In this document: positions 1 to 64,000 of the stretch, piece by piece
Layout of the letters: each line of letters starts with the position of its first letter
Position numbering within the stretch: the stretch's first letter is position 1
Assembly (NCBI GenBank): GCA_013153035.1
Contig: JAADFF010000083.1
Coordinates: 1-64,000, forward strand
From: Dictyoglomota bacterium
GTDB taxonomy: Bacteria; Coprothermobacterota; Coprothermobacteria; Coprothermobacterales; JAADFF01
DNA length: 64,000 nucleotides
Direction of reading: 5' to 3'
Made by a program: the position numbers and the translations under genes
The notes under the pieces: generated by a model
Seen by the model: only the letters and a program-made list of their open reading frames with translations
Told to the model about the DNA's origin: nothing
Database searches by the model: none

Positions 1-1
1 T

Positions 2-1255
2 ATTCCTATTGCGGGAGATGAGATAACGGAAGCTTTATCAAATAGATATCTTCTCCCTTTTACAACTGCCGAGAGAATAAAAATAAAACTCTCAACAGAA
101 AAAGAGATATCAACAAGAGATATATTAGGCAACAAAGTTTACATAACAAAAGAAGAATATATCGACACAATTAAACCTGTTGTGGATGAGCTAACCTCTC
201 AGATAGCTGAAAAGATTTTATCTCTTGGCGGTAGTGCACCTAGAGCTGTCATTCTTGTCGGCGGAGGCTCTCGAACACCTATTATAAGAGAAATGCTTGC
301 AGAAAAACTATCACTTCCCCTTGAGCGGGTAGGGATACGTTTCCCTATGGGAAGAGGATTTAAGATTCTTCCTAGAAGACTAGCAGATCCAGCATGGGCT
401 GTAGCTGTGGGAACAACTCTTCTGGCATCAGAACACCAAGGAGTTCCTTTAATAAAAGTCACGCTCAACGGAATTCCCATCAGCCTATTTAGCCTAACAT
501 CACCTACTGTTAAAGAGGCTATGGCAAGACTAGGACTATCATTAAAAACTTTTTACGGAAAACCTTCCCCTGGAACTGTTATTACCGTCGATGAAAAACT
601 TGTGTCATTTCCCGGTATGATGGGAAAACCTCCACAGATTACGGTGTCAGGCAAAAAAGCATCTTTGGATACATATCTCTCAAATGGAGATGAAATATTG
701 ATTATCAAGGGAGAAGATGCTCCTATATATACCCCCCCTATCGAAGAAGTTTTATCGAAAGCTACCCCAAAAGTATATATTGATGAAAAACAAATAGATA
801 TACCATTTCAACTAAGAAATAGAGAACACCTTCCTGTATCAGAAATAGCTGATGGAGAAAATTATCTTCTTTATCCAAGTACTGTAGAAGAACTTATTTT
901 GTTCCTAGAAAAGGAATACGGCAAACTAATACCCGCGAAAGATATCTCACCAGATTCCAAACTTGTCAATCTAAAAGAAGTATATCTGAAATCTATAAAA
1001 GACAATTTGCCAGATTCTACCGAAAAACCACAAGAAAGATTTTCAAATGTTGTTCATATCATAAGTCCCGTAGGCAATAAAGACATTCCATACACACCTG
1101 GTGACATTGTTGCATCCATACTATCTAAAGTACCCGATATAATTTCATCTCTAATGTCCGAAGGTAAAAAAATCACCATATACATCAACGGCACAAAGGC
1201 AGGATATTCCGCTCCGCTTCAGTCAGGAGACACAATAGAGTTGAAGCTAGAATAG
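2..1255 (+). CDS. FtsA-like (actin/Hsp70-fold) ATPase, C-terminal part; 5' end outside window
   Basis: The reading frame is open from base 2, so the gene starts before the window; about 417 residues of the C-terminal end are visible. The motif VGGGSRTP (about fragment residues 85-92) is the adenosine-binding loop of actin/Hsp70/FtsA-fold ATPases. After that fold come some 280 residues of beta-rich sequence with short motifs such as NGDEI and SGDTIEL, resembling the long FtsA-type proteins (around 700 aa) of Bacillota rather than classical 400-aa FtsA. A role in division or envelope organisation is inferred from the family only. It is the only gene here on the plus strand before 6923 and converges on the small gene that ends at 1256. 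The fold is fairly sure; the precise function is not. Confidence 0.65.
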   Translation: MPIAGDEITEALSNRYLLPFTTAERIKIKLSTEKEISTRDILGNKVYITKEEYIDTIKPVVDELTSQIAEKILSLGGSAPRAVILVGGGSRTPIIREMLAEKLSLPLERVGIRFPMGRGFKILPRRLADPAWAVAVGTTLLASEHQGVPLIKVTLNGIPISLFSLTSPTVKEAMARLGLSLKTFYGKPSPGTVITVDEKLVSFPGMMGKPPQITVSGKKASLDTYLSNGDEILIIKGEDAPIYTPPIEEVLSKATPKVYIDEKQIDIPFQLRNREHLPVSEIADGENYLLYPSTVEELILFLEKEYGKLIPAKDISPDSKLVNLKEVYLKSIKDNLPDSTEKPQERFSNVVHIISPVGNKDIPYTPGDIVASILSKVPDIISSLMSEGKKITIYINGTKAGYSAPLQSGDTIELKLE

Positions 1256-1432
1256 TTACCATATATCCCTACGCTTCCATACAGACCAAGCCCAGGCCAT
1301 AATCACAGTTGGAGCAAAGAAGCTCATCCACAAATTGGCTGTCTGTTTACCAAAAAACACATCAAAGAAAGCATATATTATTACCAAAGCTATTAGAATC
1401 CACAACAAAACTCGTATATGTTCCCGAAGCAT
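1256..1432 (-). CDS. Small membrane protein, unknown function (58 aa)
   Basis: I do not recognise a family. The start chosen is the ATG at 1432, preceded by an AGGTGAT Shine-Dalgarno with a 5-base spacer. A longer reading from 1498 would translate through a strong GC hairpin and is unlikely. Residues 6-25 and 28-47 are hydrophobic and look like two membrane segments, followed by a positively charged tail (WKRRD). Its stop abuts the stop of the convergent FtsA-like gene. It lies just downstream of the YjfB-like gene and may be co-transcribed with it. Confidence 0.5.
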   Translation of the reverse strand: MLREHIRVLLWILIALVIIYAFFDVFFGKQTANLWMSFFAPTVIMAWAWSVWKRRDIW

Positions 1433-1451
1433 TACTATCACCTCACCAAGG

Positions 1452-1470
1452 GGGCCCCCGTCGGGGGCCC
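1452..1470 (-). other. Strong GC hairpin between yjfB-like gene and small membrane gene
   Basis: Eight perfect G/C pairs (GGGCCCCC and GGGGGCCC) close a three-base loop. On the minus strand it lies between the stop of the YjfB-like gene and the Shine-Dalgarno of the next gene. No U-tract follows, so it is probably not a classical intrinsic terminator; it may stabilise or attenuate the mRNA. Confidence 0.6.
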
Positions 1471-1481
1471 AAAAGATTAAG

Positions 1482-1679
1482 TTAAGCGTAAGTATCAAAT
1501 CTATAAGGAGATTTCTGGGGCGTTTTAACTTGACTTTCTACAATAAGTTTCTGAATGAGCTCTTCTTGAGCAGCTGCTTGGTCTTTTACAATTTTCATAG
1601 CAATCTGTCTTTGCACGTCACCTGTAGCGGAAGCCTTAGACATCATTGCATAGGTATTTCCGACACCACCTATTTCCAT
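1482..1679 (-). CDS. YjfB family protein (putative motility protein)
   Basis: A 65-residue protein starting MEIGGVGN after an AGGAGGTGG Shine-Dalgarno. Composition and layout (short Ala/Met-rich N-terminus, then a helical Gln/Glu/Lys-rich stretch with repeated QK pairs) match the YjfB family, annotated as putative motility proteins in Bacillota; the biochemical function is unknown. No flagellar genes lie next to it, although a FapA-like gene is present at 17836. A GC hairpin follows the gene. Confidence 0.55.
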   Translation of the reverse strand: MEIGGVGNTYAMMSKASATGDVQRQIAMKIVKDQAAAQEELIQKLIVESQVKTPQKSPYRFDTYA

Positions 1680-1754
1680 AGCTACCACCTCCTCTATTAG
1701 GATAATCGGAAAAACCACAGAAAAGATTAGTTGAATTTGTCTACTAAAAATAAA

Positions 1755-1778
1755 AGGGGCAGAGATCTCTCTGCCCCT
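1755..1778 (-). terminator. Intrinsic terminator after the class III aminotransferase
   Basis: A perfect 10-bp stem (AGGGGCAGAG with CTCTGCCCCT, 4-base loop) is followed on the minus strand by TTTATTTTTA. It lies 20 bases past the aminotransferase stop. Confidence 0.85.
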
Positions 1779-1798
1779 CATTTAAGGTATACAAAAAT

Positions 1799-3136
1799 TT
1801 ACTTCTTTGATACTTTTTCTCTTGCTGCTTTAATAGCCTCATCAAGGATTTCCACAGCCACATCAATATGGTCTTTGGTAATAATAAGAGGAGGAGACAC
1901 ACGAATAACACTATATCCACATGGCAGCATAATAAGTCCTCTATGGAATGCCTCATGCAAAACAGCATCTCTAAACTCAGAGTAATATTCTTTCGTCTCA
2001 CGATCCTTAACAAAGTCTATACCGATCATAAGTCCCTTGCCTCTTACATCACCAATCTCCTCGTACTTATCCTGAAGTTCTCTAAGTCTTTTCATAGTAT
2101 ATTCTCCAACTTCTGCAATCTGAGGCAGAAGTGGTTCAAGAACATCGATTGTAGCTAAAGCAGCTGCAACAGATACAGGATTACCACCAAATGTATTACC
2201 GTGTGCACCTGGTGGCCAATCCATAATCTCATCACTGGCAACAAATGCAGATATAGGCATACCTGAGGCAATACCCTTTGCCGTTGTCAAGATGTCAGGT
2301 TTAACGCCCCAATGCTCAATAGCATACCATTTACCAGTACGGGCTACACCACTCTGCACTTCATCGGTAATAAGAAGAATACCATACTGCTCCAACATCT
2401 TTTTTAATCTGGGGAAGAAATCCTCTGGTGGAACAATGTATCCACCTTCACCTTGAATAGGCTCCACAACAACAGCTGCAACATCTTCAGGGGGAGCTAC
2501 AGTATGGAAAACCTTATCAAGGTATTCAAGTACAACATCTGTAACCTTCTCTTTGGGAACCCCAAATGGTGTACGATATGGATCAGGATATGGAATATGT
2601 ACGACCTGAGGCATCATTGGAGCAAAATATCTTCTTTGAATAGCTTTAGAAGCAGTCAAAGCAAGGGTACCCATTGTACGACCATGAAAACCACCAAGGA
2701 AACCTATAACAATAGGTCTTCTTGTTTTATGTCTAGCAAGTTTTATAGCACCTTCAACAGCTTCTGTACCAGAATTTCCAAAAAATACTTTCTTTCTCTC
2801 ACCGGCAACGGGAACAATTTCAGCAAGTTTCTTTGCCAGTTTTACCTGGATCTCATAGTAAAAATCCGTGCCACCAACATGAATAAGCTTTTGCGCTTGC
2901 TCCACAATAGCATCTCTGACTTTAGGGTGAACATGCCCTGTAGAGTTAACAGCAATACCAGCTGCAAGATCAAGGAATTTATTTCCATCGATGTCCCATA
3001 ACCATACTCCCTCTCCCTTTTCTATCACAGCAGGATAATCTCTTGTGTAAGACGGAGAGATGTACAGCTTATCCTCCTCAACAACACGTTTAGCATTAGG
3101 TCCTGGAAGTGGCATTTTTATTTCTGGTCTTTCCAT
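1799..3136 (-). CDS. Class III PLP-dependent aminotransferase (acetylornithine/4-aminobutyrate family; possible amino-acid racemase)
   Basis: A 445-residue fold-type I PLP enzyme. Visible marks are SGTEA (122-126, phosphate binding), the DEVQSG signature (258-263) and the Schiff-base lysine in TTAKGIASG (about K287). The N-terminal PLPGPNAK and the overall sequence resemble the class III enzymes of Thermococcales, some of which are ornithine aminotransferases or broad-specificity amino-acid racemases, so substrate and even reaction type are open. It stands alone, with its own extended -10 promoter (3170-3178), an AGGGGG Shine-Dalgarno nine bases before the ATG and a strong terminator. No arginine-pathway genes are nearby, which argues against a dedicated ArgD. 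Confidence 0.8.
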   Translation of the reverse strand: MERPEIKMPLPGPNAKRVVEEDKLYISPSYTRDYPAVIEKGEGVWLWDIDGNKFLDLAAGIAVNSTGHVHPKVRDAIVEQAQKLIHVGGTDFYYEIQVKLAKKLAEIVPVAGERKKVFFGNSGTEAVEGAIKLARHKTRRPIVIGFLGGFHGRTMGTLALTASKAIQRRYFAPMMPQVVHIPYPDPYRTPFGVPKEKVTDVVLEYLDKVFHTVAPPEDVAAVVVEPIQGEGGYIVPPEDFFPRLKKMLEQYGILLITDEVQSGVARTGKWYAIEHWGVKPDILTTAKGIASGMPISAFVASDEIMDWPPGAHGNTFGGNPVSVAAALATIDVLEPLLPQIAEVGEYTMKRLRELQDKYEEIGDVRGKGLMIGIDFVKDRETKEYYSEFRDAVLHEAFHRGLIMLPCGYSVIRVSPPLIITKDHIDVAVEILDEAIKAAREKVSKK

Positions 3137-3169
3137 ATAAATACCCCCTTTTTCAAAATTTACACGAAT

Positions 3170-3178
3170 ATTGTATCA
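3170..3178 (-). promoter_or_regulatory. Candidate extended -10 promoter of the class III aminotransferase
   Basis: On the minus strand the sequence TTTGTGATACAAT contains a TGn-type extended -10 (TGA TACAAT). It resembles the hup and ftsZ upstream regions. No good -35 is seen. Confidence 0.4.
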
Positions 3179-3223
3179 CAAACTGGGTATTTTTTAGAAT
3201 ATTCATTAAAATTTATGAGAAAT

Positions 3224-3263
3224 ATGCAACAACAAATGCATATCTACAGAATATTTGTTGCAT
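3224..3263. repeat. Inverted repeat ATGCAACAA / TTGTTGCAT at the end of mtaB
   Basis: Two 9-base arms separated by 22 bases, with an alternative inner pairing ACAAAT/ATTTGT, overlapping the mtaB stop. It could be a weak AT-rich terminator (followed by ATTTCT on the minus strand) or a binding site for a dimeric regulator of the following aminotransferase gene. Confidence 0.35.
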
Positions 3264-4452
3264 CTATGGAGATCTCTTTTATGCCATAAAATGGTTCTGC
3301 ATATTGCATATAAACATAGTTGTCAAATAAAACGCGGGGGTGCTTGCCATGTAAAAAGACAGCAGGTCTTTTTGTGCCCTTGATTTTCTCAATAAACGCA
3401 TGCTTTAAAGATTCTCCAACATCACGAAGTATCCGGCCTCGATCTTTAAGTACATAGGACGGTAATGGGTTTAAATGATAAGCAGGAGTACCTACTCGAG
3501 GGGAATATGGAAACACATGAAGTTTGTTAAACATATGTCTTCTTACAAATTCTACTGTTTTATGAAAATCTTCTTCTGTCTCCGTAGGAAATCCTACAAT
3601 AAAATCACCACTAAGTCCAAACCCGGGGTCTATCTCTCTAACCGTTGAAAGATATTCATCAAGGATAGGTATATAATTCATCCTATTCATATCATTTAAC
3701 ACTTTACCACTACCACTTTGCACAGATATATGCATGTGATTGGCAACGCCGGGATGACTCCATAACGGGGTCAGAGAAAAAATTTTCTTATCAGGATATA
3801 CACTAGAGATGCGTATACGCCCTCCAAAACGATAAGCCTCATCGGCAAGCTTTAAAAGCAAATATGATATGTCATGTACCCCATCAGTCCATAGCATAAG
3901 ATTGATACCTGTAACAACCACCTCTGCGACTCCATCAAGCATAATCTTTCGCAACTCTTCTACTTTCTCTTCAAGGTTGTATGACACTACAGAGATACGG
4001 GTATCCCGTGAAAGACAGAATGCACACTGATAAGTGCAACCATCTTGAACTTTTAAAAATGCCCTACTGTGTTCCATAAGGTTAACCTTATGAGGTAAAG
4101 AAAGAGACACATCAAGCAATGTGGATAAAGTATCCTTTAATCTTATTACCTCATCATCTCTTGTAAAAAACATGTCATCAATAAGACCTTCCTCCAATAG
4201 TTCTCTACCCTTATGAACTGCTAAGCATCCCATAAGGAATATCTTGGCATTGGGATTTTCCCTTTTTATCTTTCTAATGAGTCTTAAACCTTCCCTTTCA
4301 GCTTTATGGGTTACCACACATCCTGCTATAATGTTAATGTCACCTATCTCACCTACGCTCACATTGATATTTGCATTCGCAAGAGCCGTTGTTATACGGG
4401 CAAGATCATATTGGTTAACCTTACACCCGAAATAAAAAACACCTACAGTCAT
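3244..4452 (-). CDS. mtaB: MtaB-like tRNA (t6A37) methylthiotransferase
   Basis: Radical SAM methylthiotransferase expected to convert t6A37 of tRNA to ms2t6A. The N-terminal UPF0004 domain shows FGCKVNQYD (Cys10), AGCVVT (Cys46) and MGCLA (Cys77), ligands of the auxiliary [4Fe-4S] cluster. The radical SAM motif CTYQCAFC (Cys140, 144, 147) follows FLKVQDG. The residues after it (LSRDTRIS) depart from the usual IIPxARG of the family, and the C-terminus is short, so a full TRAM domain is doubtful. The ATG at 4452 shares one base with the rsmE stop (GGAGG nine bases upstream). The order hrcA-prmA-rsmE-mtaB supports MtaB over MiaB or RimO, both encoded elsewhere in the window. Confidence 0.82.
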   Translation of the reverse strand: MTVGVFYFGCKVNQYDLARITTALANANINVSVGEIGDINIIAGCVVTHKAEREGLRLIRKIKRENPNAKIFLMGCLAVHKGRELLEEGLIDDMFFTRDDEVIRLKDTLSTLLDVSLSLPHKVNLMEHSRAFLKVQDGCTYQCAFCLSRDTRISVVSYNLEEKVEELRKIMLDGVAEVVVTGINLMLWTDGVHDISYLLLKLADEAYRFGGRIRISSVYPDKKIFSLTPLWSHPGVANHMHISVQSGSGKVLNDMNRMNYIPILDEYLSTVREIDPGFGLSGDFIVGFPTETEEDFHKTVEFVRRHMFNKLHVFPYSPRVGTPAYHLNPLPSYVLKDRGRILRDVGESLKHAFIEKIKGTKRPAVFLHGKHPRVLFDNYVYMQYAEPFYGIKEISIDATNIL

Positions 4453-5132
4453 CAAAGAACTCCTCCTATGTATGCAAGTATTGAAACACCAACAATGGCT
4501 GCTGTTTCGGCACGCAAAGTGCTCTTGCCCAAAGAGATTGGCATTGCTCCACTTTCCATCAAACCAGACTTCTCCTGAAGACTTAGACCTCCTTCAGGCC
4601 CCACAAGCACGGATACAGGGAAACGAACAGTTTGAGGTGATTGTCCTTCTATATCGAAAAATATATCTATATCATCATAGATGTCTTCCAGCTTTTGTGC
4701 TTCACGACATTGCGTTAGCCAGAAACGCCTGCGAACCTCTAGAGAAGAAGCCAATATAGATATGCATCGTTCCTTTTTATTATCAGACCATTTTCTTACT
4801 ATGGTTCTCTCAGTAAATACAGGGGTTATACTTCTAACCCCTAACTCCCCTAACTTAGCAATAGCCCAATCCATACGTTCACCCTTAATAATAGGGAGAT
4901 ATACATCTATAGGAATCCTATCATCTTCATGATAAGAAACCTCTGTCAGCACAATGCGATGCCCCTGACTGCGAAGTACTCCCTCCGCATATCTGCCAGC
5001 ACCATCAGTCAAAGCTATCACGTTACCATCTTTCATACGCATAACCTTTAAAAATCTACGATAAAGAAACTTATCAAGTTCCACATAATTTTCATGCCAC
5101 AGATTAGAAGGCACAAAGTATATATCAGCCAC
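4452..5132 (-). CDS. rsmE: 16S rRNA (uracil1498-N3)-methyltransferase
   Basis: A 226-residue SPOUT-class enzyme that methylates U1498 of 16S rRNA. The C-terminal knot region reads LVGPEGGLS, then ISLGKSTLRAETAAIVG, the SAM-binding trefoil-knot signature of RsmE. The N-terminal PUA-like part includes the motif FLYRRFLKVMRMKDG. It starts at a GTG overlapping the end of prmA and shares one base with the mtaB start, so it is translated from the hrcA-prmA transcript. Confidence 0.92.
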   Translation of the reverse strand: MADIYFVPSNLWHENYVELDKFLYRRFLKVMRMKDGNVIALTDGAGRYAEGVLRSQGHRIVLTEVSYHEDDRIPIDVYLPIIKGERMDWAIAKLGELGVRSITPVFTERTIVRKWSDNKKERCISILASSLEVRRRFWLTQCREAQKLEDIYDDIDIFFDIEGQSPQTVRFPVSVLVGPEGGLSLQEKSGLMESGAMPISLGKSTLRAETAAIVGVSILAYIGGVL

Positions 5133-5949
5133 GCATTAGCACACCTACCCATTCACCCATCTCTTTATGGGTTATATAGCGGAATCCTGCCTTTTCATAG
5201 AGATGTAGAAAATCAGTAAATTGTTCCTTCAAAATACCAGATGCTATAAACAGTCCTGAGCCAACTGTTTCCTTCATGGGTACAGATATCTCAGATAAAA
5301 TACTCCACACAAGATTAGCCATTACTACATCATATCCTTGCCCTCTGTATTTAAGAGCATCTTTTTGGAAAACCTGTATATTATCCAGTCCATTGATTGC
5401 TATATTATCCTGAGCCACCTCAACGGCAACAGGGTCAAGATCAAAGGCAAACACTTGTTTCGCTCCCAACCTTGAAGCAGCTATAGCAAGGATGCCACTA
5501 CCCGTACCTATATCAAGTACTGTCTTATTTTTTACATTCACATCTGCTAATAACCGAAGGCATAATTGGGTAGTCTCATGCTCCCCAGTGCCAAAAGCAA
5601 TGCCACTGTTAATATAAATGGGAAGAAAACCTTCTGCAAGTTCACTATCCTTTAGCCATGCAGGAATAATTTTAAAAGGTGGCACCTTAATAGGTCTATA
5701 ATTATCTCTCCATGATTTCAACCAACCATTTTCTTCAACAGACGAACCTATCTTGATATCGGCAATCCATACATACGACCGCAATGTATCCTTAATAGCC
5801 TCCACCATATCATCTTCAACAAATAATACAAAACGATGAGCACCATCTGTTCGTTCGATAAACCCTTCTGGGGCAATGGAATACAGGTATTCATATACAT
5901 CTACCGGTAATTTATCATTGATAACATCAATTTCTATTTGCTTCATCAT
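5125..5949 (-). CDS. prmA: Ribosomal protein L11 methyltransferase
   Basis: A class I SAM methyltransferase that trimethylates L11. FGTGEHETT (about 119-127) is the PrmA hallmark, followed by VLDIGTGSGILAIAA (motif I, about 144-158) and VMANLVW in place of the usual NI(L/V) catalytic loop. I place the start at the ATG of 5949, because GGAGGA lies 5 bases before it and the longer frame would overlap hrcA by over 100 bases. The chosen start overlaps hrcA by 23 bases; the protein is 274 aa, near the family norm of about 290-310. Confidence 0.92.
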   Translation of the reverse strand: MMKQIEIDVINDKLPVDVYEYLYSIAPEGFIERTDGAHRFVLFVEDDMVEAIKDTLRSYVWIADIKIGSSVEENGWLKSWRDNYRPIKVPPFKIIPAWLKDSELAEGFLPIYINSGIAFGTGEHETTQLCLRLLADVNVKNKTVLDIGTGSGILAIAASRLGAKQVFAFDLDPVAVEVAQDNIAINGLDNIQVFQKDALKYRGQGYDVVMANLVWSILSEISVPMKETVGSGLFIASGILKEQFTDFLHLYEKAGFRYITHKEMGEWVGVLMRG

Positions 5950-6880
5950 CTGTCTCCTCCAACGCCTTTTTAGCAGCCCACAATGTTTCAAATATTCGTT
6001 CAGGACTATATCGTCTGGGCCCAACAAGACCGATAATACCTTCAAGTCCTCTATGGGAATACCTTACAACCATTATCATCCAATCTTTAACAGCCCCATC
6101 GGTAAACTCCTCACTAAACATAATTGTCGGTTCACTTGTAGCAATCATAATACGCTCGTACCAATCATCCTTTTTCAGCTTTGTAATAAGATGCCTAATA
6201 CGACCAGAAACATCTCCTTTATCAACAAGGTATTCTATACCGCTTTCCATAACTCTTACCTGCATTGCCCTATCAACAAGTTCGGCAAACCATGATGGAT
6301 AAAGGTGTCTACTTTCATAGATATCCTTAAGATATCGCCCAATAACACTATTCTTTATATCATCCAAAGTTTGTGAAGATATCTGAGATTCATCTACAAA
6401 TACTTTTACAAATTCCCCTGTTGAGAGTAACAATCCAACGATATATTTCTTATCAACCTTAGGAAACACCATATCAACGATAACAGCTTCGCTAGGCACG
6501 TATGTTCCCATACTCATTTCCCGCACAGAAGATGCTATCTCATCCACTACAGATCTAATTGCCTGAGCTGCCTCTCTAGCACTTAGTATGAGATTCTTGA
6601 ATAGATGAACACTACTTTCATCCCACAAGGGAGCATAGATAAGATTATTGAAAAACCACCTATACGCCTTTACAGTAGGATATCTACCTGCCACCTTATA
6701 AGGATGCTCTAAAAAGCCCATATCCTCAAGAGCCTTAAGCTCCTTTCTGATCGTGGCACTACTCCACTTACCACCAATAGCATCAGCAATATCAGCTGAC
6801 GCTACCGGTTCTCCCCAGTCCAGATACAATCTAATTAGCGTTGTGAGTATTTCACGCTGTCTCTGTGTTAAACTTTGCAT
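5927..6880 (-). CDS. hrcA: Heat-inducible transcription repressor HrcA
   Basis: A 317-residue protein. The N-terminal winged helix (SLTQRQREILTTLIRLYL, then SSATIRKELKALEDMGFLE) matches HrcA, which represses chaperone operons by binding CIRCE elements. The later GAF-like dimerisation domain ends in GLEGIIGLVGPRRYSPERI, close to the family's C-terminal motif. The ATG at 6880 is preceded by AGGTGAT. The usual grpE-dnaK-dnaJ genes do not follow; only the prmA-rsmE-mtaB tail of the Bacillota operon remains. I noticed no CIRCE repeat in this window. Confidence 0.9.
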   Translation of the reverse strand: MQSLTQRQREILTTLIRLYLDWGEPVASADIADAIGGKWSSATIRKELKALEDMGFLEHPYKVAGRYPTVKAYRWFFNNLIYAPLWDESSVHLFKNLILSAREAAQAIRSVVDEIASSVREMSMGTYVPSEAVIVDMVFPKVDKKYIVGLLLSTGEFVKVFVDESQISSQTLDDIKNSVIGRYLKDIYESRHLYPSWFAELVDRAMQVRVMESGIEYLVDKGDVSGRIRHLITKLKKDDWYERIMIATSEPTIMFSEEFTDGAVKDWMIMVVRYSHRGLEGIIGLVGPRRYSPERIFETLWAAKKALEETDDEANRN

Positions 6881-6922
6881 AGGCATCACCTATTTAGATG
6901 ATACCAAAAGGGGGAATGATAT

Positions 6923-7795
6923 ATGCCATTGGGTATAGATGTCGGAGGCACTAAAATAGCATACGGAGAAGTCGAAAACGGCACAATCATATGGAAAGAA
7001 CAAATATCAACACCGGCATCTCAAGGAGAAATAATACAGACTCTAAAAACCATCATATTATCCTACAAAGGAAATCGTATTGGTATAGGTATACCCGGTC
7101 AGGTCAAAGACGGAGAAGTGCTATTTACCCCAAACATCCCTTTGTCTGGCATAAAATTAGCAAAGCTCCTCCATCAAGAAACAGGAAAAGATATCTTTGT
7201 AGAAAATGACGCTAATGCATTTTTAATTGCAGAGGCACAATGGGGAGTAGCCCAAGGATATAAGAATATTATTGGTATTACATTGGGAACAGGGATTGGT
7301 GGAGCTATAATGATAAACGGCAAGATATGGCAAGGGGTTCACGGTGCTGGCGCTGAATTCGGGCACATGGCTGTAATGGAAGATGGTCCCATATGTGGAT
7401 GTGGAAGTAGAGGCTGCGTTGAGGCTATTGCCTCACCAAGAAGCATTGAAAAATGGGCTGAAATTGAAAAGCAATATGGGATGCCAACAATAATGGACAA
7501 TATATCTATGGTAGAAATTATGGAACTAAAGGACAACGATACGCTGGCTAAAATAGCCTATGATAGATTTATAAGGTACATTGGAATGGCTGTAGCTAAT
7601 CTCGCTAATATATTAGATCCGGAGGCAATAGTCTTTGGCGGAAGTGGGGTACTATCTTGGGACATATGGCAACAAGATGCACACGCTGTATATGAAAGAA
7701 GGGTGCTTCCCAGCCTAAAAGGCCAAATACCATGGCTAAAAGCCCGCTTCAGCAATAACGCCGGCATCATTGGTGCTGCGGCATTAGCTATATAA
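6923..7795 (+). CDS. ROK family sugar kinase (glucokinase-like)
   Basis: A 290-residue kinase with the ROK layout: DVGGTK at the N-terminus (phosphate loop), ENDANAF (94-100, catalytic Asp), LGTGIGGA (121-128), EFGHM (145-149) and the zinc motif CGCGSRGC (158-165). It should phosphorylate glucose or an N-acetylated hexosamine/mannosamine; the exact sugar cannot be read from the sequence. It is divergent from hrcA with only 42 bases between the starts, so their promoters must overlap. GGGGGAATGAT serves as Shine-Dalgarno. No DNA-binding domain is present, so it is a kinase and not a ROK repressor. Confidence 0.88.
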   Translation: MPLGIDVGGTKIAYGEVENGTIIWKEQISTPASQGEIIQTLKTIILSYKGNRIGIGIPGQVKDGEVLFTPNIPLSGIKLAKLLHQETGKDIFVENDANAFLIAEAQWGVAQGYKNIIGITLGTGIGGAIMINGKIWQGVHGAGAEFGHMAVMEDGPICGCGSRGCVEAIASPRSIEKWAEIEKQYGMPTIMDNISMVEIMELKDNDTLAKIAYDRFIRYIGMAVANLANILDPEAIVFGGSGVLSWDIWQQDAHAVYERRVLPSLKGQIPWLKARFSNNAGIIGAAALAI

Positions 7796-7799
7796 TCAG

Positions 7800-8093
7800 C
7801 TACCGATAGTTATAGACATAAGCTGGATCTTTTATAAACACAAAGTCCTCTTTAGGGCTAAAGTAAATATCTTTGTAGAATCTGTCTTTATCGTCATTGG
7901 GCATTTTCATCCATAAGTATCCTTCTATCATTGTCAAAATGCGATCCACTACAATGTTATCCCTACCCTCTTCTGGCAATGAAATATACACTTCATGCTC
8001 TTCACGAAGACCTGTTAGTATATCTCTTATGTATTTGTTAATAAGTTCTCTTTGTGAAACATTTTCATCAAGTTCTATTGTTATGCTATACAA
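7800..8093 (-). CDS. Unknown protein, about 97 aa
   Basis: No family recognised. It is an acidic, mixed alpha/beta protein (DENVSQRELINKYIRDIL near the N-terminus, then YISLPEEGRDNIVVDRILTM) without membrane segments or cysteine motifs. I prefer a TTG start at 8093, because GGGGTGAT lies four bases upstream; the first possible start is at 8114. It overlaps the 3' end of the radical SAM gene by 8 bases and is the last gene of the ddl-ftsQ-ftsZ run. Confidence 0.55.
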   Translation of the reverse strand: MYSITIELDENVSQRELINKYIRDILTGLREEHEVYISLPEEGRDNIVVDRILTMIEGYLWMKMPNDDKDRFYKDIYFSPKEDFVFIKDPAYVYNYR

Positions 8094-9642
8094 GAGAATC
8101 ACCCCTTTCAACAAGTGATTTTACCATACAAGAGCCACAGTCTCCTTTACAACCTATAGGGTACTTACCCTGCAAATAACGAGCATATTCCACATCTAAG
8201 ATAGCAGATGGATCAATATGCTTTAGACTTTTCCATGCCTTCATATCATTAGCCTCTTCCACCAGGTCCTTAAGAGATTCCCCCCTTACAACATACCTAT
8301 ACGCCAAATCACCCGAAAAACGAGATAATGCATACTCTTCAAATGCTTCTTTATACGATGGAAGAATAAGCTGCACAGGTAACTTATTCTTTCTAACTAA
8401 CCTCTTCCATGCCAATATTTCTTTTTTTATAAATGATCTTTTAGGAAATTCAAGTTTTTCAAATGGTGTCCATGGTTTAGGCACAAGCACCGAAAACGAT
8501 ATAGTCACTTTTAAACCTGAAACACCATCGATTGCCCTTTTTACAAATTCTACACCAGCAGCGGCATTATACTCTGGATCATCTCCAAGCCCCATAATAA
8601 AATACAACTTTATACTCTTTAAACCATTTTCCACTCCAGCTTTTAATAAAACATTGAGATGTTCCGGATCAACATCTTTGCCTAGTCTTTTCTGAAATTC
8701 TCTATCACCATGTTCTACAGCAAATGTCATACTTCTATTACCAGAGCTGGCAAGCAACGAAATAAGTTCGGGAGAAGACTCATTGACATGAAGAGAAGAG
8801 GGCACAGGTCTATATCCCATATTCAACACAGACTTTGCAACATCTATAGGCTGCTTATGAAGAGACAAACTGGCAGATACTAGTCCCACAGTATCTGTAT
8901 CTATTTGCTTTGTTTGTAATATAGATACAATTTCGTCTGGAGAAAAGTGGCGAATGGGCCTATATGTGTATCCATAGACACAAAACCGACATCCTACATG
9001 ACAACCTCTACCTATTTCAATAAGAAAAAAGTTTTCAAACACACTCTCTTTAGGAACAATAAGTGAATATGCGGGTTCACGAAGGTTTAATACTTTGTGA
9101 ACAACAGCAGATCTATCACCAGGTCTTATAATCCATGGTGGCAACGGTTTATTAGATGAAATATGTTCAACAAGAGCATGTATAGCCTCTTCTCCATCTC
9201 CTACAATAACATAGTCAACATAATCATTTACAATAAAGGGATTGAAATATGTTGTAGCACCACCTAATACGATAAGTGGATTTGAAGGCAGTTGCCTTAC
9301 TTTTTTAAGAAATGGGATAAGACGGATAAGCCCACCCTCAAAAGGAAAAGATATAGCAATAATATCAAAGCTATCAAGTGGATACTCCTTTTCAAATGAC
9401 CAGTCTTCCTCAAGAGACGAATCAAGAAATAATCTGTCAACCTCGAACCCTTCTCGCTGCCACAATCTCATAACATGTTGATAGCCAAGATTGGCCATAC
9501 CAACACCATAATCACCTGGAAATACCATAAGAACTTTACCAACAAAAGAAGAGGGAGAAGTATGCTCTACATACTTCTCCCCCGCCAGTAATTCTTCCCG
9601 CCTTGCTCGTTTATTCCACTCTACATAGCTCTGTTTCGCCAC
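8086..9642 (-). CDS. Radical SAM protein with N-terminal B12-binding-like domain
   Basis: A 518-residue protein. The first about 165 residues contain the GDGEEAI element typical of Rossmann-like (B12-binding type) domains in radical SAM enzymes. The cluster motif CHVGCRFC (Cys214, 218, 221) starts the radical SAM barrel, which includes the SLHVNESSPELISLL strand. The C-terminus has three more cysteines in CKGDCGSC, probably for an additional cluster. The layout recalls the uncharacterised family fused to or adjacent to DUF2344 proteins, but no such partner is seen. GTG start, three bases after the ftsZ stop. The substrate is unknown. Confidence 0.75.
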   Translation of the reverse strand: MAKQSYVEWNKRARREELLAGEKYVEHTSPSSFVGKVLMVFPGDYGVGMANLGYQHVMRLWQREGFEVDRLFLDSSLEEDWSFEKEYPLDSFDIIAISFPFEGGLIRLIPFLKKVRQLPSNPLIVLGGATTYFNPFIVNDYVDYVIVGDGEEAIHALVEHISSNKPLPPWIIRPGDRSAVVHKVLNLREPAYSLIVPKESVFENFFLIEIGRGCHVGCRFCVYGYTYRPIRHFSPDEIVSILQTKQIDTDTVGLVSASLSLHKQPIDVAKSVLNMGYRPVPSSLHVNESSPELISLLASSGNRSMTFAVEHGDREFQKRLGKDVDPEHLNVLLKAGVENGLKSIKLYFIMGLGDDPEYNAAAGVEFVKRAIDGVSGLKVTISFSVLVPKPWTPFEKLEFPKRSFIKKEILAWKRLVRKNKLPVQLILPSYKEAFEEYALSRFSGDLAYRYVVRGESLKDLVEEANDMKAWKSLKHIDPSAILDVEYARYLQGKYPIGCKGDCGSCMVKSLVERGDSLV

Positions 9643-9645
9643 AAA

Positions 9646-10815
9646 CTATCCCTCAGGGAAAAACACATCTTCATCGCCCATATCTCGTGATCTACGTGAA
9701 GATGATCCTCTAGTATACCTCGATTTTCTTCTTGTGCGGCTAATAGGTTCAAGGCCTGCTGCAACAACAGTAATCTCCACTTCCTCTTCATCCATGGATG
9801 GATCCTCAACAACACCATACTTAAAGAGCTCCTCTTCTTCAATGGTAACCATATTGAGTGCATCCTTGATATAGTCCATAACACCATAAAACTCATCAAG
9901 GTCTATAACATCCATGTGTTTGACACGAACATTGACAAGCACAGATTTAGGCTTCATCGTGCTAAGGTCAATATCTAGAAGTGGCGAGTTAATGGCCTTT
10001 TCAGCAGCCTCTTTAACCCTATCTCCTCCCTGTTCACCTCTGGACTGCCCAAGACCGATGTAGCCACGACCTGCTTCGCTAAGAACAGACCTTACATCGG
10101 CAAAATCTACATTAATCGTACCAGTAGTAAAAATAATATCTGTAATACCCCTAACTCCTCTTATAACAACTTCATCAACAAGTCTGAATGCCTGTCCTAA
10201 AGAAATTCCCTTTCTATGATCTCTATATGCAACTTTAACCTTTTCATTGTCTATAACAATAAGAGCATCAACAAAACGAGCAAGTTCCTCCATGCCTTTA
10301 AGGGCAAGGGCGCGCTTTTTTCTGCCCTCAAACAAAAATGGTAGCGTGACAATACCAACAACAAGTGCTCCCTCATTTTTTGCAACTTCGGCTATTACAG
10401 GGGCTGCTCCTGTTCCTGTGCCACCTCCCATACCGGCAACAACAATGACCATATCGGCTTTGTCTATAGCACGAGAGATATCTTCCTTACTCTCCTCTGC
10501 AGCTTTTTTACCTGTTTCAGGATCACTACCAGCACCGAGGCCACCTGTAATAGCTTCACCTAATCTTATGCGAACAGGAACCTTTTTAAGTTTACTAAGA
10601 ACTTGACTATCTGTATTCATGGCAACAATGTTAATATAAGAAATATTCTGAGAAGCAAGAGTATTAACAATGTTACCTCCAGCTCCTCCAACCCCAACAA
10701 TAGTTATCTGAGCCCCTCTACTCTCCTCTGCATTAGGAAAAGAACCAAATGAAGAGGACTGGGGCACTTTCTCTTCTCCCGTTTGAATTTTTTCTGCCTC
10801 GGCACCCAACACCAC
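9646..10815 (-). CDS. ftsZ: Cell division protein FtsZ
   Basis: A tubulin-like GTPase forming the division ring. Clear motifs are GVGGAGGN (41-48), the tubulin signature GGGTGTGAAP (130-139) and the T7 region FADVRSVLSEAG. There is an extended N-terminus of about 35 residues before the core. The C-terminus is unusual: a basic Arg/Ser linker ends in DEDVFFPEG, and the common FtsA/ZipA-binding tail (D-IP-F-L-R) is not recognisable. GTG start behind AGGAGGT. The gene follows ftsQ with a 92-base gap that holds a candidate promoter. Confidence 0.96.
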   Translation of the reverse strand: MVLGAEAEKIQTGEEKVPQSSSFGSFPNAEESRGAQITIVGVGGAGGNIVNTLASQNISYINIVAMNTDSQVLSKLKKVPVRIRLGEAITGGLGAGSDPETGKKAAEESKEDISRAIDKADMVIVVAGMGGGTGTGAAPVIAEVAKNEGALVVGIVTLPFLFEGRKKRALALKGMEELARFVDALIVIDNEKVKVAYRDHRKGISLGQAFRLVDEVVIRGVRGITDIIFTTGTINVDFADVRSVLSEAGRGYIGLGQSRGEQGGDRVKEAAEKAINSPLLDIDLSTMKPKSVLVNVRVKHMDVIDLDEFYGVMDYIKDALNMVTIEEEELFKYGVVEDPSMDEEEVEITVVAAGLEPISRTRRKSRYTRGSSSRRSRDMGDEDVFFPEG

Positions 10816-10875
10816 AGCCCCATACCTCCTTTATCGTTACATAAATACAACTTTCTAAGTTCTATTCTACTTGAT

Positions 10876-10884
10876 ATGATACCA
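10876..10884 (-). promoter_or_regulatory. Candidate extended -10 promoter of ftsZ
   Basis: The minus strand reads TTTTGTGGTATCATATC, with TGG TATCAT as extended -10 and a poor TTAACG -35 sixteen bases upstream. The TTTGTGGTAT core is identical to that upstream of hup. Confidence 0.4.
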
Positions 10885-10907
10885 CAAAATACAATTTCGT
10901 TAAGTGT

Positions 10908-11696
10908 TTATGGGGTATCTTTAACGACTATAATTCTCCTATGTGTAAAGTCAACATATTTTCCTTCACTTTGCCATATTTTATCCCAGTATTTATCAAC
11001 TCTCTCACAAGCCTCCAAATCATAAAGTGGAATAATAACAACTTTTTCAGTATTAGAAGAAGTGTAAGTCAACCGCGCATAGTTACCAATAATGTATACC
11101 TGCCCGGGTGTGCCTCTATGTTTAAAAAGCTGCTTACATAAAATAGACGAAGATATAAGATGTAAACCTTTTATTTCTATATCTGTTAACGCACCTGTTT
11201 TTGGTATATAAAATGTTTCAAGTCCCTGAGGGACATTGTCAAATGCGTCTATACGAAATGCCCTATTATCATTTGACACATAATATACAGTGTCATCAGT
11301 TTTTACAGCAAATAACATGCTCGGTTCTGTTACCGAAACAGTTAAGACCCCCTTCCAGTAAGCAAATGATACTTTATCTATGAGAACATTTTTAGATTTA
11401 ATACACTCAGCTACCTGTTTAGAGGGAATCTTCCATATAGCATCACTGCTAATACCACATATCGTTAAATATGTTTGCACCTTGCTTTGGGCAATATAAT
11501 CTTTATTTAAATGCAACTCTATCCTGGAAACACTGGCAAAGGTTGGCATATATATCGGAAGAAATAATAAGCCACACAAAAAAACAACAATAATAAAAAG
11601 CACCAATATACCTCGTATCAATTTATTTTTATTATCTCGACTTTTTCCCCTTGAGGAACCCTTTTTATTTGCTTTATCGAACTTATGCCTTGCCAT
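10908..11696 (-). CDS. ftsQ: Cell division protein FtsQ/DivIB
   Basis: A 262-residue bitopic membrane protein. Residues 1-26 are strongly basic (KKGSSRGKSRDNKNK), residues 27-47 form the single membrane span, and the rest is extracytoplasmic. Residues about 54-120 have the length and pattern of a POTRA domain (SRIELHLNKDYIAQSKV... VSFAYWKGVLTVSVTEP), followed by a beta domain. The position between ddl and ftsZ is typical. Its start overlaps ddl by 14 bases, so it is translationally coupled. Confidence 0.88.
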   Translation of the reverse strand: MARHKFDKANKKGSSRGKSRDNKNKLIRGILVLFIIVVFLCGLLFLPIYMPTFASVSRIELHLNKDYIAQSKVQTYLTICGISSDAIWKIPSKQVAECIKSKNVLIDKVSFAYWKGVLTVSVTEPSMLFAVKTDDTVYYVSNDNRAFRIDAFDNVPQGLETFYIPKTGALTDIEIKGLHLISSSILCKQLFKHRGTPGQVYIIGNYARLTYTSSNTEKVVIIPLYDLEACERVDKYWDKIWQSEGKYVDFTHRRIIVVKDTP

Positions 11697-12612
11697 AACT
11701 TGCCGTTTTTAGAACCTCCTCAACAAGTTCTTCAAAAGCAAGTCCCATATGCCTAGCAGCATCAGGAACAAGAGAAACACTAGTCATACCTGGTATTGTA
11801 TTGACCTCTAACACATACAAGATACCGTCTTCAGAAAACATAAAATCAAATCTTACAATACCATCTAAACTCATGGTTTCAAAAAGCAAGGGTATCTTCC
11901 TTTCAAGTTCATCATAAACAGATTCAGGAACAGGAGCAGGTATAAGATGCTTGGCAGCACCCGCAGTATACTTTGTTTCATAATCAAAAATCTCTGCCCC
12001 ATACACAATTTCTATAAGAGGTAATAAAACGACTTTTCCATCAATATTTTTATATGCTCCTAAGGTTAGTTCTCTTCCTTTAATAAACTCTTCTATAACT
12101 GGTACATCCCCCATCTCTAAAATATCATTGATGGCCTTAACAAGATCTGTATCATTATCTACAATATGTAACCCTATAGTAGACCCCCCATATCTGGGCT
12201 TCACAACTACAGGATATCCAACGCCAGTTTCCCTAATCTCATTTGGAGAAAAGTGAGACGTATAAGTAACATACTTAGGTACATGAAATCCGGCATTCTC
12301 GAAGAAATATTTACTAAGCAGCTTGTCCATAGCAATAACACTGCCTCTGACACCACTACCAGTATACGGTATTTTTAACGATTCAAGAACACCTTGTACC
12401 TTCCCATCTTCACCAAATCGACCATGTAAAGCAACAAATACAGCATCAGGACTTATTGTTGCAAGAGTATAAACCCAATCATCATCTGCAGTATCAATAA
12501 GATGCACCTGATAACCTTTTTGGGTTAAAGCATTAGCTATTGACAAACCTGTTTTTTGAGATATTTCTCTCTCCTCTGAAACTCCACCATATAGCACAAC
12601 AATTTTTTTCAT
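11683..12612 (-). CDS. ddl: D-alanine--D-alanine ligase
   Basis: A 309-residue ATP-grasp enzyme that makes D-Ala-D-Ala for peptidoglycan. Seen: LYGGVSEEREIS at the N-terminus, ALHGRFGEDGKVQG, PVVVKPRYGGSTIG (ATP-binding), and the Mg-ligating end FDFMFSEDGILYVLEVNTIPGMT. Start at the ATG of 12612, four bases after GGCGGTGAT; a longer frame begins at 12621. It is the first gene of a ddl-ftsQ-ftsZ run, so the organism builds a peptidoglycan wall. Confidence 0.96.
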   Translation of the reverse strand: MKKIVVLYGGVSEEREISQKTGLSIANALTQKGYQVHLIDTADDDWVYTLATISPDAVFVALHGRFGEDGKVQGVLESLKIPYTGSGVRGSVIAMDKLLSKYFFENAGFHVPKYVTYTSHFSPNEIRETGVGYPVVVKPRYGGSTIGLHIVDNDTDLVKAINDILEMGDVPVIEEFIKGRELTLGAYKNIDGKVVLLPLIEIVYGAEIFDYETKYTAGAAKHLIPAPVPESVYDELERKIPLLFETMSLDGIVRFDFMFSEDGILYVLEVNTIPGMTSVSLVPDAARHMGLAFEELVEEVLKTASYGKA

Positions 12613-12644
12613 AACCATCACCGCCTATATTATAAACGACAAAA

Positions 12645-12664
12645 GGGGGCAGACATCTGCCCCC
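12645..12664 (-). terminator. Intrinsic terminator after hup
   Basis: Arms GGGGGCAGA and TCTGCCCCC form a tight hairpin, followed on the minus strand by TTTTGTCGTTTAT. It separates hup from ddl. Confidence 0.8.
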
Positions 12665-12686
12665 TCAACAGGTACCACCCCTTAAA

Positions 12687-12965
12687 TTACTTCTTTGCAA
12701 CGGCGTCTTTGAGCTTCTTACCGGGTCTGAATACAGGAACATCCTTAGCTGGGATGTCAATAGGTTCACCAGTCTGAGGATTAACACCCTTACGGGCCTT
12801 ACGATGAGAAACGGCAAACTTACCAAAACCAACGATGCTAACCTCTTCTCCATTTCTTAGAGAATCAGTAACAACATTGATAAAAGCATCGAGGAATCTC
12901 TCTGTGTCTTTCTTAGTAAACCCGGTAATCTCGGCTATCTTGTTTATAAGTTCTGCCTTGGTCAC
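12687..12965 (-). CDS. hup: HU family DNA-binding protein
   Basis: A 92-residue histone-like protein: TKAELINKIAEITGF at the start, the GFGKFAVSHRKARKG arm and the signature NPQTGEPIDIPAKDVPVFRPGKKLKDAV. It compacts and bends DNA as a dimer. I chose the GTG at 12965, four bases after GGAGGTGAG. It is monocistronic, between its own promoter (13000-13008) and a strong terminator, which fits high expression. Confidence 0.95.
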   Translation of the reverse strand: MTKAELINKIAEITGFTKKDTERFLDAFINVVTDSLRNGEEVSIVGFGKFAVSHRKARKGVNPQTGEPIDIPAKDVPVFRPGKKLKDAVAKK

Positions 12966-12999
12966 TACTCTCACCTCCACATTTATCGTTTGCAGTGAG

Positions 13000-13008
13000 A
13001 TTATACCA
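13000..13008 (-). promoter_or_regulatory. Extended -10 promoter of hup
   Basis: The minus strand reads TTTGTGGTATAATCTC: TGG plus a perfect TATAAT. The -35 region is weak, as expected for extended -10 promoters. The start codon is 35 bases downstream. Confidence 0.65.
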
Positions 13009-13073
13009 CAAATATGCGACTTTTAAGTCTAGGAGTAGAATAAATATAGAATATTATGAAAGGGGGACATACG

Positions 13074-13496
13074 ATGATAGAAAGAACCCTTGCCATTATT
13101 AAACCCGACGCGGTAGAAAGGGGGTTTATTGGCAACATTATTAGTCGCATTGAGCGCAAAGGTTTCCGAATTGTAAAAATGAAAAGTATGGTGTTCTCAA
13201 GAGAATGTGCAGAACGATTTTACGAGGAACATAAAGGAAAACCCTTCTATGAAGGGCTCATAAACTTTATGAGTGGAAGACAGGTTATTGTCATGATACT
13301 AGAAAGAGAAAATGCTGTAAAAATACTAAGAAAACTTGTTGGTAGCACAGATCCTGCCGAAGCAGCCCCTGGCACCATTAGGGGAGATATCGGGCTAGGC
13401 TTACCTGCAAATTCTATTCATGCCTCTGACAGTGTCCATTCCGCATCCAGAGAAATCTCTATTCTGTTTGGAGAAGAGGAGGCCAAACACACATAA
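13074..13496 (+). CDS. ndk: Nucleoside diphosphate kinase
   Basis: A 140-residue enzyme that equilibrates NTP pools. The N-terminal IERTLAIIKPDAVERG and the catalytic motif NSIHASDS with His115 are diagnostic. GDIG and the following loop complete the nucleotide site. The ATG at 13074 follows AAGGGGG by seven bases; an in-frame ATG at 13056 lies before the Shine-Dalgarno and is not used. It is divergent from hup and ends in a terminator shared with hsp20. Confidence 0.96.
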   Translation: MIERTLAIIKPDAVERGFIGNIISRIERKGFRIVKMKSMVFSRECAERFYEEHKGKPFYEGLINFMSGRQVIVMILERENAVKILRKLVGSTDPAEAAPGTIRGDIGLGLPANSIHASDSVHSASREISILFGEEEAKHT

Positions 13497-13500
13497 AAAT

Positions 13501-13525
13501 AAAGGGGGCTATAAAGCCCCCTTTT
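13501..13525. terminator. Bidirectional terminator between ndk and hsp20
   Basis: The stem AAAGGGGGCT/AGCCCCCTTT with loop ATAA is flanked by A-rich and T-rich sequence on both sides, so it can stop both convergent genes. Confidence 0.85.
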
Positions 13526-13526
13526 A

Positions 13527-13958
13527 TTACTCAATATCCAGTTTTCTACCTCTACGTGTTTCTTTATATTTGGGTAGTGTGATAACAAGCACACCATCAT
13601 CAAATTTAGCCTTGGCCTCTTCCGCTTTTACCATCTCAGGCAGAGGAATAACTCTCTCAAAAGCACCATAGGAAATCTCACTGTAGATTATATTGCTGTC
13701 TTCAGATTTCTTCTCCTGCTTATACTCACCTCTAAGAATAACCCTATCCTCATCAACAATAACTTCTACATTATCCTTATCAAGTCCAGGAATCATAGCC
13801 TTTATGATAAACTCATCACCAGTGTCCTCCATCTCAATAGCTGGCATAGCAAAGCCAGCGCGGTGAGCTATAACATCTTCTTCAAACAGTCTGTTCATTT
13901 CTTTCATCATTCTCTCAAACTCGCTGAAGATGTCTCCCCATCTTCTGATCATATACAT
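13527..13958 (-). CDS. Small heat shock protein, Hsp20/alpha-crystallin family
   Basis: A 143-residue ATP-independent chaperone. The alpha-crystallin domain spans about residues 38-135, with PGLDKDNVEVIVDEDRVILRG in its first half and the diagnostic end AKFDDGVLVITLPK. The N-terminal IFSEFERMMKEMNRLF is a typical oligomerisation helix. No CIRCE or other clear heat-shock site is visible upstream. Confidence 0.94.
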   Translation of the reverse strand: MYMIRRWGDIFSEFERMMKEMNRLFEEDVIAHRAGFAMPAIEMEDTGDEFIIKAMIPGLDKDNVEVIVDEDRVILRGEYKQEKKSEDSNIIYSEISYGAFERVIPLPEMVKAEEAKAKFDDGVLVITLPKYKETRRGRKLDIE

Positions 13959-14015
13959 CCCCCTCCTTCCTGTATGTTATTTTCCATTTCAATTTAAAAT
14001 TACCAAGTATAAGAA

Positions 14016-14690
14016 CTATTTATTCACCCTCAGGGCACATACAATTTCACCTTTGATTTCCTTTTTATCCAAAAGAACCTCTAGTATCTCTCCAGGAGTA
14101 CCCACAATAAACTCTTCATATTTTTTTGTTATCTCTCTACCTAAACACATTTGTGTATCCGGCATAACATCACTAAGTATTTCTAAAGTCTCAACGATCT
14201 TATATGGCGTTTCATAGAAAACAATATTGACTTTTATGTTGTAAAACAACTCCAAAACCTTTTTACGTTTGCCCTTTTTCTTAGGCAAAAATCCTAAAAA
14301 CACCCACGGGTCCCTAACCGGAAAAACTGACAAGAGAGCGGTAATAGCAGAAGGACCAGGCACAGGCACAACCTCATATCCCTCGGCAAGTAAAGTATCT
14401 ACTATACCATTACCGGGATCAGATATACCAGGAGTTCCAGCATCAGAAATGATAGCTATATCATAGCCTTCATCAAGGAGGCTTTTGATGTACTCATACG
14501 TTTTTTCTCTACCAACTTCTCTGACTGTAATAATCTTCTTACCGGAAATACCATAAGCAGATAGCAACTTACGAGCTATAGAAGCAGTTTCTGCTCCTAT
14601 GATGTCTACGCTCTTCAAAACTTCAAGAGCCCTGAGCGTAATATCGCCCAGATTACCAATAGGAGTAGCAACAACATACAATGTAGACAA
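14016..14690 (-). CDS. rsmI: 16S rRNA (cytidine1402-2'-O)-methyltransferase
   Basis: A 224-residue tetrapyrrole-methylase-fold enzyme: LYVVATPIGNLGDITLRALE at the N-terminus, AIISDAGTPGISDPG and VVPVPGPSAITALLSVF are the RsmI signatures. It ends just after the catalytic domain, about 60 residues shorter than E. coli RsmI, whose extra C-terminal domain is missing here and in several other bacteria. The pair with the TrmN6-like gene, three bases upstream, is a known Bacillota arrangement. Confidence 0.93.
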   Translation of the reverse strand: MSTLYVVATPIGNLGDITLRALEVLKSVDIIGAETASIARKLLSAYGISGKKIITVREVGREKTYEYIKSLLDEGYDIAIISDAGTPGISDPGNGIVDTLLAEGYEVVPVPGPSAITALLSVFPVRDPWVFLGFLPKKKGKRKKVLELFYNIKVNIVFYETPYKIVETLEILSDVMPDTQMCLGREITKKYEEFIVGTPGEILEVLLDKKEIKGEIVCALRVNK

Positions 14691-14693
14691 TGT

Positions 14694-15365
14694 CTATACA
14701 CCTCCATCATAGTAAAACGATTTAACCCTGCGAGAGTTTATATCTATATATTCCACAAAAGGTACACCAATCAATTGTTTAGTAAGCACCTTCACAACCC
14801 GCTCTCTTCCCCTACTAGATACATAATGCCCTTCATACACGGTATACAAACCCAAACGTCTTTGTGTCTTTTCCATCAGGTGAAGTGTATAAGCATCTAT
14901 TATGTAGACAATAACACCATGCGAAGACACAATATCAAAACCTACATTGAGAAACAAATCCGGTTCTCCTACAAGGGCAACAGAACCCCTACCAGAACCT
15001 TGCCGATAAAAAGGAGGGTTAAATATCACAACATCGGCAAAATCATTCATAGAAGACAGATTTGATATATCTTCACATACTGGCACAAACACTCTCTCAA
15101 GCTCATTCAAAGATATAGTCATGGATAACGATTCACACATAACGGGATCTTTTTCTACAAGATAATATTTCTTACCGATGCCATGGCTGTACATAGACAG
15201 AGAAACAATACCGCTACCAGCCCCGAGTTCTACAACATCAAGTGCATCTACACTACGCACAATATGTCCCAATATCACACTGTCAACGGCAAAACGAAAA
15301 CCTTTCTGGGGCTGAACTATAAAACGATACTTATGAAAAGTAGGCTCGAGTGTAAAACTATTCAC
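14694..15365 (-). CDS. TrmN6-like tRNA1(Val) (adenine37-N6)-methyltransferase family
   Basis: A 223-residue class I methyltransferase: the N-terminal QPQKGFRFAVDSVIL, motif I ELGAGSG (46-52) and the catalytic NPPF (116-119) of N6-adenine methylases. By family it would methylate A37 of tRNA-Val or a related RNA. It overlaps the preceding ATPase gene by 8 bases and is coupled to rsmI downstream. Confidence 0.85.
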   Translation of the reverse strand: MNSFTLEPTFHKYRFIVQPQKGFRFAVDSVILGHIVRSVDALDVVELGAGSGIVSLSMYSHGIGKKYYLVEKDPVMCESLSMTISLNELERVFVPVCEDISNLSSMNDFADVVIFNPPFYRQGSGRGSVALVGEPDLFLNVGFDIVSSHGVIVYIIDAYTLHLMEKTQRRLGLYTVYEGHYVSSRGRERVVKVLTKQLIGVPFVEYIDINSRRVKSFYYDGGV

Positions 15366-17061
15366 TGGCTTTAAGCCTCCTATATCGATTGATAACTACC
15401 GCCAAATCAAGATGACGAACAGCAGCAAACGAGTATGCCTTCTTCAACCCAATATGAGAGAGAATTTCATCCCACAAACCTTCATCCCATACCTTTTTCA
15501 AAATATCCTTAAGTTCTAAGGGGTCAACCAATGTGCCAAACTTTCCATTCCCTATAGCCTGCATCAACCCACCTATAAACTGTAGTTGGGAATAGGTATT
15601 AAACATATCATAGCCATAAAATGTAATTTCTTCCTTACCATAAATAACTTTATCTAGAGAAGGCACTTTGACTTTGGGTTTTGAAACAGATAAAGACTTT
15701 GAAATCCAAAACCTTTTAAGAGGTTCCTTTGCCGGTGGAACCTCTTCTTTTATACGTTGTGAAGGATATTCTTTAACAATCTGGCGAGCTTTATCCGTAA
15801 AATCATAAGGCTCATAGTACTCCATCACAATAACGGTATCGGCAATATCGAGAAAATCTCCAAGACCCCCAACAACCATAATAGTAGAAACTCCAAATTT
15901 ATCATATAACTCTTGTATTCTGTCTATAAGAGGTGTAATAGGTTCATATTTTTTGGGTATTAGTCTCTGCATACGATAATCACGCACCATAAAGTTGGTG
16001 GCACATGTATCTTCATCCATTAAAAGCAACTTAGCCCCAGCTTGTATGGCCTCAATAATAGATGCTGCTTGTGATGTAGAACCACTGGCATTATCTGTAG
16101 AAAAGTGTACTGTATCCTTACCACCAGGCAAACCATTGATAAACATAGATATATCAACTTTTTCTACTTTTCTACCATCTTCAGCTCTTACCCGTAATGT
16201 ATCATAAGTCGTTACTACATATTCTCTGCCATCCCCTGGTATATGATAAAAAATACCTTTAGCTATGGCACTAAGGAGAGTAGATTTACCGTGAAAACCT
16301 CCTCCAGTTATCAGAGTAATCCCCTTTTTGATAGCCATCCCGCTTACTGATTCTCCATGTGGTACCGGTATAGTAATACGCAAAGATTCAGGAGACTGGA
16401 ATGGTATACCAGAAACCAAGGGTTTATCGCTAACACCACTTTCCCGGGGAAGCAAACTACCATCCGCCACAAAGGCAACATATCCATGTTCCTCAAGATA
16501 TTTTCTTATAGCATAAGCGTTCTCGACTACATAGATGTGCTCCCAAAGTTCTCTAACATCTGTTTTAGTCAAAGCAAGTTCTCTAACAATAGAAGGAATA
16601 GCCTCATTAAACATGAATACAGCACCTTTACCATTGATTCGCCTACCAAAAGCTGGTAACCCCATATAAAATCTTAGTTGGATATAATCACTTTTCACTA
16701 CCGAATTTGAGCGAAATATTATCTCCTGACCAGGCACATCTGTTGAAAATCGCCCACTACCACCCGTACCAAGATTCTTAGAATATTGCTTCAGTAACTT
16801 AGCAAACTTGCGAAGCATAAAATCCTCAAGTGCAAGTTTTCTTCTTGGGTTTTCGTTCATATCTTCGTTAATATTTAGCATTGCTAAAGGTATCTGAACG
16901 GTAACCTTAGAAGGAGATGCAAAGGGATCTCCTTGAACATGGTCTATAAATAACATAAAGCCCTGCTCGTGTTTATATTCTCCTCTAATATCCTTATACG
17001 CTTTATAACTCTTCCCATCCATGCTTTTTAGCATTCTAATAAGCTGTGTGTATTTTGACAC
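15358..17061 (-). CDS. Predicted ATPase of the ABC class (PF09818/COG3044 type)
   Basis: A 567-residue soluble protein. It shows Walker A GGGFHGKST (253-261), a serine-rich signature NASGSTSQ (325-332) in the ABC signature position, and Walker B LLLMDED (345-351) followed by CATNFM. The C-terminal LDLAVVINRYRRL is also characteristic of this family. The N-terminal RNase-like part (GSGRFSTDVPGQEI) is conserved but of unknown role. No transporter partner is present, so it is not a classic ABC importer or exporter. GTG start after GGAGGTGGTAGT. It heads the run with trmN6-like and rsmI, which may hint at an RNA-related role. Confidence 0.8.
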   Translation of the reverse strand: MSKYTQLIRMLKSMDGKSYKAYKDIRGEYKHEQGFMLFIDHVQGDPFASPSKVTVQIPLAMLNINEDMNENPRRKLALEDFMLRKFAKLLKQYSKNLGTGGSGRFSTDVPGQEIIFRSNSVVKSDYIQLRFYMGLPAFGRRINGKGAVFMFNEAIPSIVRELALTKTDVRELWEHIYVVENAYAIRKYLEEHGYVAFVADGSLLPRESGVSDKPLVSGIPFQSPESLRITIPVPHGESVSGMAIKKGITLITGGGFHGKSTLLSAIAKGIFYHIPGDGREYVVTTYDTLRVRAEDGRKVEKVDISMFINGLPGGKDTVHFSTDNASGSTSQAASIIEAIQAGAKLLLMDEDTCATNFMVRDYRMQRLIPKKYEPITPLIDRIQELYDKFGVSTIMVVGGLGDFLDIADTVIVMEYYEPYDFTDKARQIVKEYPSQRIKEEVPPAKEPLKRFWISKSLSVSKPKVKVPSLDKVIYGKEEITFYGYDMFNTYSQLQFIGGLMQAIGNGKFGTLVDPLELKDILKKVWDEGLWDEILSHIGLKKAYSFAAVRHLDLAVVINRYRRLKASE

Positions 17062-17088
17062 ACTACCACCTCCTACTTTCTATGCCTA

Positions 17089-17097
17089 TGTTATAAT
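17089..17097 (+). promoter_or_regulatory. Extended -10 promoter of the ribU transcript
   Basis: TGTTATAAT is a TGn plus perfect TATAAT; no good -35 is at the expected distance. A transcript would start near 17104, about 30 bases before the FMN aptamer. Confidence 0.55.
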
Positions 17098-17133
17098 CCT
17101 ACCGTATAAAAGATAAAACATAACAAGCAGGTA

Positions 17134-17252
17134 GCGGACCCTTCGGGGACGGGTGAAATTCCCTACCGGCGGTAAAAGCCCGCGAGCCCCTTACGGGGTT
17201 GACACGGTGAAATTCCGTGGCCGACGGTAAAAGTCCGGATGGGAGAAGGGTC
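17134..17252 (+). ncRNA. FMN riboswitch (RFN element)
   Basis: The conserved RFN cores are plain: GGGTGAAATTCCCTACCGG, then CGGTAAAAGCCCGCGAGCC, then GGTGAAATTCC, GCCGAC-type CCGACGGTAAAAGTCCGG and ATGGGAGAAGG. P1 is formed by GACCCTTC (17137-17144) with GAAGGGTC (17245-17252). A second, identical GAAGGGTC lies at 17256-17263, right before the expression platform. It binds FMN and should lower expression of the riboflavin transporter gene that follows. Confidence 0.96.
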
Positions 17253-17262
17253 AATGAAGGGT

Positions 17263-17290
17263 CCCCCTGCAGTAAAAGGGGGTTATTTTT
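17263..17290 (+). promoter_or_regulatory. Expression platform: Shine-Dalgarno-sequestering hairpin of the FMN riboswitch
   Basis: CCCCC (17263-17267) can pair with GGGGG (17278-17282), which is the Shine-Dalgarno eight bases before the ribU ATG. TTATTTTT follows the hairpin directly, so it can also act as a short intrinsic terminator. Translation block, termination or both are possible. Confidence 0.75.
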
Positions 17291-17839
17291 ATGCACAAAG
17301 AAACTCTGCGGTTAAAAAATTTACTTATTCTCTCTGTTCTTATTGCCATTTCCTTCGTACTTGCCAGATGGCAAATTCCACTTATGCCACCGTACAATTT
17401 TCTAAAATTTGATCTATCAGAAACACCTATGATCATGGCTGTACTTCTATATCCAGAATTTACTCTTCTTACCGCACTGGCATATACAGCACTTGCATAC
17501 ATGGTCTATGATCCTATCGGTGCAACCTTCAAAGTTATAGCCGTACTCTCAATGATTTTACCTATCGGTATAGGGAACTTTTTTGCCCCAACTTACAGAA
17601 AACACAAAGGATTCCAAATCGGGCTCCTCATAATGGGAATAGCAACTAGAGTGGGTATCATGGTAGGAGTGAACTACTATCTTATAGAGATTGCACATTT
17701 CTGGGGCAACATATCCATGCCTATTAGTTACTATATTGTCATCATTCCCCTATTTAATTTAGGACAGGCAACACTCAATGCCATTCTTGGATATATAACA
17801 ACAACACAGATAGAAAAAATACTGGCAGGAGAGGCTTAG
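17291..17839 (+). CDS. ribU: Riboflavin ECF transporter S component RibU
   Basis: A 182-residue membrane protein with about five to six hydrophobic segments. The motif FLKFDLSETPMI corresponds to the substrate-loop motif of RibU proteins (K-x-D-x-S-x-P). It binds riboflavin and needs the shared EcfA/A'/T energising module, which is not in this window. The FMN riboswitch just upstream confirms the flavin role independently of the protein sequence. The stop overlaps the stop of the convergent FapA-like gene by four bases. Confidence 0.93.
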   Translation: MHKETLRLKNLLILSVLIAISFVLARWQIPLMPPYNFLKFDLSETPMIMAVLLYPEFTLLTALAYTALAYMVYDPIGATFKVIAVLSMILPIGIGNFFAPTYRKHKGFQIGLLIMGIATRVGIMVGVNYYLIEIAHFWGNISMPISYYIVIIPLFNLGQATLNAILGYITTTQIEKILAGEA

Positions 17840-19470
17840 GCTTCTCCTGCCTTACTTGATGAAGAAGGAACAATGTCAATAGGCGGTGGATCCTGCCATG
17901 GTTTTACCCTAAGATTTCTACTTTCATCACATGTAAGAACACAGTTTTCATAAATTCTATCGATATCAAACGTTGTATCGTAAAAAGTAGCATGAACCTT
18001 AGGATACACTCTATCTTTGATATATATTTTCTTACCCGATCTCAATGATTTGATCTCTGCAAGAAGATACTCATACTCTTCTTTCAACTGCTGATACTGT
18101 TTCCTCAGTTGTTCTTCCTCTTCTTCTAAAGATGCCACCTTTTTAATAAGTCCGAGATTACGAGCTTTTGTAAGATCTTTCTCAACATCCATTAGCTTTT
18201 TCTTGAGCTCGACAACCTCTGAAGATAATGTTTCAAAATGCTCTTTAACAATAGGGTCTATACCAACTCCGACATGTGTATTGGTGCCACGATCATTACC
18301 AAGAATAGGTGTAACAATATCATCACGAGCCATAACTTCCCCACCAACAATTCTTCCTCTAGCACGGGAAAGTATATAAACAGCCCCCCCAGCATGAACC
18401 GTACTTTGCATGAGAACATCCTCTACAACAACGTGGCCATTTGCCTCAACTTTAGCTGAAACAATCTCTTTTGCCAGTACATTACCACCAGCTTTAACGT
18501 AACCACCTGTTTTACATGTGATGCGACCTTGAACCTCGATATTTCCACCGGCCTCAATAGTAGCATCGGTAACAGAACCTTGAATATATACATCACCATT
18601 AGCTATAACCTTGAAACCGGGAAGCACATCACCATAAATACGAACATTCTGTACATTAGTAATATTTCCAACCTCATAATTCACATCACCATTGACAACA
18701 AATGTGTCTTCAACAACATATTTACCATATACTTTGCGTAGAATACCACTTTTCTTAGCAACAACACGCAAACCATCAGGAGTTACTTCTGTGCCTTCCC
18801 CAGCATATATCTGAAGATTAACGTCCTTTCCAGGGCGAGGAGGTATTGGCTCTCCAAAAACATCTTCTCCGGGAATACCAGGTGTTGGTGGTACCTTTTC
18901 AATGATAACGTCACCTTCCGATACAAAGACATGAGACGATATAGAATGCCAATCAACATTTTCCGTAGCAGAAATCTCTACAGGCTTGTCGGGATCGATT
19001 CTCACTATAACCTCCGCATCTTTTCCCCTTTCAGGAGGTTTACCCATACCTACAAGTGTTTTCTTGCGAGGACGTGAAAGGGCTTCTTCTATAAGAGACA
19101 AATCATATTTCTTTATACCTTTAGCTTCCAACTCCTCAACAACATCCTTAACCGTAAGTGGTTTACCATTTCCAAGCGGAGGATGATAAACGATATGAAC
19201 CTCTTGCTTATTTGGAGAAACATGGATCTCTATATGGCCATCACGATTAACAGGTGGGCCTAATAAAACCCATTGCCCCAAATTACGTATAGCCATTCCT
19301 ATAGCCTCTAAACTGCTAACAGGTATATGTTCTTCCGAAAGTACTCTTCTTACAACGGGAGGTGCGATTTTCTTTTTTAAACGGAGATAAGTACCCTGTT
19401 CATTAACATACAACTCTATACCATCAGCAATTTCCACACCCCTCCAAGCATTACTTGCAATAGTGCCCAC
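17836..19470 (-). CDS. FapA family protein (DUF342, bactofilin-like beta-helix)
   Basis: A 544-residue protein. The middle part (about 200-400) is a right-handed beta-helix of short glycine/valine repeats (e.g. VNGDVNYEVGNITN, IANGDVYIQGSV, IEAGGNIEVQG, VKAGGNVLAKE), followed by a coiled coil (about 425-475, ELKKKLMDVEKDL and later LEEEEEQLRKQ). This is the FapA/DUF342 architecture, implicated in flagellar or envelope assembly; its action is poorly understood. It overlaps the thiamine-binding gene upstream by one base. No flagellar operon is near. Confidence 0.87.
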   Translation of the reverse strand: MGTIASNAWRGVEIADGIELYVNEQGTYLRLKKKIAPPVVRRVLSEEHIPVSSLEAIGMAIRNLGQWVLLGPPVNRDGHIEIHVSPNKQEVHIVYHPPLGNGKPLTVKDVVEELEAKGIKKYDLSLIEEALSRPRKKTLVGMGKPPERGKDAEVIVRIDPDKPVEISATENVDWHSISSHVFVSEGDVIIEKVPPTPGIPGEDVFGEPIPPRPGKDVNLQIYAGEGTEVTPDGLRVVAKKSGILRKVYGKYVVEDTFVVNGDVNYEVGNITNVQNVRIYGDVLPGFKVIANGDVYIQGSVTDATIEAGGNIEVQGRITCKTGGYVKAGGNVLAKEIVSAKVEANGHVVVEDVLMQSTVHAGGAVYILSRARGRIVGGEVMARDDIVTPILGNDRGTNTHVGVGIDPIVKEHFETLSSEVVELKKKLMDVEKDLTKARNLGLIKKVASLEEEEEQLRKQYQQLKEEYEYLLAEIKSLRSGKKIYIKDRVYPKVHATFYDTTFDIDRIYENCVLTCDESRNLRVKPWQDPPPIDIVPSSSSKAGEA

Positions 19471-19781
19471 TAGGCATCTCCCCTATATTTTTTAACAGAC
19501 TGTACCTTACCCTCCATAGTAAGCTGTTTATCGGTTCTCTCATCTACTTTCAATGTATAAACAACTCTCTTTATCCCCATATCAAACATATGACGCTTGA
19601 TATCTAAAATAGCCTGAAAAATAATTTCTTCCTCTCCCTCAATAATCGTGCACATAGGTGTAAGTTGATATTTTAGATTATATTTATCTAGAATCTCCAG
19701 AACATGGGCAACATATTTACTGACAGATGGAGTATCTGTTCCCAAAGGTGTAACAACTAATGATGCTATCACGTGAGACAT
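19470..19781 (-). CDS. MTH1187/YqgV family thiamine-binding protein
   Basis: A 103-residue ferredoxin-like protein (PF01910). VIASLVVTPLGTDTPSVSKYV at the start and YQLTPMCTIIEGE in the middle are the family signature; homologues bind thiamine or its precursors. ATG at 19781, four bases after GGGAGGTGAT. It is coupled to the FapA-like gene. A TATAAT (minus) lies at 19803-19808 with a poor -35. Confidence 0.85.
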   Translation of the reverse strand: MSHVIASLVVTPLGTDTPSVSKYVAHVLEILDKYNLKYQLTPMCTIIEGEEEIIFQAILDIKRHMFDMGIKRVVYTLKVDERTDKQLTMEGKVQSVKKYRGDA

Positions 19782-19816
19782 AGGTATCACCTCCCTTTTA
19801 TGTTATTATAGAACAA

Positions 19817-20431
19817 ATGATTATCAATTCTAAAATACCGAATTTGTCAGTAGACGAAGAGGAAAAGTGGGCCTATCAGTTCTGGAAATACTTAATGGCT
19901 AGCCTATGGATTGTTGGTTTTATTTTAATTACCACAATAAAAATCACAATGTTTCATTCTTATATGATATTTGCACTATATCCCATATTAATTGCCATGT
20001 TCTTTCTCGATAGATACGGCACCATGTTTGTAGCAGGAATATCGGTAGCAATAGCAATGTGGTTCTTAGAAAACTATTATCTTATGCCATGGTATTTTAT
20101 AATTTATGGCATCGCTTCGTTTATAGCGTATAAATATGCATATGGAGACACTCCAACAAAAAATATGTCTTCGCAAATGCCACATCTTATTCACCAACCT
20201 AAAGCAAAAGATGAAAAGAACACCATATATGTTATGTACGCTATGATTATCGTTGCCCTTGGAAGTACTTTAGTAGATATATTTTCCCTCGGTAAAACCA
20301 TATTCATACTGAGATTTCCTATCCACATTATTGAGGCAACAGTATCGGGTATCGCCGCTATGCTTACCATTATGCTCTACGAACGGATAAAGAAAAAGAG
20401 GAGCGAACGCTCCCCTTACAAACCAATATAG
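19817..20431 (+). CDS. Unknown multi-pass membrane protein (204 aa)
   Basis: No family recognised. After a short soluble start there are about four hydrophobic segments between residues 27 and 112, a charged cytoplasmic-like loop (about 113-137, with KAKDEK), and two more segments (about 138-185), ending in a basic tail RIKKKRSERS. Size and layout are compatible with an ECF-type substrate-binding component or another small integral protein, but no binding motif is clear. It is divergent from the thiamine-binding gene with only 35 bases between the starts, and has no obvious Shine-Dalgarno, so the start is uncertain. Confidence 0.6.
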   Translation: MIINSKIPNLSVDEEEKWAYQFWKYLMASLWIVGFILITTIKITMFHSYMIFALYPILIAMFFLDRYGTMFVAGISVAIAMWFLENYYLMPWYFIIYGIASFIAYKYAYGDTPTKNMSSQMPHLIHQPKAKDEKNTIYVMYAMIIVALGSTLVDIFSLGKTIFILRFPIHIIEATVSGIAAMLTIMLYERIKKKRSERSPYKPI

Positions 20432-20451
20432 AATATAATTCTAATCTAACT

Positions 20452-21111
20452 CTATTTGCCCAGCTTTTGTTGCAAAGCCTGCCAATCACTCTTAAAACGT
20501 TCTATACCCTCATCTGTAAGTGGATGATTAAACATTTGCTTTAAGACTTTAAATGGCATTGTAACGATATCAACACCAAGTAAAGCCACCTCTTTTACAT
20601 GTCTGACACTACGAGTACTTGCAGCAATAATCTCCGTATCAAAATCATAATTCCAGAAAATATCGACAATTTCTTCAACAAGCTTTACGCCATCCCATCC
20701 TCTATCATCGAGTCTGCCCATAAATGGAGAAACATAAGTGGCACCAGCCTTGGCTGCGAGAAGTGCCTGCATCGGGGTGAATATCAGAGTAACATTGGTT
20801 TTAATACCCTCATTAGATAAAATAGTAACAGCTTTTATACCATCGGGGGTCATAGGTATTTTTACTACAACATTATCGGATAGATTAGATAGTTCTCTCG
20901 CCTCTTTAATCATCCCCTCTGCATCCTCACTAACAACTTCCAAACTCACAGGACGAGGATAAACGAGTTTTAGAATATCCTTGAAATGTATGTCCGGATC
21001 ACGTCCCTCACGGGCAATGAGTGTGGGATTAGTAGTTACCCCATCAAGTACTCCCCATTTTAAAGCAGTCTCTATCTCCTGTAAATTAGCAGTATCGAGA
21101 TATATCTTCAT
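20452..21111 (-). CDS. Transaldolase / fructose-6-phosphate aldolase family (FsaA type)
   Basis: A 219-residue short-form transaldolase: [34 protein letters not shown], the Schiff-base lysine in [40 protein letters not shown]. It transfers dihydroxyacetone units in the pentose phosphate pathway; FsaA-type aldolase activity cannot be excluded. It is the last gene of the tdh-yicC-remA-gmk-rpoZ run, 25 bases after rpoZ. Confidence 0.93.
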
Positions 21112-21136
21112 AAAACCACCCCCTTAATGGTATGTT

Positions 21137-21355
21137 TTACTTCTCTATGAGTTCTATCTCTACTTTTCCCTCATAAATTTCCCTGATAGCCTGTTCAACA
21201 GGTCTAATATAAGGTGTCTGTGCTGCAAGAAGCTCGGAATTTGCTCTTTCAAGTGCAATAGTATAAGCACGCAAACCTACACCCTTTACCACAGCATATC
21301 TAGGTAGCTTGGTTATTCTCATAAGATCATCAATAGATATCTGTCTTTCTACCAT
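21137..21355 (-). CDS. rpoZ: RNA polymerase omega subunit
   Basis: A 72-residue protein downstream of gmk, its usual place in Bacillota. SIDDLMRITKLPRYAVVKGVGLRA is the omega helix pattern, although the usual NRY is replaced by PRY; VEQAIREIYEGKVEIEL matches the C-terminal part. It helps assemble RNA polymerase. Its start shares one base with the gmk stop. Confidence 0.85.
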   Translation of the reverse strand: MVERQISIDDLMRITKLPRYAVVKGVGLRAYTIALERANSELLAAQTPYIRPVEQAIREIYEGKVEIELIEK

Positions 21356-22017
21356 TATCGTTCTCCCTCCTTAAATTTATTGAAATCAAAATCTTCGTAG
21401 TCTATAACACCACCATTTTTCAATTTATTAATTAGATAGCGAGCACGACCACGAGTAACAACCCACTTACTCATATTTATTATATTCTTTATAGACTGAA
21501 CGGCCACATCGAGATCCTCATTGAGCACCATAAAATCATAGTCTACTATATAATCAAGCTCCTGCAAACTCCTTAAAACTCTAAGTTTTCTTATTTCTTC
21601 GTCTTCAGTACCACGTTTATCAAGTCTGTTGGCCAACTCTTTTATACTTGGTGGAAGAAGAAAGATAAGGACGACATCATCTACACTTCTTTGGACTTGC
21701 ATTGCACCCTGCATGTCAATTTCCAAGATAACTGTTTTCCCTTCAGCCAGTTTATCAAACACCTGTCTTTTAGGGGTACCATAATAATGCCCATGAACAT
21801 AGGCCCATTCAAGCAGCTGGTTATTTACAACCATCTCTTCAAATTGTTTATCATCAATGAAAATATAATCTTTACCCGGTATTTCGCCGGGACGAGGCTT
21901 TCTTGTTGTAACAGAAACGGAAATATACAAATCGGGCATCTCTGCAAGAAGCCTTTTCACCACTGTACCTTTTCCTACCCCAGAAGGTCCAGAGATAACA
22001 ATCAAACTACCTCCCAT
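21355..22017 (-). CDS. gmk: Guanylate kinase
   Basis: A 220-residue kinase making GDP from GMP. P-loop GPSGVGKGT (9-17), TTRKPRPGE, the GKDYIF region, the YGT motif and IDMQGAMQV are all present. It sits between remA and rpoZ with single-base stop/start overlaps, a common Bacillota order. Confidence 0.97.
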   Translation of the reverse strand: MGGSLIVISGPSGVGKGTVVKRLLAEMPDLYISVSVTTRKPRPGEIPGKDYIFIDDKQFEEMVVNNQLLEWAYVHGHYYGTPKRQVFDKLAEGKTVILEIDMQGAMQVQRSVDDVVLIFLLPPSIKELANRLDKRGTEDEEIRKLRVLRSLQELDYIVDYDFMVLNEDLDVAVQSIKNIINMSKWVVTRGRARYLINKLKNGGVIDYEDFDFNKFKEGER

Positions 22018-22298
22018 CAGTCTTCCTCCTCATCTTCATCTTCTTCATCCCACTCACCACGGGATACTAGTGTTTCAGGAAGCACAGCAGAAAGAACAAC
22101 GATACCTCCATCCATAATAATAACCGCCCTTGTTCGCCTGCCATAAGTAGCATCTACAAGCATACCAGACTCTCTGGCTTGTTTAATAAGTCTGCGAATA
22201 GGATTTGAATCTGGATGAACAATGGCTACAATTTTATTGATAGCTACATGTGAACCATATCCAATATTAAGAAACTGAACTTCTGCCACTTTTATCAC
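22017..22298 (-). CDS. remA: RemA family protein (DUF370)
   Basis: A 93-residue DNA-binding regulator family (extracellular matrix regulator in Bacillus). [29 protein letters not shown] and [16 protein letters not shown] are the family hallmark. The C-terminus is an acidic run of Asp/Glu (EEDEDEEED), not part of the usual domain. GTG start, overlapping yicC by four bases. The order yicC-remA-gmk-rpoZ supports the call. Confidence 0.9.
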
Positions 22299-23140
22299 TC
22301 CACATTCATTGCATGCTCTTTCATTGCCTCTACCCTGCTACGCATGTCAACAATAATATCGCCTACAGCATGATGTCTAATCTTCTGTGACATTGTATTT
22401 ATCTCTCTCTGCAGCTCCTGAAGAAGTATATTTAAATTATAACCTACAGCATCATCTTTGCCAAACAGGGCTTTTATGCGCTGTATATGCATGCTAGCTC
22501 TCTGTATCTCTTCATCAACAAGAAGAGGGCTAATGGCCTGGGCAATATCTTTAACTGTTAACCCCTCAAGGGTATAGGCGGAAAGAATTTCTTCCACCTT
22601 CTTTTGAAGCTCTTCATAAATCTTGGGGAGCATACCTTTAATCTGGGCAAGTCCTTTTTCAATATACTCCAAATGCTCTTTTAGCACCTGTTCAATATAT
22701 GCACCTTCTTCTTTTTTCACAGACACAAATTTGTCGAGAGCATCTCTGGCAACACTGAGAACAATATCCCTTAATCCTTCTTTATCGGCTATATCCCAAA
22801 AGTTTGAGGTGTGATATACATCATCGAATGAAATAACACCCTGCAGTGTAGGATGCATAGCAAGGACTTCTTCTATAGTTTTCATATAAGAATGAATAGT
22901 GTCCCAATGTATCTCCAGCGCTTCGTCAGATGTCCACCTGATGGAAACATAGATGTCAACCTTACCGCGCCTCACAAAATCTTTTACAAGAGAACGAATA
23001 TCATATTCTACAAAATAGGCAAAACCCGGCACCCTAACATTGATATCAAGGTGCCGGGAATTTACTCCCTTTACACTAACAGAAACACTATAAACATCAT
23101 TTTGGCCGGTTGCTTCGGCAAATCCGGTCATACTCTTCAC
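22295..23140 (-). CDS. YicC family endoribonuclease-like protein
   Basis: A 281-residue protein. KSMTGFAEA at the start, [16 protein letters not shown], and near the C-terminus [19 protein letters not shown] are the YicC signature. E. coli YicC (RnlC) has endoribonuclease activity; the role in Gram-positive-type bacteria is not established. GTG start within the tdh stop (GTGA overlap). Confidence 0.9.
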
Positions 23141-24171
23141 GGTTTCATAACCACCTTTCCAGCTTTACCTTCAAATAAGGCTTTAAAACCTTCTTCATAT
23201 TTTTCTAGAGGAATAACGTGGGTAATAATGGGAGACAAATCAACTACACCTTTCTCCAACAAAGAAACAGCTTGATACCATGTTTCATACATCTTACGGC
23301 CAATAATTCCTCTCACGGTAATTCCTTTCATAACAATACCATTAGCCACATCAAGAGATACATCATCTGATGGAATACCAAGAATCGTCACTTGTCCTTC
23401 TGGAACAACTATTTTTAATGCATCTTTTAGAGCTGCAGGAGCTCCTGACATTTCAAGAACAGTATCTACACCTCTACCCTTCGTTAGTTCCATAACCTTG
23501 TCATACAGATTTTCTTCTGCCACATTAATAGTAACATCGGCACCCATCTTCTTGGCAAGTTCCAGTCTAAAAGGTTTAATATCAGTGGCAATAACCATAG
23601 AGGCACCAAAAGCCTTGGCAAGGGCTATAGCCATATTACCAATTGGGCCGCTTCCAAGAACAGCAACAGTTTTTGCCCTAATAGGGGACTCCATAACCGT
23701 ATGTATGGCATTGCCAAATGGCTCCATAATAGAGGCCATCTCTAGAGGAATACCCTCTGCATGTACAAGATTCTCTTCAGGAAGAACAACATATTCAGCA
23801 TATGTACCATTTATATCAACACCAAGTATACGGGTATTTTTACATACATGTGCCTTACCAGTACGACAGAACTCGCATACACCACATACGACATGAGTTT
23901 CTGCTGTAACAATATCACCTGGTTTTATACGAAATACACCCTCACCTACCTCAACAACTTCTCCAACAAATTCATGTCCTATGGTTAGTGGTGGTTTAAT
24001 ACGATTCTGAGACCAATGGTCCCATTTATATATATGAAGGTCTGTTCCACATATAGATGTGCGAAGGACTTTAATAAGAACCCATCCCGGCTTGACCTCC
24101 GGAATTTCCACTTCCTCAAGCCACAGCCCAGGCTCTGGCCTCGACTTTCTAATAGCCTTCATTGTAGCCAT
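23137..24171 (-). CDS. tdh: L-threonine 3-dehydrogenase (zinc-type)
   Basis: A 344-residue medium-chain zinc dehydrogenase that oxidises threonine to 2-amino-3-oxobutyrate with NAD. Catalytic zinc ligands Cys41, His66 and Glu67, the structural zinc cysteines 96, 99, 102 and 110, and the Rossmann motif GSGPIGNMAIALAKAFGA are present. Threonine dehydrogenase rather than another alcohol dehydrogenase is favoured by SICGTDLHIYKWDHWSQNRI. The expected partner kbl is not in the window. AGGAGGTG lies five bases before the ATG. Confidence 0.88.
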   Translation of the reverse strand: MATMKAIRKSRPEPGLWLEEVEIPEVKPGWVLIKVLRTSICGTDLHIYKWDHWSQNRIKPPLTIGHEFVGEVVEVGEGVFRIKPGDIVTAETHVVCGVCEFCRTGKAHVCKNTRILGVDINGTYAEYVVLPEENLVHAEGIPLEMASIMEPFGNAIHTVMESPIRAKTVAVLGSGPIGNMAIALAKAFGASMVIATDIKPFRLELAKKMGADVTINVAEENLYDKVMELTKGRGVDTVLEMSGAPAALKDALKIVVPEGQVTILGIPSDDVSLDVANGIVMKGITVRGIIGRKMYETWYQAVSLLEKGVVDLSPIITHVIPLEKYEEGFKALFEGKAGKVVMKP

Positions 24172-24195
24172 AAAAACACCTCCTCAAAATATATA

Positions 24196-24222
24196 AAGGG
24201 CCCAGGTTTTACCTGAGCCCTT
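24196..24222 (-). terminator. Intrinsic terminator after the class I aminotransferase
   Basis: AAGGGCCCAGGT pairs with ACCTGAGCCCTT at 11 of 12 positions around a three-base loop, and TATATATTTT follows on the minus strand. It ends the long directon before tdh. Confidence 0.75.
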
Positions 24223-24269
24223 GTATGAAACCTACTTACTTGTTGTAGTTGTAGTGGTACTATTCAAGT

Positions 24270-25454
24270 TTAGGCCTCCTTCAGAAGTTTATGGAATGCC
24301 TCTTCCATACGATCCATACCAATCTTGATGTTCTCCATAGATGTTGCATAAGAGATTCTGATATAGCCTTCACCACCATCACCAAAAGAGGTGCCACCAA
24401 GCAGTGCTACACCAGCCTGTTCAAGGAGATAACTGGCTATCTCTGCGGCTGGTTTGCCAAACTTCTTAACATTGGGGAATGCATAGAATGCACCATGTGG
24501 CATAAGTGCATGCACACCAGGCATGTTATTAAGACGCTCAATAATATAGTCTCTTCTCCTATTAAACTCGGCCACCATTTCCTTAGGCTGATCCTGTGGT
24601 CCCTCATATGCTGCCTTACCAGCCAGCTGAATAAATGTTGGAGCATGAGAATATACATTGACCTGAATCTGAGAGAAAACCTCAGCAACAGGCTTGGGGG
24701 CAACAGCGTAACCAAGACGCCAACCTGTCATGGCATATATCTTGGAGAATCCTTCCATAAGAATTATATTCTTATGGAACTCATCAAACTCATAGAAAGA
24801 TGGAGCCATTTCTCCTTCAAAGTAAATACGATGATAAAGCTCATCAGCAAGAATCATAATATCTGTACCATCAACAAGTTCAAGAATTCTCTTAATATCT
24901 TCTCTCGTAAGAACAGAACCTGTTGGGTTGTGTGGCGTATTGATGATAATAACCTTGGTCTTAGGGGTAATCATACTCTTAAGTTCATCAATATCCAATC
25001 TAAATTCGTTTTCTTCTCTCAAAATAATGGGCTTGGGTACACCACCAGCAAACTGGATAGCAGAAGAATATATAGGATATCCGGGGTCTGGATATATAAC
25101 TTCGTCTCCGGGATTAACAAATGCCAACATGGTGTAAAGAATAATCGGTTTTGCACCAACAGTAATAACAATCTGCTCTGGATCAACCTTTGTGTTTCTT
25201 GTGCTTGCCACATAGTTAGCAAAAGCAGTTCTTACCTCTGGAAGACCTGGAGCGGGTCCATAATGGGTATAACCCTGTTCAAGAGCTTCAAATGCTGCCT
25301 TCTTAATGTGGGCTGGTGTGTCAAAATCTGGCTCACCAATTTCAAAGTGAACCACCTTCTTGCCTGTGGCCTCAATAGCACGGGCTTTGGCAAGAACTTC
25401 AAATGCACCTTCTCCCCCCATCCTCTTTGTCAATTCTGCAAATTTATAATCCAC
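24270..25454 (-). CDS. Class I/II PLP-dependent aminotransferase (aspartate/alanine aminotransferase-like)
   Basis: A 394-residue fold-type I aminotransferase: HFEIGEPDFDTPAHI, YPDPGYPIY, NTPHNPTGSVL (172-182), ILADELYHRIYF, and the PLP lysine in EGFSKIYAMTGWRLGYA (K238). The nearest well-known groups use aspartate, alanine or aromatic amino acids; the true substrate is open. GTG start behind AAGGAGGG. It follows ispH after a 45-base gap. Confidence 0.88.
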   Translation of the reverse strand: MDYKFAELTKRMGGEGAFEVLAKARAIEATGKKVVHFEIGEPDFDTPAHIKKAAFEALEQGYTHYGPAPGLPEVRTAFANYVASTRNTKVDPEQIVITVGAKPIILYTMLAFVNPGDEVIYPDPGYPIYSSAIQFAGGVPKPIILREENEFRLDIDELKSMITPKTKVIIINTPHNPTGSVLTREDIKRILELVDGTDIMILADELYHRIYFEGEMAPSFYEFDEFHKNIILMEGFSKIYAMTGWRLGYAVAPKPVAEVFSQIQVNVYSHAPTFIQLAGKAAYEGPQDQPKEMVAEFNRRRDYIIERLNNMPGVHALMPHGAFYAFPNVKKFGKPAAEIASYLLEQAGVALLGGTSFGDGGEGYIRISYATSMENIKIGMDRMEEAFHKLLKEA

Positions 25455-25499
25455 AAGTCATCCCTCCTTGCATAAACACATGCATATTTCATGACATAT

Positions 25500-26336
25500 T
25501 TATTGTATCACTTTTTTAAAATGCAGGTACACCTCTATCAGATGTTCCACTGGAGTAGAAGCCCCACCAACTATAAGAATATTCCGATAATCTTTGATGC
25601 TTTCGTCATCTATATCATCTGCTTTCTCGATCCAAATAGCAGCTGTATAACTCTTAGCCTTTTCGTATAACCGTTTTGTATTGGCACTATTTTTGCCACC
25701 TACCACAACAATGAAATCATATTTACTCCCTACCCTGTCAATAACTCCTTGTCTTCCTCTGGTAGCAGGACAAATGGTATTGACAATGCGTATATCATCA
25801 CTAATGGTATAAATATCCTTCAAAACATCTGGTACTTTAGCATATTCATAGGTCGTCTGGAATACTACACCAATAGGTATCCCTCTGGGAGCTTTGTCTA
25901 AATCTTTGTAGAAAACATATTTACCGTTAGGAAGATGAGACACAAGGGCTAAAGTCTCTTGATGATGGGGATCGGCAACAATGATAAGAAACCTTCCTTC
26001 ATCTATCAGCTCTTTGGCTTTTCGATGTAAATGCTCAACAAGAGGACAAACGGCATCTATAATATTGGCTCTCTTTTTTCCTAAGATATTTTTTATCTCA
26101 AGAGGAGTACCATGGGCCGATAAGATAACAGTACCACCTTCAGGAATATCCTCCGGAGGAGAAATCACTACCCCTTGCTGCTGTAACTCTCTGACCACTC
26201 GGGGATTATGGATAAGTGGATGGAGCATATACACAGGTCTTTTTCTTTTCAGAACTTCTTTTGTCACATCCAAGGCCCTACCTACTCCAAAGCAGGGACC
26301 TGTAGGAAATGCAATAGCTATCTTAGAGGCTGTCAT
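25500..26336 (-). CDS. ispH: 4-hydroxy-3-methylbut-2-enyl diphosphate reductase
   Basis: A 278-residue iron-sulphur enzyme for the last step of the MEP isoprenoid pathway. The three cluster cysteines are seen in GPCFGVGRA (Cys15), DAVCPLVEHLH (Cys97) and NTICPATRGRQ (Cys189), with SAHGTP and the HHQET motif carrying the proton-donor glutamate; VVGGKNSANT follows. It overlaps the cmk-plsC fusion by 14 bases; the cmk-plsC-ispH order is a Bacillota hallmark. Confidence 0.95.
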   Translation of the reverse strand: MTASKIAIAFPTGPCFGVGRALDVTKEVLKRKRPVYMLHPLIHNPRVVRELQQQGVVISPPEDIPEGGTVILSAHGTPLEIKNILGKKRANIIDAVCPLVEHLHRKAKELIDEGRFLIIVADPHHQETLALVSHLPNGKYVFYKDLDKAPRGIPIGVVFQTTYEYAKVPDVLKDIYTISDDIRIVNTICPATRGRQGVIDRVGSKYDFIVVVGGKNSANTKRLYEKAKSYTAAIWIEKADDIDDESIKDYRNILIVGGASTPVEHLIEVYLHFKKVIQ

Positions 26337-27558
26337 ACAACATCTGCACCCTCTCTTTTAAAAGCTCTAATGCACTCTCCATATCTCGATGAGGGTATAA
26401 ATCTCTGGGGTAAACCGGTTCTCCAACTCCAACCTTGACCTTTCTCATACCGGGAATGATGTCTCTCCACTTGACTCCACCCTCAAGTCCTTTAATGGCT
26501 ACAGGTAAAACAGGAGTAATACCCTTAACGACAAAATATGAAACACCAGGGTACCAAGGAAGCATTTTTCCATCATAACTACGATGAGCTTCTGGCGCAA
26601 GGCCAACAATACGTTCCTGTCGGAGTCTTCTAATTGCCTCCCTAACAGCTCTCACATCTTTCCCTTCCCTATCAACAGGGAATGCACCTAGTTTGTAGAG
26701 AAGAGAACCCAGTATGGGATATTGAAACAACTCTTTCTTAGCCATATACTCTATCTGTCTTGGCATAGATACCATGGCAATAAGTGGAGGATCCCAACCA
26801 CTAATATGATTGAATATCATAAGCCAACGACCAGCCTTAGGAAAACGACCATGAAGAGACATACGAAACCAACCACGGAGTATAGGACCAATAGTTTTCT
26901 GAGCAAATGCCTGAAGAGGTACACGAGGAACGTGCTTCATAACATGCTTCTCCATAATATCTACAGCCTCTTCAGGAGTCATGCCGGTAGTGTCAATGAT
27001 AATGGCATCATCTGCCGGTTTTAAAGGGGCTATTTCTCTTTCTTTATCAGCCCTATCTCTAGCTGCAATTTTTTCTGCAAATTCTCTCAGTATCTCTTCA
27101 GTAGGCTCAAGGCCTAGTTGTAGTACCCTACGACGGGCTCTTTCCATAACATCGGCATCAATGTAAAACTTTACTTTGGCATTGGGAAAAACCACTGTGC
27201 CCATGTCCCTACCATCAACTACGAAATTACCTCCTTCGGCAAGTAGCTTTAGGGTAGCATTGACCTCATCTCTCACACTAGGGTCTTTAGCAACCTTAGC
27301 AGCCCATTTACCTACTTCTTCACTCTGTAACACATCATCTATCTTTTCACCATCAAGATAGACCCCATCTTTTTTGATGCGAAATCGCCCCTTCTTTACA
27401 AGGTCTTCAAGAGCAATATTTTCCCCACGGGATGCCATTAACCCCTTTAATCTATACAAAAGACCAGAACTAAAGAAGGTAAGTCCTAACCTATCTGCAA
27501 GCATACGTCCTAGTGTACTCTTTCCACTACCGGCAACACCATCTATTGTTATAATCAT
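26323..27558 (-). CDS. Fusion of cytidylate kinase and PlsC-type 1-acylglycerol-3-phosphate acyltransferase
   Basis: One 411-residue frame holds two enzymes. Residues 1-210 are CMP kinase: P-loop GVAGSGKST (7-15), DGRDMGTVVFP (115-125) and RDRADKEREIAPLKPADDA. Residues about 220-411 are a PlsC-type acyltransferase: NHISGWDPP supplies the HX4D motif (His251, Asp256), FPVDREGKD, then PEAHRS (322-327) in place of the usual PEGTRS. The first half makes CDP, the second phosphatidate for CTP-dependent lipid synthesis. The start is the ATG at 27558 after GGGGGGAG. In many Bacillota these are separate neighbouring genes (cmk, plsC, ispH), so this looks like a true fusion; no stop or frameshift lies between the halves. 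Confidence 0.9.
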   Translation of the reverse strand: MIITIDGVAGSGKSTLGRMLADRLGLTFFSSGLLYRLKGLMASRGENIALEDLVKKGRFRIKKDGVYLDGEKIDDVLQSEEVGKWAAKVAKDPSVRDEVNATLKLLAEGGNFVVDGRDMGTVVFPNAKVKFYIDADVMERARRRVLQLGLEPTEEILREFAEKIAARDRADKEREIAPLKPADDAIIIDTTGMTPEEAVDIMEKHVMKHVPRVPLQAFAQKTIGPILRGWFRMSLHGRFPKAGRWLMIFNHISGWDPPLIAMVSMPRQIEYMAKKELFQYPILGSLLYKLGAFPVDREGKDVRAVREAIRRLRQERIVGLAPEAHRSYDGKMLPWYPGVSYFVVKGITPVLPVAIKGLEGGVKWRDIIPGMRKVKVGVGEPVYPRDLYPHRDMESALELLKERVQMLYDSL

Positions 27559-27569
27559 CGCTCTCCCCC

Positions 27570-28553
27570 CTAAATATGAAACCACCTCATAGCATCTTCG
27601 ACTTCCCTGATAACCTTAGATGCCTCCGCTTTCGCCTTTTCCATACCAGAGGCTATAACTTCATCTATCTTACTCTTGTCTGCCATATACTCCTTATACT
27701 TCTCTCTTATAGGGGATACAGCTTTATTAATCTTTTCTGCAAGGTGCATCTTACATGCCACACAACCACGGGTACCAGCACGGCATTCTCTTTCTATCTG
27801 CTCTATTTCCTCATCAGATTCCTTAAATACTTTATGAAGAGTAAAAACAGAACACACCTCGGGATGCCCTGGGTCATTTTTGCGTATTTTCTGAGGATCA
27901 GTAATCATTTGTCTTACTTTACCCCTTATAGTTTCCTCATCTTCTACTATAGAGATATAATTACCTCTACTCTTACTCATTCTGATCCCATCAGTGCCGG
28001 GTACAGCAGGAAACTCTCTCAATAAAGGTTTGGGCATAGGAAATATATCACCATAAAATCTATTAAAACGACCAGCAATATCCCTTGTTAATTCAAGATG
28101 TGGAATCTGGTCTTTACCAACAGGCACCAATTCACCTTTATACACCAATATATCAGCAGCCTGCAAAACAGGATATCCTAACAAACCGTAGTTAACCGTT
28201 GGATCATCAGCACGTACCATCTCTTTTAAAGTCGGATTTCTCTCTAACCAACCAACAGGGGTCAGAGCACCAAATATCATAGCCAACCTGAGATGTTCAT
28301 CAACTGTAGACTGCACAAAGACCGTGGATTTCTCTGGGTCTATTCCAGATGCAAGCCATATGGCAACAAGCTCATATGTATGTTCTTTAACTTCCCAAGC
28401 ACTATCATACTTACTAAATAAAGCGTGCCAGTCAGCAACAAAATAAAATGTTTCGTACTGCTCTTGAAGTTCTACCCAAGACTCAATAACACCTTTTAAA
28501 TGACCAATGTGTAGAAGTCCAGTAGGTCTCATTCCACTAACAACTCTCTTCAC
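27570..28553 (-). CDS. trpS: Tryptophanyl-tRNA synthetase
   Basis: A 327-residue class Ic synthetase: GMRPTGLLHIGHLKG with HIGH at 15-18, VPVGKDQIPHLELTRDIA, and the KMSKS-type RMSKSRGN (191-198). A C-terminal CRAGTRGCVACK holds three cysteines that may bind metal. It overlaps the PF06838 gene by 17 bases. No T-box leader is visible. Confidence 0.96.
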   Translation of the reverse strand: MKRVVSGMRPTGLLHIGHLKGVIESWVELQEQYETFYFVADWHALFSKYDSAWEVKEHTYELVAIWLASGIDPEKSTVFVQSTVDEHLRLAMIFGALTPVGWLERNPTLKEMVRADDPTVNYGLLGYPVLQAADILVYKGELVPVGKDQIPHLELTRDIAGRFNRFYGDIFPMPKPLLREFPAVPGTDGIRMSKSRGNYISIVEDEETIRGKVRQMITDPQKIRKNDPGHPEVCSVFTLHKVFKESDEEIEQIERECRAGTRGCVACKMHLAEKINKAVSPIREKYKEYMADKSKIDEVIASGMEKAKAEASKVIREVEDAMRWFHI

Positions 28554-29709
28554 TGTGCAACACCTCCAACAGTTTCTTCATATACACAAGTGTATGATAA
28601 CGACTAACCCCTGGCTGCATATATATTTCATACGGTTCTGCAAACCGTCCATCGGCACTGAGCTCTAAACTAGCTCCGGACACAAATGACGGTGCTGCCA
28701 TTATTATATCGTGATCGTATCCAGGAAGTCGCTCTGGAACTGGTGCAAAATGGGCATTTACAGGTCCAGAACCTTGGATAATTTCCACAAATCTCTGCAT
28801 AAGTTTATCACTACCCAACCGTATTCTTACAATGATATCACTATACGGATACATCTCTTCCAGTACTTCAATACCATGTTCTTTGAAAAGCCCAAGAATA
28901 TATGATTTACTCCACAATGCTTCGGCAACAAATGATGGTGCGAAGAACAGACCTTGATATGCTCTCCACAGAAACTCACCTGTCGGACCTACCTCTTTAC
29001 CCAGGGCCGGTGAAAATGCAAAGTCGGCAATATTCCTTACAAGATGTTTCCTTCCAACAATATACCCACCTGTAGGAGCTAAAGTCCCACCAGGATTTTT
29101 TATAAGAGAACCAACAATAATATCGGCTCCAACATGAAGAGGTTCCCTATCTTCTACAAACTCACCATAACAGTTATCAACGACAATAATAGCCTGCTCA
29201 TTTAACAACCTGATTCTCTTTATACGCTCAGCCAAGGTATCTATGTTATGCCCCGAAAAGAACGCATAACCACCAGAGCGTTGCACCATGATAACATTGG
29301 CATGTTTTATATCATCATCGGTAGGCTCTTTTCGTATCTTGACCGACGCAACATTACTTTTCAGAGAATGAGGATTATCACCAGTGAGAATAGGCTTTAC
29401 CGTATCATATGGAGTACCCCAAAACAGCACATGACTATCTTTAGAAACAACTCCCCTTAAAGCCAGATATATAGCATGGGTGGCACTGGTAATCTGAGGT
29501 CTGACAATAGCATCTTCACCACCAAACACATATGCATAGACCTCTTCTAGCTTATCACGGCCCATATCATCATAGCCATAACCTGTTGAACCTATGAGGT
29601 CCGCCTCTGTAAGCCTTACATTATGAAAGGCATCAAGGACCTTGGCAACATTGCGACTACCTATTTCTTGTATAATTGCGGATATATCCGATAATCTCAT
29701 CTCTGGCAT
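28537..29709 (-). CDS. Methionine gamma-lyase/aluminium-resistance family PLP protein (PF06838 type)
   Basis: A 390-residue PLP enzyme of the Cys/Met metabolism superfamily: GYGYDDMGRDKLEEVYAYVFG, ITSATHAIYLAL, IVVDNCYGEFVE, and GSLIKNPGGTLAPTGGYIVG with the PLP lysine. The family is called aluminium resistance protein by tradition, but a carbon-sulphur lyase role is more likely. It starts at the ATG of 29709 behind AGGAGGAT and overlaps miaA by 53 bases, unusually long for this window; a second ATG nine bases in is possible. The neighbourhood with miaA and hfq-type regions is common in Bacillota. Confidence 0.85.
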   Translation of the reverse strand: MPEMRLSDISAIIQEIGSRNVAKVLDAFHNVRLTEADLIGSTGYGYDDMGRDKLEEVYAYVFGGEDAIVRPQITSATHAIYLALRGVVSKDSHVLFWGTPYDTVKPILTGDNPHSLKSNVASVKIRKEPTDDDIKHANVIMVQRSGGYAFFSGHNIDTLAERIKRIRLLNEQAIIVVDNCYGEFVEDREPLHVGADIIVGSLIKNPGGTLAPTGGYIVGRKHLVRNIADFAFSPALGKEVGPTGEFLWRAYQGLFFAPSFVAEALWSKSYILGLFKEHGIEVLEEMYPYSDIIVRIRLGSDKLMQRFVEIIQGSGPVNAHFAPVPERLPGYDHDIIMAAPSFVSGASLELSADGRFAEPYEIYMQPGVSRYHTLVYMKKLLEVLHSEESC

Positions 29710-30625
29710 GTTCTTGATCCTCCTGTGTAATGATAAAATGTGCTTTTTTATCGTTTTTAAACCATGTACGCTGTCTTCGGGAAAAACGCCATGTATCGGT
29801 AAACACCTCGTTTATAGCCTCATCTTCTGTAATATGTCCCCTGTATGCATCGTATGCATGTTTATAGCCTAACACTTCTAGCCATGGAGCAGGTGGAGGG
29901 CACATGTCCGCTACCCTACCCGCTTCTTCAACAAATCCCATCTGAAACATTATATGCGTTCTTTTATAAATACGCCCTCTAAGAACATCTGGAGGTGGAA
30001 GTAAAATATACCTCAGCTCGGTAAAGTGCCTCTGAAAAGATGTGTAATATTCGGTAGCATATGTTCGCATCTTTCCTGTAGAAAGGTTAATCTCTATGGT
30101 GCGGATAATACGTTTAACATCATTGGGATGTATCTTCTCAGCAGATATAGGATCCAGGGCCTTCATAAGATTGTAAATGTACTCACTTCCACGCTCACTG
30201 ACAAGCTGTCTTAAATGATTTCTTATAGCACTGTCAGGTTGAACAGGCACATAGCCACTTTCCCCAACAAGGGTATAAAAGTACAAAGGTGTGCCTCCAA
30301 TAAGAAATACGACATCGGTATCTACATGTCGCAAAACCTCATCGGTATCTTTAATAAATCTTGCCAAAGAATACCTCTCACAAGGAGAAACGACATCTAC
30401 AAGGCGATAATTGTATCTCTCTATCTCCTCCGCTGAGGGTTTAGCTGTTCCAATGTCAAGGTGCTTATATACTGCACCACTATCCACAGAGATAGTGGTA
30501 AACGATACACCCTCCGCAATGAGCAAATCAAGGATATTATGTAGAAAAGAGGTCTTACCTGAAGCGGTAAGACCTACTATACTAATAGCCAATTTCCTTT
30601 GCTTCTCTTTATACTTCTCTTCCAT
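29657..30625 (-). CDS. miaA: tRNA dimethylallyltransferase
   Basis: A 322-residue enzyme adding the isopentenyl group to A37 of tRNAs reading UNN codons. P-loop GLTASGKTS (18-26), VDSGAVYKHLDIGTAKP, and VVFLIGGTPLYFYTLV are characteristic. Its product is the substrate of MiaB, encoded immediately upstream with a 17-base overlap. Isoprenoid precursors come from the MEP pathway, whose ispH lies in the same directon. Confidence 0.95.
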   Translation of the reverse strand: MEEKYKEKQRKLAISIVGLTASGKTSFLHNILDLLIAEGVSFTTISVDSGAVYKHLDIGTAKPSAEEIERYNYRLVDVVSPCERYSLARFIKDTDEVLRHVDTDVVFLIGGTPLYFYTLVGESGYVPVQPDSAIRNHLRQLVSERGSEYIYNLMKALDPISAEKIHPNDVKRIIRTIEINLSTGKMRTYATEYYTSFQRHFTELRYILLPPPDVLRGRIYKRTHIMFQMGFVEEAGRVADMCPPPAPWLEVLGYKHAYDAYRGHITEDEAINEVFTDTWRFSRRQRTWFKNDKKAHFIITQEDQEHARDEIIGYIRNYTRNR

Positions 30626-31922
30626 ACAAGACCCAAGATTTTGCTTTTTCTATCTTAACATCAACCATATCTCCGGGCTTGTAGCCCTCTTTTGCCGTAA
30701 AAACTACAGTTTTATTAATATCATCCCTACCAATATATGCCCCTTTAGACTCATCATAGTTATCTACCATTACCCTATCTATTGTGCCTACATACTGCTG
30801 ATTCTTCTCCCATGCAATCTTTTCCTGTAGAGAATATAAAGCGTCAAAGCGTCTTTTTTTCTCCTCTTCAGAAACGAATTTATCTGTTAGAAGAGCTGCC
30901 GCCGTATGGGGACGGGGAGAATACATGGCTATGTAGGCCACATCAAAACGTATCTTCTCAAAGACCTTTAGTGTATTCTCAAATGCTTCGGGTGTTTCAC
31001 CGGGAAAACCAACAATAACATCTGTGCCTATGGCATACCTATCAGCAGCTTTTTCTTTTATATAGTCTATAAGATCTATAAATTCCTCTACCGTATAACC
31101 ACGATTCATGAGCCTTAAAACTTCATTATCACCAGCCTGGATAGGAAGGTGAAAATATCTTGTCACCTTAGGTAGTTCAACAATAGTATCTACAAGGTCT
31201 TTACCAAAGTACTTGGGATGGGGTGTTGTATACCTGATAATCTCGATACCATCAACCTTAGAAACTTCTCTCAAGAGGTCACCAAAGCTAGGATCTTTGT
31301 AACCCCACTCTTTACCCCACTCATTGACATTTTGACCCAGCAGGTGTATTTCCTTGGCACCGGCTTCCACTGCCATCTTAACTTCTCTTATAATATCTCC
31401 CATCCGCCTGCTCTGTATGTGTCCTCTCGTATAAGGAACAATACAGTATGTACAAAAGTTTTCACACCCTTTAACAATAGTTATGTAAGCTCTATAAGGT
31501 TCAAATCTTACAGCATTTTTATACAGTTCAAACGTGATATCTCTATCACCTACATATACACCCTTTTTATTCTCCCTAATAATCTCCGGGATATATTCAA
31601 GATAATTAGGCCCAACAACTGCCAGAAGATAGGGAAACTTTTCCATAAGTGCTTGTCCCATATTTTCTGCCATACAACCCATAACAATGACTTTTGTCCC
31701 CTTCTCTCTGACATACTTCTTCAAAGCACCAATGGTACCTTGTGCCCTATCTTCAGCATGTTGTCTTACAGAACATGTGTTGATAAGCACAATATCGGCA
31801 TCTTTCATATCAGTAACCATACGGCCTCCCATGAGGCGAAGATTACCTGCAACCATTTCACTATCATTTTTGTTCATCTGACATCCGTATGTTTGGACAT
31901 AAAATGTAAAATTATCCTTCAT
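30609..31922 (-). CDS. miaB: tRNA-2-methylthio-N6-dimethylallyladenosine synthase
   Basis: A 437-residue radical SAM methylthiotransferase. The auxiliary cluster uses Cys14 (TYGCQMNKNDSE), Cys50 (NTCSVR) and Cys83 (MGCMAE); the radical SAM cluster uses Cys153, 157 and 160 (GCENFCTYCIVPYTRG). A C-terminal TRAM domain is present (from about 370, GTIDRVMVDNYDE to the end). It modifies the i6A37 made by MiaA. It overlaps ymdB by 11 bases. Confidence 0.96.
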   Translation of the reverse strand: MKDNFTFYVQTYGCQMNKNDSEMVAGNLRLMGGRMVTDMKDADIVLINTCSVRQHAEDRAQGTIGALKKYVREKGTKVIVMGCMAENMGQALMEKFPYLLAVVGPNYLEYIPEIIRENKKGVYVGDRDITFELYKNAVRFEPYRAYITIVKGCENFCTYCIVPYTRGHIQSRRMGDIIREVKMAVEAGAKEIHLLGQNVNEWGKEWGYKDPSFGDLLREVSKVDGIEIIRYTTPHPKYFGKDLVDTIVELPKVTRYFHLPIQAGDNEVLRLMNRGYTVEEFIDLIDYIKEKAADRYAIGTDVIVGFPGETPEAFENTLKVFEKIRFDVAYIAMYSPRPHTAAALLTDKFVSEEEKKRRFDALYSLQEKIAWEKNQQYVGTIDRVMVDNYDESKGAYIGRDDINKTVVFTAKEGYKPGDMVDVKIEKAKSWVLYGREV

Positions 31923-32682
31923 ACACTACCCTCCTCATAGAGGTTGTTTTGCCCTCTTTATCGATTTCTATTAAAACTCCGTAGGCACGGAGTTTTCCAC
32001 ATTTCTTTGGAGGCTCTATTCTTTCGGGAATACCCGTGGTAAATCTTTTCACAGCAGCCTCTTTATCCATACCAATAACAGTATCCATACAGCCACACAT
32101 ACCTACATCGGTAATATACCCTGTACCACCAGGTAGTATTCTTTCATCGGCTGTAGGCACATGGGTATGAGTACCCACGATTGCCGACACTCTACCATCA
32201 ACATACCACCCCATAGCCATCTTCTCCGACGTTGCTTCTCCATGAAAGTCGAATAGTATAGGAATATCACCGGCTTCCGTTCTTATATGCTCAATAAGCT
32301 TATCAGCTGTATGAAACGGATGATTGAATATGATATTAACAAACACCTGACCGTGTACATTCATTACTGCAATACCCTTACTTGATATGTAATACCCTCT
32401 ATCAAACCGTTCCGGATAATTTGCCGGTACAACAACCTGAGGATAATGCTCCAGCACGTCTCTCCACTCTTTACGATCGTAGAAATGCCCTCCTGTTGTT
32501 ATGATATCTACACCGGCATCCAACATTTCCTCAACAACCTTAGGAGTAAGTCCGTAACCATGGGCGGCATTTTCACCATTGGCAACTATCACATCAACCT
32601 CTGAATGAAAATAAGCTATAGCCTCTTTCAAAATCTTTCTACCAGGTGATCCGACAACGTCGCCAAAAAACAAAATCTTCAT
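31912..32682 (-). CDS. YmdB family metallophosphoesterase
   Basis: A 256-residue calcineurin-like phosphoesterase (TIGR00282): ILFFGDVVGSPGRKIL, VANGENAAHGYG, TTGGHFYDRKE, FDFHGEATSEKMAM, and VGTHTHVPTADERILPGGTGYITDVGM carry the metal-binding Asp/Asn/His. The Bacillus homologue has cyclic-nucleotide phosphodiesterase activity and is cotranscribed with rny. Here too it follows rny directly with a four-base overlap. Confidence 0.93.
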   Translation of the reverse strand: MKILFFGDVVGSPGRKILKEAIAYFHSEVDVIVANGENAAHGYGLTPKVVEEMLDAGVDIITTGGHFYDRKEWRDVLEHYPQVVVPANYPERFDRGYYISSKGIAVMNVHGQVFVNIIFNHPFHTADKLIEHIRTEAGDIPILFDFHGEATSEKMAMGWYVDGRVSAIVGTHTHVPTADERILPGGTGYITDVGMCGCMDTVIGMDKEAAVKRFTTGIPERIEPPKKCGKLRAYGVLIEIDKEGKTTSMRRVVYEG

Positions 32683-34322
32683 TTAGCGTATTCCACCGCC
32701 CTTGTTTCTCGTATAACTGTCACCTTTATCTGTCCTGGATATGTCAGCTCATCCTCAACACGCTGGGCAACATCTCGTGCAATCTTATATGCCTCGGCAT
32801 CGGTAACAACCTCTGGATCAACAATAATTCTCAACTCTCTACCAGCTTGGATGGCGAAGCTATCTTTCACACCATTGACAGTTTTTGCGATTTCCTCCAG
32901 TGCCCTTAGCCTCTTTATAAAGAATTCATAGTTTTCATAGCGGGCCCCTGGTCTCGCGGCAGACACAGCATCAGCAAGTTGCGTAATAACGGCATATGGT
33001 GTCAGCTGTGGCTCCTCACCGTGGTGAGAGGCTATTGCATTGACAACAATATCAGACTCTTTGTATTTACGGGCATATTCTGCACCCACAAGGGCGTGAG
33101 AACCTTCTTGCTCTACAATACCCTTACCAATATCATGGAGGAATGCTGCCCTCTTGGCAAGGTCAACATCAAGCCCCAACTCCGCGGCAATATAACCGGC
33201 TATCTGTGCTACCTCAATGCTGTGATAGAGAATATTTTGGCCATAGGAATATCTGAAATAAAGTCTTCCAACAATCTTTTTTAGCTCCGGATGAATATTT
33301 CTGATACCCACTTTGGTAAGAGCCTCTTCAGCACGCTTTTTCATCTCCTGCTCTACCTCTTCTTTGCTCTTTTCATAGAACTCTTCTATCTTAGCTGGAT
33401 GTATACGACCATCTTTAACAAGCTTCTCCAAAGTTCTACGGGCAATCTCCCTTCTAACCGGGTCAAAAGAAGAGATAACAACAACATCTGGAGTATCATC
33501 AATAAGCAAATCTACACCTGTAAGACTCTCAAAGGCCCTAATATTTCTACCCTCTCTACCTATAATACGACCCTTCATCTCTTCATTAGGTATAGCAACA
33601 GTAGATATTGTTGCCTCTGGTACAGTATCGGTAACAATACGGCCCATCACGGTAAGTAGTATCTTTCTAGCTATATCCTCGGCCCTATCTTTGTAATCCT
33701 CTTCAAATTCCTGAATTTTCTTACCAATCTCATAAGAAAGTTCTTCTTCCAGATTCTTAAACAAGATATCTCTTGCCTCTTCAGGTGTCATACCGGCAAG
33801 TTCCTGAAGCTTTCTATCCACTTCGGCGAATGCTTCATCGAGCATACGTTCTCTCTCTTCTAGGGCCTTTTCCCTCTCTTCTAGCTCTGCCTTTATCTTT
33901 TCTATTTCTGCTAAACGCTTCTCTATATCTGCAAGGCGTTTTTCATAGTCTCTTTCTAAAGCCTCTGCACGCTTCTGAAGCTCCCTCTCTTGCTTCTCTA
34001 GATACCTTTTTTCCTGCTGTAGTGAGCGTTCTTCTGCCTCCAATCTTGCCTTAAGTCTCTCTATCTCCAATTTCTTCTCATTAATGTCCTCTAGAATCTT
34101 CTCCCTAATACGCATAGCCTCTTCGCGAGCCTTAGACTTTATCTGTTCGGCTTTTGACTTAGCCTCTTCAACAATTGAAGTAGCCTCTGTGCGGGCTGCA
34201 CCAAGCACCTCTTCCACCTTTCTCTTTAGTGTTTGATTAACCACATAGTATCCAAAGGCAACACCGGCTGTGCCACCTACTACAAACGAAGAAGCCATTA
34301 CTATCCAAGCATTACCAGCCAC
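32679..34322 (-). CDS. rny: Ribonuclease Y
   Basis: A 547-residue membrane-anchored endoribonuclease that starts mRNA decay. An N-terminal membrane span (about 6-29) is followed by a long coiled coil rich in Glu/Lys/Arg (about 35-190), a KH domain (IPNEEMKGRIIGREGRNIRAFE), and the HD domain with AAFLHDIGKG and ASHHGEEP. Length and order match the Bacillota enzyme. It lies between recX and ymdB. Confidence 0.96.
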   Translation of the reverse strand: MAGNAWIVMASSFVVGGTAGVAFGYYVVNQTLKRKVEEVLGAARTEATSIVEEAKSKAEQIKSKAREEAMRIREKILEDINEKKLEIERLKARLEAEERSLQQEKRYLEKQERELQKRAEALERDYEKRLADIEKRLAEIEKIKAELEEREKALEERERMLDEAFAEVDRKLQELAGMTPEEARDILFKNLEEELSYEIGKKIQEFEEDYKDRAEDIARKILLTVMGRIVTDTVPEATISTVAIPNEEMKGRIIGREGRNIRAFESLTGVDLLIDDTPDVVVISSFDPVRREIARRTLEKLVKDGRIHPAKIEEFYEKSKEEVEQEMKKRAEEALTKVGIRNIHPELKKIVGRLYFRYSYGQNILYHSIEVAQIAGYIAAELGLDVDLAKRAAFLHDIGKGIVEQEGSHALVGAEYARKYKESDIVVNAIASHHGEEPQLTPYAVITQLADAVSAARPGARYENYEFFIKRLRALEEIAKTVNGVKDSFAIQAGRELRIIVDPEVVTDAEAYKIARDVAQRVEDELTYPGQIKVTVIRETRAVEYAK

Positions 34323-34325
34323 AAC

Positions 34326-34793
34326 TTATCCCTCCTTTAGCATTTCCATAGCCATGTCCCAAAAGGATTCATTAAAGCCATTTCTGTATAAAAACCCTTT
34401 TATTTTATAAAAGTCACTGTCATACTTTCTCTTTGCTTTTTCTACACAGACTCGCAACGAATCCTTCCAATTGGCACTATCTATATACGAGTTTACCATG
34501 TATTCAGGTACTCCAGACATTAGTGCCCTCTGGCGAAACCACATAGGACCTTTCCCTTTTCTACATGCACCCATATATAGTGCCTCTAAGTATTCTTCAT
34601 TAAGTAACTCCTCAGGAGCCACTTCTTTTAATTTTACCATTACTTCTTCCACAACATCGGGATTACATCCTTTTCTAAGAAGTTTTTTACGGAGAGCAGA
34701 TATAGGATAAGGCCTTCTTTGCAGAAGGCCCTTCACATATCGTAGCATATACTCTTTATCGTTAGGATCACATTGCTTTTTTTTACGACGCAT
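34326..34793 (-). CDS. recX: Regulatory protein RecX
   Basis: A 155-residue helical protein directly downstream of recA, which it overlaps by 11 bases. Three-helix repeats are visible, e.g. YVKGLLQRRPYPISALRKKLLRKG and WFRQRALMSGVPEYMVNSYI and FYKIKGFLYRNGFNESFWDMAM. RecX modulates RecA filaments. The start is the ATG at 34793 with AAGGTGAG seven bases upstream; the longer frame is antisense-free but lies within recA. Confidence 0.85.
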   Translation of the reverse strand: MRRKKKQCDPNDKEYMLRYVKGLLQRRPYPISALRKKLLRKGCNPDVVEEVMVKLKEVAPEELLNEEYLEALYMGACRKGKGPMWFRQRALMSGVPEYMVNSYIDSANWKDSLRVCVEKAKRKYDSDFYKIKGFLYRNGFNESFWDMAMEMLKEG

Positions 34794-35811
34794 CTGAGGG
34801 CTCACCTTGCCCCTTTTGTTCCCCTGAAGCAGTTGCAAGCACAGCTTCACGAATCTTCTCTCTAAGATCTTCTTCCGCCATAAGCACTTTTCTAAGACTC
34901 TCTTTACCCTGTGCCAATCTTTCACCACGGAAACTATAATAACTTCCATTCCTTTCGATAACACCAGTCCATATAGCAGCTTCCATAAGGGCATGTATAG
35001 TATCTATACCCTTACCATAGATGATACGCACAATAGCCTCTTTGTAAGGAGGATACAGTTTATTCTTTGTAATCTTTACACGCATATCATGACCTATAAT
35101 GTCAGTACCCTGTTTAATGCTTTCCTTTCTCCGTACCTCCATGCGTACCGAGGAGTAGAACTTAAGAGCACGGCCACCTGGAGTTACTTCTGGGTTTCCG
35201 TACATAACACCGACTTTTTCACGAATCTGGTTAAGAAATACAAGTGCTGTTTCGCGCTCCTTGATAGTACGGGCAAGCCTTCTAAGAGACTGAGACATCA
35301 GTCTAGCCAATACGGCCACATTACTATCACCAATATCACCTTGTAACTCCTGCCTGGGCACAAGTGCGGCAACAGAGTCTACAACAATAAGGCCCTCTCC
35401 AACAACATTGGCAAAATCTTCAATAAGGCCAAGTGCCGTCTCCGCATCATCAGGCTGGGAAAGAATAAAATTACCACTTTCAGTGTCAAGACCTATAGTC
35501 ATAGCATATTGAGGGTCAAGGGCATTTTCTGCATCGATATATAGTACGGGAAGCCCTTTTTTCATAGCTTCAGCACCAATATGAAGCGCCAATGTAGTCT
35601 TACCACTGCCCTCATTACCGTATATCTCTATAACCCTTCCCTGAGGAATACCACCTATACCAAGGGCTAAATCAAGATTTAGCGCTCCAGTAGAAATAAC
35701 CTTAGTCTTTTCAAGCGCTCCTTCGTTAAGCCTCATAACAACATCTTTACCCCTTCTCTTACGGGCATATTCTATAAATTTGCTAACCTTCTTATCTGTA
35801 AGGTCTCCCAT
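34783..35811 (-). CDS. recA: Recombinase RecA
   Basis: A 342-residue recombinase: P-loop GNEGSGKTT (65-73), MKKGLPVLYIDAENALDP, the LNQIREKVGVMYGNPEVTPGGRALKFYSS segment with loop L2, and a polar tail. It drives homologous recombination and LexA self-cleavage; lexA is in the window at 45501. The 41-base gap upstream holds a TATAAT and a palindrome that may be an SOS operator. Confidence 0.98.
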   Translation of the reverse strand: MGDLTDKKVSKFIEYARKRRGKDVVMRLNEGALEKTKVISTGALNLDLALGIGGIPQGRVIEIYGNEGSGKTTLALHIGAEAMKKGLPVLYIDAENALDPQYAMTIGLDTESGNFILSQPDDAETALGLIEDFANVVGEGLIVVDSVAALVPRQELQGDIGDSNVAVLARLMSQSLRRLARTIKERETALVFLNQIREKVGVMYGNPEVTPGGRALKFYSSVRMEVRRKESIKQGTDIIGHDMRVKITKNKLYPPYKEAIVRIIYGKGIDTIHALMEAAIWTGVIERNGSYYSFRGERLAQGKESLRKVLMAEEDLREKIREAVLATASGEQKGQGEPSDAS

Positions 35812-35830
35812 AACTCACACCTCCAAAGTA

Positions 35831-35844
35831 TTTTGTGTACAAAA
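35831..35844. promoter_or_regulatory. Palindrome TTTTGT-GT-ACAAAA upstream of recA (candidate operator)
   Basis: Six-base perfect arms with a two-base centre lie directly downstream of TATAAT (minus, 35847-35852), the place for an SOS repressor. It does not match the usual Bacillota LexA box, and I see no identical copy at lexA, so the assignment is tentative. Confidence 0.35.
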
Positions 35845-35852
35845 GTATTATA

Positions 35853-36380
35853 TCATTTCAATGCGTATGTTTTTATAGGGGTATAAACAGAACCATTAGG
35901 AGATAGGGTACTTTTAAACAATACAAACCTATCAACATCCCATGTGGCCTTACGTACTTTAGTGGTATTCAACGTATCCCTAAAGTTGCGTGGCACTCCA
36001 GATTTAATACGAGCCAGTGTAATATGAGGATGAAATCTACTTGTATCACCACCAAGCAATTTGTTAACCTGGTCAGCCAAATTTCTTAATGTATCGTTTT
36101 CTTCCACCCCCAGCCATAGTACACGAGGTGGCTTACCAAATGAACCTAAAACATTAAGTGTAATGGAAAACTTGGAAGCATCTATAGTGCTAAGTTTTTC
36201 ATCGATAATATCAACCTCATTTTCAGGCACTTCTCCTATAAACATCAAGGTAATATGGTAATTTTCTTCTCTAACCCACGATGCTCTCATGCGTCCTAAC
36301 TTTGCCTTCAGTGCCATAGACACATCATAAATATACCTTTTAACAGCATCATCTACTTCAATACCAACAAAAAGTCTCAT
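35853..36380 (-). CDS. thpR: RNA 2',3'-cyclic phosphodiesterase (2'-5' RNA ligase family)
   Basis: A 175-residue 2H phosphoesterase. Two HxT motifs, HITLMFIG (His42, Thr44) and HPHITLARIK (His119, Thr121), form the active site. It opens 2',3'-cyclic phosphates; the ligase name is historical. It overlaps cinA by four bases; the order cinA-thpR-recA is common. Confidence 0.92.
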   Translation of the reverse strand: MRLFVGIEVDDAVKRYIYDVSMALKAKLGRMRASWVREENYHITLMFIGEVPENEVDIIDEKLSTIDASKFSITLNVLGSFGKPPRVLWLGVEENDTLRNLADQVNKLLGGDTSRFHPHITLARIKSGVPRNFRDTLNTTKVRKATWDVDRFVLFKSTLSPNGSVYTPIKTYALK

Positions 36381-36877
36381 CGGGCTATCACCTCGCTCAA
36401 GACAAGCATAGATTTTAAGGCAACAAGTTTCTTCATATCAATACGGGACATCCGAACAACTGTCATGTGTTTAACAACCACATCATCGTTATAGGCAATA
36501 CCAATATATGTAGTACCAACAGAGTGTCCTTTTTCATCGGGTCTCGGACCTAAAACACACACAACAGACAAACCAATATCAGAAGAAGACAAGTGTCTAA
36601 TGCGCCGAGCCAGTTCATAAGCTGTTTCATATGAAACTGTTCCATAAGTTTCGACAACTTCTTCTGGTACACCTACAACATGGGTTTTATAAAAGGGCCA
36701 GTATACAATTACACCGCCTACAAGAAATTGCGAAGCACCAGGTATCTTTGTTAGAGTAGAGGTTATTTCTCCACCAGTACACGATTCAGCAAGACTGAGT
36801 GTCAGAGAATTTGATGTTAACAGTCCTTTCAGAGACAAAGCCTCTCTATACAATCTCCTATCTAATCCTTGCCACAT
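36377..36877 (-). CDS. CinA C-terminal domain protein (nicotinamide-nucleotide amidohydrolase, PncC type)
   Basis: A 166-residue stand-alone CinA C-domain: LSLAESCTGGEITSTLTKIPGAS, GGVIVYWPFYKTHVVGVP, TVSYETAYELARRIR, and VGTTYIGIAY. It should deamidate NMN to nicotinic acid mononucleotide in pyridine nucleotide recycling. The N-terminal COG1058 domain of full CinA is absent. I prefer the ATG at 36877, four bases after the GATGAT-type Shine-Dalgarno; ATGs at 36883 and 36886 are alternatives. It overlaps the rimO end. Confidence 0.88.
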   Translation of the reverse strand: MWQGLDRRLYREALSLKGLLTSNSLTLSLAESCTGGEITSTLTKIPGASQFLVGGVIVYWPFYKTHVVGVPEEVVETYGTVSYETAYELARRIRHLSSSDIGLSVVCVLGPRPDEKGHSVGTTYIGIAYNDDVVVKHMTVVRMSRIDMKKLVALKSMLVLSEVIAR

Positions 36878-38156
36878 AAACATCATCTCGATAATCTTCT
36901 ATGTACACATCTACAACTTGGCCTATATCCCCAACATCGCCATTGGTTATTTCAATAATCTTATCAATCTCAGGAGCACAAAACATAGGATAGCCTATAT
37001 CCAATACCTCACCTGAATCGCGGGATATCACTTCAGTAACTATAGCCTGGGAGTTCTTTCCTACCCAACGCATAGCTCTTTTATCAACATACTTTGAAAC
37101 GACATCTACCAGCTCATCGTGTCGCCTTTGCTTAATATCATCTGATATCTGGGGCATATCATACGCAGTAGTTCCCTCTTCGGGTACAAACTGAAACACA
37201 CCTATCCAATCAAAGGGTAAAGTGGTAATTCTCTCTTTCATAAAGTAAAAATGTTCTTCTGTCTCCCCTGGAAAACCCACCATCAGTGTTGTTCGGATAG
37301 CAGGATCTTTCCAATATTGATAAACAGAGTCTAATATACTCTCAATCTCGTGATAGCCATATCCCCTATTCATAAGTTTTAGAACATCGGTATGTAGATG
37401 TTGAACAGGAACATCAAAGTAAGGTACAAGTCTATCAAACACAGATATTTGTTTCATTAAATCATTACGAAAGTATTTCGGATTAAGGTATAGCAACCTA
37501 AACAGTACTTCCTTCGTGTTATCATGCAGCGCCTTCAGTAGCTCGGGCAGTTTTTTCTTACCAGTCTCTATGCCATATGCAGCAACATCTTGCGCTACAA
37601 GAACAACTTCTTTATAGCCTGCATTCTCCAATTTCTTAACCTTATTGACAATAACATCAATATCTATACTCCGCTGGGGTCCTTTAAATGATGGAATAGT
37701 GCAGTAGGAACAAGAAGACGAGCATCCTTTAGCAATATATACATAAGCATATGGAAATGTCAAAGTGAATGGTATACGGGGATACTCATCAGCATCCAAT
37801 TCTTCACCACGAGGAAACTGCAAAAAAATGTCATTCCATTCCTCTAGATTGTCAGGATCAAGGATAATATCCACTTCTGGAATCTCTTTATGTATTGCCT
37901 CTTTTCCATAGCGTTGAACAACACACCCAGTGAATACAACCTTCAGATGAGGATACTGCTCTTTCAGTGAAACTGTTGTTTCAACAGACTCTACAGTGGC
38001 AGGAGCAATAAATGTGCATGTATTGACAATAGCAACATCGGCTATAGCAGGATCGGACACTATCTCATGCCCCATACTACGAAGCATGTCTAGCCTTTCT
38101 TCAAGAACACTCTGATTCTTTGGACAACCTAAACTAACGGGGTAAATTTTCACCAT
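36858..38156 (-). CDS. rimO: Ribosomal protein S12 methylthiotransferase
   Basis: A 432-residue radical SAM enzyme modifying Asp88/89 of S12. SLGCPKNQSVLEE (Cys11), NTCTFI (Cys47) and TGCVVQ (Cys78) bind the auxiliary cluster; GCSSSCSYCTIPSFKG (Cys145, 149, 152) binds the SAM cluster. SLGCPKN distinguishes RimO from MiaB and MtaB. A TRAM domain ends the protein. It overlaps the small membrane protein gene by 23 bases. It is the third methylthiotransferase of this window. Confidence 0.95.
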   Translation of the reverse strand: MVKIYPVSLGCPKNQSVLEERLDMLRSMGHEIVSDPAIADVAIVNTCTFIAPATVESVETTVSLKEQYPHLKVVFTGCVVQRYGKEAIHKEIPEVDIILDPDNLEEWNDIFLQFPRGEELDADEYPRIPFTLTFPYAYVYIAKGCSSSCSYCTIPSFKGPQRSIDIDVIVNKVKKLENAGYKEVVLVAQDVAAYGIETGKKKLPELLKALHDNTKEVLFRLLYLNPKYFRNDLMKQISVFDRLVPYFDVPVQHLHTDVLKLMNRGYGYHEIESILDSVYQYWKDPAIRTTLMVGFPGETEEHFYFMKERITTLPFDWIGVFQFVPEEGTTAYDMPQISDDIKQRRHDELVDVVSKYVDKRAMRWVGKNSQAIVTEVISRDSGEVLDIGYPMFCAPEIDKIIEITNGDVGDIGQVVDVYIEDYRDDVYVARIR

Positions 38157-38556
38157 GTTCCCCCCTTTGGTATATAAACTTCAATAGTACTCGCTCCTCA
38201 TCAGGAACGATAAAGACCTTTTCTCCATCGTAGATGGTGTACTGAACATTTTTATGTACAGCAACAACCACACACTTTGGTTGAATAGTAGCATGAACTT
38301 TATCTATGAGATGGGGAATATCTTCCTCTTTGTTATAGATAGCAAGATATAACCAACCTTCCTTAAAAGAAATACTTCTTAATACACCCAGTAAATCTGT
38401 TTCATCCTTAGGCACAATAGCGGCACAGACAGGTCCCCTAAAATCAGCAACAGAAACAATATAGGGTTTTAATAAAAAAAGGAGTAGCAACATTAGTGCT
38501 ACTCCTATTATCGAAAACAATAATCGTTTTTTACTTACTGGATTTCTTTCCTCCAC
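38134..38556 (-). CDS. Unknown single-span membrane protein (about 140 aa)
   Basis: No family recognised. After a short basic start (NPVSKKRL) there is one membrane span (SIIGVALMLLLLFLLKPYIV), then an outside-type domain of about 105 residues with short beta-like segments. It overlaps lon by 26 bases and rimO by 23 bases, so it is firmly embedded in the lon-rimO transcript. I take the GTG at 38556, seven bases after AGAGGTG; a TTG at 38562 is also possible. Confidence 0.6.
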   Translation of the reverse strand: MEERNPVSKKRLLFSIIGVALMLLLLFLLKPYIVSVADFRGPVCAAIVPKDETDLLGVLRSISFKEGWLYLAIYNKEEDIPHLIDKVHATIQPKCVVVAVHKNVQYTIYDGEKVFIVPDEERVLLKFIYQRGEHGENLPR

Positions 38557-40927
38557 CAGCAAACACCTCTTTTATCACCTCATCGATGTGGGTTACAGGA
38601 ACGATTTGCAAATCTTTCTTAACCCTATCAGGTATTTTCACAAGATCCTTTGCATTATCCTTAGGAATAATAACTTTTTTAATACCACCTCTATGAGCTG
38701 CAAGTAATTTCTCTTTTAGCCCACCAATAGGCAAAACTTTGCCCCTCAGTGTAATTTCTCCAGTCATAGCGATATCCTGGGGTACCGGTAAATTTTTGAA
38801 TATAGAGTACATAACTGTTGCTAGTGTAATACCCGCAGAAGGCCCATCCTTAGGAATAGCACCTTCTGGGACATGTATATGGATATCTTTCTCCTTGAAA
38901 ATACTCTCATCTATACCATACTTAGAAGCACGAGAGCGAAGATAAGAAAGTGCTGCATGCCCCGATTCTTTCATGACTTCTCCCAATCTTCCCGTAAGGA
39001 TAAGTTTACCTTCACCATTGTACATAGTAGCCTCAATGTTAAGAATATCGCCACCGTACGGAGTCCATGCAAGCCCATTGACAAGTCCTACTTCAGGCTT
39101 CTTTTCAGCCTTGGTATAATCAAACTTAGGAACACCAAGGTATTTGGGAATATCTTTTACACCTATACGGAATTTTTTCTTTTTACCACCACTCTCAACA
39201 ATCTCACGGGCTATCTTCCTAAATATTTTAGAAAGCTGCCTCTCAAGATTTCTTACACCAGCCTCACGGGTATACTCTCTAATAACCCTGAGTATGGCAT
39301 TATCAGTAATACTAACATCTTTACCACTAAGTCCCATATCCGCAAGTAACTTAGGTATAAGATACTTCTTACTAATTTGCAGCTTTTCCCAATCAATATA
39401 ACCGGGAATGTATATAACATCCATTCGGTCCAAAAGTGGTTCGGGTATTGTATGTGTAACATTAGCCGTAGTAACAAACAGCACTTCAGAAAGATCAAAT
39501 GGTACCTCAAGATAATGATCCACAAAGTTTTTATTCTGCTCAGGATCAAGCGCCTCAAGAAGCGCAGCTGCTGGATCTCCACGGAAGTCTCTTCCCAGCT
39601 TGTCTATTTCATCAAGGAGAAATACGGGATTCTTAGTACCAGCCTTGCGTATACCTTGAATAATGCGTCCGGGCATAGCCCCAACATAAGTCCTTCTATG
39701 TCCTCTAATTTCTGCTTCATCATGAACACCACCAAGAGACATTCTTACAAATTTACGTCCCATAGCCCTTGCAATAGAACGTCCAAGAGAAGTTTTTCCA
39801 ACACCAGGAGGTCCAACAAAACACAGGATAGGAGCTCTTGATGTCGGAGATAGTTTCTTTACAGCAAGAAATTCTAGTATCCTCTCTTTGGGTTCTTCAA
39901 GTCCGAAGTGATCTTCATCGAGTATGCGCTTAGCATTCTTTAAATCAAGATTGTCTTCTGTGCGTTTATTCCATGGCAGCTCTACAAGCCAGTCAAGATA
40001 TGTACGTACAACATTGGCTTCTGGTGAGAAAGGATGCATTTTTTCTAGTCTTTTTAGTTCCCTAAGAGCTTTCTCCTTAACCTCATCTGGCATACCAGAC
40101 TCTTCTATTTTTTTCTTATATTCCTCAATAGTACTATCAATATCAGACATCTCACCGAGTTCTTCTTTAATAGCTTTAAGTTGTTCCCTCAGATACATTT
40201 CACGTTGACTTTTGGCAATACTGCTCTTGACCTTTTCCTCTATCTCCTCTGCAGCCTGTAGCACGGCAAGCTCCGTTTGCAGTATCTTTAAAAGAACTTC
40301 AAGTCTCTGTATTGGGTCATCCATTTCCAGGATTTCTTGCTTCTTATCAACATCCATTTTGATGTACGGTGCAACAACAAATGATAAAAAGGCTGGATCG
40401 TTATATTCTTTTAAAAGCATATCTGCATCAATTTTGACATCTCCCACTTGCTTATTAAAATATTCAACAAAATTCCTAACAACAGCTCTCATAAGGGCTA
40501 TTACCCTGGAATTAATTTCAACAGGCTTATCTGGATATTCCTCTATATCAACAGCAAAGTATGGCTCAGTCTGAATAAACTCTGTTATCCTTATTCTTTC
40601 AAGCGGTCTGACAATAACCCTAACAGTGCCATCAGGTAGAGCCATGTGATGTTCTATAGCAGCAACAACTCCAACCTTATAAATTCCCTCAGGGGTAACA
40701 TCTTCAACTTCTGCCACTTTCTGGGCTGCAAGCACCAGTCGTCCATCGGGACTATCTAGTGCCACTTTTAATGCTTCAAGCGATTTCTTTCGTCCGATAG
40801 CAAGAGGGAGCGGTTGACCATTAGGAAACGGCACAATATTTCTCAGCGGAATTAAAGGATATCCCACACGTCCTTCTTGTTTTTCCATAACCTCTTCAGG
40901 TTTGGTTTTGATTTCTGCATTAGTCAT
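38531..40927 (-). CDS. lon: ATP-dependent protease Lon
   Basis: A 798-residue AAA+ serine protease. The N-terminal LON domain begins [16 protein letters not shown], the ATPase has [19 protein letters not shown] and the sensor regions, and the protease domain shows the catalytic serine in [10 protein letters not shown] and the lysine in [22 protein letters not shown] at 40927 overlaps the clpX stop by eight bases, with AGGT four bases upstream; an in-frame GTG at 40942 is less likely. The clpP-clpX-lon order is common in Bacillota. Confidence 0.97.
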
Positions 40928-42224
40928 ATGTACCTGTATCACTCCCCATTCCCATATTTACAAGATCAAATCTCGTAAGGTATATGGGTTTTTTCTTACC
41001 AAGGACAACATCTTCATCAATAACAACCTTGGCAATATCTTCTTTACCACCCTTTTTAAGAGATGGTACTTCGAACATAACATCCATAAGTATACCCTCA
41101 ACAATAGATTTAAGACCTCTTGCCCCCATACCACGCTGACGAGCCATACGAGCTATAGCCCTAAGGGCATCAGGAGTTACCTCAAGCGATACCCCATCCA
41201 TCTCCAAAAGCTTCTTATACTGTCTGATAATGGCATCTTTGGGCTCTGTAAGAATACGAATTAGATCGTCCTCTGTAAGCTCATTAAGTGTAACGATAAC
41301 AGGGAACCTACCTACAAATTCAGGAATAAGTCCATATTTAATAAGATCCTGTGGTTCCACCATTTTCAAAAGCTTTGACTTATCGCCATCGGATATATCT
41401 ACAACCTTATCGGTTGAATCAGCTTTAAACCCAACAACAGCCTTTCCTAACCTTTGGGCAATGATCTTCTCAAGACCATCAAACGCACCACCAACAATAA
41501 AGAGCACATTGCTGGTATCAAATTGAATAAAAGGCTGCATAGGATGTTTTCTGCCCCCTTGGGGTGGTACATTAGCAACAGTACCTTCAACAATTTTCAA
41601 GAGAGCCTGTTGCACACCTTCACCAGAAACATCTCTGGTAATAGACGGATTTTCACTCTTTCGAGATATCTTATCAATCTCATCTATATAGATGATACCG
41701 TATTGAGCCCTTTCCACATCAAAATCAGCTGCCTGAATAAGGCGAAGCAACACATTTTCAACATCCTCACCGACATAACCGGCTTCTGTAAGCGTTGTTG
41801 CATCAGCTATGGCAAACGGCACATTAAGAAAGCGTGCAAGCACCTGGGCCATATATGTTTTACCAGAACCGGTTGGACCAATAAACATAACATTGGACTT
41901 TGTAATATGCACATCATCTTCGTCAGCAGTTGCAAGGTGAAGAAGCCTCTTATAGTGATTATAAACAGCCACTGCAAGAGCTTTTTTGGCTTCTTCCTGC
42001 CCTATAACATATTCATCAAGATGGGCTTTAATTTCTGCAGGGGTAGGAAGACTATTTTCATCAAATGGCAATGGCGTATTTGCCGAACCATCCGTGGACT
42101 TGATAAGTTTATAGGCTTCTTCAACACATATATTGCAAATATAAACGCCCCCCGGTCCTGCTATAAGCTTATCCACTTCATCTGCCGTTCTGCCACAAAA
42201 TGAACAACGCTTTACACTAGACAC
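40920..42224 (-). CDS. clpX: ATP-dependent Clp protease ATP-binding subunit ClpX
   Basis: A 434-residue AAA+ unfoldase. The N-terminal zinc finger uses Cys7, 10, 30 and 33 (CSFC, CNIC). Walker [13 protein letters not shown], Walker [11 protein letters not shown], the RGVQ-type [15 protein letters not shown] and the ClpP-contacting loop [12 protein letters not shown] follow. It delivers unfolded substrates to ClpP, encoded two bases upstream. Confidence 0.98.
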
Positions 42225-42226
42225 GG

Positions 42227-42811
42227 TTATACCTCCTTACGTATAAGGATCTCGTCAATCACACCATACTCTTTTGCCTCTTCGGCAGTTAAAATAAAGT
42301 CTCTATCAATATCCTTTTCTATCTTATCGGCAGACTGGCCTGTATGTTTTGCCATGATATCAATAAGAAGTTTCTTTATACGCAACATTTCCTTGGCCTG
42401 TATCTCTACATCGCTAACCTGGCCTTGAGCACCACCCATAGGTTGATGCAAAAGTACACGTGCATTGGGAAGGGCGTATCTCTTCCCTTTAGCACCAGCC
42501 AGGAGAAGCACAGCAGCCATGGATGCCGCTTGACCTATAGCTATAGTAACCACATCAGGCTTGACATACTGCATCGTATCATAAATAGCTAACCCGTCAG
42601 TTACACTACCACCCGGCGAATTGATATATAGATAGATATCTCTTTTAGGGTCTTCTGCTTCTAAAAACAACAGCTGTGCCACAATAACATTGGCCACATG
42701 CTCGTCTATAGGTTCTCCTAAGAAAATAATCCTATCTTTTAAGAGGCGAGAGTAGATATCATACATCCTCTCGCCTCTACCTGTTTGCTCTATAACATAT
42801 GGAATAGGCAT
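42227..42811 (-). CDS. clpP: ATP-dependent Clp protease proteolytic subunit ClpP
   Basis: A 194-residue serine peptidase with the full triad: Ser97 in [11 protein letters not shown], His122 in LLHQPMGG and Asp171 in [10 protein letters not shown]. The N-terminal [14 protein letters not shown] and the [14 protein letters not shown] oxyanion region are standard. The start shares one base with the tig stop, completing tig-clpP-clpX. Confidence 0.98.
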
Positions 42812-44025
42812 TACTCTTCACCTCCGACCTGCTCGGAGTCTCCCTCCTTCTTAGAGACAACCTCTGCAAGTTTCTCTATAACCTTCTCTTCCATTTGCTC
42901 ATCATTTGTATCTATACCAAAATACTTTGCCAGAGATAACAGAACGAGATAAAGTCTCAGTGTTTGTTCCGCAATTTCTTTAAGTTTTTCAATGAGCTGT
43001 TCTTCGTCTTCAAATCCTAGTCTGGCAACATACTCTTCCCACTCCATACCAGCCTTACTTGCCTCTTTTCTCAGTCCTTTATATCTGGCATTAACTTCAT
43101 CAATAATCATAGTTTGTGGTACCTCAAGTTTTACAAGCTCGGAAACCTTCTGAAGTGCCTCATCTCTCCACTGTTCCCACTTTTGACGGCGAATACTCTC
43201 CTTCACAGCATCACGGAGGGCATCTACACTGTCGTAACCTACCTTCTTGGCAACTTCATCGGTAAGTTCAAGCTCTTTTGTCCTAATATCCTTCAACGTT
43301 ACCTCTACTACATAGACATCGTCGCCTTCTGCTTCCTCTGGAGAATCAATAATCTTGGCTTCGTTTGTCTCACTGTTTACAAGAATATACCTCTTTTCAT
43401 CTCTCTTCATACCAACAAGGTGTGGCTCTACTTCCTCTATGAAATCTCCCTCACCCACAACAAATGTTGTCTCTCTGGCAGGAGTTTCTTTGCCACCCAC
43501 TATCATCTTCCATTCTACAAAGGCTATATCGCCCTCTTCGAGCTCTTCTTTGTCAGCAGATTTCTCTATAGCAAAGTAAGGCTCCAAACTCTCTCGAATA
43601 GCCTTTTCCACTTCCTCATCAGACACCTCGGTAGCCTTTTCGAGAGGCTCTATGTCAATAGAAGATAAGTCTACATCGTCAAAGGATATCTCCGGATATG
43701 TCTCTATCACCATAGAAACAATTTTCTTGCCATCTTCATCTTTCCAATCAGCAGAAAGCACACCAACAATCTTATAACCCTCTTCCATAAGCTGCTTAAC
43801 TATGGCATCAAGTTCATCCTTTCGAATCTCTTCCTCAACATACTCTACAGGAATATACATCTTCAAAACATTAAGAGGTGCTTTACCCTTACGGAAACCT
43901 TTCAATTGAACACTTTTACCAATCTTCTTATACATTGCATCCATCTTTTCCTGCCACTCTTCTGGGCTGTAAGTGGCCTCTACTTTCAGGTTTGTTCCGG
44001 AAACCTTTTCTACAATTTTATCCAT
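42811..44025 (-). CDS. tig: Trigger factor
   Basis: A 404-residue ribosome-bound chaperone/prolyl isomerase. The N-terminal domain carries [18 protein letters not shown] (the ribosome-binding GFRxGKxP motif), the middle FKBP domain begins about 150 ([13 protein letters not shown]), and a helical C-terminal domain follows. The tail is acidic ([11 protein letters not shown]). GGAGGAGGAAGTA precedes the ATG. Confidence 0.95.
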
Positions 44026-44073
44026 ATTACTTCCTCCTCCTCACTTTTATAGTCTCATGTAAGTTTACATTTA

Positions 44074-44079
44074 ATTATA
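44074..44079 (-). promoter_or_regulatory. Candidate -10 of the tig-clpP-clpX-lon transcript
   Basis: A perfect TATAAT (minus) lies 48 bases before the tig ATG and about 30 bases past tRNA-Leu. The -35 match is poor (TTGAAC at 15 bases). Confidence 0.4.
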
Positions 44080-44109
44080 CCGTAGACATGCGAGGTTCAA
44101 AAACAAAAT

Positions 44110-44197
44110 TGGTGCGGGCGGTGGGATTCGAACCCACACGGCTTTTTGGGCCACTGGATTCTAAGTCCAGCGCGTCTTCCAATTCCGCCACGCCCGC
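44110..44197 (-). tRNA. tRNA-Leu (anticodon TAG)
   Basis: 88 bases with the CCA end encoded. Acceptor GCGGGCG/CGCCCGC, anticodon loop CTTAGAA, a long class II variable arm (GGCCCAAAAAGCC region) and the T-loop GGTTCGAATCC are all present. Confidence 0.97.
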
Positions 44198-44219
44198 ACC
44201 TAAACTTTTTAAATAAAAA

Positions 44220-44295
44220 TGGTGGGCCGTGCAGGACTCGAACCTGCAACCCTCGGATTAAGAGTCCGATGCTCTGCCGGTTGAGCTAACGGCCC
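44220..44295 (-). tRNA. tRNA-Lys (anticodon CTT)
   Basis: 76 bases, CCA encoded. Acceptor GGGCCGT/ACGGCCC, anticodon loop CTCTTAA, T-loop GGTTCGAGTCC. It differs from the neighbouring tRNA-Lys(TTT) by a compensated second acceptor pair (G-C instead of A-T). Confidence 0.97.
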
Positions 44296-44301
44296 ACACA
44301 C

Positions 44302-44377
44302 TGGTGAGCCGTGCAGGGCTCGAACCTGCGACACCCGGCTTAAAAGGCCGGTGCTCTACCGACTGAGCTAACGGCTC
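44302..44377 (-). tRNA. tRNA-Lys (anticodon TTT)
   Basis: 76 bases, CCA encoded. Acceptor GAGCCGT/ACGGCTC, anticodon loop CTTTTAA. It is the first gene after the internal promoter at 44392-44420. Confidence 0.97.
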
Positions 44378-44391
44378 ACCAGACGATTTTA

Positions 44392-44420
44392 ATTATAAGC
44401 CCCTTGGATACTTTTGTCAA
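44392..44420 (-). promoter_or_regulatory. Consensus sigma-70 promoter inside the tRNA array
   Basis: On the minus strand a perfect TTGACA is followed 17 bases later by a perfect TATAAT. It should drive tRNA-Lys(TTT), tRNA-Lys(CTT) and tRNA-Leu. The same stretch holds the hairpin of 44400-44423. Confidence 0.85.
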
Positions 44421-44423
44421 GGG
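44400..44423 (-). terminator. Terminator-like hairpin after tRNA-Arg(CCT), overlapping a promoter
   Basis: CCCCTTGACA and the facing CCAAGGGG form an eight-pair stem just past tRNA-Arg(CCT). The sequence after it (CTTATAATT) has no T-run, so termination may be partial. The -35 box of the next promoter lies in its left arm. Confidence 0.5.
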
Positions 44424-44426
44424 GTT

Positions 44427-44503
44427 TGGTGAGCCCGGAGGGATTCGAACCCCCGACCTGCAGCTTAGGAGGCTGCCGCTCTATCCTGCTGAGCTACGGG
44501 CCC
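44427..44503 (-). tRNA. tRNA-Arg (anticodon CCT)
   Basis: 77 bases, CCA encoded. Acceptor GGGCCCG/CGGGCTC with a G-T wobble at the second pair, anticodon loop CTCCTAA. Outside the anticodon arm it is identical to tRNA-Arg(TCT) at 44608. Confidence 0.97.
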
Positions 44504-44518
44504 ACCAAAAAGAAAAGT

Positions 44519-44595
44519 TGGGGTGAGCGAGGGGACTTGAACCCCCGACCACCGGATCCACAGTCCGGCGCTCTTCCAGCTGAGCTACGCTCACC
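44519..44595 (-). tRNA. tRNA-His (anticodon GTG)
   Basis: Acceptor GTGAGCG/CGCTCAC with the extra genomic G-1 facing C73, as expected for tRNA-His, and CCA encoded. Anticodon loop CTGTGGA. Confidence 0.97.
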
Positions 44596-44607
44596 ACCAT
44601 AGAAAAG

Positions 44608-44684
44608 TGGTGAGCCCGGAGGGATTCGAACCCCCGACCCTGGGATTAGAAGTCCCATGCTCTATCCTGCTGAGCTACGGGCCC
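44608..44684 (-). tRNA. tRNA-Arg (anticodon TCT)
   Basis: 77 bases, CCA encoded, anticodon loop CTTCTAA, same acceptor with a G-T wobble as tRNA-Arg(CCT). It reads AGA, a codon that appears frequent in the genes of this window. Confidence 0.97.
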
Positions 44685-44692
44685 ACCACACT

Positions 44693-44769
44693 TGGTCGGG
44701 GCGGGCGGGCTCGAACCGCCGACCTCGTGCTCCCAAGGCACGCGCGCTCCCATACTGCGCTACGCCCCG
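44693..44769 (-). tRNA. tRNA-Pro (anticodon TGG)
   Basis: 77 bases, CCA encoded. Acceptor CGGGGCG/CGCCCCG, anticodon loop CTTGGGA. First gene of the array, 22 bases after the -10 box. Confidence 0.97.
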
Positions 44770-44791
44770 ACCTTCCGCTTATGCAAAACTA

Positions 44792-44820
44792 AGTATACAA
44801 TAAATCACTTGAGGTGTCAA
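44792..44820 (-). promoter_or_regulatory. Consensus sigma-70 promoter of the tRNA array
   Basis: Minus strand TTGACA, 17-base spacer, TATACT. The -35 box overlaps the last codons and stop of tdk. It should drive tRNA-Pro, Arg(TCT), His and Arg(CCT). Confidence 0.85.
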
Positions 44821-45395
44821 GACTCATCTAAAAGTTGTGTACCCTCTTGTTCCTTTATGCCCTCATACCAGCAACGGAGACAGCGGGGTTCATATATATC
44901 TGCTCCACCAACTTCTATGATAAGAGAATCTCTCTTCTTCTTAAATGAATGTGTAGCATCAGCACCGCATACAACACAAACAGCTTTTAGCTTGTAAACA
45001 TCATCAGCTATGGCGAGGAGATATGGCATAACACCAAACGGTCTTCCCATAAAATCCATATCAAGTCCAGAAACAAATACATCATAACCTCGAAAAACCA
45101 AGTCTTTAATAACCTCTACAATATCATCATCTAAAAACTGAACCTCATCAATACCAACTGCACTAATATCCTCCACCTTTTCCATATACTCTGCAATTTC
45201 CGAAGAACTGGATACCTCTATAGCCTCCATTTCTTTTCCATCATGGGATTTTACTCTGCCTTCAGGAGATCGCACGTCAATAGTAGGTTTAAACAATATA
45301 ACTTTTTTACCAGCATACTGATAGCGCTTAAGTCTACGTATAAGTTCAGTTGTTTTCCCGGCAAACATAGGACCGGTTATAACAGTTAAGTGCAT
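44817..45395 (-). CDS. tdk: Thymidine kinase (type II)
   Basis: A 192-residue kinase for thymidine salvage. P-loop GPMFAGKTTE (8-17), DEVQFLDDDIVEVIKDL, GLDMDFMGRPFG lasso region and the zinc site CVVCGADATHSF with a second Cys pair CLRC. The ATG at 45395 follows AGGAGGG by six bases; a longer frame begins at 45431. It complements the deoA/pnp/deoB nucleoside genes farther on. Confidence 0.95.
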   Translation of the reverse strand: MHLTVITGPMFAGKTTELIRRLKRYQYAGKKVILFKPTIDVRSPEGRVKSHDGKEMEAIEVSSSSEIAEYMEKVEDISAVGIDEVQFLDDDIVEVIKDLVFRGYDVFVSGLDMDFMGRPFGVMPYLLAIADDVYKLKAVCVVCGADATHSFKKKRDSLIIEVGGADIYEPRCLRCWYEGIKEQEGTQLLDES

Positions 45396-45438
45396 AAGCA
45401 TCCCTCCTATAAACAGGGTATCATCTATCATAATTTCT

Positions 45439-45467
45439 TTGAAAGTATATAATTGTCGTTGTATAAT
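45439..45467 (+). promoter_or_regulatory. Promoter of lexA
   Basis: TTGAAA, 17-base spacer, perfect TATAAT, 33 bases before the ATG. No clear Bacillota-type SOS box was seen in it. Confidence 0.75.
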
Positions 45468-45500
45468 TTTATAGTAAACAATAATATAGGAGGGATATTT

Positions 45501-46109
45501 ATGCCAAGAAGAAAAACCAAAGGACTAACGCCCAAGCAGCGTGAAGTCCTCAAGTTTATACAAGATTACATACTAAAAAATGGTGTTGCACCAACATATA
45601 GAGAAATACTCGCATTTCTTGGAGCCAGTTCCATAGGGACAGTACAAAGATACATTCAGACACTAGAGGAAAAAGGCTACATTGAAAGAGATCCAGGCAA
45701 ACACCGCTATATGGAAATAAAAAAACCTCCAATCATGCTGGAAGGATCTGTTTCAGCCGGTACCGGTGTTATGGAAGAAATACGTAGTCCTCTCGACGTC
45801 ATCAGCATAATCAAAGATACGAGTCCTGACTTCGCCCTTAGGGTTAGAGGCAATTCAATGACAGCAGCAGGGATTAAACCAGGAGATTTTGTGTTTGCCA
45901 AAGAAATCCAAGGTAGCCCCATGTCTGGAGATATTGTTATAGCCTATAACCGAAAAGACGGTACATATCTTATAAAACGATATAAAGTTGTTGATGGTAT
46001 GCCCTACCTCGTATCTGAAAGTTTAGAAGAAGAATATCCGCCTATTCCAATAGATGACAACATTGATATTGTGGCCATTGCCACAGGTCTATTTAGAACA
46101 AGGCTATAA
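45501..46109 (+). CDS. lexA: LexA repressor
   Basis: A 202-residue SOS repressor. The N-terminal winged helix reads LTPKQREVLKFIQDYI and SSIGTVQRYIQTLEEKGYI. The self-cleavage bond is Ala86-Gly87 (SVSAGTGV); the catalytic pair is Ser119 (RGNSM) and Lys159 (YLIKR). Start at the ATG of 45501 behind AGGAGGG; an earlier in-frame ATG at 45453 precedes the promoter -10 and is excluded. It ends in a bidirectional terminator. Confidence 0.96.
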   Translation: MPRRKTKGLTPKQREVLKFIQDYILKNGVAPTYREILAFLGASSIGTVQRYIQTLEEKGYIERDPGKHRYMEIKKPPIMLEGSVSAGTGVMEEIRSPLDVISIIKDTSPDFALRVRGNSMTAAGIKPGDFVFAKEIQGSPMSGDIVIAYNRKDGTYLIKRYKVVDGMPYLVSESLEEEYPPIPIDDNIDIVAIATGLFRTRL

Positions 46110-46113
46110 AAAA

Positions 46114-46133
46114 GAGGGGCATTAACGCCCCTC
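46114..46133. terminator. Bidirectional terminator between lexA and the 206-aa unknown gene
   Basis: GAGGGGC/GCCCCTC stem around ATTAAC, flanked by AAAAAA on the left and TTTTT on the right. Confidence 0.85.
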
Positions 46134-46136
46134 TTT

Positions 46137-46757
46137 TTATCCGAGGATGTATGCTATAAGCTTTTTATTATCGCCTCTGTCAATAGAATAATTATCCCAA
46201 AAGACACATGTTCCACCAACAATGAGTTTTCCACCATCTATTTCTTTCTCGGCAAAAAATATTAGGTCTTTACCCTGATTGGATTTGCTTGTCTGCTTGC
46301 CAATAACAATAGGCTTGCCACCTTCAACGGTAGATGTGCATGCAAGTACAACCTCTCCACCATCTACCATGTCAGCTTTAATCATCAGGTTATCACCCTC
46401 ATCATTGTTAACATCATCGGTAACAATATCACCATTGTGCTTCATTCCAAACTGCTGAATAAGGGTGTTTATAGTATCGGCAATGCGATCTTCGTTCTTG
46501 TAATAACCGAAAACACCAACTTTTCCACCCTTAGCGAGAAACTTTCGCACAATATCAATATCCCTTTCTTCAAATGGAATCTCCGGATAATTGAATATAA
46601 GGGTATCATAGTCTCCCTCAAGTACCTTTTCAAGATTGTCTACTTCTTCTACTTCCTTACCAAGCTCTTCTTTGATAAACTTCTCCAACTTCCAGAAGTA
46701 ATAATGGTCGGAGATTATAAACTCCTGATGTGCTGTAGACCATGCAATTTTTCCCAT
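46137..46757 (-). CDS. Unknown protein, possible glutamine-amidotransferase-like (DUF4350/GldG-type) fold
   Basis: A 206-residue soluble protein. The pattern YDTLIFNYPEIPFEERDIDIVRKFLAKGGKVGVFGYY (a strand, then a helix, then GGKV strand) is like the domain of DUF4350/GldG and related proteins that resemble class I amidotransferases without catalytic residues. The C-terminal part (GGKLIVGGTCVFWDNYSID) supports this fold. The family call is by pattern only. It lies four bases after the Mrp-like ATPase gene and probably acts with it. AGGAGGGG seven bases before the ATG. Confidence 0.55.
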   Translation of the reverse strand: MGKIAWSTAHQEFIISDHYYFWKLEKFIKEELGKEVEEVDNLEKVLEGDYDTLIFNYPEIPFEERDIDIVRKFLAKGGKVGVFGYYKNEDRIADTINTLIQQFGMKHNGDIVTDDVNNDEGDNLMIKADMVDGGEVVLACTSTVEGGKPIVIGKQTSKSNQGKDLIFFAEKEIDGGKLIVGGTCVFWDNYSIDRGDNKKLIAYILG

Positions 46758-46761
46758 AACC

Positions 46762-47553
46762 TTACCCCTCCTTTTCTACAGCGTTATACATATTTTCGAA
46801 TACCTCCGTTATCTCAGGCATCTCATCAAGAACCTTATATAGGATACCACGATCGGCATACTCGGAAAACTTGGAGTCGATGGGAAGCCTACCCATAAAC
46901 GGTATATTCCACTGGCTACAAACCTCTTCTGTCTTGCCTTTTCCAAATGGATACACAATATCACCGTTTGGACACTTATAGTAACCATAATTTTCTACGA
47001 CACCCAATACCTTTTTATTCAGCATCTTAGCCATATTCATGGTCTTTGCAACAATAGTCTTAACAAGATCCTGGGGAGAGGTAACAAGGAAAAATCCTGT
47101 CACAGGTATCTTCTGCATCAAAGATAGTGGAATATCAGATGTGCCTGGTGGCAGGTCTACAACAAGCCACTGTACATCATCCCACAGAGTGTCTTCAAAA
47201 AACTGTGTAAGGGCTTTATTCATAATGGGAGCTCTCCAAATAACAGGCTTCTCAGGATCATCAAGAAGCAACGAAAGGGTCATAACCTTAACCCCAGATT
47301 CGGAATCTTTGGGAACAAGCTTATTGCCATCAGCAACTTCGATAGGTGGCTCAACATGAAATATCTTACCCTGTGAAGAACCTGTAAAGTCTACATCTAC
47401 CATACCTGTAGGAATACCTTTAATTCTCTGGAGATACATGGCAAAGAGTGCAGAAACAGTAGATTTACCTACTCCTCCCTTACCACTCATAACACCAACA
47501 ATTTTTTTTCCTTTAAATAAGGCATCATTACCTATCTTAAAATTTAACTCCAT
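46762..47553 (-). CDS. Mrp/NBP35-family P-loop ATPase, atypical
   Basis: A 263-residue SIMIBI ATPase: deviant Walker A SGKGGVGKST (23-32), GMVDVDFTGSSQGKIFHV, WLVVDLPPGTSDIPLSLMQ, and VVENYGYYKCPNG. Typical Mrp carriers have CPxC here to bridge a [4Fe-4S] cluster between subunits; this protein has Cys194 but glycine in place of the second Cys. Iron-sulphur carrier function is therefore doubtful. The start at 47553 follows GGGAGGTG by six bases. It is paired with the 206-aa unknown downstream and preceded by an M50 protease gene. Confidence 0.85.
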   Translation of the reverse strand: MELNFKIGNDALFKGKKIVGVMSGKGGVGKSTVSALFAMYLQRIKGIPTGMVDVDFTGSSQGKIFHVEPPIEVADGNKLVPKDSESGVKVMTLSLLLDDPEKPVIWRAPIMNKALTQFFEDTLWDDVQWLVVDLPPGTSDIPLSLMQKIPVTGFFLVTSPQDLVKTIVAKTMNMAKMLNKKVLGVVENYGYYKCPNGDIVYPFGKGKTEEVCSQWNIPFMGRLPIDSKFSEYADRGILYKVLDEMPEITEVFENMYNAVEKEG

Positions 47554-47575
47554 AAACTCCACCTCCCAGCGGTTA

Positions 47576-48196
47576 TTAATAAAATAATTTCACCATCAGA
47601 TTCCATAGTGGCGATACGACGATCTCCACCCACTTATTGAGAACAGATGGAAACAAAAAGATAATTAGCATAAGGAACATAGAACCATACATCTCTATCA
47701 TATGATTGGCAAATAAATCTTCTGGATTTTCGAATGCCAATGAAGCAAATATTCTATATCCATCCAAGGGTGGTAAGAAAAATAGATTAAATGCTGCAAG
47801 AAATAAATTAATCATAGAAACCTGCAAAAAGATGTTAGCCCAAAATGGCGAAAATGTAAAAATCTTCACAAGGAAGAAAAATATAAAAGACAATATGATA
47901 TTGGCTACAGGTCCAGCCAGAGCAACAAGTATGATACTAATACGCCTTGGCTCTTTTAAACCATACATATTGATAGGTACAGGTTTCATCCACCCAATCT
48001 TTCTTGTAAGAAGCAGAACAAGTAAACCAATGGGATCAATATGATTAATAGGATTTAGGGTTAATCTACCTGCCAATTTAGGCGTCATATCACCTCTAAG
48101 ATACGCTACATAGGCATGAGCAAACTCATGAAACGACAATGACATGATAAGAAAGCCTATGATGATAGCATAATTTAGTATCGTCATAGCATCCAT
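47576..48196 (-). CDS. Site-2 protease family protein (M50 metalloprotease)
   Basis: A 206-residue membrane protease. HEFAH (23-27) gives the zinc-binding HExxH, and FFLPPLDGYRIF (139-150) supplies the LDG aspartate. About five to six hydrophobic segments surround these motifs. It is the short form (no PDZ or CBS domain) common in Bacillota. Substrate unknown. It is two bases from the cca stop. Confidence 0.9.
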   Translation of the reverse strand: MDAMTILNYAIIIGFLIMSLSFHEFAHAYVAYLRGDMTPKLAGRLTLNPINHIDPIGLLVLLLTRKIGWMKPVPINMYGLKEPRRISIILVALAGPVANIILSFIFFFLVKIFTFSPFWANIFLQVSMINLFLAAFNLFFLPPLDGYRIFASLAFENPEDLFANHMIEMYGSMFLMLIIFLFPSVLNKWVEIVVSPLWNLMVKLFY

Positions 48197-48197
48197 G

Positions 48198-49319
48198 CTA
48201 TATCCCCTCCCTTTTCAAACACTCTACAAATTCATCGGTCTCTTTGCACTTTTCAAATATTTTTCTTTCTTTTCTTGTTATCCCGAGCACACTATAACCA
48301 GCACTTATTTCCTGCTTGTCATATACCAGCATAAGCACCATCTTCAGTAATTCGTAAGAATCAATGTAGTTAATATACCTTAAAATTGTATCATACATCT
48401 TTCCTGTCAGGTTCTTTAAAACATTCCATTGACTATCAATTTCCAAAAAACGCTTTATGCCAACAGTATCTACAAGATTCTCCAACTCCCTAAAATATCG
48501 TCTAGAAACAATAAACGTCGTCTGACTCTTTAGTGCCTCCATAGAGTGCCATCGGGTATATTCGTCAAATGATAAGCCCATTTTTTCACTGTAACGAAGT
48601 CCTCTAAGCACACGGGAGGGATCTTCGTACGGGGCATACAAACGAATATAACGTAAAATTGAGTGTTCGAGGTCATTCAGTCCACGAAATGCATCTATTA
48701 ATCCTTCGTAAGGATAGATAAGATATGAAATAGCTCCAATAGTAAAATCCCGCCTTTCTAAATCAGCGGAAACAGAGGCAGGAACAACAACTGGCATCTT
48801 ACCGGGTGATGGATAATAATCATAGCGACTAAACGTAAAATCAAATTTATATTCATTTAGAGCAAGCTTAACTCCCAAGGGAAACTTCTGCAAATTGTGG
48901 TGGGTTTCCAATATGTAAACGAAGTGTTGAAAATCCCCATAAATAGAAATATCAATATCATAAGTAGCATTACCTATAATGGTATCTCTTACATAGCCTC
49001 CTACAATATAGACATATCCCTTAAACCCATGTGCCTCTAGAAGATTGATAATATATTTAACCTCATATGGCATAGGTAAATGCATAGCTTGTACGGAAGG
49101 CATACTCTTTAGAACAATGCGATTAGTATCAACTCTTACCGTAGAGTACCATGAAGGATAAGGAAATATTCCTGCTTTCTGAAAACCAATAATCTTCTGT
49201 CTAACAAGATCCCTATATACTGCAAGCCCATCTATATCTAAAAAAGCCCCTACCCCGCAAGGGGCAAGGGCTTTCAAAGCCATTTCTGTACTTGTATTCC
49301 TACCAATCCATACAATCAT
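48198..49319 (-). CDS. CCA tRNA nucleotidyltransferase / poly(A) polymerase family
   Basis: The core is clear: IVGGYVRD (105-112), the metal-binding DIDI (121-124), ADLERRDFTIGAISY, and EDPSRVLRGLRYSEKMG. It should add or repair tRNA CCA ends; but all seven tRNA genes here encode CCA, so repair (or A-addition only) may be its main job. The frame begins at an ATG that overlaps the deoA stop (ATGA), but has no Shine-Dalgarno. Residues 1-75 are not part of the known domain and their codons include a terminator-like hairpin. True starts at Met73 (49103) or Met79 (49085) are possible. The C-terminus is short, with no HD domain. Confidence 0.85.
   Translation of the reverse strand: MIVWIGRNTSTEMALKALAPCGVGAFLDIDGLAVYRDLVRQKIIGFQKAGIFPYPSWYSTVRVDTNRIVLKSMPSVQAMHLPMPYEVKYIINLLEAHGFKGYVYIVGGYVRDTIIGNATYDIDISIYGDFQHFVYILETHHNLQKFPLGVKLALNEYKFDFTFSRYDYYPSPGKMPVVVPASVSADLERRDFTIGAISYLIYPYEGLIDAFRGLNDLEHSILRYIRLYAPYEDPSRVLRGLRYSEKMGLSFDEYTRWHSMEALKSQTTFIVSRRYFRELENLVDTVGIKRFLEIDSQWNVLKNLTGKMYDTILRYINYIDSYELLKMVLMLVYDKQEISAGYSVLGITRKERKIFEKCKETDEFVECLKREGI
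49243..49274 (-). terminator. Terminator-like hairpin within the 5' end of the cca frame
   Basis: On the minus strand: AAAGCCC, TTG, CCCC, loop TTGC, GGGG, TAG, GGGCTTT followed by TTTA. It begins about 40 bases past the deoA stop and has all parts of an intrinsic terminator, yet lies within the apparent N-terminal codons of cca. Confidence 0.7.
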
Positions 49320-50623
49320 TCTATATGTTCGTATATAACTGGTGGCTTCTGGACAGGTGTATCGACAATTTCATAAACACCTTCCAGTCTCTTCAGTGCA
49401 TCTTCTAATTTTTTCTCATCGGTGTAATGTATGCGCATGAGAACATCACCTTTAACAACCTTGTCTCCAATCTTTCCATCAACATAGATACCAACACTAT
49501 GATCAATAGGATCACTTTTCTTAACTCGACCACCGCCAAGGTCAACCACAGCCATGCCTACTTTGTAGGCATCTACACCGGCTATATACCCATCTCTATC
49601 AGCTTTATACTCATAAACATTCTCTGCCCTCTTCATAACAGCCCAGGGATCTTCTATAACCTTTCTATCTCCACCCTGTGCTTCTATCATGGCTCCAAAT
49701 ATTTCAAGGGCTTTTCCACTACGTATAACTTCCCATACTTTTCCTTCGGCTTCTTCATAAGAAGATGCATGTCCTAAGTGATGCATGGTAGATGCGGCTA
49801 GCCCAACACAAAGGGCCGTAAAATCCTCTGGCCCATGACCCTTCAGTGTATCTATAGCCTCTGCTACTTCTATACTGTTGCCAACAGCAACCCCAAGAGG
49901 CTGATCCATATTGGTGAGATGAGCTATAGTGTCCCTACCAAGAGCCTTACCCAGTTCAACCATGGTCTTGGCCAGCTCTCTGGCATCATCAAGGGTCTTC
50001 ATAAATGCCCCTTTCCCTACTTTGACATCAAGGGATACAAGGTCTGTACCGACAGCCAGCTTCTTACTCATAATACTACTGGCAATGAGCGGAATACTAT
50101 CCACAGTAGCGGTAACATCACGAAGAGCATATAACTTACCATCAGCAGGCACTAGATTGGCAGTTTGGCCAACCACAGCTATGCCAACCCTGCGCACAAT
50201 ATCTTTAAATTGTTCCATAGGAAGATATACATTTAGGCCCGGAATAGATTCCAGTTTGTCAAGGGTGCCACCTGTATGGCCAAGTCCTCTGCCGCTCATC
50301 TTAGCAACCTTATAACCCAATGCCGCCAATATAGGACCAACAACAAACGTTGTTTTATCACCAACACCACCACTGGAATGCTTATCTACCTTAATACCTT
50401 CAATATCTGACAAATCTACAAGCTCACCAGAATGCATCATGACATATGTCAAATCAGCTGTTTCCTGATAAGTCATACCATTAAACCATACTGCCATGAG
50501 CCATGCCGAAACCTGATAATCGGGAATTTCACCAGACACGTATCCATTAATAAACCACTGTATTTCTTCCCTTGTATGGGCACCACCATACTTTTTCTTT
50601 GCTATAAAATCCTGAGGTAGCAT
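49316..50623 (-). CDS. Pyrimidine-nucleoside (thymidine) phosphorylase
   Basis: A 435-residue nucleoside phosphorylase: QDFIAKKKYGGAHTREEIQWFINGY, the signature KMSGRGLGHTGGTLDKLESIPG, KHSSGGVGDKTTFVVGP and DVKVGKGAFMKT. It splits pyrimidine (deoxy)nucleosides to base and pentose-1-phosphate. With pnp and deoB upstream it forms a nucleoside catabolism operon; DeoA versus Pdp specificity cannot be decided. Start shares one base with the pnp stop. Confidence 0.94.
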   Translation of the reverse strand: MLPQDFIAKKKYGGAHTREEIQWFINGYVSGEIPDYQVSAWLMAVWFNGMTYQETADLTYVMMHSGELVDLSDIEGIKVDKHSSGGVGDKTTFVVGPILAALGYKVAKMSGRGLGHTGGTLDKLESIPGLNVYLPMEQFKDIVRRVGIAVVGQTANLVPADGKLYALRDVTATVDSIPLIASSIMSKKLAVGTDLVSLDVKVGKGAFMKTLDDARELAKTMVELGKALGRDTIAHLTNMDQPLGVAVGNSIEVAEAIDTLKGHGPEDFTALCVGLAASTMHHLGHASSYEEAEGKVWEVIRSGKALEIFGAMIEAQGGDRKVIEDPWAVMKRAENVYEYKADRDGYIAGVDAYKVGMAVVDLGGGRVKKSDPIDHSVGIYVDGKIGDKVVKGDVLMRIHYTDEKKLEDALKRLEGVYEIVDTPVQKPPVIYEHIE

Positions 50624-51465
50624 TACAGGTCTACCTCCTTAATAACTTTTTCTACAATTTTCACCAGTTTATCACCAGCCTCAGATGCTACTTTAAGTAC
50701 TTCTTCATGAGTCAGTTCATTGATAAAACCTGGAATGGCGATATCGGTGATAACAGAAAACCCAAGCACAGGAATTTTCATGTGAGCAGCAACAATAGCC
50801 TCAGGAACAGTACTCATACCAACAGCATCTGCTCCCCAACCACGAAGAAGTTTCAATTCTGCCTTTGTCTCATATGTGGGACCGGTAACAGCAACATATA
50901 CACCTTTTTCCAGTCTGATGCCCATCTCATCGGCTATTCTCATAGCAAGCTTCCAAAACTTTTCAGGATACACATGGTTGACATCGGGGAATCTTACCCC
51001 CCACTCCTCAATGTTGGGTCCAATAAGAGGATTAGGCATAAGGAAGCTAATGTGATCCTCAATAATCATAATATCACCAGTACGGAATGTGGGATTCATA
51101 CCACCGGCTGCATTGGTTACAACAAGAAGTTTAATACCAAGCAACCCAAATACTCTTACTGGGAATGTAACAACTTCCATGGGATATCCTTCGTAATAGT
51201 GAAAACGCCCCGAAAGCATAACAACCTTTTTGTCACCTATCTTACCAATAACAAGCTTACCACTATGACCTTTAACTGTTGAACGGGGGAAATTGGGAAT
51301 CTCCTCATATGGAATTTCAACGGGATTTTCGACAGCCTCTACCAGTCCACCAAGACCCGAACCCAGTATAACACCAATATCAAATGAATCAAATCCGGAT
51401 TTCTCCTTAATGTAAGATGCAGCCTGCTCTACCTTTTCTTTGTACTCCTTTACATCTGTTATCAC
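50623..51465 (-). CDS. Purine-nucleoside phosphorylase (PNP-I, trimeric type)
   Basis: A 280-residue enzyme: GVILGSGLGGLVEAVE, SGRFHYYEGYPM, VTNAAGGMNPTFRTGDIMIIEDHI, and VAVTGPTYETKAELKLLRGWGADAVGMSTVPEAI are those of the trimeric (PunA/DeoD2) class. It releases purine bases from nucleosides. GTG start with GGAGGTGA six bases upstream. Confidence 0.95.
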   Translation of the reverse strand: MITDVKEYKEKVEQAASYIKEKSGFDSFDIGVILGSGLGGLVEAVENPVEIPYEEIPNFPRSTVKGHSGKLVIGKIGDKKVVMLSGRFHYYEGYPMEVVTFPVRVFGLLGIKLLVVTNAAGGMNPTFRTGDIMIIEDHISFLMPNPLIGPNIEEWGVRFPDVNHVYPEKFWKLAMRIADEMGIRLEKGVYVAVTGPTYETKAELKLLRGWGADAVGMSTVPEAIVAAHMKIPVLGFSVITDIAIPGFINELTHEEVLKVASEAGDKLVKIVEKVIKEVDL

Positions 51466-51483
51466 TGCGGTTCACCTCCTACA

Positions 51484-52656
51484 TTATTTTTCAAATATTT
51501 CTTTGATAACTTCTCCATATTTCATAGGGCCAACGCCAAAGTTTTTCGCTATGGTTTGCCCCAAGTCAGCATAGGTTTTTCTAACACCAACATATATAGG
51601 CCTCTCATAAACAGGAGAATACGCAATTATAGGTACATATTCTCGAGTATGATCTGTATGAACCATATGTGTAGGATCGCAACCATGGTCAGCGGTAATA
51701 ACAAGGAGATCATCCTTATCCAGATGTGGAAGCAACTCCTTCAAATACTGATCAAACTCCATAATAGCCTGATAATAACCATCTCTGTTTCTTCTGTGCC
51801 CATACAGAGTATCAAAATCCACAAGGTTTGTAAACAATAGACCCTTCCAATCCTTCTTTTTTACAAACTCTATAGTAATTTCCATGCCCTCCGCATTACT
51901 ATGGGTATGGGTTTCATATGTAAGCCCTCGATGGGCAAAGATATCACCAATCTTACCTATACCAATGACATCATAGCCTGCTGCCTTTAAATAATCCAGG
52001 ACTGTATCACCAAGGGGTGGTAATGAAAAATCTCTACGGTTAGCAGTCCTCTTAAACTCTCCTTTTTTCTTTCCAATAAATGGCCTTGCAATAACCCTGG
52101 CCACTGCATGCTCACCTTGAAGTATTTCCCTAGCAACTTCACATATCTTGTACAATTCTTCTGGTGGAATTAGTTCTTCATGGGCTGCAATCTGGAAGAC
52201 AGAATCGGCAGATGTGTATACAATAGGATAACCTGTCTCCAAATGAAGTTCTCCAAGCTCATCAAGAATAACAGTACCTGACGCCGGTCTATTACCAAGC
52301 ACTTTTCTGCCTATGCGTTTTTCAAACTCCTCAATAATCTCCTTGGGAAAACCATTGGGATAAGTAGGGAATGGCTTCTGAAGAACGAGCCCCATCATCT
52401 CCCAGTGACCGGTTGTTGTATCTTTACCAGGAGACATTTCAGCCATTTTACCGTAGCGAGTATTCATTGTAGGCTCCCAACCCCACAGAAGATAACCTAG
52501 CCCCATAGATATATATGTCTCAGGAAGTTTATCTCTCCCTTCAAGAACATGAAGCATGGTATTGGTGCCTACATCGTTAAACTTATATGCATCGGGCAAT
52601 TCTCCAACACCACCACTATCTATAACAATTACAGTTATTCGCTTGAAGTTCAGCAT
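51484..52656 (-). CDS. deoB: Phosphopentomutase
   Basis: A 390-residue alkaline-phosphatase-fold enzyme turning (deoxy)ribose-1-phosphate into the 5-phosphate. [15 protein letters not shown] (metal Asp), [13 protein letters not shown] (phosphothreonine), and [24 protein letters not shown] (second metal site). The ATG at 52656 follows AGGAGGTG. First of the three nucleoside genes. Confidence 0.97.
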
Positions 52657-52675
52657 GATTAACACCTCCTATAAT

Positions 52676-53173
52676 TCAGTATATCACCATGAGGGCTGAT
52701 ACAAGTGTTTTACTATCATGAAACTCCAGTCGCTTGCATTTTTCTATAAACTCTTTAATAGGCATGAAAATCACTTCTGATATAGTTTCCCCTTCATCCA
52801 GGTCTTGTCCAATATAGTTCTCTGTATTCACTTCGACCTTCACAAAATGAAGAACTTCATTTGCATAACCAACAGTAGGATACATATATCCCAAATATTC
52901 CTCTGTTCCCTCAACATGTGTGTACCCCGTCTCCTCCCTCAGCTCTCGTAGTGCCGTCTGCAAAGGATCTTCGCCAGGATCAATAAGTCCAGCAGGTATC
53001 TCCACAGTCCATCTACCTACAGCAGGACGATACTGTTTGACAAGAACAATATTGCCCTTTCCATCAAGGGCAATAATACCAACAGCTTCCGGTCTTTTTA
53101 CAACCTCATAGTGACCATCGACTAGAAAAATCTGTAGGAAACGACCGCTCCACAGGAGCTGTTCCTCTTTCAT
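52676..53173 (-). CDS. NUDIX hydrolase, ADP-ribose pyrophosphatase-like
   Basis: A 165-residue protein with the Nudix box GEDPLQTALRELREETGYT preceded by VEIPAGLIDP, the pattern of ADP-ribose pyrophosphatases (NudF). It probably yields ribose-5-phosphate and AMP, feeding the same pool as deoB next door. It is ten bases before deoB. Confidence 0.9.
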   Translation of the reverse strand: MKEEQLLWSGRFLQIFLVDGHYEVVKRPEAVGIIALDGKGNIVLVKQYRPAVGRWTVEIPAGLIDPGEDPLQTALRELREETGYTHVEGTEEYLGYMYPTVGYANEVLHFVKVEVNTENYIGQDLDEGETISEVIFMPIKEFIEKCKRLEFHDSKTLVSALMVIY

Positions 53174-53176
53174 GTA

Positions 53177-53719
53177 CTATTCATCTCCTTTTTCCATAAG
53201 ATATGGTACAGCATGCAGGAAATAAGTATATCCAGAATAGATAGCAATGGCGGCAGTAAGATAAACTAATACATATATAAACCACTTTACAGGTATATAA
53301 GGGGATAGATATACAGTAGAGACAAGTATTGTCTGAAGTAAGGTTTTTATTTTACCCCATTTGTTGGCAGGAACCACAACACCTTTAGAAGCTAAAAACA
53401 TCCGAACTCCACCTACAAGAATATCCCTAAGTATGATAATAGCAACAAACCAAAGGGGCAATTCTCTTGCCCAAAGAAAGATAAGTAAAATAGCATTTAT
53501 TAGAAGCTTGTCGGTAATTTGATCCATAAACTTGCCTAGGTTAGTAATCATCTTATATTTACGAGCAACCATACCATCGAACATGTCTGTTAACATGGCA
53601 AACCAAAATAAAATCAGAGCTAACCAATAATACTCTCTGTGCATAGACAACGGGAACAGGGGAATTATCATCAGTAATCTAATTAATGTTAGTATATTAG
53701 CCGCATTTAGTATCTTCAT
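53177..53719 (-). CDS. pgsA: CDP-diacylglycerol--glycerol-3-phosphate 3-phosphatidyltransferase
   Basis: A 180-residue membrane enzyme for phosphatidylglycerol synthesis. The full CDP-alcohol phosphotransferase motif is present: D-G-(2)-A-R-(8)-G-(3)-D-(3)-D in FDGMVARKYKMITNLGKFMD and following. Start at the ATG of 53719, four bases after GGAGAGTGA. It lies just after the oxidoreductase terminator and heads the pgsA-nudix-deoB run. Confidence 0.95.
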   Translation of the reverse strand: MKILNAANILTLIRLLMIIPLFPLSMHREYYWLALILFWFAMLTDMFDGMVARKYKMITNLGKFMDQITDKLLINAILLIFLWARELPLWFVAIIILRDILVGGVRMFLASKGVVVPANKWGKIKTLLQTILVSTVYLSPYIPVKWFIYVLVYLTAAIAIYSGYTYFLHAVPYLMEKGDE

Positions 53720-53767
53720 AAGCTCACTCTCCACATATTACTTTTATAGTATTCTACAATGAAAAAA

Positions 53768-53784
53768 GGGGGCCATGAGCCCCC
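53768..53784 (-). terminator. Intrinsic terminator after the 2-oxoacid oxidoreductase operon
   Basis: GGGGG/CCCCC stem with a seven-base loop, followed on the minus strand by TTTTTTC. Confidence 0.85.
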
Positions 53785-53815
53785 TCACGTATACACTACT
53801 TTTTTAATTAATTTA

Positions 53816-54367
53816 TTATTTTGCCTGCTCTTTAGCAAGCTCAAAGCCTTTACGTAACGCCTGCTCGTTAAGATCGGCAAGTTCTGGTTTTTTCTTTCCA
53901 AGCTTTTCTCTCATGGCAGCAATAACATCATCAAGAGATACAACATCCTGCAAGAAATATGTCAAGGCACCAAGGAGAATCATATTGGTAGCCTTAACAC
54001 TACCCATCTCTTCGGCAAGTTCCGTAGCAGCAATACCGATATAGGTTAAGTCATCTCTCTTAGGTTTCTCGGTAATCATAGAAGTATTGTATATGAAGAT
54101 ACCTCCCTTTCGGGCCATAGGCTCAAACTTCTGGAAAGAAGGATTGTTGAAGATAACGCAATAAGTGGGTTCGTGGGTAAGAGGAGATGCAATTGGCTCA
54201 TCAGATATCATAACAGTACAATTTGCGGTACCACCTCTCTGTTCGGGACCATAGGAAGGAAGCCAAGTTGTATAGTATCCCTTTTCCATGGCCGCCTTAG
54301 ACAAAATCTGGCCGGCAACCATTACACCCTGTCCACCAAATCCGGCAAAGATAACATCCTTTAGCAT
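53816..54367 (-). CDS. 2-oxoacid:ferredoxin oxidoreductase, gamma subunit
   Basis: A 183-residue subunit: FAGFGGQGVMVAGQILSKAA, YTTWLPSYGPEQRGGTANCTV. This domain closes the catalytic complex that turns 2-oxoacids into acyl-CoA and CO2 while reducing ferredoxin. It is last of the four subunit genes (delta, alpha, beta, gamma), three bases after beta. Confidence 0.94.
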   Translation of the reverse strand: MLKDVIFAGFGGQGVMVAGQILSKAAMEKGYYTTWLPSYGPEQRGGTANCTVMISDEPIASPLTHEPTYCVIFNNPSFQKFEPMARKGGIFIYNTSMITEKPKRDDLTYIGIAATELAEEMGSVKATNMILLGALTYFLQDVVSLDDVIAAMREKLGKKKPELADLNEQALRKGFELAKEQAK

Positions 54368-54370
54368 GGC

Positions 54371-55132
54371 TTATCCCTCCTTCTTCTCGTCGCCTACATC
54401 CTTGTAGACGCCCAGTGGATAGACTTTTATCATTTCGTTCTTGACAAATTCTGCAGCTTTTACTGGATCCATACGCCAGTTAGTAGGACATGTAGAAACA
54501 ACCTCTATAAAGGTATACCCCTTACCCTCCATCTGATACTGGAATGCCTTTCTAATCCATTTCTTCATATCCAAAACATGCTGAGGATCAAAGGCAGAGA
54601 CTCTAACAGACAAAGCGGTTCCTTCAAACTGGGCAATATGCTCTGCCATCTTCAGAGGATAACCTGCATATTTGGGATCTCTACCATAGGGAGAGGTTGT
54701 TGTTTTCATGCCAACCAGTGTTGTAGGTGCCATCTGACCACCGGTCATGCCGTAAACAGCATTGTTGACCATAATGGTGGTGATATTGACACCACGGATG
54801 GCGGCATAAGATGTCTCGGCAAAACCAATAGATGCGGCATCGCCATCACCCTGATATGTGAAGACTAGTCTATCTGGCCATGCCCATTTTATACCTGTTG
54901 CATTTGCACATGCTCTACCGTGTGGAGCTTCAAACCAGTCTATATCAATATAGTCATATGCCAAAACAGCACAACCAACCGGAGCTATACCGATAGAAAT
55001 ATCATCCCAGCCTTCTTCTTGTAGAATCTCAGCAATTACCCTATGAATAATACCGTGGAAACATCCTGGACAATAATGATTTGGTCCGGTATATATTTTA
55101 GGAACTTCGTATACAACTTGAAGGTTACCCAT
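54371..55132 (-). CDS. 2-oxoacid:ferredoxin oxidoreductase, beta subunit (TPP-binding)
   Basis: A 253-residue thiamine-pyrophosphate subunit. HYCPGCFHGIIHRVIAE, QGDGDAASIGFAE (GDGD-type TPP/Mg motif), and NNAVYGMTGGQMAPTT are diagnostic. The lack of cysteines for an internal cluster beyond CPGC fits the KOR/VOR type. The ATG at 55132 follows GGGGGTG; a GTG three bases earlier overlaps the alpha stop. Confidence 0.93.
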   Translation of the reverse strand: MGNLQVVYEVPKIYTGPNHYCPGCFHGIIHRVIAEILQEEGWDDISIGIAPVGCAVLAYDYIDIDWFEAPHGRACANATGIKWAWPDRLVFTYQGDGDAASIGFAETSYAAIRGVNITTIMVNNAVYGMTGGQMAPTTLVGMKTTTSPYGRDPKYAGYPLKMAEHIAQFEGTALSVRVSAFDPQHVLDMKKWIRKAFQYQMEGKGYTFIEVVSTCPTNWRMDPVKAAEFVKNEMIKVYPLGVYKDVGDEKKEG

Positions 55133-56214
55133 CACTTGGCACCCCCTTTCAAGATTTCAATAACTTTATCCTCTACCTCTTTGGGGGTAGGAACAATACC
55201 ACCAGGATATGGCATAAGATGATACTTCTTATTAGGATCAAATATAGATAGTTTGACGTCCTCAATAAGCTGTCCCATGCTCATCTCAACAGTAAGAACA
55301 TGCTCTGTCTTCTGAGCATACTCCTTTAGTTCCTTATCCGGGAATGGCCACAATGTAATAGGCCTGAATAAACCAACCTTATAGCCTTTTGCCCTAAGAT
55401 TCTTCACTGCTGTTTTAATGATACGGGCTGCGGTACCATATGCAACAATCATGACATCAATATCTGACTCTTCTAGTTCAAATGCCTCAAACATTCTCTC
55501 GTTTTCATATACTTTCTGATACTTCTCAAAGAGTTTAAAGTTGTGAGCAGCCAGTTTATTAGGATCAAGCTCAAGAGATGTATTAACATTCTTCGTACCG
55601 CCGTGCATCTTCTTACCAGAAAGAGCCCAATCTGGTACAGGAATGGAATCAGGATCTATATCATATTTAAACTCAACAGCCTCCATCATCTGACCAACAA
55701 GACCATCAACAACCATCATAGCCAGCATGCGATACTTAAAGGCATTTTGGAACAGAAGAGGCATGATATCCACAGCTTCCTGCAGTGTAGAAGGAGCATA
55801 GACAAGATTACGATAATCACCGTGTCCGCCACCCTTAACAGCCTGGAAATAGTCAGACTGTGCAGGCTGAATATCACCAAGACCAGGACCTCCACGAATA
55901 AGATTAATAATAACTGCTGGCACCTCAGCACCAGCCATGTAGGAAATAGCCTCCTGCATAAGAGAAATACCTGGTGAAGATGATGCTGTCATAGCATATT
56001 TACCAGCAGCACCGGCACCATAAATCATATTAGAAGCGGCCACTTCACTTTCTGCCTGGATGAAAACGCCACCAACCTGGGGTAGCCTATATGCCATATA
56101 CTCGGCAAGTTCACTGGCAGGGGTAATTGGATAGCCAAAAAATAGACGGCATCCAGACCTAACCGCTGCCTCTCCAAGGGCCTCATTACCCTTCATAAAT
56201 ACCTTTTCGCCCAT
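55132..56214 (-). CDS. 2-oxoacid:ferredoxin oxidoreductase, alpha subunit (VorB/KorA type)
   Basis: A 360-residue subunit: KGNEALGEAAVRSGCRLFFGYPITPASELAEYMA, TASSSPGISLMQEAISYMAGAEVPAVI and GPGLGDIQPAQSDYF. This layout is that of branched-chain (VOR) or 2-oxoglutarate (KOR) enzymes rather than pyruvate oxidoreductase. The linked buk/ptb genes favour branched-chain 2-oxoacids, giving isobutyryl-, isovaleryl- and 2-methylbutyryl-CoA. Confidence 0.92.
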   Translation of the reverse strand: MGEKVFMKGNEALGEAAVRSGCRLFFGYPITPASELAEYMAYRLPQVGGVFIQAESEVAASNMIYGAGAAGKYAMTASSSPGISLMQEAISYMAGAEVPAVIINLIRGGPGLGDIQPAQSDYFQAVKGGGHGDYRNLVYAPSTLQEAVDIMPLLFQNAFKYRMLAMMVVDGLVGQMMEAVEFKYDIDPDSIPVPDWALSGKKMHGGTKNVNTSLELDPNKLAAHNFKLFEKYQKVYENERMFEAFELEESDIDVMIVAYGTAARIIKTAVKNLRAKGYKVGLFRPITLWPFPDKELKEYAQKTEHVLTVEMSMGQLIEDVKLSIFDPNKKYHLMPYPGGIVPTPKEVEDKVIEILKGGAK

Positions 56215-56228
56215 ACTTATCCCCCTCC

Positions 56229-56471
56229 TTATTCTGCTACTTCTACAATCTCACGATAAACATCAATAACACCTTCGGGGCACATCATGGCACAGAAGGC
56301 ACAACCAACACATTTATCGGGATCTGTTAGTTCAATGGGGCGATATCCCTTTGAATTAATTTTGGTCTTTGAAAAATCCAGAATGTGAACTGGACAAACA
56401 GCAACGCATAAGCCACATTGCTTACATAGGTCTTCGCGAATCTTCAATACACCTCTTACTTTTTTGGGCAC
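56229..56471 (-). CDS. 2-oxoacid:ferredoxin oxidoreductase, delta (ferredoxin) subunit
   Basis: An 80-residue 2[4Fe-4S] ferredoxin. Two CxxCxxCxxxCP sets: CKQCGLCVAVCP (15-26) and CVGCAFCAMMCP (about 54-65). It relays electrons from the TPP subunit to external ferredoxin. GTG start behind AGGAGGGG. It leads the four oxidoreductase genes. Confidence 0.94.
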   Translation of the reverse strand: MPKKVRGVLKIREDLCKQCGLCVAVCPVHILDFSKTKINSKGYRPIELTDPDKCVGCAFCAMMCPEGVIDVYREIVEVAE

Positions 56472-56489
56472 AACCCGTCCCCTCCTTTC

Positions 56490-57167
56490 TTAAACAAAAA
56501 TATGCCTCTGGATAGGTAATACTGGATACTCAACTTTGTCTGCTACCACTGGGGCTATCTCGGCCTCAGTAGCAATAAATGGTATGGCAAGCTGTCTTTC
56601 CAGCTTTGCCACCGTCTCTTTAAATTTATTATACCCCGTAAAGAAATCATCGGCTGTAAGGGAACCTGCCAAATTGATATTCGGTATAACCTCAGATATG
56701 GAAAAATCTTCCTCAAGCTTGTTATTAAATGTGTTCATATACGCAAGCAATCCCTCATACGTGAAATTAGCCCTAAAGGGATTAACAATAAGCACAGTTT
56801 TGAACGGCACCTTCCGTATATCATCTCTATATATACCTATAGGGCACGTACCAGTTTCTTCCCCAGCAAGGTCGAATATAATCTTTTTTCCCTCTTCTAA
56901 AAGGTCTGATATACCACCAGGTATTACAGGACTATCCATATATTTAAGGTCACCTTCGGGATATCGTGCAGGATATCCATAAACAGGTGCAATATCCCTC
57001 GTGCGAATATACGGTTTATATACATCAAGATCAATGACAACAACTTCACCCTTGCCATTAATAGCAATATTGGCTGCTATTTCCGTTTTACCGTTACCAC
57101 GAGGACCAATAAAAAGTACAACTTGTGCATTATCAAACAAAATCAGACCATCGGTAATATTAGACAT
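56490..57167 (-). CDS. Unknown P-loop ATPase of the buk/oxidoreductase operon
   Basis: A 225-residue protein. Walker A GPRGNGKTE (21-29), a strand VVVIDLDVYKPY (43-54) in the place of Walker A' of SIMIBI-type enzymes, and IIFDLAGEETG (about 94-104) as Walker B. No transmembrane or DNA-binding part is seen. It overlaps the end of the second butyrate kinase by eight bases and lies 18 bases before the ferredoxin subunit, so it is produced together with this pathway. Assembly, sensing or maturation roles are conceivable; I do not recognise a named family. Confidence 0.7.
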   Translation of the reverse strand: MSNITDGLILFDNAQVVLFIGPRGNGKTEIAANIAINGKGEVVVIDLDVYKPYIRTRDIAPVYGYPARYPEGDLKYMDSPVIPGGISDLLEEGKKIIFDLAGEETGTCPIGIYRDDIRKVPFKTVLIVNPFRANFTYEGLLAYMNTFNNKLEEDFSISEVIPNINLAGSLTADDFFTGYNKFKETVAKLERQLAIPFIATEAEIAPVVADKVEYPVLPIQRHIFV

Positions 57168-58233
57168 ATTCCTTGGCTTCCTCCTCTCCCTTTAGCACAC
57201 GAAGAGCACCAAGAGCAAGGGCTTCCATCTCCATCTCACCAGGATACACATAAATAGGAGCAATCCACTCTGCATGCTCCTTTATCTTATCTACAAACCA
57301 CTTGAAGTAGGCAAGACCACCGGTCAGCAGAATGGCATCAACCTTTCCCTCCAACGCAGCTGCCATATGCCCTATCCACTTAGCTACCTGATAGGCCGTT
57401 GCACCAACTACCAATTGTGCCTTTTCATCTCCAGCTTCCACATCTTTTTCTATTTCAATAGCATTAGAAGTACCAAGATGAGCTACCCAACCACCTTGCC
57501 CCTTGATTTTTTTAAGCATAGTTTTCTTATCATATTTACCCTCAAAGCACAATTTGGCAAGAGAATATACAGGCAAAGTACCAGAACGCTCAGGAGACAT
57601 AGGACCTTCACCATCAAGGGCATTATTAACATCTATTACTCTACCTTGTTTGTGAGCACCAATGGAAATGCCACCTCCCATATGTGCTACAACAACATTG
57701 ACATCTTTATAGTCTTTCCCTTGCTCACGAGCCCACTTACGGGCAATGGCACGCTGATTAAGTGCATGGAAAATACTCTTTCTTTGAAATTCTGGCCACC
57801 CTGTAGGACGGGCTATATCTACCATTTCGTCAACAACAACAGGATCAACTATGAATGCAGGCTTACCACCAGCTTCCTGAGCAAGCTCGTAGGCAATGAG
57901 AGCACCAAGATTAGAGGCATGCTCTCCCATTGGTCTATTCCGCAGGTCATCAAGCATCTTTTCATTAACCCTATAAGTACCACCCTCCATGGGTTTGAGA
58001 AGACCTCCACGACCAACAAATGCATCAATTTCTTGTAATGAAACTCCCTTTTCTTCTAACAACCTAAGAATAGTATTCTTTCTAAACTCGTATTGATCGG
58101 CAATTCTATCAAACTTCTGGATCTCAGCAGGATCATGACGAACAGTCTCCTGCCATAATTTTTTTTCATCCTCAAATAAGGCAACCTTTGTAGAAGTAGA
58201 ACCAGGGTTTATAACAAGTATCTTATATCCCAT
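57160..58233 (-). CDS. buk: Butyrate kinase (second copy of the operon)
   Basis: A 357-residue acetate/propionate-kinase-fold enzyme: VINPGSTSTKVALFED (ATP loop), GRGGLLKPMEGGTYRVN, NVVVAHMGGGISIGAHKQGRVIDVNNALDGEGPMSPERSG, and LLTGGLAYFKWFVD. It makes ATP from butyryl- or branched acyl-phosphate. It is four bases after ptb. It differs clearly from the other copy (e.g. AKLCFEG where the first has VRYIYDK), so the two may prefer different chains. Confidence 0.94.
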   Translation of the reverse strand: MGYKILVINPGSTSTKVALFEDEKKLWQETVRHDPAEIQKFDRIADQYEFRKNTILRLLEEKGVSLQEIDAFVGRGGLLKPMEGGTYRVNEKMLDDLRNRPMGEHASNLGALIAYELAQEAGGKPAFIVDPVVVDEMVDIARPTGWPEFQRKSIFHALNQRAIARKWAREQGKDYKDVNVVVAHMGGGISIGAHKQGRVIDVNNALDGEGPMSPERSGTLPVYSLAKLCFEGKYDKKTMLKKIKGQGGWVAHLGTSNAIEIEKDVEAGDEKAQLVVGATAYQVAKWIGHMAAALEGKVDAILLTGGLAYFKWFVDKIKEHAEWIAPIYVYPGEMEMEALALGALRVLKGEEEAKEYV

Positions 58234-58236
58234 ATA

Positions 58237-59139
58237 TCATCCCTCCTTCATGGCTATACCAGCCAAGAGTGAGTAATATTTGCTTTCATATGTATCTGCA
58301 CGAGATGGCACAATAACAGGTACTGTAGCACCCACAACAATACCGGCCATCTTTCCACCAGCAGCATATGTAAAGGACTTACCAAGAAGATTACCCGCCT
58401 CTATATCAGGCACAAGGAATATATCAGCATCTTCTATAACAGGAGACTCTATTCCTTTATGTTCTGCTGCAACACGAGAAAGCACATTGTCAAGGGCAAG
58501 TGGTCCATCAACTATAGCCTTTATCTGCTTTCTCCAAGACATAACAGTCAGTGCAGCGGCATCCATTGTTGCAGGCATTTTGGGATTAACCGTCTCTACT
58601 GCTGCCAAAACGGCAACTTTAGGCATTTCATACCCTAATCGAGATGTTACCCACAGGGCATTTTGAAGAATCTGTACCTTTTCGTCGAGAGTAGGATAAG
58701 GAACCATACCCCCATCTGTTAAGAATATCACCTTAGGGTACGTGGGAACCTCAAACAATGCCACATGGCTAAGTAGTTTTGCCCTTCTAATACCCCACTC
58801 CTTATTCAAAACAGCTTTAAGAAATGTGGCCGTTTTGACAAGCCCTTTCATAATAGCATGGGCTTTACCTTCTCTTACAATCTTCACGGCCTTCTCGGCC
58901 ATCTCCGCCTCATCGGAAGCATAGACAATATCAAACTGAGAGATATCTATACCTTCTTCTCCCGCAGTTTTCTCAAGTTTCTCTTTATCGGCCACCAATA
59001 TAATCTCGGCAACTCCGTCTTTTACGGCCATATTGGCAGCTTTCAGTGCCTCACTATCATGACCGCCGGCTATAACTACTTTAACTCCCTTACGAGACTT
59101 CGCCAGTTCTTTTAGTGCTGAAAAATCTTTTAATGCCAT
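58237..59139 (-). CDS. ptb: Phosphate butyryltransferase
   Basis: A 300-residue phosphotransacylase: VKVVIAGGHDSEALKAANMAV, AHAIMKGLVKTATFLKAVLNKEWG, VIFLTDGGMVPYPTLDEKVQIL, FLVPDIEAGNLLGKSFTYAAGGKMAGIVVGA. It converts butyryl- or branched acyl-CoA to acyl-phosphate for the kinases on both sides. Start at the ATG of 59139, since GGGAGGGGG touches an earlier ATG. Confidence 0.93.
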   Translation of the reverse strand: MALKDFSALKELAKSRKGVKVVIAGGHDSEALKAANMAVKDGVAEIILVADKEKLEKTAGEEGIDISQFDIVYASDEAEMAEKAVKIVREGKAHAIMKGLVKTATFLKAVLNKEWGIRRAKLLSHVALFEVPTYPKVIFLTDGGMVPYPTLDEKVQILQNALWVTSRLGYEMPKVAVLAAVETVNPKMPATMDAAALTVMSWRKQIKAIVDGPLALDNVLSRVAAEHKGIESPVIEDADIFLVPDIEAGNLLGKSFTYAAGGKMAGIVVGATVPVIVPSRADTYESKYYSLLAGIAMKEG

Positions 59140-59153
59140 ATACATCCCCCTCC

Positions 59154-60236
59154 CTACTGATAAACCTTAGGCTGTTCAATCCCCTTAATAACACGCCATG
59201 CTCCTTCTGCAAGAGCCTCCATTTCAAAACCACCTGGGTATGTCTTAAATGGAGCAATCCACCCAACATAGTGCTTGAAGAAGTTGATAACATAATCGTT
59301 ATAGGCAAGGCCACCAGTTACGATAATAATTTCAACATTACCCTTTAAAACACTGGCCATAGCTGCGATTTCCTTGGAAACCTGATAAAGCATAGCATCG
59401 ATAATGAGTTTGGCCTTTTCATCAGTCTCAGCCATCTTAAGAGCTTCACGAAAATCTTTGGTTCCAAGGTGAGCATACATTCCACCTTTTCCGGCAATTC
59501 TCTTTAGTGTCTCCACCTTATCAGGCTTTTTATCGTAAATGTATCTGACAAGGTCTCCAACAGGTAGTGAACCAGCACGCTCTACCTGGAATGGTCCTCC
59601 CTCATTGGCATTGTTGATATCAACAATGCGACCATTCTTTATGGCGGCAATAGAAAATCCTCCACCAAGGTGAACGGCAACAGCATTGACATCCTTAATA
59701 TCTTTTCCGACTTCAGAAGCATACTTGCGAACAACCGCTCTTAAATTTAGCATATGTCCATGGCTTCTACGGGGTAATTCTGGCAAACCAGAGAGCCTTG
59801 CATAATCCTCAAACTCGTCGACAGAAACAGGGTCGGTAAAATAGGCTTTTACACCAAATTCCTTAGCAAGTTCGTAACCGATAACAATACCAACAAGAGA
59901 AATATGATGGGCTTCAACACGCCAGTTGAGAATATCATCTACGATTTTTTCATTAACCTCATAAGTACCACCTTCCATGGCTTTTACAGGTCCTCCACGA
60001 ACGGCGAAAGCAAGAAGATTCTCCTTTGTAACACCATGCTTGGCCATAAAATCTAGAACAGCCTTCTTTCTCATGTCTTTCTCCTCAAGAACATTCTGAA
60101 ATTTATCCAGCTCCTCTTGAGGATGATCTATTGTTTCAACAACAATCTTCTCTACACCGGTATCTGTAGCCCTAAACAGACCCAGTTTGGTAGATGTAGA
60201 ACCAGGATTTACAACAACAATTCTGTCTTTATCCAT
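59154..60236 (-). CDS. buk: Butyrate kinase (first copy of the operon)
   Basis: A 360-residue kinase of the same fold: VVNPGSTSTKLGLFRA, VRGGPVKAMEGGTYEVN, AVAVHLGGGFSIAAIKNGRIVDINNANEGGPFQVERAG, VTGGLAYNDYVI. The ATG lies four bases after AGAGGTGAT and inside the end of recN (eight-base overlap). Together with ptb and the second copy it forms a kinase-transferase-kinase cassette. Confidence 0.94.
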   Translation of the reverse strand: MDKDRIVVVNPGSTSTKLGLFRATDTGVEKIVVETIDHPQEELDKFQNVLEEKDMRKKAVLDFMAKHGVTKENLLAFAVRGGPVKAMEGGTYEVNEKIVDDILNWRVEAHHISLVGIVIGYELAKEFGVKAYFTDPVSVDEFEDYARLSGLPELPRRSHGHMLNLRAVVRKYASEVGKDIKDVNAVAVHLGGGFSIAAIKNGRIVDINNANEGGPFQVERAGSLPVGDLVRYIYDKKPDKVETLKRIAGKGGMYAHLGTKDFREALKMAETDEKAKLIIDAMLYQVSKEIAAMASVLKGNVEIIIVTGGLAYNDYVINFFKHYVGWIAPFKTYPGGFEMEALAEGAWRVIKGIEQPKVYQ

Positions 60237-61827
60237 TCATATCACCTCTCTTATAAGAGTTTATGAGCTCAAGGGCTACATCATAAGCCCTTTCAGAACC
60301 ACCATCAATTAAACGAGCAATTTCTTTAACACGGTGGTCCCCCTCTAACATTTTAACCTCTTTTCTTATACCTAGGTCCCTCACAACAAAATGGGTGTCT
60401 GAAGCAGCTGCTATAAATTGAGAATGTGTAGAAGTAATTACCTGTACATGTTTAGAAAGTTTTTTCAAAAACCAGGCTATATGAGAAGCAACATTACCAC
60501 TAGTACCTGCGTCAATTTCGTCAAACACCATCACATATTGCGTAGGAGGAACAAGTGTGTAAAGCAACAGTAGGATACGGGATAATTCACCTGAAGAGGC
60601 TATTTCATAAACAGGAATTTCTCTATCTCCTACTTTAAACACAAAGTCCACGATGTCATTGCCATAAGGGTATATACCTTCTTTCCTATTAATCACTATA
60701 TCTAAAATGCCACCCAGAATGTCCTTTGAATGCTTACGAAAATAAGCTCTTATAGTACTCGCTGCTTCCAATCTATCTTCAGTAAGCTTTTCAGAAAGAC
60801 TTTCATATCGTTTTAGAAGATTTTCCCTTTTCTTTTTCAATTGAATTAAATCTGCTTCTCTCTGTCTCAATATAACATCAATATCCCGGGTTTCCTCAAT
60901 AAGGCGTTTCAGTCCATCAATGTCTTCGTCATATTTTCTCATTAACCTTTGAATCTTCCATATGATATGCTCCAGCTCATCGAGTGACATCTCAGGATAC
61001 TCAAGGTCAGCAATTATAACATCAATTTGCTCATCTATATCCGATATAACATCGTAGACACAACCTATATCAATGTTTATATTTAAATCTGATAACAAGG
61101 GCTCTATTACTCCCAAGATATGCCATACAGACATATCATCGGCTTTCAAAAGTTTCCTTAGATACTTAGCTTTTTCCAATACCTTCCCTGCCTGCCTAAG
61201 CTTCTCGGATAAAACAAGAAGCTCATCATACCTATCTATATAATCCAATACATCTCTAAACTCTTCTTGAAGTTCTTTTAAGCTTTCATAATGTTCTTTA
61301 AATAGTGTCAGATTCACTTCCGCAGCCGCAATAGACTCTTCCAACTCAAGATAACTGTTGTATACAACCTCTAACTCTTTTAGCAACGAGACATCTACGA
61401 AGCGATCAATCAGCTGACGACGAAAGGCTTCTTTTCTCAGCTGCTGCCTTTCATCAACTGACACAAGAGAAAACAGGCTACCTAACAATGAACTAACAGA
61501 ATTCCAGGTAATAAGAATTCCATTGATACGGTAAGTCGTTCTCTCCTTTTTACTAATAAAAATAGATGCCTCTCCAGCATCTATTTCATAGCCTAAATTG
61601 TACAGACGAGATGCAACTTCATCGGAAATATCAATAATGGCACTAATGGTATATCGATCTAACTTAGAAAATCGAGGTGTCTTTTTTCCAAAGACATGAG
61701 AAATTGCTTCAAGTATTAAAGATTTACCACTACCTGATTCTCCTGTAATTACATTAAGACCACTCGAAAACTCTAAATCCCCATGAAAATTCAAAGAAGG
61801 AATATCAACTGTTATCGCTTTCAACAT
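60229..61827 (-). CDS. recN: DNA repair protein RecN
   Basis: A 532-residue SMC-like ATPase for double-strand-break repair. Walker A GESGSGKSL (28-36), long coiled-coil arms (about 155-365), ABC signature ASSGELSRILL, and Walker B MVFDEIDAGTSG. It is slightly shorter than the usual 550-570 residues, mostly in the arms. It overlaps nadK by 23 bases, the typical nadK-recN pair of Bacillota. Confidence 0.95.
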   Translation of the reverse strand: MLKAITVDIPSLNFHGDLEFSSGLNVITGESGSGKSLILEAISHVFGKKTPRFSKLDRYTISAIIDISDEVASRLYNLGYEIDAGEASIFISKKERTTYRINGILITWNSVSSLLGSLFSLVSVDERQQLRKEAFRRQLIDRFVDVSLLKELEVVYNSYLELEESIAAAEVNLTLFKEHYESLKELQEEFRDVLDYIDRYDELLVLSEKLRQAGKVLEKAKYLRKLLKADDMSVWHILGVIEPLLSDLNINIDIGCVYDVISDIDEQIDVIIADLEYPEMSLDELEHIIWKIQRLMRKYDEDIDGLKRLIEETRDIDVILRQREADLIQLKKKRENLLKRYESLSEKLTEDRLEAASTIRAYFRKHSKDILGGILDIVINRKEGIYPYGNDIVDFVFKVGDREIPVYEIASSGELSRILLLLYTLVPPTQYVMVFDEIDAGTSGNVASHIAWFLKKLSKHVQVITSTHSQFIAAASDTHFVVRDLGIRKEVKMLEGDHRVKEIARLIDGGSERAYDVALELINSYKRGDMNG

Positions 61828-62665
61828 AGCGACTACCCCAGTGAAATTTCTCTCTAATATTGTCTACCCATGAATAGAAACCGGTTACATGTAAATAAGA
61901 CAAAACCACATCTTCCATCCTTGAAATATCAAAACACGCTTTCTTCGTATATAATATGTCGGATAACCCATCTATAAGCAAATGCCACGGTTTATCTCCA
62001 ATACATATATTCGTTGTCTTCTCATCAGATACAACTATAGGTCTAATAGTAATATGATGAGGATTAAGAGCAGTCAGTACATATACAGGAGCATTACTAT
62101 CAATTATTGGTCCACCGGCTGACAAGGAATAAGCTGTAGAACCGGCAGATGTAGCAATTACAAGTCCATCCCCTTTAATGGAACCTATATGCTCGTTCTC
62201 AATAAATACCGATATATCCAGAATATCAAGAGGTCTATCTTTTACAAAGACAACATCATTTATGAACAACTTTTTATTACTTGTAGAATTCATAACCTGC
62301 ATAACAGGGCGATTCCACAAAAAATAATCACCACTAATTAAGCGAGAAACTGCTTTGTGGATATCTCGAGGATTAACACGATCTGGCATAAAATTAAACT
62401 CACCAGCAGCTATTGGCCAAATAGGTATCCTACAGTTGGCATCAAGTATCAGGTGAGAGACCCGGATAACGGTTCCATCTCCTCCAACGGATACAACTAA
62501 ATCTACAGAGGAAAATGCTTGTAAGTTCACTGAACGCCAATCTTCAAGAGCTATAGAATAAGCAATAGCTACACCGGCCTTTTCAAATTCCGAATGAAGA
62601 GACTTTACTATATCAAGAGCCTTTCTCCTAGTAGGATGGTGAATTATACCAACCTTCTTTATCAC
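61805..62665 (-). CDS. nadK: NAD kinase
   Basis: A 286-residue enzyme making NADP. GGDGT (61-65), PIWPIAAGEFNFMPD (variation of the usual GxLGFL), GLVIATSAGSTAYSLSAGGPII and LNPHHITIRPIVV. GTG start four bases after GGGGGAT. It precedes recN. Confidence 0.93.
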   Translation of the reverse strand: MIKKVGIIHHPTRRKALDIVKSLHSEFEKAGVAIAYSIALEDWRSVNLQAFSSVDLVVSVGGDGTVIRVSHLILDANCRIPIWPIAAGEFNFMPDRVNPRDIHKAVSRLISGDYFLWNRPVMQVMNSTSNKKLFINDVVFVKDRPLDILDISVFIENEHIGSIKGDGLVIATSAGSTAYSLSAGGPIIDSNAPVYVLTALNPHHITIRPIVVSDEKTTNICIGDKPWHLLIDGLSDILYTKKACFDISRMEDVVLSYLHVTGFYSWVDNIREKFHWGSRYVESDNS

Positions 62666-62679
62666 AAGTATCCCCCTCG

Positions 62680-62952
62680 TTAGTATTCTATCCGAAACAC
62701 ATATTCACCTTTCGGTGCAATATCTTCTATCTCTAGAGACTCCACAACAGCATGAGAAGGTCCAACTTTTAACTTCTCAATGAGAGCCTCCACAGCAAAA
62801 GGATCTCCCTCAGCTTCAACAAGTACTGAACCATCGGGTAAGTTTCTTACAAATCCACCTATACCCAAAAGATTGGCATATTTTCTGGTAAACCAGCGAA
62901 ATCCAACACCTTGTACAATACCTTTAACTCTTATTCTCTTTCTGACTCGCAT
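62680..62952 (-). CDS. acyP: Acylphosphatase
   Basis: A 90-residue enzyme: KGIVQGVGFRWFTRKYAN with catalytic Arg19, and GGFVRNLPDGSVLVEAEGD with catalytic Asn37. It hydrolyses acyl-phosphates; the neighbouring buk/ptb genes handle exactly such compounds, though the enzyme is widespread. It overlaps nusB by 29 bases. Confidence 0.95.
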   Translation of the reverse strand: MRVRKRIRVKGIVQGVGFRWFTRKYANLLGIGGFVRNLPDGSVLVEAEGDPFAVEALIEKLKVGPSHAVVESLEIEDIAPKGEYVFRIEY

Positions 62953-63382
62953 GACTACCTGTTACCTCTTCGGCAATCCCTTTTAATGTTGCATTGACCA
63001 AAGAGGCAAATTTATCATCAACATAGAGCTTAGCCAAATTAACAGCCTCATTTACAGCAACAGCAATGGGTACAAGATGCCTATAAAATAATATCTCTGC
63101 AGCTCCTATACGGAGAATCGTCTTTTCTAAATCCCCCATTCTATCAAAAAGAGTGGATTTTATATGATTTCTTAAGATATTATCTATAATATCCCTCTTA
63201 TCAATAACTGTTGCAATAATACGTTTAGCATGCCTTTTCAACTTACTAGATGGTTTTAAATCTGCCATGACCTGTGCAAGAACCTCTTTGCGAGAAGGTT
63301 TAACCTCTGCAACTTCATAAGCATATAACGCCGTTAGTAAGTTTTTTCTTAGTTTGCGAAAATACTTATTACTCAGAGACAT
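62924..63382 (-). CDS. nusB: Transcription antitermination protein NusB
   Basis: A 152-residue all-helical protein: LRKNLLTALYAYEVAE, then LEKTILRIGAAEILF, and VPIAVAVNEAVNLAKLYVDDKFASLVNATLKGIAEEV match NusB. It supports rRNA antitermination with NusE. The efp-asp23-nusB order is the Bacillota one; it overlaps asp23 by 14 bases. Confidence 0.92.
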   Translation of the reverse strand: MSLSNKYFRKLRKNLLTALYAYEVAEVKPSRKEVLAQVMADLKPSSKLKRHAKRIIATVIDKRDIIDNILRNHIKSTLFDRMGDLEKTILRIGAAEILFYRHLVPIAVAVNEAVNLAKLYVDDKFASLVNATLKGIAEEVTGSHASQKENKS

Positions 63383-63668
63383 CCTCTACAAGCACCACCA
63401 CTCGCACAATATAGTTCATACCAAGTGTACCAGCAACAACCTTCTCCACAAATGAAGAAACTTTGTTAACAATTTTTTCCACCTTAGCATTTGGAAAAAC
63501 AGAGATAGGTACAACAATTTCGATAATATCTTTATCCAATTCCTCTATAGTAATAGCATCCATTCCACCTACTACACCGGAAACACCATCAATATCTGGA
63601 ACGAGGGCAACAAGCGTTGCCCTCAACACATCATATGCACTTGTAGAAGCCTGGGGCCTCTTTATCAT
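63369..63668 (-). CDS. Asp23/Gls24 (alkaline shock) family protein
   Basis: A 99-residue protein between efp and nusB, the YqhY position of Bacillota. The pattern [48 protein letters not shown] resembles the Asp23 core, though shorter. YqhY has been tied to acetyl-CoA carboxylase/lipid homeostasis in Bacillus. Its start overlaps the efp stop (ATGA). Confidence 0.75.
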
Positions 63669-64000
63669 TTGGAACGCACCCTCTCTACATATTCTCCAGT
63701 ACGAGTATCAATTTTCAGTACATCACCTATCTTGATAAAAAGTGGTACCTGAACAACAGCACCTGTTTCCAATGTTGCTGGCTTGCTTCCACCAGCCGCA
63801 GTATCACCCCTAAGACCAGGATCGGTATCTACAACCTCAAGTTCAACAAAAGTAGGAAGTTCTACAGAAAGAGGCTGACCCTCGTAGTAAAAGATGCGGA
63901 CTGTGGTATCCTCTTTCATAAATTTAGCGGCATCCCCAACAATTTCTGCAGGGATACCTACCTGGTCATAAGTATATGTATCCATGAAATAATAGGTATC
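63665..64000 (-). CDS. efp: Elongation factor P, C-terminal part; 5' end outside window
   Basis: The frame is open to the window edge, giving 111 residues. [12 protein letters not shown] and later [57 protein letters not shown] are EF-P domains II and III. EF-P relieves ribosome stalling at polyproline. It precedes asp23-nusB in one operon. Confidence 0.96.

Follow-up and report, generated by a model that had tools for sequence, protein, structure and literature searches.

By folding calculations, the leader of a RibU-like riboflavin transporter gene in an uncultivated Coprothermobacterota genome (from a family adjoining Coprothermobacteraceae) forms two folds that differ in access to the Shine-Dalgarno sequence (SD) and that follow one another in order along the transcript, and the strands involved are selectively conserved in one congener. 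We consider it probable, at about three chances in four, that this leader is an OFF riboswitch through which FMN represses riboflavin uptake, by toehold-assisted cotranscriptional exchange of strands.

The FMN leader and its repeated P1 strand

In the window (the whole stretch of DNA analysed, 64,000 nucleotides), cmscan identified a complete FMN riboswitch aptamer at 17135-17254 (RF00050, model positions 1-138 of 138), with a score of 120.2 bits compared to a gathering score of 66.2 (E = 1.6 × 10−27); it is the single copy of this riboswitch in the 1.43-Mb draft genome. The 3' end of the aptamer is separated by 36 bases from the start of an ORF whose 182-aa product has RibU proteins as its best solved relatives (5kc0, 5kbw and 3p5n; E = 7 × 10−4 to 9 × 10−4 by phmmer), so that the riboswitch stands upstream of a riboflavin transport gene. 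The probable promoter element TGTTATAAT, which is missing from the consensus promoter scan because it has no matching −35 hexamer, is the same in the congener, and transcription probably starts near 17104. The features to which we refer below are as follows.

17089-17097, + strand: probable extended −10 promoter element TGTTATAAT, with TATAAT at 17092 (sequence)
17127-17131, + strand: GCAGG, candidate upstream toehold strand, partner of CCTGC (17266-17270) in the copy-2 state (folds, mutant)
17135-17254, + strand: FMN riboswitch aptamer RF00050 (cmscan, 120.2 bits)
17136-17144, + strand: GGACCCTTC, 5' strand of P1, the strand predicted to be exchanged (sequence, folds)
17245-17252, + strand: GAAGGGTC, copy 1, 3' strand of the aptamer P1 (Rfam alignment)
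17256-17264, + strand: GAAGGGTC(C), copy 2, predicted anti-sequestor strand (sequence, folds, in silico mutants)
17263-17267, + strand: C-run CCCCC, anti-SD strand of the sequestor hairpin (forced copy-1 fold)
17266-17270, + strand: CCTGC, candidate 3' toehold strand, overlapping the C-run (folds, barrier estimate)
17278-17282, + strand: GGGGG, SD, 3' arm of the sequestor/terminator-like hairpin (terminator scan, folds)
17283-17290, + strand: TTATTTTT, T-rich spacer, possible terminator tail (7 T of 8)
17291-17839, + strand: RibU-like riboflavin transporter (ECF S component), 182 aa, start codon ATG at 17291 (phmmer to RibU structures)

Several other genes in the window were noted. The divergent neighbour of the riboswitch (15358-17061, minus strand) encodes an 'ATPase of the ABC class' protein (PF09818/PF20446), which belongs to an odd family. 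Two genes from the riboflavin transporter, a member of the thiamine-binding protein family PF01910 is encoded at 19473-19790 (minus strand), and it is adjoined by a 204-aa ORF on the opposite strand (19817-20431). Seven tRNA genes are clustered in about 660 bases at 44113-44769 (minus strand).

The core of the 5' P1 strand is GACCCTTC (17137-17144), and copy 2 (17256-17263) is an exact repeat of copy 1, 11 bases downstream; all coordinates and bases given for these strands in a preliminary description of this DNA proved right when checked in the sequence. In 100 dinucleotide shuffles of the platform, no 8-base repeat of the P1 3' strand arose; an exact repeat of this length was confined to this leader and its congener in a survey of 131 FMN leaders that covered several phyla. 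These shuffles and the leader survey, together with the conservation in the congener, rule out a chance origin of the GAAGGGTC repeat. The related loci, among them those of Coprothermobacter platensis and one Coprothermobacteraceae MAG, and the kinship between the genomes give the family-level placement stated above; a scan of the GTDB genome collection added as relatives one congener (genome G001, locus L003) and Coprothermobacteraceae only.

Two exclusive predicted folds and their order along the transcript

We folded the RNA from 17105 to 17290 at 37, 55 and 65 °C, with P1 forced to copy 1, forced to copy 2, or unconstrained; the energies from these folds cover the secondary structure of the ligand-free RNA. 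When P1 was forced to copy 1, the sequestor formed (0.97-1.0) and the free fraction of the SD was 0.00 at 37 °C and at most 0.02 at 55 and 65 °C; when P1 was forced to copy 2, the free fraction of the SD was 0.74-0.77. Without constraint, the ensemble favoured copy 2; the margin was 3.4 kcal/mol at 37 °C and about 1.9 kcal/mol at 65 °C. The preliminary description had claimed that the 5' P1 strand can pair with either of the identical copies, that pairing with copy 1 leaves the C-run to mask the SD, and that pairing with copy 2 frees it. Both states indeed form in the constrained folds, with the C-run/SD hairpin fully formed in the forced copy-1 fold and the SD freed in the forced copy-2 fold, and the check proposed there, folding with the aptamer constrained or not, finds copy 2 paired in the ligand-free ensemble.

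The extended copy-2 pairing GGACCCTTC/GAAGGGTCC (17136-17144/17256-17264) is likewise as previously described, but the copy-2 helix is longer than had been noted: across a small internal loop, GCAGG pairs with CCTGC, which extends the helix to 14 pairs. Because the helix reaches these strands, the C-run is almost wholly paired away from the SD (6% unpaired in the copy-2 state). Mutation of copy 2 in silico decreased the ligand-free accessibility of the SD to 0.00-0.01 and thus abolished its release, and mutation of GCAGG with copy 2 intact decreased it from 0.73 to 0.17. With the SD 17% free in the GCAGG mutant, the loss of two C alone, which had been proposed as the cause of SD release, is insufficient, and the outer GCAGG/CCTGC helix is essential. 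The SD-release behaviour was reproduced in 0 of 300 shuffles of flank and linker and in 0 of 300 shuffles of the linker only. Taken together, the constrained folds, mutants and shuffles indicate two exclusive helices that share P1 bases of the aptamer and differ in SD access.

The preference for copy 2 varies with the 3' end of the folded RNA, being about 0.5 kcal/mol with at least 20 coding bases and reversed by 0.3 kcal/mol at +30 coding bases (37 °C). In the congener, we observed the same two states, with a copy-2 preference of about 0 to 2 kcal/mol. When longer RNAs of this genome were folded, GCAG also paired with coding sequence around 17304; we give this pairing no role because the congener lacks CTGC there.

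In equilibrium folds of the growing transcript, P1 was formed with copy 1 until 17258 and with copy 2 from 17264, ahead of SD synthesis. By direct-path estimates, the barrier for the change from copy 1 to copy 2 is about 10 kcal/mol before CCTGC is made and 5.7 kcal/mol once it is transcribed, and this drop indicates that GCAGG/CCTGC behaves as a toehold; interconversion after the sequestor has formed is estimated, by the same approach, at 14-16 kcal/mol. The length-scan folds and the barriers together point to a decision window of roughly 17258-17282, during transcription.

The sequence of events that we propose begins as the polymerase leaves the aptamer, when the 5' strand of P1 would first pair with copy 1 and close the FMN pocket. 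With FMN bound, the copy-1 P1 would be held, the free C-run would pair with GGGGG and hide the SD, and transcription might also be terminated at TTATTTTT. When FMN is absent, CCTGC would dock on GCAGG upstream of P1 and copy 2 would displace copy 1; the SD would then stay open because the long copy-2 helix absorbs the C-run, and RibU would be made. Judging from what P1/P6 stacking does in the FMN aptamer (PMC7573352), FMN can be expected to stabilise the copy-1 form, and the copy-2 form, in which P6 and P1 are 11 bases further apart, presumably cannot bind FMN.

We put slightly short of even the chances of a further reading, that the leader is a natural case of toehold-mediated three-way strand displacement, in which the 5' strand has a choice of two identical partners owing to an 11-base tandem duplication of the P1 3' strand. 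If this were true, FMN would gate branch migration between identical strands, five bases outside P1 would serve as the toehold that starts the exchange, and an always-open leader could have been turned into an OFF switch by one slippage event. The duplication would assign closure of the aptamer and disarming of the sequestor to different strands, which an OFF switch requires.

Conservation of the proposed switch and its possible outputs

Between the congener and this genome, the third codon positions of ribU are 54% identical and the protein is 69% identical. Of the 33 switch positions outside the aptamer (GCAGG, copy 2, the rest of the C-run with TGC, the SD and TTATTTTT), none changed in this one congener, compared to 13 of the 43 other leader positions (Fisher p = 2.4 × 10−4). 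Both copies and their partner strand are identical in the two genomes, so that these observations represent conservation, not covariation; the preliminary description would have counted against its own reading any relatives that lack the second copy but keep the regulation, and the only congener retains that copy.

The Coprothermobacteraceae leaders have other letters in a comparable layout, with GCGGTGG in the 5' flank facing a CCACCGC that overlaps the anti-SD CCCTCC of the SD GGAGGG. When P1 was forced in three of these leaders, the sequestor formed in all three; forcing of the outer helix opened the SD fully in two leaders and incompletely in the remaining one. The ligand-free equilibrium fold favours the sequestor in two of the three and the outer helix clearly only in one (L018); taken on its own in one leader, the outer complementarity is no more than chance would give (p about 0.2).

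Of 58 crudely called genes in the 64-kb window, 8 have GGGGG at the SD position, where it likely replaces GGAGG; it is thus plausible as an SD. Among the same 58 gene starts of the window, the spacer TTATTTTT is the most T-rich, and it is unchanged in the congener; its composition and conservation make some termination possible. We expect translation block to be the main output, with termination as a possible addition. A less likely but substantial alternative is that the same strand exchange acts mainly through termination, with the C5/G5 hairpin followed by TTATTTTT stopping transcription before the start codon in the FMN-bound state. Besides the spacer, a terminator-like match at 17263-17282, with a hairpin of −11.3 kcal/mol, and the existence of dual platforms of this kind (PMC2258182) are consistent with such an output, but the stem has 5-6 pairs with an 8-base loop, and the U-tail is broken by A, with a marginal score of 3.66. 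The Coprothermobacteraceae leaders, moreover, have no T-run after the SD, so that translation block is the feature shared with them.

It is improbable that copy 2 is neutral, left behind by slippage that duplicated 11 bases (GAAGGGTCAAT / GAAGGGTCCCC), and plays no part in switching. The unit does resemble an 11-base tandem duplication, and slippage could be its origin, but both copies remained intact at the ribU third-position divergence given above, while the spacer, loop and 5' linker changed. When the 11-base unit was removed, P1 ran into the C-run and the toehold and the SD hairpin was lost in the fold, which would abolish the OFF logic. Most improbable of all is the classical exchange of the P1 3' strand, in which AGGG of copy 1 (17247-17250) would pair with CCCT (17265-17268) without FMN and copy 2 would be a mere linker: this pairing is possible on paper and the design is known, but the pair probability was 0.0 at 37, 55 and 65 °C, making such capture negligible in the folds, and the conserved copy 2 and GCAGG would be left unexplained.

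Comparison with known riboswitch designs

Riboswitch platforms are highly diverse, and the origin of a new platform is rarely visible. In this leader, the two competing strands lie side by side and have not diverged, and because the copies differ only in their position and the sequence that follows, strand displacement gated by FMN could be tested cleanly here; the leader would also serve to test how an expression platform can originate from a short tandem duplication. The view of FMN riboswitches as a class is unaltered by the finding; the switch class and its logic are already well known.

At p ≤ 0.02, a platform complement of the 5' region was detected in 25 of 130 FMN leaders (mostly CCCCGAAG to CTTCGGGG) and one of the 3' region in 3 of 130, rates that are rough because the leaders were sampled by convenience, with more weight on a few phyla. 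It has been described that, in FMN leaders, TTCAGGGC is the antiterminator and both P1 strands are anti-antiterminators (PMC7522473). That publication and the 25 of 130 leaders show the 5' P1 strand to be captured in a common FMN design and rule out such capture as an unusual feature. The core logic of strand exchange in the preliminary description holds by calculation, but 5'-strand capture is not peculiar to this leader. In a leader from the same phylum but another family (L008, an FMN leader before a different gene), the P1 3' region TGGGAAAAGG has a 10-base platform complement and is captured by the platform; with this opposite design, both modes of exchange occur in one phylum. A literature search covering few subscription papers found no direct repeats in FMN expression platforms.

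Transcriptional FMN riboswitches, such as that of ribD (PMC7522473), have the same aptamer, and their 5' P1 region is captured by the platform without FMN; P1 formation as an anti-antiterminator is a further likeness shared here. The common FMN platforms capture inward, CTTCGGGG being captured by CCCCGAAG, whereas here the predicted helix extends outward into the 5' flank and capture would fall to copy 2, which exactly repeats the P1 3' strand next to it. Dual terminator/SD expression platforms, with an intrinsic terminator at most 10 nt from the start codon, have already been described (PMC2258182), and the present leader resembles them in having the SD in the 3' arm of a terminator-like hairpin beside the start codon, although its terminator is marginal and putative. 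The Bacillus subtilis yxjA purine riboswitch (PMC9756952) is a strand-exchange riboswitch with a central helix; there, as we propose here, P1 is held by the ligand against a helix that invades it, and in both cases the invading helix excludes the output hairpin and the choice would be made during transcription. Mutants of yxjA place the exchanged bases (83-91) on the downstream side of P1 (PMC9756952), whereas here the 5' strand would be exchanged, two identical copies would compete for it, and a separate toehold would start the exchange. What is new in this leader is that the repeat is exact and adjacent, that the predicted capturing helix runs outward and that the candidate toehold is a separate element.
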